A stretch of 21,259 bases of DNA from a virus. This document shows positions 1 to 21,259 of the stretch, piece by piece (within the stretch, counting starts at the first letter, position 1; every line of letters starts with the position of its first letter). The stretch is taken from IMG/VR virus record IMGVR_UViG_3300035701_000344, positions 1 through 21,259 of that record; one strand, 5' to 3'. Under the pieces are notes generated by a model. It was not told the DNA's origin. It saw only the letters and a list, made by a program, of their open reading frames with translations, and searched no databases. The position numbers and the translations under genes are program-made.

Positions 1-509
1 CCATAGACCCGCGCTCCCTATCCGCCAAAGACCGCCGCCGTTACATCGCGTGGCGCATCCTGGGCTCGCCGGGCAAGGGCATTCAGAAGCAGCTCGCCGA
101 AGAGTGCGGATGCTCCGAAGCCTCAATCAGCGCGGACATGGACTCTATCGAGTACATGACCGAAGCGAGCGAGGTCTTCCGGGCGTTCGTCAAGAAGCAG
201 CTCTTACCGAAAGCGATCACGAATATATCAAAGGCGATGGAGCGCGAATCGAAGATGGAGAAGGGCAAGCCGGAAGTCAGCCTGGAAATGGTCAAGGAGT
301 TCGGGCACCTGTTCATCCCGCCCCCGACTCAGCGCTATGAGGACGTGACCCCCGTCCCACCCGGCGATAGCCTTGACACGGAGATCGGTGCCCAGGTGGA
401 TGCGGTCCTGGCTCACATGATCGAGAAGTCCGGGAACGGGCAGGGCGGTGACGGCAACGGCGATATCGACATAGGTGAAATCGACAGCGGGGAGCCTCAT
501 GCCGATTGA
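1..509 (+). CDS. terS: Terminase small subunit, 5' end cut off by the window
   Basis: The frame is open from the left edge (first full codon at position 3) and shows 168 residues. An ATG at 138 exists, but the clearest domain lies before it, so the true start is outside the window. Visible residues 28-50 (IQKQLAEECGCSEASIS and onward) form a helix-turn-helix, as expected of a small terminase subunit that recognises the packaging site on phage DNA and loads the large subunit. The middle is charged and helical; the C-terminus is a Gly/Asp-rich tail (GNGQGGDGNGDIDIG), probably flexible. The position upstream of the large terminase supports the call, although four other genes intervene. It overlaps the next gene by 11 bases. 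A general HTH regulator is the alternative. Confidence 0.6.
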   Translation, partial: IDPRSLSAKDRRRYIAWRILGSPGKGIQKQLAEECGCSEASISADMDSIEYMTEASEVFRAFVKKQLLPKAITNISKAMERESKMEKGKPEVSLEMVKEFGHLFIPPPTQRYEDVTPVPPGDSLDTEIGAQVDAVLAHMIEKSGNGQGGDGNGDIDIGEIDSGEPHAD

Positions 510-2043
510 CATTCTGAAGGCCGATTTCCACTTTCCCCGCCGCGTCTACGTTGTGGGTTCCGGCTTATCAGCCCGCGAGAACGCCCGCCTCATTCCTCCT
601 GACGCTTTCATAATCGCCTGCAACCGCGCTATCGAGCTTCCAATCAAGGCCACAATCTGGCTCTGCCACGACGTGAACCTGCAAAAGAATGCCTGGTTTA
701 ATGACCGGATGGGCGCGATATCGACCGCCTTAAAAAAACTCGACATCAAGAATATCCGGGCGGGGGGAAACACTGTCCCGGTTTTCTCCACGGAGCTTCA
801 GAGAATATTCCCCGTCGTGCGCGTCGTGTTTCAATCATGCGGCGACCTTTACAAGACGCTTGACCCCGCGCCCGACTACCTTTCGCCCGCCGCGACAGTG
901 ACGGGACAGGCTATCCAGCTCGCGTTCATTCTCGGATCGAAAGAGATCATCCTTGTCGGTTGTGACATGCGCGGCGGATACTTCACCGGCGAGAAAGCCT
1001 ATCCAGGCGACTGGCCCTGCAAGGCTGAATTCGACTGGCTCGTGAACTATCTCAGAACGGAGCACCGCATCGATATCCAGCGCATCGAGGATATGCACGT
1101 GACGGACCCCGAACAAATAACAATGGATTCGGAAGCCAACCCTATATGCAATCCGCCCGCCGATCTGGGGCCAGTGAAGAGTTTGACCGTGTTCTGGACG
1201 GCGGACGGGATAAAAGTCAAGCCGGTCGTGTCTCGCGGGTCCAAGTCAGACATAACCCCGCTTTCCGATGCGACCGGCTTACCCTCTATCGGTTACCTGT
1301 GCATGACCTTCGACCCCATCGACATGATGAACGCCGTGCATGACTTCATGTGTCAGGACTGGCCCATCGACCGAAAGAAACTCTATCTGCTCCGACAGAG
1401 AAATGGCGCGGGTCAGTTCCCGCCCCGGATCGTGAACAATCTCGGCTTGCAGATCGTCGAGATCGATGTCGATTTCTATCCCTGGCCTGAGATGTGGACG
1501 GGCAAGTTCATGGCTTACCTGGAGGCTTGCGACTGTGAATACACACTCTGGTTTGATGAGGACGACCGGTATCCGCCTGATTACACGCGACTTGCAATTC
1601 TACCTATCCTTGCTGGCTTGGCCGAGCTTTCGTGGTCGTGGGATTGCATCATCGCAGAACACGATGTGGGCACCGGCACCTTTCAATTTCGGGATGACTG
1701 GTATCGATCTCCTGTCGGCCAAATGGTCATAAAGACGGACCTTTTGCGCGAGTACCGAGACCGGATATGGCGGCGATTGTATGAGGGCGATTTCCATTCG
1801 CCGAAGCGGATCGCCGGAGTCCCTTACGGCGGCGCTCAGGATGATCAACTCAGACAAATGATTCAGCGCGACATCCCGGATATTCCTCACCATCGGGCGA
1901 AGCGAGTCTACTTCGTGACCAGCCTGGCGAACTCAGCGCAACTTAGAGCAAGGGGCAATGCGCTCGATTACCGGGGCAAGCGGGGAACCGCTGAGGAAGC
2001 GGAAGTACAACCGACGCGATTTGATTTCCCGAGGAGTGGATAA
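499..2043 (+). CDS. Two-domain sugar transferase: DUF115/MptE-like plus GT-A-like glycosyltransferase
   Basis: A 514-residue protein. I start it at ATG 499, preceded by GGGGAG four bases away, rather than at GTG 475. Residues 15-200 look like the DUF115/MptE-like superfamily, which includes flagellin glycosylation factors and resembles GT42 sialyltransferases: VYVVGSGLSA at 16-25, IIACNRA at 38-44, TVTGQAIQLA at 133-142 and ILVGCDMRGGYF at 151-162. Residues 265-475 look like a separate GT-A-type glycosyltransferase: YLCMTFD at 266-272, then YTLWFDEDDRYPPDY at 348-362, where the acidic run resembles the metal- and nucleotide-sugar-binding DxD motif. Likely role: attaching or building a sugar, on the virion or on a host glycan; the substrate cannot be read. 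It overlaps the terminase small subunit gene and abuts a methyltransferase gene. The domain calls are moderate; the joint function is inference. Confidence 0.6.
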   Translation: MPIDILKADFHFPRRVYVVGSGLSARENARLIPPDAFIIACNRAIELPIKATIWLCHDVNLQKNAWFNDRMGAISTALKKLDIKNIRAGGNTVPVFSTELQRIFPVVRVVFQSCGDLYKTLDPAPDYLSPAATVTGQAIQLAFILGSKEIILVGCDMRGGYFTGEKAYPGDWPCKAEFDWLVNYLRTEHRIDIQRIEDMHVTDPEQITMDSEANPICNPPADLGPVKSLTVFWTADGIKVKPVVSRGSKSDITPLSDATGLPSIGYLCMTFDPIDMMNAVHDFMCQDWPIDRKKLYLLRQRNGAGQFPPRIVNNLGLQIVEIDVDFYPWPEMWTGKFMAYLEACDCEYTLWFDEDDRYPPDYTRLAILPILAGLAELSWSWDCIIAEHDVGTGTFQFRDDWYRSPVGQMVIKTDLLREYRDRIWRRLYEGDFHSPKRIAGVPYGGAQDDQLRQMIQRDIPDIPHHRAKRVYFVTSLANSAQLRARGNALDYRGKRGTAEEAEVQPTRFDFPRSG

Positions 2044-2655
2044 GTGGCTCACCCCCAGATGCGCGAATTCCTTGAACGAGTGAAGCGGGATCATCCCGAA
2101 CACTTCTGGCGCGTCCGGGTTCTCGATTGTGGCTCCCTCGATATCAACGGTTGCAATCGCGATCTCTGGAATCTGGAATCGGGCTATACCGGCATCGACC
2201 TGGGTCCGGGCAAGAACGTGAACATGGTCATGGCTATCGAGGATGCGGACTGGCGAGAGGGTCATTTCCATTGCATCATCTCAACGGAGTGTTTTGAGCA
2301 TAATCCTAACTGGCGTTCGGGTCTCTTGAACATGGTTCGGATGCTCAGGCCGGGCGGCTTGCTAATCGTGACGTGTGCGACCATCGGGCGCGATCCGCAT
2401 GGCGTTCCTGAAAACAGCCCCTATGACTCCCCATACACGCTCGACAACGGCTACTATAAGAATCTCACGGAACAGGATATCCGGGCGGTTATCAATGCGG
2501 ATGATTTCGAGCACTTTGAGTTCGCGGTTAACGAGGAGAGCCATGACCTGTACTTCCATGCGGTCAAGCGCGGCGATCTCGTTCACGGTTGCACATGCGA
2601 TGACCTGAACGGAAAGAACAAGGAGCAAAAGCAATGGATGAATCTGGAAAAGTGA
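2044..2655 (+). CDS. Class I SAM-dependent methyltransferase
   Basis: A 203-residue protein starting at GTG 2044, directly after the upstream TAA, with GAGGAG (2031-2036) seven bases before it. The Rossmann methyltransferase motifs run in order: motif I VLDCGSLDING at 26-36, the acidic strand end YTGIDL at 48-53, FHCIISTECFEH at 75-86, and the post-motif LRPGGLLIVTC at 101-111. This is the pattern of small-molecule, sugar or lipid methyltransferases; no DNA-methylase catalytic motif (DPPY or PCQ type) is present. The Cys-containing motif I (DCGS rather than DxGxG) is slightly degenerate. It sits between two DUF115-like genes, so O-methylation of a sugar made by the neighbours is the natural reading, but the substrate is inferred from context only. 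The C-terminus carries CTC and Lys-rich residues and overlaps the next gene by 22 bases. Confidence 0.75.
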   Translation: MAHPQMREFLERVKRDHPEHFWRVRVLDCGSLDINGCNRDLWNLESGYTGIDLGPGKNVNMVMAIEDADWREGHFHCIISTECFEHNPNWRSGLLNMVRMLRPGGLLIVTCATIGRDPHGVPENSPYDSPYTLDNGYYKNLTEQDIRAVINADDFEHFEFAVNEESHDLYFHAVKRGDLVHGCTCDDLNGKNKEQKQWMNLEK

Positions 2656-3305
2656 CCCTATATCCCGACGTGCCAAAGCCGAACCGATACGGCTTGCCGG
2701 ATGCGGCGCATATTCCCAATGCCGGTCACCTTTCATCCGTGCCGGTGACGATTATCGCACCCGGCCCCAAAGGGAGACCTCATTGGGAAGAAAAGGAAGG
2801 CTTAGTGATTGCCGTCAATTCCGCAATAACAATCGATGTCGATCCTGTAATGTGGTTTATTGCGGATGGGAATGCGCCGGGGCTGACATGGTTCAAGAGG
2901 GGCATGGATGCTTCAATGAAATCGACTATACGCGTCTTCTCTGAGGCTATCCATCAGCGCTCCGATTACAAGGGTGACTACACATTCTGGCTTGCCCCGT
3001 CTCACTTCGACACCGACGCAGACATGGTTTCTTTTATGCAGGAACCTTACCGCGTCGATCCCGATTTCTTCCGACCCACCGAGACTGTCACCGGGATCGC
3101 GATTGATTTTGCCGTTCGCTACGGCGCGAAGCAGATCAATCTTATCGGGGTGGACATGGAGGGCGGATACTTCGATGATCCGCCGGGCCTGAACCGCGAT
3201 GTTATCAACTCATACAACCGCGACTGCTTGCAGAAAGAGATCGACTATTTCAAGGCGCGTGGCATTGAGTTCCGCGCCCTATCACCGACACGATTGGATG
3301 TGTGA
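2634..3305 (+). CDS. DUF115/MptE-like protein, paralogue of the N-terminal half of the first cassette gene
   Basis: A 223-residue protein starting at ATG 2634, with AAGGAG (2620-2625) eight bases upstream and inside the end of the methyltransferase gene. The key block is ETVTGIAIDFA at 150-160 followed by INLIGVDMEGGYF at 168-180. It matches the 499-2043 product almost position for position (TVTGxAIxxA, xxLxGxDMxGGYF). The N-terminal VTIIAPGPKGR at 38-48 is the counterpart of VVGSGLSA but lacks the Ser-containing loop, so the nucleotide-binding end may differ or be inactive. The protein is shorter and has no GT-A domain. A sugar-transfer or accessory role in the same pathway is plausible. No signal peptide or membrane segment is seen. 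Confidence 0.55.
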   Translation: MDESGKVTLYPDVPKPNRYGLPDAAHIPNAGHLSSVPVTIIAPGPKGRPHWEEKEGLVIAVNSAITIDVDPVMWFIADGNAPGLTWFKRGMDASMKSTIRVFSEAIHQRSDYKGDYTFWLAPSHFDTDADMVSFMQEPYRVDPDFFRPTETVTGIAIDFAVRYGAKQINLIGVDMEGGYFDDPPGLNRDVINSYNRDCLQKEIDYFKARGIEFRALSPTRLDV

Positions 3306-3306
3306 T

Positions 3307-3471
3307 ATGACAATTCTCGACCGCCTGCTTCACTGGCTCAATTCTCGACCATGCGCGATATGCGGAGCGCCCGATTGTCCTCGGAAGAACATCGGACCCT
3401 ATCACGCTCGATATGCTCCGAATCCGCCCGATAATCCGCCGCATGGCGGGGTAACAATTACAAAAAAATAA
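3307..3471 (+). CDS. Small Cys-rich protein, possible zinc knuckle
   Basis: A 54-residue protein starting at ATG 3307, one base after the previous stop. The ribosome-binding site is weak (GGA in GGATGTGAT). The N-terminus is a short amphipathic helix (MTILDRLLHWLN). Then comes CAICGAPDC at 16-24: three cysteines, with His33 and His47 as possible further ligands. The C-terminus is Pro-rich and ends in TITKK. Its stop codon lies inside the A7/T7 inverted repeat that follows. I do not recognise a family. It could be a small metal-binding partner of the cassette or a packaging-region orphan. Confidence that it is a gene rests on the tight spacing and the CxxC motif, not on homology. Confidence 0.5.
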   Translation: MTILDRLLHWLNSRPCAICGAPDCPRKNIGPYHARYAPNPPDNPPHGGVTITKK

Positions 3472-3481
3472 GACTTTTTTT
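3462..3481 (+). terminator. A7/T7 inverted repeat, possible weak bidirectional terminator
   Basis: Seven A residues (3462-3468), a six-base spacer and seven T residues (3475-3481) make a perfect but A:T-only inverted repeat. A small CCGCC-GCAT-GGCGG hairpin lies just before it (3436-3449), 25 bases from the T run, which is too far for a textbook terminator. The element separates the accessory cassette from the large terminase gene. It may attenuate transcription in either direction; the signal is suggestive only. Confidence 0.25.
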
Positions 3482-3495
3482 CTCCTCTTGAGATT

Positions 3496-3520
3496 AGCCC
3501 CGGCACCGCCTGCCGAGGCT
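3496..3520 (+). promoter_or_regulatory. Hairpin covering the large-terminase ribosome-binding site
   Basis: AGCC (3496-3499) pairs with GGCT (3517-3520) and CGGCA (3501-3505) with TGCCG (3511-3515). There is one C-A mismatch and a five-base loop. The only Shine-Dalgarno-like sequence for the ATG at 3528 is GAGG (3515-3518), which lies wholly in the 3' arm. If the hairpin forms, it would hold back translation of the large terminase. There is no T run after it, so it is not an intrinsic terminator. Confidence 0.4.
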
Positions 3521-3527
3521 TCATGCA

Positions 3528-4925
3528 ATGACAATCGTCCGCGATGAAATAGTCTCTCAAGTCCGCCAGCGCGTGATTCGCAACCGCATCCTGAAGCGGC
3601 TCGGCCTCGTTCCTCACGCTGGGCAGCAACGGGTCTTGGACGCTATCGACCGGGGCTGTAAGCGCATCGGCGTCAATGCAGGGACACGAGGCGGCAAGAG
3701 CGTTATCACTCAGGCCCCGATTCTCACCCAGGGCACATTCGGCCCGGACGGAAAACAACCGCTCCGCGTGATCCCGATTATTGCCCCTTACGCCGAACTC
3801 ACTGACAAGGTTTTCCGAATGGTCTCCAAAGCGATCATGCGTGACAACATTTACCGGACTTTCATTCCCGACTTTAACCCCCGCCGGCAGGTCAAATACA
3901 GCGAACGGGAGCGCTATATCGAAATGCCCTGGGAAGCGCGGATCATCGGATCGACCGCCGATAATCCCGCCTCGATACTCGGCGAAGGCTGGCCGTTCGT
4001 GCTCTGCGATGAGTTTGCCCGCTTCAAGCCGGGGGTCTTTGAGGAGTATGTAGAGCGCGGCCTTACCGACGTGAACGGATGTGCTCTCTTAATCACAACG
4101 CCACACGGAATGAATCACTGGCACGATATCTTCATGGACTGGACACGACAGGCCGCGATGGACCCGACCTATTACACGACTTGCTGGACCTCTTACGAAA
4201 ACCCCTATGTCAGCCATGAAGCGATAGACAAAATCCGTGAAGAGTACGAGCGGCGTGGATTGATGGACGTATTTCGGATGAACTTCCTCGCTGAGTTCAC
4301 GGCCTTGCAGGGCGCTATCTACGGAATGTTCCGACCCTCGCGTGGCTCCGATCCCTGGCACGTCGGGGATGTTGAATTTGAGCCGGAGCTTCCCGTCTAT
4401 CTGGGGATCGACTGGGGCGAGAATTTCCGCTGCCTCTTCGGGCAAGTCGCCGAATGGGACTGTCTGAACGTGATCGACGAAATCGCGATAGTCGAGAACG
4501 CCCCTAACCGCCAGCTCGATGCAGTCATGCAGAAGCTGGAGCACTACGCGAAGCTGGCCGGGATAGATCAACCCGGCGAACTGATCCAAATGGCCTATTG
4601 TGATCCGAGCGGTAAGCAGATGAAGACGCACTTCCAGCGGGCGGGTATCTCCGTATTCTGGACTTCACCGGAGGAGAAGAGGACCATAAACGACGTCGAG
4701 GACGGTATCACAGCCGTGCAGTGGCGATTCTCAGAGCCTGACCGACCAATGCTTCGGATCGACCGTTCCCGGTGCCCTGACCTCATTGAGCGCGTTCCTG
4801 CGTATGAGCGGAACTCCGTAACGACCTCGCCGATCAAGCTCAATGACCACAGCGTAGATGCCCTCCGGTATCTTGTTGTGGGATGTTTTGGGCTTGTCGC
4901 GGAACCTGCCCGGATGTTTTTTTAA
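3528..4925 (+). CDS. terL: Terminase large subunit (packaging ATPase and nuclease)
   Basis: A 465-residue protein, within the usual range for the family. It is the motor that pumps DNA into the prohead through the portal and cuts the concatemer. The ATPase half shows a Walker A-like AGTRGGKS at 51-58, Walker B FVLCDE at 157-162 and a coupling motif LLITTPHG at 187-194. The RNase H-like nuclease half shows its three acidic positions: YLGIDWGE (Asp295), AYCDPSG (Asp359) and NDHSVDALRY (Asp440/Asp444). All expected catalytic residues are present, so the enzyme looks intact. It follows a structured leader that may limit translation. The gene ends in a T-rich stretch before the promoter candidate at 4937. 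Start ATG 3528 has GAGG nine bases upstream. Confidence 0.95.
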   Translation: MTIVRDEIVSQVRQRVIRNRILKRLGLVPHAGQQRVLDAIDRGCKRIGVNAGTRGGKSVITQAPILTQGTFGPDGKQPLRVIPIIAPYAELTDKVFRMVSKAIMRDNIYRTFIPDFNPRRQVKYSERERYIEMPWEARIIGSTADNPASILGEGWPFVLCDEFARFKPGVFEEYVERGLTDVNGCALLITTPHGMNHWHDIFMDWTRQAAMDPTYYTTCWTSYENPYVSHEAIDKIREEYERRGLMDVFRMNFLAEFTALQGAIYGMFRPSRGSDPWHVGDVEFEPELPVYLGIDWGENFRCLFGQVAEWDCLNVIDEIAIVENAPNRQLDAVMQKLEHYAKLAGIDQPGELIQMAYCDPSGKQMKTHFQRAGISVFWTSPEEKRTINDVEDGITAVQWRFSEPDRPMLRIDRSRCPDLIERVPAYERNSVTTSPIKLNDHSVDALRYLVVGCFGLVAEPARMFF

Positions 4926-4936
4926 GTTGTCCCCTC

Positions 4937-4966
4937 TTGACACCCCGGCTATTTTGTGTCTTTAAT
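4937..4966 (+). promoter_or_regulatory. Sigma-70-like promoter candidate before the portal gene
   Basis: A perfect -35 hexamer TTGACA (4937-4942) is followed after 18 bases by TTTAAT (4961-4966), one mismatch from TATAAT though at a conserved position. It sits in the only noticeable gap of the packaging-capsid region (67 bases), just after the large-terminase stop. A transcript would start near 4973 and give a leader of about 20 bases to the portal ATG. This suggests separate dosing of the capsid genes. Confidence 0.5.
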
Positions 4967-4972
4967 TAGACA
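4957..4972. repeat. Small inverted repeat overlapping the -10 region
   Basis: TGTCT (4957-4961) and AGACA (4968-4972) are perfect inverted arms around a six-base centre that holds most of the -10 candidate. This is where an operator would lie. At 5 bp per arm it can also arise by chance. Confidence 0.3.
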
Positions 4973-4992
4973 TCAAATCTATGTCCACCTAG

Positions 4993-7104
4993 ATGAACAT
5001 TTTGGGGCAGGCGTGGCAGCGACTTCTCAATCCTCTTGAGAGGCGCATCGCTATCAACTGGACCAACTTTCCCGACGGCCTCAATTCATCCGCGACAACG
5101 AGCTGGAAGTACCTCGAATATGCCAGCCTGGGCTTTCGACAGAACCCGGTCGTGTTTGCGTGCATCGATGAAATATGCCGGGCGGCCAGCGCGATTCGGA
5201 TAAAGGTCGATGTCGAGGGCGAGGAGATCATAGAGGAGGACGCATCTCCGAACCTAAAGCCCCTCTTTCGACTTCTCACGCGTCCGAACAAATACACGTC
5301 GATGCCTGCGTTCATTTCCCGCTGGGCGCTTTACATGCAGCTCGCGGGGGTGAGCTACGTCCAGGGCTTCGGGATCGGCACGCGAGAGGGCTTCAACGGC
5401 GAGCGTGTGGGGAAGACCGCGCCGGAGATGCGGTTGATCCGCCCCGACAAACTCAGCATCGAGACCAACAACGGCCAGATCACCGGCTTCAAATATTCCG
5501 GAACCGGGGATACCATCAAGCCTGAGGACATTTGGTACACGATCTATCCGGACCCGCTGGAAGAGTTCGCGGGCATGGCTCCGATGCGGGCGGCGGCTGA
5601 AACCATCTCATCTCATTCCAACGCGATAAGTTGGAATCGGAACATCCTGCAGAAAGGCGGCCTCCCGGTGCTCGTGATGATTATCAAGGGTATTCTGGGG
5701 CTGAGCGATAAAAAGTATGAAGAATATCAGGAGCGCTATCGGACTCAATTCGGCGGGGCCAAGAATGCCGGGACGCCGATGATCCTGGGCGGCGACGGCG
5801 TTGATGTCAAGACGCTATCGAGTACCGCTCAGGAACTGGACTGGCTCGGCGGCAAGCAGGACATGATGCGGGACATCTGCGCTTGCTTCGGCGTCCCCTC
5901 AAAGCTCCTCGGGGATCCGACTTCCTCGACGTTCAACAATGTCATCGAGGCCCGACGCTCGTTCTACATCGAGAAGATCATCCCGGACATGCGGCAATTC
6001 GTCACTGAACTTACCGAATGGATAATGCCGCGCTACGGGCAGGAGAACGCGGACATCGATATCGACTATTCGCATATCGACGCGCTGAAGGACGATGAGA
6101 CCGCGAAGGTCAATCGACTTGTAGCCGCCGATTGGAAAAGCGTTAATGAAAAACGAGAGGACGATGGGCTTGAGCCAAAAGAGGGCGAGCAATATGATGA
6201 ACCCACGATTTTCATTAAATCCGCTCAACCAGCACTCGGAATGATATCGGGCGCGTCCGCGTCCGCTTTCTCACGCCGCTCCGAACTCCTTCCCCATGTC
6301 AACGAGAAATCCTTGTACCGCACGGAAGAAGAGCGGGCGATAGCCTGGAAGCGCGTTGACCGCCGGAAGCTCCGATGGGAAGCGATGATCGAGAAATCCA
6401 GCCGCGCCCTCCTCGATAAATCCGCTCACATAGTTGCCGCCGCGCTCTCTGAACATGCCGCATGGCCCTACGAAGAAATCCACGCTATCGCGATGGATGC
6501 CGCATCGGATGCGCTTAATCGGGCGGACATGGCGAAGCAAATCCATGATGAATTTACCACGATAGAATCCGCGCTGATTCTCGAATTCGGAGAAGCGGCG
6601 CTCGCGGACCTGAAAGCAAAGGGCATCCTCTTTGATATCGAGAATCCGAACATAGTTGACTTCATCGCGCAAGGTCTCGCGGATCGCTCGCGCCTAATAA
6701 ACGAAACCACGGCAGATGAACTCCAGCGGATCATCAACGCCGGGGTCGAGAGCGGAGAGGGCGCGGCCAAGATTCGAGACCGCATTCTGACGGAATATCC
6801 GGACATCGCAAGGGGCCGTGCGATGAACATCGCCAGGACTGAGGTTAACATGGCCTCCAACACCGCGACCCTTGAAGCCTACAAGCAGATGGGGGTTGAG
6901 AGGAAGGAATGGCTATCGGCTCGCGATGCGCGGGTCCGTGAGACGCATCAGGCGCTCGATGGGCAGGTCGTGGGGTTGATGGACGATTTCGTATCACCAT
7001 CCGGTGCTCGCGGATATGCGCCTGGCAACCTCAATGATCCCGCCGAAGACTGCCAGTGCCGCTGTGTGATGACTCCTCTACAAGCAGGTGACAAAAAGAT
7101 ATGA
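4993..7104 (+). CDS. Portal protein fused to a MuF/SPP1 gp7-type minor head domain
   Basis: A 703-residue protein. Residues 1-400 are an HK97-type portal, the dodecameric DNA channel at the capsid vertex: NPVVFACIDEIC at 51-62, MRLIRPDKLSI at 146-156, NGQITGFKY at 160-168, then the stem and clip region with ICACFGVPSKLLGD at 295-308 and SSTFNNVIEARRSFY at 311-325. Residues 440-697 match the MuF/SPP1 gp7 head-morphogenesis domain: NIARTEVNMASNTA at 612-625, EWLSARDARVRETHQALDG at 639-657, and the terminal CQCRC at 687-691. In most phages these are two genes; here one frame runs through both without a stop. ATG 4993 has no recognisable Shine-Dalgarno sequence and is preceded at once by TAG, so initiation may depend on the short promoter-derived leader. 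It overlaps the protease gene by four bases. Confidence 0.9.
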   Translation: MNILGQAWQRLLNPLERRIAINWTNFPDGLNSSATTSWKYLEYASLGFRQNPVVFACIDEICRAASAIRIKVDVEGEEIIEEDASPNLKPLFRLLTRPNKYTSMPAFISRWALYMQLAGVSYVQGFGIGTREGFNGERVGKTAPEMRLIRPDKLSIETNNGQITGFKYSGTGDTIKPEDIWYTIYPDPLEEFAGMAPMRAAAETISSHSNAISWNRNILQKGGLPVLVMIIKGILGLSDKKYEEYQERYRTQFGGAKNAGTPMILGGDGVDVKTLSSTAQELDWLGGKQDMMRDICACFGVPSKLLGDPTSSTFNNVIEARRSFYIEKIIPDMRQFVTELTEWIMPRYGQENADIDIDYSHIDALKDDETAKVNRLVAADWKSVNEKREDDGLEPKEGEQYDEPTIFIKSAQPALGMISGASASAFSRRSELLPHVNEKSLYRTEEERAIAWKRVDRRKLRWEAMIEKSSRALLDKSAHIVAAALSEHAAWPYEEIHAIAMDAASDALNRADMAKQIHDEFTTIESALILEFGEAALADLKAKGILFDIENPNIVDFIAQGLADRSRLINETTADELQRIINAGVESGEGAAKIRDRILTEYPDIARGRAMNIARTEVNMASNTATLEAYKQMGVERKEWLSARDARVRETHQALDGQVVGLMDDFVSPSGARGYAPGNLNDPAEDCQCRCVMTPLQAGDKKI

Positions 7105-7997
7105 GGCACAAGGAAATCAGGGTGTTTCGATTTTCGGAAGTTCGGACCGAAGGCGATGCGGGCACATTCGCAGGCTATGCCTCGATGTTCAACGTTTTGA
7201 TCCCCGGCTACAATGAGCGCGTCATGCCGGGAGCTTTCACGCGGACGCTGAAAGCGACGGGCGGGAAAGTACCTATCCTGCATAATCACAACACCGATGA
7301 ATGTATAGGTATCAACATCGACGCGCATGAAGACAACAAGGGACTGTGGATCAAAGGCGAACTGAATCTGCTGTCTCAGCGGGCGCATGAAGATTATGCG
7401 CTCATGCAGTTATTTGAGAAACATTCCCGCGCAATCGGACTCTCAATCGGGTTCTCCGCAGTGAAAGAGGCGATGGTTGATGAGGGCGGGAAAAGTGGGA
7501 AGATTCGGCAACTCATAGAAGTTGCGCTACTTGAAAACAGCATCACGCCGTTCCCGGCGAATCCGAAAGCTTTTATCTCGGAGGTCTACTCGCAAATGGA
7601 AACTCGCATTTGGGATGATACCGAAAACGAAATCCGATACCGCATCCGTGAGCCGGAGGAATTCGATCCCGATAGCTTCCGGCGGATTACCATCCAGGAA
7701 GAGAAACCGCGCGTCTTCGCGATAGCGGGCAAACTGAAAGGCGAAGACACGATGACTATACAGGCCCTGCGCTTTCCAAAAGAGGATGACTGGACGATGG
7801 AGAGCGCAAAGGCATGGGTCAAAGAACATCCTGATGTCGGTCATTCCGCATCGGTTGATGATACGCACTGGTCGATTATTCCAGAGCTTGACGGGGCACT
7901 CCGCAAAGGACTCGCCATGAAGGTAGACCGACCGGACTCTCTCCACCGCGTCTACAAGGCTCTCGATGGATTCAATGCGGCACTACGACAGAAATAA
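7101..7997 (+). CDS. HK97-type prohead maturation protease with C-terminal extension
   Basis: A 298-residue protein starting at ATG 7101 in an ATGA overlap with the portal-MuF gene. Residues 1-165 are the U35 prohead protease: FAGYASMFN at 23-31, the catalytic His in PILHNHN (His61 or His63), the catalytic Ser in GLSIGFS (Ser115), and the acidic strand IEVALLENSITPFPANP at 139-155. It cleaves the capsid delta domain during head maturation. The family is often near 200 residues, so roughly 130 are additional. This tail contains LRFPKEDDWTMESAKAWVKEH (split here as LRFPKEDDW at 223-231 and TMESAKAWVKEH at 232-243), a phage-associated motif, and may act as a scaffold or targeting module. An internal ATG at 7752 could start a separate scaffold-like product, but its ribosome-binding site is poor. 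The capsid gene follows directly. Confidence 0.9.
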   Translation: MRHKEIRVFRFSEVRTEGDAGTFAGYASMFNVLIPGYNERVMPGAFTRTLKATGGKVPILHNHNTDECIGINIDAHEDNKGLWIKGELNLLSQRAHEDYALMQLFEKHSRAIGLSIGFSAVKEAMVDEGGKSGKIRQLIEVALLENSITPFPANPKAFISEVYSQMETRIWDDTENEIRYRIREPEEFDPDSFRRITIQEEKPRVFAIAGKLKGEDTMTIQALRFPKEDDWTMESAKAWVKEHPDVGHSASVDDTHWSIIPELDGALRKGLAMKVDRPDSLHRVYKALDGFNAALRQK

Positions 7998-8003
7998 GGA
8001 GGT
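7996..8003 (+). promoter_or_regulatory. Strong ribosome-binding site of the capsid gene
   Basis: AAGGAGGT, nearly the full anti-Shine-Dalgarno complement, lies five bases before the capsid ATG and overlaps the protease stop codon. It is the best ribosome-binding site in the window, in keeping with the hundreds of capsid copies needed per virion. Confidence 0.85.
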
Positions 8004-8008
8004 CCTTT

Positions 8009-9271
8009 ATGGACCCGGAACTTGAAAAGAAGTTGAATGAGGCGACGGGCGCGGTTCTGGAATTCCGAGGCCGGATCGACAAGATCGAGGCTTCGACAGG
8101 CCACGTCCCCGCCGATATCAAGGGGGCCGTTGATACCGCGCTCACTGCGTTTGCCACGACCTGCGCGACCAAGCAGGATGTCGAGGCTCGCGACAAGCGG
8201 CTCGATGAGATCGAGAAGCGCTTTGAAATCCTGAAGAACATTCAGGGCGAGAGCGGCATCAAGCCGAAGGTACACCGCGAGGCCATTCGGGATTTCATCC
8301 GCTCACACGGCGGACGCATTTCCCCGATGCCGAAGTTTGAGGCATTCGCTGCGAGCGATGAATATCGCACGTACCAGAACTCTCTGTTCGCGATTGAGGA
8401 AACCCGGACGCTCACTGAAGGCACGGCTGCCGACGGCGGCTTGTTCCTTGACCCGGAACTGGATACGGAAATCCTCAAGAATTACGTCGCGATTGACCCC
8501 ATCCGGTCGGTCGCGGACGTTCGCACCATCGCGGGCATGGAGATCAAGGGCTATCGCAGGACCGGCACTCCGACCGCTTACCACGGCAATGAGATGGCCG
8601 GGAGCACTGCGAGTCAGGCTGCATGGGCTGAGTACAAAATCCCCGTGCATCCCCTCTATGTTATCACTCAGGTATCCGAGGATTTGCTTTCGGATGTGCG
8701 TTTCATCGAGAGCGAGATCGTCGCCGATGCCGGAGAAGCGTTCGGCTACACTGAGGGCGTTGACTTCCTCTCCGGAAACAGCGTCGATAAGGCAGCCGGC
8801 ATTTTCTTCAATCACGGCACGGATGCCACGAAGTACCCCGCCGATGTGACCGGCGTAGGCACGGCGGTAATCTCACCCGATGATATCGCCACCATGTACA
8901 CCACGCTTCCCGTTCCCTATCGCCCGAACTGCACATGGGGCTTCAACTCGACGGTTCTCAAGCGCATCTGCATTCTCAAAGAGGCTACCACGAATGCCTA
9001 CATCTGGCAGCCCGGCCTTCAGGCTGGCCCGCCGGATCGCATCTATGGGCGACCTTTCATCATCTGCGAGAGCATGACCGACCAGGGTAACGATTACTAT
9101 CCGATCATGCTCGGGGACTTCAAAAAGGGCTACCGGATTGCGGATCGCTCCGGTATCGTTCTCCTGCGCGACGTGTTCACCGGGTATCCCGGCGTCTATT
9201 TTAAGATGCGAAAGCGCGTCGGTGGCCAGGTCATCAAGCCTGAAGCCATCAAGATTCTTTTGACCACCTGA
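8009..9271 (+). CDS. Major capsid protein, HK97 fold
   Basis: A 420-residue protein. Residues 1-80 are charged and helical with heptad character (ARDKRLDEIEKRFEILKNI at 60-78), the delta domain that scaffolds prohead assembly and is removed by the upstream protease. The capsid core opens with the family hallmark LTEGTAADGGLFLDPEL at 135-151, followed by IRSVADVRTIAG, the E-loop region with AAWAEYKIPVHPLYVITQVS, and the A-domain end with YPGVYFKMRKRVGG. Length, motif order and position after protease and portal all agree. The cleavage point is probably between residues 80 and 135 but cannot be placed from sequence alone. It is followed by two small virion-like genes. Confidence 0.93.
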   Translation: MDPELEKKLNEATGAVLEFRGRIDKIEASTGHVPADIKGAVDTALTAFATTCATKQDVEARDKRLDEIEKRFEILKNIQGESGIKPKVHREAIRDFIRSHGGRISPMPKFEAFAASDEYRTYQNSLFAIEETRTLTEGTAADGGLFLDPELDTEILKNYVAIDPIRSVADVRTIAGMEIKGYRRTGTPTAYHGNEMAGSTASQAAWAEYKIPVHPLYVITQVSEDLLSDVRFIESEIVADAGEAFGYTEGVDFLSGNSVDKAAGIFFNHGTDATKYPADVTGVGTAVISPDDIATMYTTLPVPYRPNCTWGFNSTVLKRICILKEATTNAYIWQPGLQAGPPDRIYGRPFIICESMTDQGNDYYPIMLGDFKKGYRIADRSGIVLLRDVFTGYPGVYFKMRKRVGGQVIKPEAIKILLTT

Positions 9272-9293
9272 GAAACCGGAGGATACAACTAAC

Positions 9294-9755
9294 ATGAATA
9301 TCGACAACTCAGACTCATTCGACATCTGTCAGGTGCTCGCCCCGGTCTCAAAGGTGAGCAACGCAACTGACTTCTACTCCTCGCCCTGTTCAATGGTGGG
9401 GTACAATTCCGCGACTGCTGTGATCGGTCTCGGAGCTGCGACATCCGATACCCTGTCGGGTGCGCTCTACTGGACTTTCAAACTCCAGGAAAGCGATACC
9501 TACAATTCGGGTTTCACAGACGTCGCGGCGGGCGAGATCACGAACTTGGCTGCGAACTCCGTCGTAGTTGACGCGAACGGCAAACTCGCGACAGCCTACA
9601 AGATCGGCTACAAGGGCGACGCGAAGTACATTCGCGTGGCCTGCGTGGTCACCGGCAACCATGTTTACGGGAACCTGATGGACATGTACATCGTTCTCGG
9701 AAACAAGCGCATGGGTGGCGGCTCTGACACAGCCATTGCCGTTGCGACAGCTTAG
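9294..9755 (+). CDS. Putative head decoration or minor virion protein, copy 1
   Basis: A 153-residue, beta-rich, Cys-poor protein with no catalytic motif. GGAGGA (9278-9283) lies ten bases before ATG 9294. Its core is TLSGALYWTFKLQESDT at 53-69, FTDVAAGEI at 74-82, YKIGYKGDAKYIRVACVV at 102-119, TGNH at 120-123 and VLGNKR at 134-139. The same pattern recurs in the next gene, so the two are paralogues. Proteins of this size directly after the capsid gene are often capsid-surface decoration or stabilising proteins; that is inference from position. A Gly-rich C-terminus (MGGGSD) follows the domain. It ends with the only TAG stop used by a full gene here. Confidence 0.55.
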   Translation: MNIDNSDSFDICQVLAPVSKVSNATDFYSSPCSMVGYNSATAVIGLGAATSDTLSGALYWTFKLQESDTYNSGFTDVAAGEITNLAANSVVVDANGKLATAYKIGYKGDAKYIRVACVVTGNHVYGNLMDMYIVLGNKRMGGGSDTAIAVATA

Positions 9756-9786
9756 GCCACTTGAAACCTCCTCTTAAATGCGGAAA

Positions 9787-9821
9787 GGGGGGCGGGAACT
9801 CACACTCCAATCCCGCCCCCC
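9787..9821 (+). other. Strong GC-rich hairpin between the paired virion genes
   Basis: Six G, C, GGG, A (9787-9797) pairs perfectly with T, CCC, G, six C (9811-9821): an 11-bp stem, ten of the pairs G:C, around a 13-base loop. No T run follows, so it is not a normal intrinsic terminator on the + strand. It fills most of the 86-base gap and could block 3' exonucleases, mark an RNA processing point, or lower downstream expression relative to the capsid gene. Confidence 0.6.
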
Positions 9822-9841
9822 CGTGATTGAACGGTGACATC

Positions 9842-10279
9842 ATGGACGATATTTCGGGACGCATAACCTATCAACTGCTTACCGTCCCGGCGATCAAGAC
9901 CGGAACGGTTACGTCGGATGCCTGCAACGTCCAGGGCTACGAGGGTGCGGCCTTTTGCGCGATATTCGGGAACTCCAGCGATGTACTTTCCGGGACGCTT
10001 TATTGGTCCGGAAAGCTCACCGAATGCGATACTGAGGGCGGCTCGTATACCGATGTCGCAACCGAGGACATCCAGATCGCGGCTACTAACTCATTCGCGA
10101 TGGTCGATGCGCCCACGGAAGATCAGGCTTGTTTCTGGATCGGATACGGGGGGTCGAAGAAATACGTCAAGGTCGTGATAACCGCGACAGGCACTCATGC
10201 GGTCGGAACGATTATCTCGATTGTGGCGTTGCTTGGGATGCCGCGAACTCAGACTGAGGGAGGCGCGGTGAATCCATGA
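9842..10279 (+). CDS. Putative head decoration or minor virion protein, copy 2
   Basis: A 145-residue protein. I choose ATG 9842 (GGTGA a few bases upstream) over the TTG at 9827. It repeats the architecture of the preceding gene: VLSGTLYWSGKLTECDT at 48-64, YTDVATEDI at 69-77, WIGYGGSKKYVKVVITA at 99-115, TGTH at 116-119 and LLGMPR at 130-135. The N-terminal 35 residues and the C-terminal tail differ. The pair most simply arose by an old duplication, and the divergence suggests two distinct sites on the virion. No enzymatic motif is present. It overlaps the next gene by four bases (ATGA). Confidence 0.55.
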   Translation: MDDISGRITYQLLTVPAIKTGTVTSDACNVQGYEGAAFCAIFGNSSDVLSGTLYWSGKLTECDTEGGSYTDVATEDIQIAATNSFAMVDAPTEDQACFWIGYGGSKKYVKVVITATGTHAVGTIISIVALLGMPRTQTEGGAVNP

Positions 10280-10419
10280 TCCGGGTGCTTTTCATGCGGA
10301 ATCATCGCCACTATATGAAGGGCGAGATTTACGAATTGCCCCGGAAAGTCGCTAAGGCGCTAATATCGCGTGGCCTCGCGAAGGAAGTTACCGTTGAGAA
10401 CGGCTGGGAGAAACACTGA
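10276..10419 (+). CDS. Short conserved-looking phage protein upstream of the connector gene
   Basis: A 47-residue protein. It starts at ATG 10276 in an ATGA overlap and ends in TGATG, sharing one base with the connector start; this double coupling is the main evidence that it is real. It reads MIRVLFMRNHRHYMKGEIYE followed by LPRKVAKALISRGLAKEV. The layout of a small beta-hairpin, then an acidic-Leu-Pro turn and a helix ending in GLAKEV, is typical of the very short proteins often found just before head-tail connector genes. The role is unknown; possibly a neck accessory. It was judged by hand, since it is too short for common ORF cut-offs. Confidence 0.6.
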   Translation: MIRVLFMRNHRHYMKGEIYELPRKVAKALISRGLAKEVTVENGWEKH

Positions 10420-11066
10420 TGTCTCAGAGTTTGGGAAGATTATCGGTCATTAAGGGCAAGAACTTTCTCGATCTCACGAAAGTAGACGGGACTTGGAATG
10501 CCGATGCTGAACTCGGAGTGTTTCTCGTTAAGGCCACGAAGAGCATTGAGTCCCGATTACAGAGGCAGTTGACTCTGGGTACTTTCGACGAGCGTTACAC
10601 CGGGCACGAGACGAACCGCCTGTACCTGATTCAGAATCCCATAGTCGAAGTTGCTGAAGTCGCCATTTATAGCGTTTCAGCGTGGGTTGTTCAAGACCCG
10701 GACTGGTACGAGGTTATCGATGATTTATATCTGCTCTATCCCATATTCGGCACTACAGATGCGACGTTCGGGGCTTGGCCCTTAACTCCGGAGAAGGGTA
10801 TCCGTGTGCGGTACACGGCTGGATATCCTTGCCAGAACTGGGAAGGGGCCGGGATAGAGGACACTTTCGGTGTCCCGGCGGACCTCGAGCTCGCAGTCTG
10901 CAAGCTTGCCGTTTTGGACTGGATGGACAGCAAGGGCGGCGGGGCGCGACTGGGGATCGTTTCTATTAACCGGGGCGGCGACACCATGAACTGGGAGAAG
11001 TACATCCAGGGCTGGCCTGAAGACGTTGAAAGGACCGTCGCCGCATACAGGAGGGGTTTGCTATGA
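10419..11066 (+). CDS. Head-tail connector (gp6/gp15-like adaptor)
   Basis: A 215-residue protein. The N-terminal part is helical (DAELGVFLVKATKSIESRLQ); the middle is beta-rich with FDERYTGHETNRLYLIQNPI and VRYTAGYP; a C-terminal helix follows in VPADLELAVCKLAVLDWM. This helix, strand, VRYTAGYP, VPxDLxxA order is that of the adaptor proteins that form a ring beneath the portal and extend the DNA channel toward the tail. The fit to gene order is exact: after capsid and virion proteins, before the gp10-like gene. It overlaps the next gene by four bases. Confidence 0.8.
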   Translation: MSQSLGRLSVIKGKNFLDLTKVDGTWNADAELGVFLVKATKSIESRLQRQLTLGTFDERYTGHETNRLYLIQNPIVEVAEVAIYSVSAWVVQDPDWYEVIDDLYLLYPIFGTTDATFGAWPLTPEKGIRVRYTAGYPCQNWEGAGIEDTFGVPADLELAVCKLAVLDWMDSKGGGARLGIVSINRGGDTMNWEKYIQGWPEDVERTVAAYRRGLL

Positions 11067-11596
11067 GCGACGTGATCCGTGTCAAACTGGAGGACCTGGG
11101 CGCGGCTCTGAGGGCCTTGCTGGAGAAGACCGCCGAGAAGAACCGGGAATTGATCGCCAAGAAGTTTATGTCCGCTCCTGAGCGGTTCATCCGGGAAGCC
11201 CAGCGCTTCTACCCTAGCGTCCTGAAGCGTCCGACCGGGCGGCTCATCGGGAGCTTCGGGCGGGGCGGCATAGCGCGGGATCTCGGGGGCGGTAAGTTTG
11301 AGGTCGGTCTATCGAGCGATGTTGAGTATGCGGCTGCCCTGCACGAAGGCTCTAAGCCCCATATCATTGAGCCTCGATTCAAGAAGGTTCTACACTGGAA
11401 AACAGCGGGACGATTATCTTTCGGTGTCGGGAGAACCGGGAAATTCTTTTCACGAACCGTGGGTAGACAGGATGTTTTCACCCGTCGTGTTCATCATCCC
11501 GGAACGCGAGCGACACAGTTCTTTTCCATCCCGATCACGACCGAAACCGAAACCATCATGGACGAACTTGAAAAGGAAATCGGGTGGGCCGAATGA
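11063..11596 (+). CDS. HK97 gp10-like neck or tail-completion protein
   Basis: A 177-residue protein with AGGAGGGG (11049-11056) six bases upstream and an ATGA overlap with the connector. The family pattern is visible: an N-terminal helix (LGAALRALLEKTAEKNRELI), TGRLIGSF, then FEVGLSSDVEYAAALHEGSKPH with HIIEPRFKKVLHW, and the C-terminal HHPGTRATQFF. Such proteins complete the head-tail joint. The segment RLSFGVGRTGKFFSRTVGRQ is a basic loop. The assignment to the gp10-like family is good; whether it belongs to head closure or tail completion cannot be told. Confidence 0.8.
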   Translation: MSDVIRVKLEDLGAALRALLEKTAEKNRELIAKKFMSAPERFIREAQRFYPSVLKRPTGRLIGSFGRGGIARDLGGGKFEVGLSSDVEYAAALHEGSKPHIIEPRFKKVLHWKTAGRLSFGVGRTGKFFSRTVGRQDVFTRRVHHPGTRATQFFSIPITTETETIMDELEKEIGWAE

Positions 11597-12012
11597 GTCA
11601 ATCACGAAAGGAAATAATGGCCGCTCTTGTCTCGACGCTCTCCGGCGTGTCAGGCATTTACTTCGTCACCGACAAGCCTATCACGAGCGCCCAGATTCGC
11701 GATGATCAATATCCCTGCATTCTCCTCTATGAAGGCCCGGATGTAATCAGTTATGCGATTACGGACACAATGGCGATAATCTTTCAGTGTGGGATGCGCC
11801 TTTACAACAAGACATCGATCAATGACATTTACGGTCTGATGGAAGCAGTCTTGGATGCTCTCATGGATGATATCACCCTGGGCGGAACCTGCGTGAACTT
11901 AACCGTCTCGGATTCAGATAAGCCCTTTCCATTCGAGGGAGAGGAAGGCCATTCCAACTATGAGACCTTCTGGGATCGCATTCTCAGAATCGAATACCGG
12001 AGGAGTTATTGA
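11593..12012 (+). CDS. Putative tail terminator
   Basis: A 139-residue protein from ATG 11593, in an ATGA overlap; a GTG at 11584 would add three residues. The compact alpha-beta sequence begins with a helix (RKEIMAALVSTLSGV), then strands around YPCILLYEGPD and AIIFQCGMRLYNK, a helix INDIYGLMEAVLDALMDD, and a final strand DRILRIEYRR. This order of elements and the size fit tail terminator proteins, which cap the tail tube and join it to the neck. The call leans heavily on position between the gp10-like and tail tube genes; no signature motif is definitive. Confidence 0.55.
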   Translation: MSQSRKEIMAALVSTLSGVSGIYFVTDKPITSAQIRDDQYPCILLYEGPDVISYAITDTMAIIFQCGMRLYNKTSINDIYGLMEAVLDALMDDITLGGTCVNLTVSDSDKPFPFEGEEGHSNYETFWDRILRIEYRRSY

Positions 12013-12013
12013 A

Positions 12014-12211
12014 ATGATCGATAATCCCGATCCGCTTGATATCGATGGACCGCTCCCTACCACGGAGAGAGAACCCGCCGAGAGAGTAGCGGACCCGCTA
12101 TCCTGTCCGGACGGCTACCCGCCTGATGAATGGGCGATTCTCCATGAAGGAAACAAACGGGCGTATTTGTACGCCCTTGCGATGACAGCGAAATTGACCG
12201 GAGGCGAATAA
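12014..12211 (+). CDS. Small hypothetical protein before the tail tube gene
   Basis: A 65-residue protein from ATG 12014 with GGAGGAG (11999-12005) eight bases upstream, one base after the previous stop. The N-terminal half is acidic and Pro-rich (NPDPLDIDGPLP), likely disordered; the C-terminal half has a short helix (NKRAYLYALAMTAKL). I do not recognise a family. The good ribosome-binding site and tight packing support it as a gene. It may be an accessory of tail tube assembly. Confidence 0.55.
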   Translation: MIDNPDPLDIDGPLPTTEREPAERVADPLSCPDGYPPDEWAILHEGNKRAYLYALAMTAKLTGGE

Positions 12212-12212
12212 G

Positions 12213-13157
12213 ATGAACCCGCCAATCGTTACAAGAACATCGAAGGTTGTGTATAACAGCCTGAAACATCCCGTGACCGGCCTGAGTCCGAACTGGCATC
12301 ATGGGATCACACATCCCGGCGCGGATACACCGCCTTCCGCACATACCAAGCCACAGGCGGGCGCGATTCATAGCGCGGGAGTTTTCATGACCGAACTCAG
12401 AGGATCGGCTAATACGGGCGGATTGAAAGTGCCTCCCGATGCGGTGCTTTTCAAGGCGATAGCTTTGAAGGAAACACTTGTCGGAGGTGGACCACCCGCT
12501 ACAGGCACAACCTCGGCCACTTACGCCTGGACAGGCGATATAAACCTCACTCCGGGCGACCTTGTGCCGGTTTCTTTTGGTGGCATTTATCACGGCAACG
12601 CTGAAAAAGAAAACTGCACGAGTGCCGTCGGGAATCTCCAACTGAGATTGGAGCCGAACTCGTCCGCAATCTGTGCCTGGTCCTGGGCGGGCATTTATGC
12701 GGCAGCCAGTGAAGCGGCCTCAACGGATGCTCTCGAAACGGCGGCCTATGGCCCGGTTTGTAAAGCTCTGACAATCAGTGTCGGCGGAATAACTTCCCGA
12801 ATCAAGCGCATGGTCTTTGATTTTAACAACACCGATAACGCCCCGAATCTCGACCTTGGCGGAGTTGCCGGTGTCCAGGCTCCGGTTCTGACTTATTCCT
12901 ACCCGACTTGTACGGTCGAAATCGAGCAGCCTGCGTATTCGGTTTACAATGCAGAAACCAACTGGACGGCGGGGACGAAGAACGCAATAAGCGCGGTGCT
13001 CGGCTCAGTCGCGGGCAATATCTTCACGATCACGATGGACGGATATCTCGCGGGATTCCCGGAAGCGGCGGATCAAGCGGGCGTCCGGGGTCGCGGTCTG
13101 GTCTTTGCCCAGGCTACCGGGTCCGGCGATACGCTCTGGAATATGGTGTGTACATGA
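12213..13157 (+). CDS. Major tail tube protein
   Basis: A 314-residue protein from ATG 12213 with GGAGG (12200-12204) eight bases upstream. The composition is rich in Thr, Gly, Val and Ala with alternating strands, as in beta-barrel tail tube subunits; KRMVFDFNNTDNAPNLD and TCTVEIEQPAYS near residues 200-245 resemble strand-loop stretches of tube proteins. It lies exactly where the tube gene is expected: after the terminator and ahead of the chaperone pair and tape measure. No immunoglobulin-like C-terminal domain is apparent. The call is therefore positional plus fold-like composition. It overlaps the next small gene by four bases. Confidence 0.65.
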   Translation: MNPPIVTRTSKVVYNSLKHPVTGLSPNWHHGITHPGADTPPSAHTKPQAGAIHSAGVFMTELRGSANTGGLKVPPDAVLFKAIALKETLVGGGPPATGTTSATYAWTGDINLTPGDLVPVSFGGIYHGNAEKENCTSAVGNLQLRLEPNSSAICAWSWAGIYAAASEAASTDALETAAYGPVCKALTISVGGITSRIKRMVFDFNNTDNAPNLDLGGVAGVQAPVLTYSYPTCTVEIEQPAYSVYNAETNWTAGTKNAISAVLGSVAGNIFTITMDGYLAGFPEAADQAGVRGRGLVFAQATGSGDTLWNMVCT

Positions 13158-13288
13158 ACGATGTTAGCACTGGAGAATTGCTCCACGCCTATCTGTGGGG
13201 GCAGATATGGGGTCCGGTCATCGGGATAGTCCTGGGAATTGTCATTGTCATAATCATGATCGCATTCGGCGACAAGAAAAAAGATTAA
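13154..13288 (+). CDS. 44-residue single-span membrane peptide
   Basis: Starts at ATG 13154 in an ATGA overlap with the tail tube stop. A clear hydrophobic segment at 18-38 (IWGPVIGIVLGIVIVIIMIAF) is followed at once by a basic end (GDKKKD), which predicts N-out/C-in or similar single-span topology. It is too short for a classical holin and sits far from where lysis genes usually are. Membrane peptides are unusual in the tube-chaperone interval. It may be an unplaced holin-like or superinfection-related protein. The strict overlap and clean topology argue against chance. Confidence 0.55.
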   Translation: MNDVSTGELLHAYLWGQIWGPVIGIVLGIVIVIIMIAFGDKKKD

Positions 13289-13303
13289 AAGGAAGGTTAC
13301 ACG

Positions 13304-13777
13304 ATGACAGAGAACGCAGATCGATTTCAGGAGCAGTGGATACCGTCGCCGAGCGACCCGACGGTTGAATTTCTCATTACACCGCTGAAGGTTCGACAAC
13401 GGACGTTCATTCTTACCAATAACATCATGCCAGCCGGATTTGATGCGGATGGTACGCCTCAATTTGCGACGGAAGTAGCAGGTGAAGCCATCGATATCGT
13501 CCGACTCTCCCTCAAAGGGGTTCGACGGAATGGGGAAGCGATCAAGCTGGACTTTTCACGCGAGAAGATCGGCGGGCGAGTCATGTCCGTTGTTTCCGAC
13601 TTGGGGCTGGAAACTCTTCAGGATTTCTGGATTTACGAAATCCGAAATGCCGTCCGGGATATAGGACTGCTTTCGGATAGTGATAAGACCGAAATAAAAA
13701 ATACGCTGGACTCGCCTTCGGAGACTTCGAGTGTGCCGGAGACGAGTCCCGATGTGCCTGTGGCTCCGGAGAGTTGA
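13304..13777 (+). CDS. Tail assembly chaperone, short form (G-like)
   Basis: A 157-residue protein from ATG 13304 with GGAAGG (13291-13296) seven bases upstream. The N-terminal part (VEFLITPLKVRQRTFI at 21-36) and helical middle (IDIVRLSLKGVRRNG, GLETLQDFWIYEIRNAVRDIG) fit a tail assembly chaperone, which wraps the tape measure while tube subunits polymerise. The last 24 residues after the frameshift site (TLDSPSETSSVPETSPD and onward) are Ser/Pro-rich and disordered, as expected when the zero-frame tail carries little structure. Position directly before the tape measure, plus the frameshift signal, decides the call. Confidence 0.75.
   Translation: MTENADRFQEQWIPSPSDPTVEFLITPLKVRQRTFILTNNIMPAGFDADGTPQFATEVAGEAIDIVRLSLKGVRRNGEAIKLDFSREKIGGRVMSVVSDLGLETLQDFWIYEIRNAVRDIGLLSDSDKTEIKNTLDSPSETSSVPETSPDVPVAPES
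13696..13749 (+). promoter_or_regulatory. Programmed -1 frameshift signal: slippery heptamer and downstream stem
   Basis: The heptamer A AAA AAT (13696-13702) is in the correct register for a -1 slip (zero-frame codons AAA AAT). After a five-base spacer, GGACTCG (13708-13714) can pair perfectly with CGAGTCC (13743-13749), a 7-bp stem 5' boundary at the distance typical of stimulatory structures. The -1 frame has a TAA at 13684-13686 just before the heptamer and is then open to 14025. Together these are the hallmarks of the G/GT frameshift of siphovirus tail chaperones. Confidence 0.8.
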
Positions 13778-14025
13778 TAATCGACCGGAAGATTATCAAC
13801 GATGAAAGTATTCCGATCTTCGCGCATGGATGTCCCTTTAAGTCTGTAAGTCCCCTAATTTGGATGCTGGTCGATTATTATGTTCATTACAAGGCCGGGC
13901 ATCTGAAAGATTCCGGAGGCGTTGACGATCAGGAAGTCTGGTACATGGACGCGATGGAAATCTTCACAACTGAAATGAGTCTCGCTGAGAAGGGGCAGTT
14001 CGAGCGAAAACATGGTAAGTCGTAA
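13702..14025 (+). CDS. Tail assembly chaperone extension (T-like), made by -1 frameshift
   Basis: This is the -1 frame after the slippery site. It adds 107 residues to the first 133 of the G-like protein for a predicted 240-residue GT-like fusion. The join region is Gly/Cys-rich (YAGLAFGDFECAGDESRCAC), then the core IIDRKIINDESIPIFAHG and SPLIWMLVDYYVHYKAGHL, a helix QEVWYMDAMEIFTTEM, and the end FERKHGKS. A TTG at 13774 overlaps the G-like stop (TTGA) and could alternatively start a separate 83-residue protein, but it has no ribosome-binding site as good as those of neighbouring genes. In known phages the fusion binds tape measure and tube protein. It overlaps the tape measure gene by 14 bases. 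Confidence 0.75.
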   Translation, partial: YAGLAFGDFECAGDESRCACGSGELIIDRKIINDESIPIFAHGCPFKSVSPLIWMLVDYYVHYKAGHLKDSGGVDDQEVWYMDAMEIFTTEMSLAEKGQFERKHGKS

Positions 14026-15793
14026 AGAACTAGAAGTCTTGATTACCGCTCGGGATGAATTGAGCGCGGTCATCGATAAGACCGGAAATGCTGCTGCTGC
14101 TGCCGGTGCTAAGTTCTCAGCCTCCGCAACAGAAATAATGGCATGGGGCCAGAAAGTAAATCGCGTTGGTGCCGCTCTGACCCAAAACGTAACGTTCCCG
14201 ATAGTGGGGATTGGTACGGCGGCGGTCAAGATGTCGTTCGATATCCTCAAAAGTAAGGATGCGATAGATAGGATGTCGAATGAGGGTAAGCTAAAGATGG
14301 CTGAACTGTGGCAGGCCACAAAGGATACTACCGATGCTTATCTGAATATGAAAATCGTAATCGCTGAGGCTGTGGCTCCTGCCATTAGTGATTTAATCAA
14401 TAATCAACTCAATCCACTTATAGACAGGCTTACGCAGATAATCGGTAAATGGGGCGAACAAAGCGAGAGCATGAAGGAATCGCAAATTATAACGCTTGCT
14501 CTTGTCGCCACAGCGGGTCCAGTCATTCAATGGAGCGCGTCTATCGTGACCGCTGCCGCTGCCGCTACAATCGCATTTGGGGCCGTCGGTGCGGCAGCGA
14601 CTCTTGCAATGTTTGCCATTGTTGGATTAGTTGCCGCATGGATTTATCAGAAAACGGTCATGGCTAACTTCGATCCTACGGCAGTCTCGGGACCGGGACC
14701 GGAAGGGGCTGCTCTCAGAGCCGCAGTAGGCAGTATGGCGGGCGGGACAGGGATGCCGAGTGAGAGCCGAACGGCGGATGCAATCGCAAAATCCCAGGCC
14801 GATCTCGCCGCTGCAAATATGCTTGCCTATCTGAATAGTTTCAATAGGGACGGAACTGTAGGACGCGGCGGCGGGGGCGGCGGGGGAGTACCCGTCATAT
14901 CCGGCGCGGGAATCGGTCCCGGAAGATGGGGTGCGGAATTAGATGCCGCTCGCGCCACGGCTTATGTCGAGGCACATAAATTTGTAGAAGGCGCAATCTC
15001 GGAACTTTGGAGCAATACCTTTGTTCTGCCCAGAAGTGCCACAATGGGAGGCCAGGCATTTGATTTCATGCGGGGACCATGGGCAAAGCCCTGGACCGCA
15101 TCAAGGGAACAATCCTTTCAAACGTGGTGGAATAGTGTTAGGTCAATAAATGACTTTGATATGGGCGCGCCTAGTACTAAACTGCAACAATATGATCTTC
15201 GTGGATATTGGAGTGCAAACCAACCTGGTTTGGGCGTATACGGCACTTGGCAAGAGGAACATCAACAATTCCGACTGCCTGATGAATGGAAGCGCCCTGG
15301 GTCTCCAGAGGATGTAGATAGCATTCATGCTCTCTTATATAGGCCAGATTCATATTACGAACTACCCAAATATCGAGCGCCTGGATGGGGTTATATTCCC
15401 GGTGAAGGCGGTTTTGGATACAAAAAAGGACCAGGTAAGGGAGCCGTCCCCATCTGGCAGCGCAATGACTGGCTCTGGGGCGCGGGTATCCAAGCGGCGA
15501 ACGTCGCGACGGGACAGGCGGACTGGACCTCGATGCTGCCGATAGTCGGGAGTGCGTTCGGCCCGGTCGGTGCGGCAGTCGGCGGCGTTCTCGCATCGAT
15601 ATTCGGAGGCAAGCAGAAGCAGCGCGGGAATGACCCGGCTAATCCGCTCTACGTCAAAGACATCAACACCGGTAGCCTCATTACCGAACTGATGAATCTA
15701 ACTAAGAGCCTTCTGGCGCGGACCGGGTCCGGCGTGATAGACCGGCTCGCATCCGATCTGAGAATGCAGACCGCATCGAGGGGGCTGGCATGA
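14012..15793 (+). CDS. Tail tape measure protein, short and mosaic
   Basis: A 593-residue protein; tape measures are often longer. The start is typical: RKELEVLITARDELSAVID at 4-22, then KVNRVGAALTQNVTFPIVGIG at 48-68 (given as KVNRVGAALTQNV and TFPIVGIG), the usual entry to a TP901-type domain, but that domain is missing and the chain passes to MAELWQATKDTTDAYL and a helical stretch with NPLIDRLTQIIGKWGE. Hydrophobic residues 170-212 could insert in the host membrane during ejection. After a Gly7 linker (286-292) the sequence becomes Trp-rich and holds YDLRGYW (394-400) and LPDEWKRP (422-429), a motif pair known to me from other phage structural proteins. The C-terminus has a second hydrophobic Ala/Gly stretch. 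DNA of the middle part is about 46 percent GC against about 69 percent just after. Confidence 0.75.
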   Translation: MVSRKELEVLITARDELSAVIDKTGNAAAAAGAKFSASATEIMAWGQKVNRVGAALTQNVTFPIVGIGTAAVKMSFDILKSKDAIDRMSNEGKLKMAELWQATKDTTDAYLNMKIVIAEAVAPAISDLINNQLNPLIDRLTQIIGKWGEQSESMKESQIITLALVATAGPVIQWSASIVTAAAAATIAFGAVGAAATLAMFAIVGLVAAWIYQKTVMANFDPTAVSGPGPEGAALRAAVGSMAGGTGMPSESRTADAIAKSQADLAAANMLAYLNSFNRDGTVGRGGGGGGGVPVISGAGIGPGRWGAELDAARATAYVEAHKFVEGAISELWSNTFVLPRSATMGGQAFDFMRGPWAKPWTASREQSFQTWWNSVRSINDFDMGAPSTKLQQYDLRGYWSANQPGLGVYGTWQEEHQQFRLPDEWKRPGSPEDVDSIHALLYRPDSYYELPKYRAPGWGYIPGEGGFGYKKGPGKGAVPIWQRNDWLWGAGIQAANVATGQADWTSMLPIVGSAFGPVGAAVGGVLASIFGGKQKQRGNDPANPLYVKDINTGSLITELMNLTKSLLARTGSGVIDRLASDLRMQTASRGLA

Positions 15794-16902
15794 TACTCGG
15801 AACCGATCAGACACGACTGACACAGATCGCCTTCCTGGCGCACTCCGAGGCGACGGCGAGTTACTGCCGATTTTATAACGGCGCAGACTGGACTAATCTT
15901 GACTCGAATATGCTGATGCTAGATGGGTCGAACTTCCCGCTCTGGACAGACTCGAATGATGTCTTTTATGTGGGTGCCGCTGCCGTGTTTGCATTCGTGG
16001 GCTTTGGATGTAAAACGGCCGGTGTAGGATACGGCACTTTCAGATTTCAATATTCGGCATTAGGTGGTCCCTACAATATCGTCGAAGTCAGTCAGGTCAA
16101 CAAAACATTCAAAGTCGCGACCGATCTTACATCGAAATTTACTGCCAACTCGCAATTTGAGATTCACGGTTCAACCGGAAATGATGGTGGTTATACGTGC
16201 GGCATCGATGCTACATATTCGGCTCCGAATACGACTATAACCGTACTCGAAACAATAAATAGTTCAGTAGCTGATGGGCATGTCGAACAGGACAGCATTT
16301 GGACAAAGATCACTGCGGTTCATAATTCAACGGCAGGATTTACTCAGTCAGGATATATCGGCTGGGTTATTGCCAGTGACTGGACGCTACGAACAGTTAA
16401 TGGTAAATCCGCTTATTGGATACGGACATCTCAAAGCGCCGTTGCTCCCACCACTGTAGCCGTCGCCTACAACCTGCTCCGCTCGGTCATCTTATATGCG
16501 CCGCTCCATATGCTCACCGGGCGCACGACTCCCGCGATAGGACGGGACATCAACGGCGACACATTCAAACGCGATATTCCGCAGCGGGGCGCGGACAGGC
16601 TTGTTATCGAGGGGACACAGATCGCTTTCGGATCGCTTCCATCAATGCCGCAGGCTCATGCGGTTTGGGACTGGTGGCACTATTCAACACGACTGTACAT
16701 CGAGAGCGGAGCGCACACCGTTCCCATAGGCACGACCGCATTCAGCACTGACGCATACGCGCACGCTTTCAAGGGCCGGATTATCACGCTACCGCCGGGA
16801 CTATCGACCCCGAACGCGATGGATATCCCGGACCGCTTCCAGATCGAGATAGAGGTTGACGAAATCGAAACACTCACCGGACGGCTGGGGGTAACGGTGT
16901 GA
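15790..16902 (+). CDS. Distal-tail-like protein with an inserted beta domain
   Basis: A 370-residue protein from ATG 15790 (ATGA overlap) with GAGGGGG (15778-15784) five bases upstream. The N-terminal 95 residues and 168-225 read as one beta module split in two: FAFVGFGCKTAGVGYGTFRF, then WTKITAVHNSTAGFTQSG with WVIASDWTLRTVNGKSAYWIR at 192-212 (given as WVIASDWTLR and TVNGKSAYWIR). Between them, 100-167 is a separate domain around FEIHGSTGNDGGYTC (123-137) and ITVLETINSSVADGHV (150-165), a recurrent phage beta domain. Residues 230-370 form a GC-richer C-terminal domain with WDWWHYSTRLYIES. Position between tape measure and hub suggests a distal tail or tail-tip role; the exact part is uncertain. 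Confidence 0.5.
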   Translation: MILGTDQTRLTQIAFLAHSEATASYCRFYNGADWTNLDSNMLMLDGSNFPLWTDSNDVFYVGAAAVFAFVGFGCKTAGVGYGTFRFQYSALGGPYNIVEVSQVNKTFKVATDLTSKFTANSQFEIHGSTGNDGGYTCGIDATYSAPNTTITVLETINSSVADGHVEQDSIWTKITAVHNSTAGFTQSGYIGWVIASDWTLRTVNGKSAYWIRTSQSAVAPTTVAVAYNLLRSVILYAPLHMLTGRTTPAIGRDINGDTFKRDIPQRGADRLVIEGTQIAFGSLPSMPQAHAVWDWWHYSTRLYIESGAHTVPIGTTAFSTDAYAHAFKGRIITLPPGLSTPNAMDIPDRFQIEIEVDEIETLTGRLGVTV

Positions 16903-19235
16903 CCTGGACAGTCACAATCTCGAATCCCACTTACGTCTATGAGCTTGTCCCCGGCACTTACGGGAAGCAGGCAACCGATATCCCCGTTACGCTGTGGGGC
17001 GGGACAGTCGCGTTCAACGGCACAACGGAAGCGCATCTGAGAATTGAATCCAACGTGGCGGCTCTCTATGGCCTGGAAACAAACGATGCTACGAATGCCC
17101 TCCAACTTAATTCGACGGTGACGATTCAGAAGGACGGAGCGTACTGGTTCCGGGGCTTCGTTTTCAAGAAGCCGAAATTCGTAAACTACCCAGAGGGTCG
17201 ATACCTGCAAGTCGCATGTCTCGGAACTGAGGCGGTCTTACTTCAGGCGTTGTGTGCGGATGCGGCGGGGAACGCTATCTGGACCTTGGAATCAAGTAAA
17301 TGGCCGCTCACCAATATGCCGCTCCAGGCGACGAATGCATGGGGAACCTTCCAGGGTTCGACGCTGTGGCCGGACCCGGACGATGCGAACGGCCTGAAAT
17401 GTTACACCAACGGCGTGAGCGATACGCTCGATACGACAGTCAACGCGTCTGCGACAACGTTCATTCTCTCCGTCACTTACAAAGCCTTCGTTCCGCGCGG
17501 CTGGGTCAAGATCGAATCGGAATGGATTTACTTTGACGGGTACGACAACTCCAACGTGGACGGGAAATATCGACTCTACAACTGCGTCCGGGGACAACTC
17601 GGAACAGCGGCGGCGGGACATACCGCGCCTATTGCCGTCCAGGAGAAGCTCGGCAAGGAAATCGCACCGGCTCCATATCAACTCGAATGGGATGATCCGG
17701 TGGATGATCCGGATTTAGGTTATGTCAGGCGGCGGCGAAAGTCGCAATATGAGATTCATGCGAAGGTCGGATGCTTCGTGCTTCCGGAACCGGCGACAGG
17801 CTTATATCGGGCGAGCTACAGCGTTTACGACGAAGACAAATCCTTCGATGCTGGCAGCATTCTCATATCGGTGAATGATATCGTGAAGGCGATCTGCAAG
17901 AGTCCGGTCGCCTACGGCGGGGCGGGCTTCGCAGATGGTGATTTGAGCCTAAGCGATGAAACGGCGGCGCTGAAGGTCAACCGCTACGATTACGACCCGC
18001 AAGAGAAGCCCCTGTATGCGTGGGACGCGATCCAGGACTTGCTCCAGATGGTGGGGCTGGAAAAAGAGATTGCGTTCTTTTACAGGCATTCGACGGGGAT
18101 ACTGCGCTTGGAGATCGTGGTAAATTGTGCGTCCTCATTTCCGGTTCCGCATGTCGAGGAAATCGAAAGCGAAATGAGCCTGGAGGATGTGTACAGCGCA
18201 ATCGCGGTTGAATATACGGACGATCAGGACTTGAATCGGGCCTGTCCGACTTATGGCTATCATCAAGTCGCGGGTGCTGGGGGCGCGAGTCCGGACCATT
18301 ACTATAGTTGTGAGAAGGAAGGGGAATCCTGGCAGATACCTTCTCCCACAGCGCATGATGCGGCGGGGAAGGGCGGGATCGTGCGATGCACGGACGGGAA
18401 GACCGGCTCGAAACTCGTGGCTGTCTTTACCCATAATCCGGCGGCAAGGATTGAACACTCTCAATATTATTTCGGGACGGGTGCACCGCCGGTCAATCTC
18501 AACGAAATCACTCTCATCGTCGGAAACTACCGCGTGATCGATGCTGCCTGGCAGGATTATTACAATTCCGATAAGACCTGGATTGTCCCGCTAGAGGGAT
18601 GTATCGATTACAATCCCGCGACGCATTCCGGGACATGGGTTGATTTGGGGTGCTCTCTCGAATCGAAAGCCTCACCGGAAGGGACGTTTGTTGAGCACAC
18701 GTTTAATCTATTCTCAGTCCGGCGCGTGAATGCCGTTCGGGTCATGTGGGATTACATGGCCGGAGGGAAAACCGCTCACTCTCACTGGGCACCGCTTCAC
18801 GATATCGAGATCATCGCGGACCAGGTCAAATACGTCCTGGTCCAGCTCACCGATGATCCGGCGAAGAAGGGCAAGTCTGCCTACGTTTACGGCCCACAGA
18901 GTTACGAGAAGCTCCGGGGCGGGGTCAAGGCGACTTCCGGCGTGGGCGGGTCTCAGCGGGTTATGGTCTATCCAATTGGGGCGGCGAGTCATGCGGCGGC
19001 GGTGAGCCTGGGGCGGATCGCCCTGACAACGCATCTCGCCCGCTGGAATCAGCGGCGCTACGGTTATCGGGGGATCGTCCCGGGGAACCCGGAGTTGGGG
19101 ATCACGATAACGGTTGTGGAAGACACCGGAGTCAGTTACACCGGGGTGATCCGGGAAGTTGCGATCCTGGCGGACGTGAACGGGATCGACATTCAGGCGA
19201 CAATCCTTGATTCGAGCGCGAGTGTGATAGAATGA
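16899..19235 (+). CDS. Large tail hub or tail-tip protein
   Basis: A 778-residue protein starting at GTG 16899 in a GTGA overlap. The N-terminal 120 residues look like the first hub domain (TVTIQKDGAYWFRGFVF at 73-89). Residues 198-243 hold VPRGWVKIESEWIYF and LYNCVRGQLGTAAAGHTAP, a module (G-x-I-x-I-E-x-E-x-I-x-Y with RGxxGTxAAxH) common in phage tail-tip proteins. Residues 320-440 (SVNDIVKAI, YAWDAIQDLLQMVGLEKEI) fit the hub body. Residues 555-640, with GTWVDLGCSLES, FNLFSVRRVNAVRVMWDY and LHDIEIIAD, resemble a discoidin-type beta-sandwich that may bind glycans. The C-terminus (LGITITVVEDTGVSYTGVI) returns to a hub-like domain. Placement after the distal-tail-like gene supports the call. 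Confidence 0.65.
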   Translation: MTWTVTISNPTYVYELVPGTYGKQATDIPVTLWGGTVAFNGTTEAHLRIESNVAALYGLETNDATNALQLNSTVTIQKDGAYWFRGFVFKKPKFVNYPEGRYLQVACLGTEAVLLQALCADAAGNAIWTLESSKWPLTNMPLQATNAWGTFQGSTLWPDPDDANGLKCYTNGVSDTLDTTVNASATTFILSVTYKAFVPRGWVKIESEWIYFDGYDNSNVDGKYRLYNCVRGQLGTAAAGHTAPIAVQEKLGKEIAPAPYQLEWDDPVDDPDLGYVRRRRKSQYEIHAKVGCFVLPEPATGLYRASYSVYDEDKSFDAGSILISVNDIVKAICKSPVAYGGAGFADGDLSLSDETAALKVNRYDYDPQEKPLYAWDAIQDLLQMVGLEKEIAFFYRHSTGILRLEIVVNCASSFPVPHVEEIESEMSLEDVYSAIAVEYTDDQDLNRACPTYGYHQVAGAGGASPDHYYSCEKEGESWQIPSPTAHDAAGKGGIVRCTDGKTGSKLVAVFTHNPAARIEHSQYYFGTGAPPVNLNEITLIVGNYRVIDAAWQDYYNSDKTWIVPLEGCIDYNPATHSGTWVDLGCSLESKASPEGTFVEHTFNLFSVRRVNAVRVMWDYMAGGKTAHSHWAPLHDIEIIADQVKYVLVQLTDDPAKKGKSAYVYGPQSYEKLRGGVKATSGVGGSQRVMVYPIGAASHAAAVSLGRIALTTHLARWNQRRYGYRGIVPGNPELGITITVVEDTGVSYTGVIREVAILADVNGIDIQATILDSSASVIE

Positions 19236-19281
19236 CCCCAAAGAAGGCCCCTGGAAGGCCCGTACAGGCCAATCTTGGGGT
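19235..19281 (+). other. Hairpin in the hub-fibre gap, overlapping an 18-codon ORF
   Basis: ACCCCAA and GA (19235-19244, one bulged A) pair with TCTTGGGGT (19273-19281), a 9-bp stem. The 28-base loop holds three GGCC copies that can pair among themselves. There is no T run. A reading frame of 18 codons (ATG 19232 to TAG 19288, MTPKKAPGRPVQANLGVE) starts in an ATGA overlap with the hub stop and covers the whole hairpin; whether it is translated is unclear. Confidence 0.4.
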
Positions 19282-19306
19282 GGAGTAGACCAAAGGGACA
19301 GCCGAA

Positions 19307-19714
19307 ATGAACCTATGGCCCACAGACCCGATAACGCGAGACCGCTCAATGGCGACGGAGCTGGCGGCGATGATCTTCGCGCCCCGGAACCAGAGGCGGC
19401 ACGTCCCGCCTACGCGGGTCCGGACGGGCACGCTCCGGTACACGGACCAAATCACCGGGCACGGCAGCGGTGCCTACAATCTCGACGATCTAGCGGATGT
19501 CGTGATAACTTCGGCGGTTGATGGGCAGGTTCTGATTTATGATATCGGCACATCGACCTGGATCAACGGGGCGGCTCCGGGGATGATCCGAATTGCGGCG
19601 GGCGATACTCCGGGATACGCTGAAGACAAAATCGTGGCCGGGTCCGGGATTATAATCACAATCACGGGTACAACTAATAAGATAATGACAATAAGCGCGG
19701 GTACACCACCATAA
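19307..19714 (+). CDS. Tail fibre-like protein
   Basis: A 135-residue protein from ATG 19307 with AGGGA eight bases upstream. Residues 45-85 (YNLDDLADVVITSAVDGQ, then VLIYDIGTSTWING) match the LxDLxDVxIT...GQxLxYD...WxNG repeat common at the attachment end of phage fibres, and the following YAEDKIVAGSGIIITI and TNKIMTISAG add beta-strand fibre-like repeats. The N-terminal 40 residues (PRNQRRHVPPTRVR) are basic and may bind the tail tip. There is no catalytic motif. It is short for a whole fibre, so it may be an adaptor carrying a larger fibre encoded downstream. Confidence 0.65.
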   Translation: MNLWPTDPITRDRSMATELAAMIFAPRNQRRHVPPTRVRTGTLRYTDQITGHGSGAYNLDDLADVVITSAVDGQVLIYDIGTSTWINGAAPGMIRIAAGDTPGYAEDKIVAGSGIIITITGTTNKIMTISAGTPP

Positions 19715-19742
19715 ACATGAAGACCGCGACAGGATACATACC

Positions 19743-20111
19743 ATGACTGGAATCAACATCCCTCTTGCCATAAGGCCGAATCTCAACTTGAAGATCGTCA
19801 AGCGGGTAAATGCTTGGTGGAAATTGCCGTATCTATACCGGCTCTGGTGCTATTTCAGGAAGTGCGCCCCGAACCAAAAGCCGAAGTATTGTCTGAGGGA
19901 ACTTGAGGGATGGCCCCTGACGAAAGTAAGCGATCTGGACCCGCTCACTCGCGGAATAGTTAGGGCGATCCTTTGGAGATATGACCTTGACCTTAAATGG
20001 GATTGGTACATCGCGTATGAAAAAGATCACGGGATCACGATAATGACCATCGATGACCCGATTCCGTTTCAACCGAAACTGAACAAGGAGAAATACAATG
20101 GCAGCCGGTAA
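19743..20111 (+). CDS. Hypothetical protein, Trp-rich
   Basis: A 122-residue protein from ATG 19743, with AGGA (19731-19734) eight bases upstream. I do not recognise it. It is rich in Trp, Tyr, Lys and Arg (AWWKLPYLYRLWCYFRK, WRYDLDLKWDWYIAYEK), mostly alpha-helical in feel, with no signal peptide or membrane span. It lies between two fibre-region genes and may be a fibre chaperone or host-interaction protein; this is a guess from position. Its end overlaps the next gene by 14 bases. Confidence 0.55.
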   Translation: MTGINIPLAIRPNLNLKIVKRVNAWWKLPYLYRLWCYFRKCAPNQKPKYCLRELEGWPLTKVSDLDPLTRGIVRAILWRYDLDLKWDWYIAYEKDHGITIMTIDDPIPFQPKLNKEKYNGSR

Positions 20112-20484
20112 CGCACAGAAATTCACGACCGTATTCTTGGAGTTGCTCAACGACATGTGTACGGGGGACGGGTCGGCACCCGCGACATACTACGTTCACA
20201 TGGGGACCAGCGGGGAGGCCGCCGTTCCGGGCGATACCGCCCTTGCAGCACCGTCCGCTGAGGCACGGGCAAGCTGTACGGAGAGTCAGCCGACATCGGT
20301 GACGTGGCAAGAGGCCGGGGCAAATATCACGAGCCTGAGTGACCAGACCATAGCGGAGCTGGGAATGTTCACGAGTCTGGCCAGTACGATACTGGTGGCG
20401 CGTCGGAGCTACGCAACCGGGTTCGCGATACTGACGGGCGACTTGGTTCAGATCACATTCGTGGGCACGTCCGCTCAGGCATAA
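20098..20484 (+). CDS. Small beta-rich tail/fibre-region protein
   Basis: A 128-residue protein from ATG 20098 with AAGGAGA a few bases upstream, inside the end of the previous gene. It shows YYVHMGTSGEAAVPGDTAL, TVTWQEAGANIT-type strands (actual TSVTWQEAGANIT), then IAELGMFTS, TILVARRSYATGF and LVQITFVGT. The succession of HxGTxxxxxxxxDTAL, AxExGxF and final LxDxVxxTF-like strand recurs in small proteins of phage tail-fibre regions. The function is unknown; probably a structural or fibre-associated part. Confidence 0.6.
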   Translation: MAAGNAQKFTTVFLELLNDMCTGDGSAPATYYVHMGTSGEAAVPGDTALAAPSAEARASCTESQPTSVTWQEAGANITSLSDQTIAELGMFTSLASTILVARRSYATGFAILTGDLVQITFVGTSAQA

Positions 20485-20495
20485 GGGGTTGAGAC

Positions 20496-21259
20496 ATGCC
20501 TTCGACATTCTATCTCGATTATGATTTAGGGAATGATGCTAACGATGGTTCATCATGGGCGTTGGCGTGGAAGACCATCACGGCAGGCGCGACGGCTGCG
20601 AGAATAGCTCCCGGCGATACGATAAGGATTGCCAAGTCTCCGGCTCCGGTTGCGTTGGCGGGCGGGACGCATCAGGCGACTTGGACGAACCTCAGCAAGA
20701 CCGTCACGCTGAACGCCGCTGAGACGTTGACGGTCGATTTGTGCGAGACTGCATGGACAGCGAACGTGAGCGGGGATGCAACGGTAACGCGAACGGCGGT
20801 CGCAACGGACGGCAAAGAGGGTTCGTACTGCATGAAGATTGCGATGGACGCAGCACCGCAGGCGGGCATCATGCAGGCGTACTTTGCGACGGGCACACTT
20901 GACCTACATACCTATCAGAAGATTTCATTCTGGATTAAGAATGAAGCGGCAATCGCGGATGCTACGACGTGGACGATTACACTGTGCTCTGACAACGCGG
21001 GCGCAACGCCGGTCGATACATTCGTGATTCCGGCGATCCCGTCCACGGCGCGATGGATACCGTTGACGATAGCGCGAACGGGCGGCGGGAATCTGGGGGC
21101 GGCGATTGAGAGCATAGCGATCAATACTGGAGCGACGGCTCCGACAGCGAGTAAGTATGTTTATATCGACAACTTCATTGCCTGCACCACGAACGGCCTG
21201 AACCTGCAATCGCTCATAAGCAAGAACAGCGCGGAACAGGGCGGGGCTGAGGGCTGGTA
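20496..21259 (+). CDS. Tail spike-like protein, 3' end cut off by the window
   Basis: The frame opens at ATG 20496 with AAGGGG (20483-20488) seven bases upstream and stays open to the right edge (254 full codons plus two bases). Its start, FYLDYDLGNDANDGSSWA, followed by AWKTITAGATAARIAPGDT, matches the N-terminal signature of parallel beta-helix (pectin-lyase-like) proteins: a DxxxGNDxNDGSSWAxAxKT line. Residues 108-230 form an inserted jelly-roll-like domain (SYCMKIAMDAAP, YQKISFWIKNEAA, ARWIPLTIAR, YVYIDNFIAC) resembling carbohydrate-binding modules. A receptor-binding or depolymerising spike is likely; the enzymatic part, if any, lies beyond the window. Reading frame and both motif sets were translated by hand. 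Confidence 0.7.
   Translation, partial: MPSTFYLDYDLGNDANDGSSWALAWKTITAGATAARIAPGDTIRIAKSPAPVALAGGTHQATWTNLSKTVTLNAAETLTVDLCETAWTANVSGDATVTRTAVATDGKEGSYCMKIAMDAAPQAGIMQAYFATGTLDLHTYQKISFWIKNEAAIADATTWTITLCSDNAGATPVDTFVIPAIPSTARWIPLTIARTGGGNLGAAIESIAINTGATAPTASKYVYIDNFIACTTNGLNLQSLISKNSAEQGGAEGW

Follow-up and report, generated by a model that had tools for sequence, protein, structure and literature searches.

A predicted -1 frameshift of the lambda G/GT type in the tail assembly chaperone gene of an uncultivated virus

Genes and reading frames at the locus

The window, by which we mean the whole stretch of DNA analyzed, is an uncultivated virus record of 21,259 nt (IMG/VR IMGVR_UViG_3300035701_000344). 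Profile searches and comparisons revealed genes for terminase, portal, protease, HK97-type capsid, adaptor and neck proteins in the usual siphovirus order, and the tail terminator, predicted tail tube and tape measure genes continue this order. The original prediction described the genome as GC-rich, which holds only mildly (about 55% G+C). The gene of interest, G, begins at ATG 13304, stops at TGA 13775 and lies downstream of the gene for the predicted major tail protein (12213-13157) and upstream of the tape measure gene. The major tail protein gene has homologues at the syntenic position in both L002 and L040. L002 and L040 are uncultivated phage contigs, while two further relatives, Alteromonas phage P24 and Agrobacterium phage JP1, are isolates; the place of G and the gene order are common to the window and these four. 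The features at the locus are as follows.

13304..13777, + strand: G, predicted tail assembly chaperone, zero-frame product 157 aa (from position, gene order and frameshift)
13678..13686, + strand: three -1-frame stops in a row (TAG TGA TAA), upstream bound of the -1 frame (from sequence)
13696..13702, + strand: putative slippery heptamer A AAA AAT, in register (from sequence, and from relatives with A AAT TTT or A AAA AAC)
13702..14025, + strand: T, predicted -1-frame extension of 107 codons plus stop (from sequence and homology with relatives)
13708..13714, + strand: 5′ arm (GGACTCG) of the predicted downstream stimulatory hairpin (from sequence and folding)
13716..13741, + strand: upper part of this hairpin, an inner stem with a small loop (from folding)
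13743..13749, + strand: 3′ arm (CGAGTCC) of this hairpin (from sequence and folding)
13773..13800, + strand: predicted 10-bp perfect hairpin over the G stop and TTG 13774 (from folding)
14012..15793, + strand: tape measure protein gene, directly 3′ of G/T (PHROG 4704, E 3e-6)

A 44-residue ORF with one apparent membrane-spanning stretch and no family match lies between the tail protein gene and G (13154-13288).

Profile searches of G and T from the window, L002, L040 and P24 against PHROGs and Pfam returned nothing significant, and the identity of G as a tail chaperone is consequently based on position, gene order and the frameshift. G is poorly conserved, with 24% identity to its L002 counterpart (E 0.007 for this single pair). 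The AlphaFold models were of low confidence and too poor for use (pLDDT 47 for G and 41 for T), and that of G gave no fold match.

Read from ATG 13304, the zero frame of G runs ACC GAA ATA AAA AAT ACG CTG GAC TCG, and the heptamer A AAA AAT is thus in the X XXY YYZ register that had been claimed for it. The -1-frame stop said to lie 10 bases before the heptamer is indeed there (TAA 13684-13686), although at a spacing of nine bases. Past the slip site the -1 frame is open for the expected 107 codons to TAA 14023-14025, running into the tape measure gene, which begins at 14012, and the predicted fusion has the anticipated 240 residues (133 + 107) with the junction ...TEIKNYAGLAFGDFE... The zero-frame product extends beyond the slip site by 24 residues in the window, 44 in L002 and 23 in L040, while in P24 the zero-frame stop directly follows the heptamer; these differences agree with the earlier impression that the zero-frame tail is disposable.

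The slip site and its stimulators

A bare heptamer is weak evidence, since some in-register XXXYYYZ occurred in 41% of codon shuffles of G. With Y restricted to A or T, only 4 other in-register heptamers were found in the 6228 codons of the window, a rate that predicts 0.02 of them in the 30 codons over which both frames stay open. The frameshift signal alone could still be a product of chance, and it is the relatives that decide the matter.

The predicted 7-bp stem is present, with GGACTCG (13708-13714) facing CGAGTCC (13743-13749) after a 5-nt spacer. Its 28-nt loop, the structure of which had been overlooked, is itself mostly paired (13716-13722 with 13734-13741). Folding of the RNA, proposed earlier as a check, gave a minimum free energy of -23.9 kcal/mol over 53 nt (z -2.82); this was equalled in 5 of 200 shuffles and is within the best 0.75% of 53-nt segments on this strand, and 1.5% of places have a perfect 7-bp stem at about this distance. 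The window thus carries a predicted stable hairpin 5 nt downstream, within the 5-8 nt expected of signals of the dnaX type. Upstream of the slip site we found no convincing Shine-Dalgarno-like stimulator, the best duplex (-4.1 kcal/mol) being equalled at 27% of places. The signal had been called complete, which is true of the heptamer and the hairpin but not of an upstream Shine-Dalgarno-like stimulator, though one is present in two relatives.

In L002, a Shine-Dalgarno-like GAGGAG about 10 nt upstream scores -6.4 kcal/mol (6% of places are as good), and a 9-bp stem with G-U pairs lies 7 nt downstream (53-nt energy 4%). L040 has a stronger Shine-Dalgarno-like stretch, AAGGAGGA, 12 nt upstream (-10.0 kcal/mol, 0.3%) and a weak downstream structure (36%), while in P24 neither type of stimulator was found at the slip site. 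The stimulators therefore vary, with a strong hairpin in the window, a Shine-Dalgarno-like stretch in L040 and moderate forms of both in L002, and the hairpin regions compared are three very different sequences without a common stem. A trade-off between the hairpin and the Shine-Dalgarno-like stimulator is, with so few cases, only a hypothesis.

Relatives and the T domain

L002 was found through its capsid protein (65% identical) and has the same gene order as the window. Its G (14919-15575) contains A AAT TTT at 15434, at the same aligned place as the heptamer of the window (residues EIKNT there and EINFT in L002); the -1 frame then encodes a homologue of T, which matches that of the window at 39% over 51 residues (E 1e-11). 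L040 was retrieved with an alignment of these two T sequences; it has A AAT TTT at 4899 within G (4522-4977) and, in the -1 frame, a T with 39% identity over 101 aa, after which comes the tape measure gene. The YYY triplet thus differs wholesale, AAA in the window versus TTT in L002 and L040, and the protein changes from KN to NF while the slippery form is kept.

P24 and JP1 were traced through the T of L040 and then that of P24. Both carry A AAA AAC in register and a homologous T in the -1 frame ahead of the tape measure gene, as in the window apart from the different heptamer. In both deposited genomes this part was overlooked or shortened: nothing is annotated between G and the tape measure gene of P24, where its T lies (L043 3348-3659), and the annotation of JP1 covers just the final portion of its T (L045 2507-2860). 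The database matches to P24 are weak alone (E 0.07 and 0.08), but a five-sequence comparison gave E 3e-9 for the T of P24 versus that of the window, and position and frame agree. The original prediction had asked whether homologues might have a closed -1 frame; in all four homologous loci it continues uninterrupted beyond an in-register heptamer and codes for a T homologue, an outcome in favour of the prediction. Searches with the G or T of the window alone found no relatives in viral contigs, nor did G among phage records; portal and terminase scans added no useful relatives, other capsid matches were distant (at most 38% identity), and bacterial and archaeal genomes searched with the capsid or T yielded no relative.

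The T of the window has a Cys-rich part followed by a GGV[DE]DQ..WY..AM motif. All five T sequences begin after the slip with K-[KF]. Three cysteines follow K-[KF] in the window, L002, P24 and JP1 and more in L040; all five then share a further conserved cysteine column, which precedes a GG[VLI]xxQ core. L002, L040, P24 and JP1 have a CxxC spacing, whereas the window has C-x6-C-x-C instead, and metal binding by T is for this reason a suggestion only. A Cys-rich T domain without a match among Pfam and PHROGs families, possibly one that binds metal, is mildly new. The codons of the first three cysteines precede the zero-frame stop in the window, L002 and L040, in the region where both frames overlap. 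Conservation of the -1 frame inside this overlap is, at the level of sequence, the best evidence for the predicted translation of T from the slip site.

How the two frames may be joined

We conclude that the locus is very probably a lambda-type G/GT -1 frameshift of a tail assembly chaperone gene: a small gene precedes the tape measure gene, an XXXYYYZ heptamer lies near the 3′ end of G, and a conserved T follows in the -1 frame. Membership of this group is accepted on the gene order, the slip site and the conserved -1 frame; what the sequences themselves provide is the register, the open frame, the predicted hairpin, the homology of T and the conservation of the arrangement.

We infer the slipping, its efficiency and the roles of the products in tail assembly as follows. 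Most ribosomes would read G through to TGA 13775. A minority would be delayed by the hairpin, five bases downstream, while their Lys and Asn tRNAs are paired with AAA AAT; these ribosomes would slip back one base, re-pair on AAA AAA and continue into T in the -1 frame, producing the 240-residue fusion of G and T. If the proteins act as in lambda, coating of the tape measure protein would fall to G and recruitment of the major tail protein to T. With its Asn codon in the A site, A AAA AAT is expected to be a less efficient slip site in E. coli than A AAA AAG.

The only serious rival is that T is a separate gene translated from its own start at TTG 13774 and coupled to G by a stop-start overlap (TTGA), the heptamer being incidental, and we regard this as very unlikely. 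TTG 13774 overlaps the G stop TGA 13775 and has GGAG just upstream, but GGAG two bases from the TTG is too close for good initiation, the TTG lies within the predicted 10-bp hairpin (arms GTTGATAATC / GATTATCAAC; a perfect stem this long with a loop of up to 20 occurs at only one other place in the window), and a T from this start, the only possible one in the window, would lose the three cysteines encoded upstream of it. Possible starts exist in other loci as well: L040 has an ATG 15 bases past its G stop, the T ORF of Synechococcus phage S-CBS3 is annotated from TTG, and the short ORF of JP1 from GTG at 2675. The rival is nevertheless contradicted by L002 and P24, in which no start codon serves T. 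In L002 the open -1 frame (15386-15778, after a stop at 15383) lacks any ATG, GTG or TTG before 15665, whereas the homology to the window begins about 100 bases or more before that position; its T cysteines, its IDR..ND motif and the core from about 15539 precede any start. In P24 no ATG, GTG or TTG is usable for T before its conserved core.

Even less probable is that the frames are joined by RNA polymerase slippage rather than by ribosomes. The window does have a run of six A, which is short for transcriptional slippage, and A-rich runs can serve both ribosomal and transcriptional slippage (PMC3711429). L002 and L040, however, carry A3T4, keeping the XXXYYYZ form without a homopolymer, and a hairpin lies downstream in the window at the spacing expected for ribosomes. 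A chance heptamer beside a sequencing error or decayed gene, conceivable for a metagenome assembly given how common in-register heptamers are, is hardly credible and is refuted, barring one error common to all, by the same arrangement in five independent sequences including two isolates.

Phage lambda slips on the heptamer G GGA AAG. The frameshift of its G/GT tail assembly chaperone was reportedly described by Xu, Hendrix and Duda in 2004. In the lambda scheme as reviewed (PMC5009743), G is the binding partner of the tape measure protein, and the tail tube protein is brought in by a G-T fusion made in the minority of cases. The window resembles lambda in the order of major tail protein, G, T in the -1 frame and tape measure, in an XXXYYYZ near the end of G and in a minority fusion, the last presumed for the window, and differs in its A AAA AAT heptamer and in a G and T that match no profiled family. 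The E. coli dnaX -1 frameshift uses A AAA AAG (PMC3711429). The A-rich heptamer and downstream hairpin of the window are alike, as are the Shine-Dalgarno-like stretches 10-12 nt upstream in L002 and L040; in contrast to dnaX, the gene of the window is a viral structural one, its A-site codon specifies Asn and it lacks a stimulator upstream. In S-CBS3 gp12/gp13, the end of G carries an in-register A AAA AAC and T follows in the -1 frame, although there a Phage_TAC_4 chaperone is joined to a DUF1799 T and not to one of the Cys-rich family; S-CBS3 gp11 resembles the tail protein of L040. Thousands of phage genomes have annotated tail chaperone frameshifts, with 2397 in the SEA-PHAGES set (PMC10885494), and shifting of 6-7% was found for a tested cluster (PMC3711429). 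Literature searches on A AAA AAU or AAAAAAT in tail frameshifting yielded only a survey listing A-rich heptamers.

The locus would cleanly illustrate a decoding event that is widespread in phages, here in a lineage with an unprofiled chaperone. Its relatives retain the slip position while heptamer and stimulator have changed, and may serve as a natural experiment, on a small scale, on the requirements of a frameshift signal. A bolder proposal, which we put forward tentatively and consider rather doubtful, is a chaperone family with a frameshift-encoded, four-cysteine, metal-binding T, in which slip sites and stimulators have been exchanged while the slip place was kept, and in which the hairpin over the G stop blocks internal starts, such that T is made only by frameshifting.

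Elsewhere in the window, two similar-looking small genes stand in tandem 3′ of the capsid gene (9294-9755 and 9827-10279), and a tandem pair is also present in L002 (11291-11746 and 11819-12256); in both genomes these are possibly decoration proteins. Between the two genes of the window lies an 11-bp hairpin (9787-9821, GGGGGGCGGGA / TCCCGCCCCCC), which is not a standard terminator because no T run comes after it. Upstream of the terminase gene (475-3305), a methyltransferase ORF lies between two MptE-like ORFs (below the Pfam cut-off), and a comparable MptE-like ORF is located upstream of the adaptor gene in L040.

Follow-up and report, generated by a model that had tools for sequence, protein, structure and literature searches.

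One of the closest described parallels to the locus reported here is the mt3 motif of mycobacteriophage TM4, a small motif within the tape measure protein that is common to unrelated proteins and dispensable for viability (PMC1796659). The module described below shares the first two of these properties. It differs in two respects: mt3 has host proteins among its relatives and acts as a peptidoglycan hydrolase motif, whereas no enzyme was recognised in the module and the relatives found for it are phage or prophage-like proteins. A second parallel is found in the LPD domains of polyvalent proteins, which are also small and uncharacterised, occur alone or fused to many activities, and belong to proteins thought to be injected (PMC5512222, available passages). 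One module carrier, L010, resembles polyvalent proteins in combining PBECR3 with a 2'-5' RNA ligase-like domain. In contrast to the LPD domains, the module has no Pfam match in ten member proteins; its motif is not mentioned in the available passages of the polyvalent protein paper, from which the term "tape measure" is altogether absent.

Crassviruses have been described as carrying cargo in capsid and tail (PMC10172136), and PJPA_041 of the crass-like phage ProJPt-Bp1 is among the proteins given as structural in PMC5478533. A 2026 paper on contractile systems describes effectors that are related to tape measures and whose domains can be exchanged, in line with mt3 as a precedent for accessory parts in tape measures (PMC13277306). 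A large survey of mosaicism in phage proteins, in the passages available, reports frequent tape measure signals, with recent genuine cases unconfirmed (PMC10684548). Here, one module is common to tape measures and unrelated proteins, and its transfer into the tape measure examined below was not necessarily recent.

The tape measure gene of the window

The window, by which we mean the whole stretch of DNA analysed, is the complete stretch of an IMG/VR virus record (21,259 bases). Its gene order is terminase (3528-4925), portal with a MuF domain (4993-7104), prohead protease (7101-7997) and capsid (8009-9271), with the tail genes next. Ahead of the terminase, at 475-3305, lie three genes, a methyltransferase flanked by two with MptE-like matches below cut-off; the latter two cross-match the corresponding block of a relative like partial paralogues. 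The capsid gene is followed, at 9294-10279, by a pair of small neighbouring genes (153 and 150 aa) that have the appearance of tandem paralogues and, in translated comparison, cross-match the relative's pair.

Gene order and a single PHROG match that is weak but specific (phrog_4704, tail length tape measure protein; E 3e-6, residues 16-77 only) mark the gene at 14012-15793 as the predicted tape measure gene, whose product is the putative ruler of tail length. Gene order and collinearity with the relative, L004, fit a position between tail tube or chaperone genes and distal tail genes, but the three genes upstream match no family. Pfam tape measure families did not match the protein, which as a whole gave no match against viral contigs and only short weak matches against phage records. 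No hydrolase family of Pfam, PHROGs or NCBIfam matched it, nor did those of Pfam or PHROGs match the segment alone, and no lysozyme-like match was found in the protein with Pfam or PHROGs. The features of the gene are collected in Table 1.

Table 1. Features of the predicted tape measure gene and its module; positions refer to the window.
Feature	Position	Strand	Residues	Basis or remark
Tape measure protein gene	14012..15793	+	593 aa	phrog_4704 match; collinear with relative L004
Poly-glycine linker	14867..14887	+	286-292	Relative's tape measure has one at residues 379-388
Low-GC stretch containing module	15058..15442	+		GC and GC3 scans
Module core	15074..15334	+	355-441	tblastn/BLASTP span against L153 and L155; HMM match; second tool 15089-15298
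E-x-x-F-x-x-W element, predicted helix	15107..15127	+	366-372	Alignments A2 and A5; window model
YDLRGYW motif	15191..15211	+	394-400	Translation, HMM match
PDEWKRP motif	15278..15298	+	423-429	Translation, HMM match
GSPEDVDSIHA, possible degenerate HPTFSxES box	15299..15331	+		Significant pairwise match to L153 places it against GHPTFSVDSIYA
C-terminal tape measure part common to relative	15464..15790	+	485-593	Alignment with relative

A module family and its divergent copy in the window

A preliminary description of this DNA had noted the motifs YDLRGYW and PDEWKRP within the gene, both of which are present in its translation, and had associated the pair with separate phage structural proteins. 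The pair was widened to a seed DNA pattern, YDxRGxW followed by PDx[FY]KxP, which matched 27 viral contig stretches representing 19 distinct segments. All 27 matches also contain an HPTFSxES-type box, which is not part of the pattern, and an E..[FY]..W element lies about 20 residues upstream in the aligned distinct members; the E and W of E-x-x-F-x-x-W are invariant in alignments A2 and A5. The family architecture is E..F..W - YDxRGxW - PDxxKxP - HPTFSxES, with a W downstream.

With the A2 profile (16 members), 523 candidate stretches were obtained from viral contigs, 510 of which were confirmed by tblastn; the best 80 of these 510 were taken on. The loci collected hold 106 module-bearing open frames, 76 of them distinct. 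Counted as stop-to-stop open frames, some of which are cut by contig ends, 41 of the distinct members are shorter than 300 aa, 19 measure 300-999 aa and 16 are at least 1000 aa. In the 35 larger frames the module starts in the first third (21), the middle (9) or the last third (5). Bacterial genome contigs yielded 19 candidates, of which four were confirmed, from Sphingomonas, Gastranaerophilales, Nitrospira and Verrucomicrobia. Of 50,697 phage records, three were found with the family consensus, which correspond to two phages, Tunturiibacter phage Tunturi_3 (gp25) and crass-like ProJPt-Bp1; other members as queries against phage records gave either nothing or one phage. A match to uncultured phage MedDCM-OCT-S45-C18 was set aside as a member after the family HMM gave no confirmation.

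No curated family was found for the module in Pfam, PHROGs or NCBIfam. Among the best stretches listed per match, none from PHROGs or Pfam lay over the module in the members scanned, and several members, L014, L039 and L047 among them, had no PHROG match at the limits used. NCBIfam returned below-cut-off matches only, one of which, to EreB (E 0.031), overlaps part of the L035 module. Searching full-text literature for the motif strings revealed no phage protein by title among the matches listed.

As judged by profile and pairwise comparison, the window segment is homologous to this family and represents a divergent copy of the module, and the motif pair is not a matter of chance. When 1370 reading frames were scored with the 76-member family HMM, the window tape measure came first at 35.7 bits (E 5.8e-10), and the runner-up had 6.0 bits. 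An overlapping profile, run in a second tool, matched the window at E 1e-10. When the window module was used in tblastn, 6 of 582 candidates were confirmed at E 2e-8 to 9e-6, values which are relative to those candidates; in the best pair, PGSPEDVDSIHA of the window is aligned to PGHPTFSVDSIYA and the match spans the PTFS box. Against phage records, a 73-residue segment gave a single tblastn match, at E 8. Nineteen columns are conserved in 90% or more of 27 members, and the window copy keeps 14 of these 19; it has lost a T, L, D, F and S, of which the F and S belong to the HPTFSxES box in the alignment.

A resemblance due solely to Trp/Tyr/Pro-rich composition was weighed against these results. 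The seed pattern was derived from the finding, so that the motif columns were selected. Because the seeds had been chosen by motifs taken from the finding itself, residues 394-429 were held fixed in a shuffle test, in which the remainder was shuffled 3000 times and scored with three profiles. The real score was reached by 1, 1 and 3 of 3000 upstream shuffles, by 999, 1234 and 408 of the downstream ones, and by 4, 6 and 3 when both sides were shuffled. The upstream half therefore constitutes independent evidence, and the downstream half, including the possible degenerate box, gains nothing from the profile test. Masking both motifs left 4.7 bits, at the correct place. The downstream result and this small residue are what a chance resemblance has in its favor; against it, the E..F..W element lies outside the pattern and yet stands in register with YDxRG and PDxxKxP, upstream shuffles matched the real score as rarely as once in 3000, and the best tblastn match continues through the PTFS box. 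We consider chance to be nearly excluded.

Modeling with AlphaFold gave the Sphingomonas member (46 sequences) a pLDDT of 86.2, with helices followed by a strand pair. The window segment gave a weak model (pLDDT 63.5), whose helices cover E..F..W and YDLRGYW and follow the order seen in that member. Sequence searches of PDB yielded either no match or matches with an E of 0.4 at best; by fold, the family model found nothing at E <=0.001, and no Z of at least 5 was seen among 712 chains, the rows covering mostly model residues 106-155. These failed searches do not show the fold to be new. A viral structure library gave five matches at E <=0.001: ProJPt-Bp1, whose membership is confirmed, and four more that are presumed members.

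Base composition and the close relative

The preliminary description regarded the segment as inserted and its AT-richness as a sign of acquisition. Its hand count of about 46 against about 69 percent GC agrees with computation, which gives 46.0% at 15121-15420 and 69.2% at 15481-15600, the whole window being at 55.4%. The plain GC of the segment is not unusual, since three further window stretches, at 13764-14089, 14123-14554 and 15894-16455, likewise have a 300-base GC of <=46%. The last of these lies within the gene after the tape measure gene and contains the window's minimum for 300-base GC, 43.3%.

GC3 is 0.34 over tape measure residues 361-465. Across the window's genes, 18 of 4188 slices of 105 codons have a GC3 of <=0.343, every one of them starting at 15092-15143, and the lowest slice elsewhere, in the gene at 15790-16902, has 0.36; of all slices scanned in the window's genes, those poorest in GC3 thus lie in the segment. 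Its codon-usage score is the 11th lowest of the 4188 slices, and the eight lowest listed start at 15056-15131, in a test that was tilted by excluding the tape measure gene itself from the reference.

These values cannot be taken to show acquisition, because the tape measure interior of the relative lacks the module and is as AT-rich or more so. This relative, L004 (IMGVR_UViG_3300009285_001314), has a terminase 77% and a capsid 65% identical to those of the window, and its tail block is collinear. Across residues 199-463 of its tape measure (L004:15778-17559), 100-codon slices have a GC3 of 0.34-0.39, and in 105-codon slices of the gene GC3 falls to 0.286, whereas the lowest 105-codon slice in six other genes examined in its stretch has 0.52. 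Both phages thus have in common a tape measure interior of low GC, and low GC as proof of acquisition was ruled out.

The word "inserted" fares no better. Both tape measures are 593 aa long; a few N-terminal residues can be aligned and the C-terminal parts (residues 485-593) align clearly, whereas the body between, from about residue 25 to 484, does not. This points to replacement or divergence and not to a demonstrated insertion. The equal length despite unalignable bodies could reflect a length constraint or chance. The C-terminal part also weakly resembles, in a Gly/Ala-rich stretch, a gene beside the stand-alone module of L064 (E 0.021; BLASTP E 3e-4).

The overlapping profile found no copy of the module in the record of the relative, whose 36,533 bases may be incomplete. 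A capsid-profile search for more close relatives produced 36 loci. L004, at 65%, was the one close locus, and the rest reached <=38%; the module was found in none of the 36, and L004 alone had the tape measure C-terminus. Gain and loss are indistinguishable with a single close relative. The preliminary description is therefore confirmed as an observation and partly supported as an interpretation: the motif does belong to a module family, and the module is absent from the relative's record, but the arguments from GC and from insertion are not supported. Neither of the two findings named as speaking against it was made: the segment does not occur in all relatives with native codon use, and the motif does match other phage proteins.

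The window copy might also be a relic, decaying in a permissive, fast-evolving tape measure body and doing nothing specific. The loss of the conserved T, L, D, F and S, the weak model, and a relative whose body is unalignable at equal total length are all consistent with decay; the 14 columns that have been kept, and the 1, 1 and 3 of 3000 upstream shuffles that reach the real score, argue against it. On balance we regard a relic as improbable.

Carriers of the module and its possible role

By their sequence matches, the carriers include stand-alone proteins, multidomain virion or polyvalent proteins, and tape measures. Two clear module-bearing tape measures come from other contigs. L022 has a PhageMin_Tail match above cut-off, and in L086 (with L023, on one contig) the module, at 1151-1240, has an endolysin-like stretch on one side and the C-terminal tape measure part on the other. 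L088, with an SLT domain, and L016 were rejected as clear cases and are kept as possible ones, their best listed tape measure matches falling in lysozyme-like stretches. L012 combines the module with NlpC/P60. The polyvalent-type frame of L010 (8320-13014; 1565 aa) runs off the locus end and has the module near its start, together with a PBECR3 nuclease domain. PJPA_041 of ProJPt-Bp1 carries the module by family HMM and by predicted structure, and gp60 of crassvirus cr130_1, probably the library entry to judge by length and position, matches the module by predicted structure; gp60 is a 385-aa protein encoded right after terminase and portal. Neither of these two is a tape measure, unlike the carrier in the window. 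The association with separate phage structural proteins made in the preliminary description thus holds, in that carriers of the module include separate phage proteins as well as virion proteins.

Stand-alone copies gave 97 neighbour references. The ten scanned first were chosen mainly for portal- or terminase-like size, and seven of them matched portal or head-tail adaptor (L067, L112 from Sphingomonas asaccharolytica, L031 and, two genes away, L062), head closure (L106) or terminase (L092, L079). A further 53 neighbours were mixed: among the 25 of 61 families listed, terminase, head and tail proteins were accompanied by DNA polymerase, RecT, integrase and HNH.

Could the module be an envelope-acting part, binding for example peptidoglycan or membrane and aiding virion lysozymes in the manner of mycobacteriophage tape measure accessory motifs? 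Lysozyme-, NlpC/P60- or SLT-like matches occur in the same chain in L012, L016, L022 (Pfam, below cut-off), L086 and L088; the library name of the cr130_1 protein refers to a glucosaminidase-like domain; and the TM4 motif has peptidoglycan-hydrolysing activity (PMC1796659). However, 41 of the 76 distinct members have open frames below 300 aa, L010 has no lysozyme match, the window tape measure shows no hydrolase, and co-occurrence with hydrolases carries little weight because these are common in virion proteins. We hold this explanation to be unlikely.

The occurrence of the module in separate small proteins and in other large phage proteins makes it look like a reusable part that is swapped among phages. 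It may be a virion-borne interaction module, one that would make a contact in assembly or ejection. Our preferred reading, to which we give an even chance, is that a divergent portable module sits in a fast-changing tape measure body, between the glycine linker and the conserved C-terminus, and is a small docking domain for proteins traveling in the head-tail conduit of the virion. At the cell envelope it may help the tape measure to dock or to open a channel. Tape measure C-termini generally face the tail tip. That of the window probably remains matched to the distal tail proteins. These too are conserved and, unlike the tape measure body, can be aligned between window and relative; the conserved C-terminus and these alignable proteins fit such matching, which would place the adjoining module near the exit and let it leave the tube early. 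We count against docking the mixed neighbour scan, the 5 of 19 columns lost, the weak window model, the lack of downstream profile support and the lack of a lysozyme-like match.

A more far-reaching version, which we consider rather doubtful, is that the module is an undescribed, widespread phage domain and serves as a portable address tag which loads proteins into the head-tail conduit and brings them out first at ejection, and that it was acquired by a body swap at exactly the kept length; the tape measure of the window would then be among the few clear cases of domain mosaicism in such proteins. If the module is such a loading or ejection tag, the virion cargo of uncultured phages could be predicted from their sequences, and a testable, swappable part would be at hand in tape measures.
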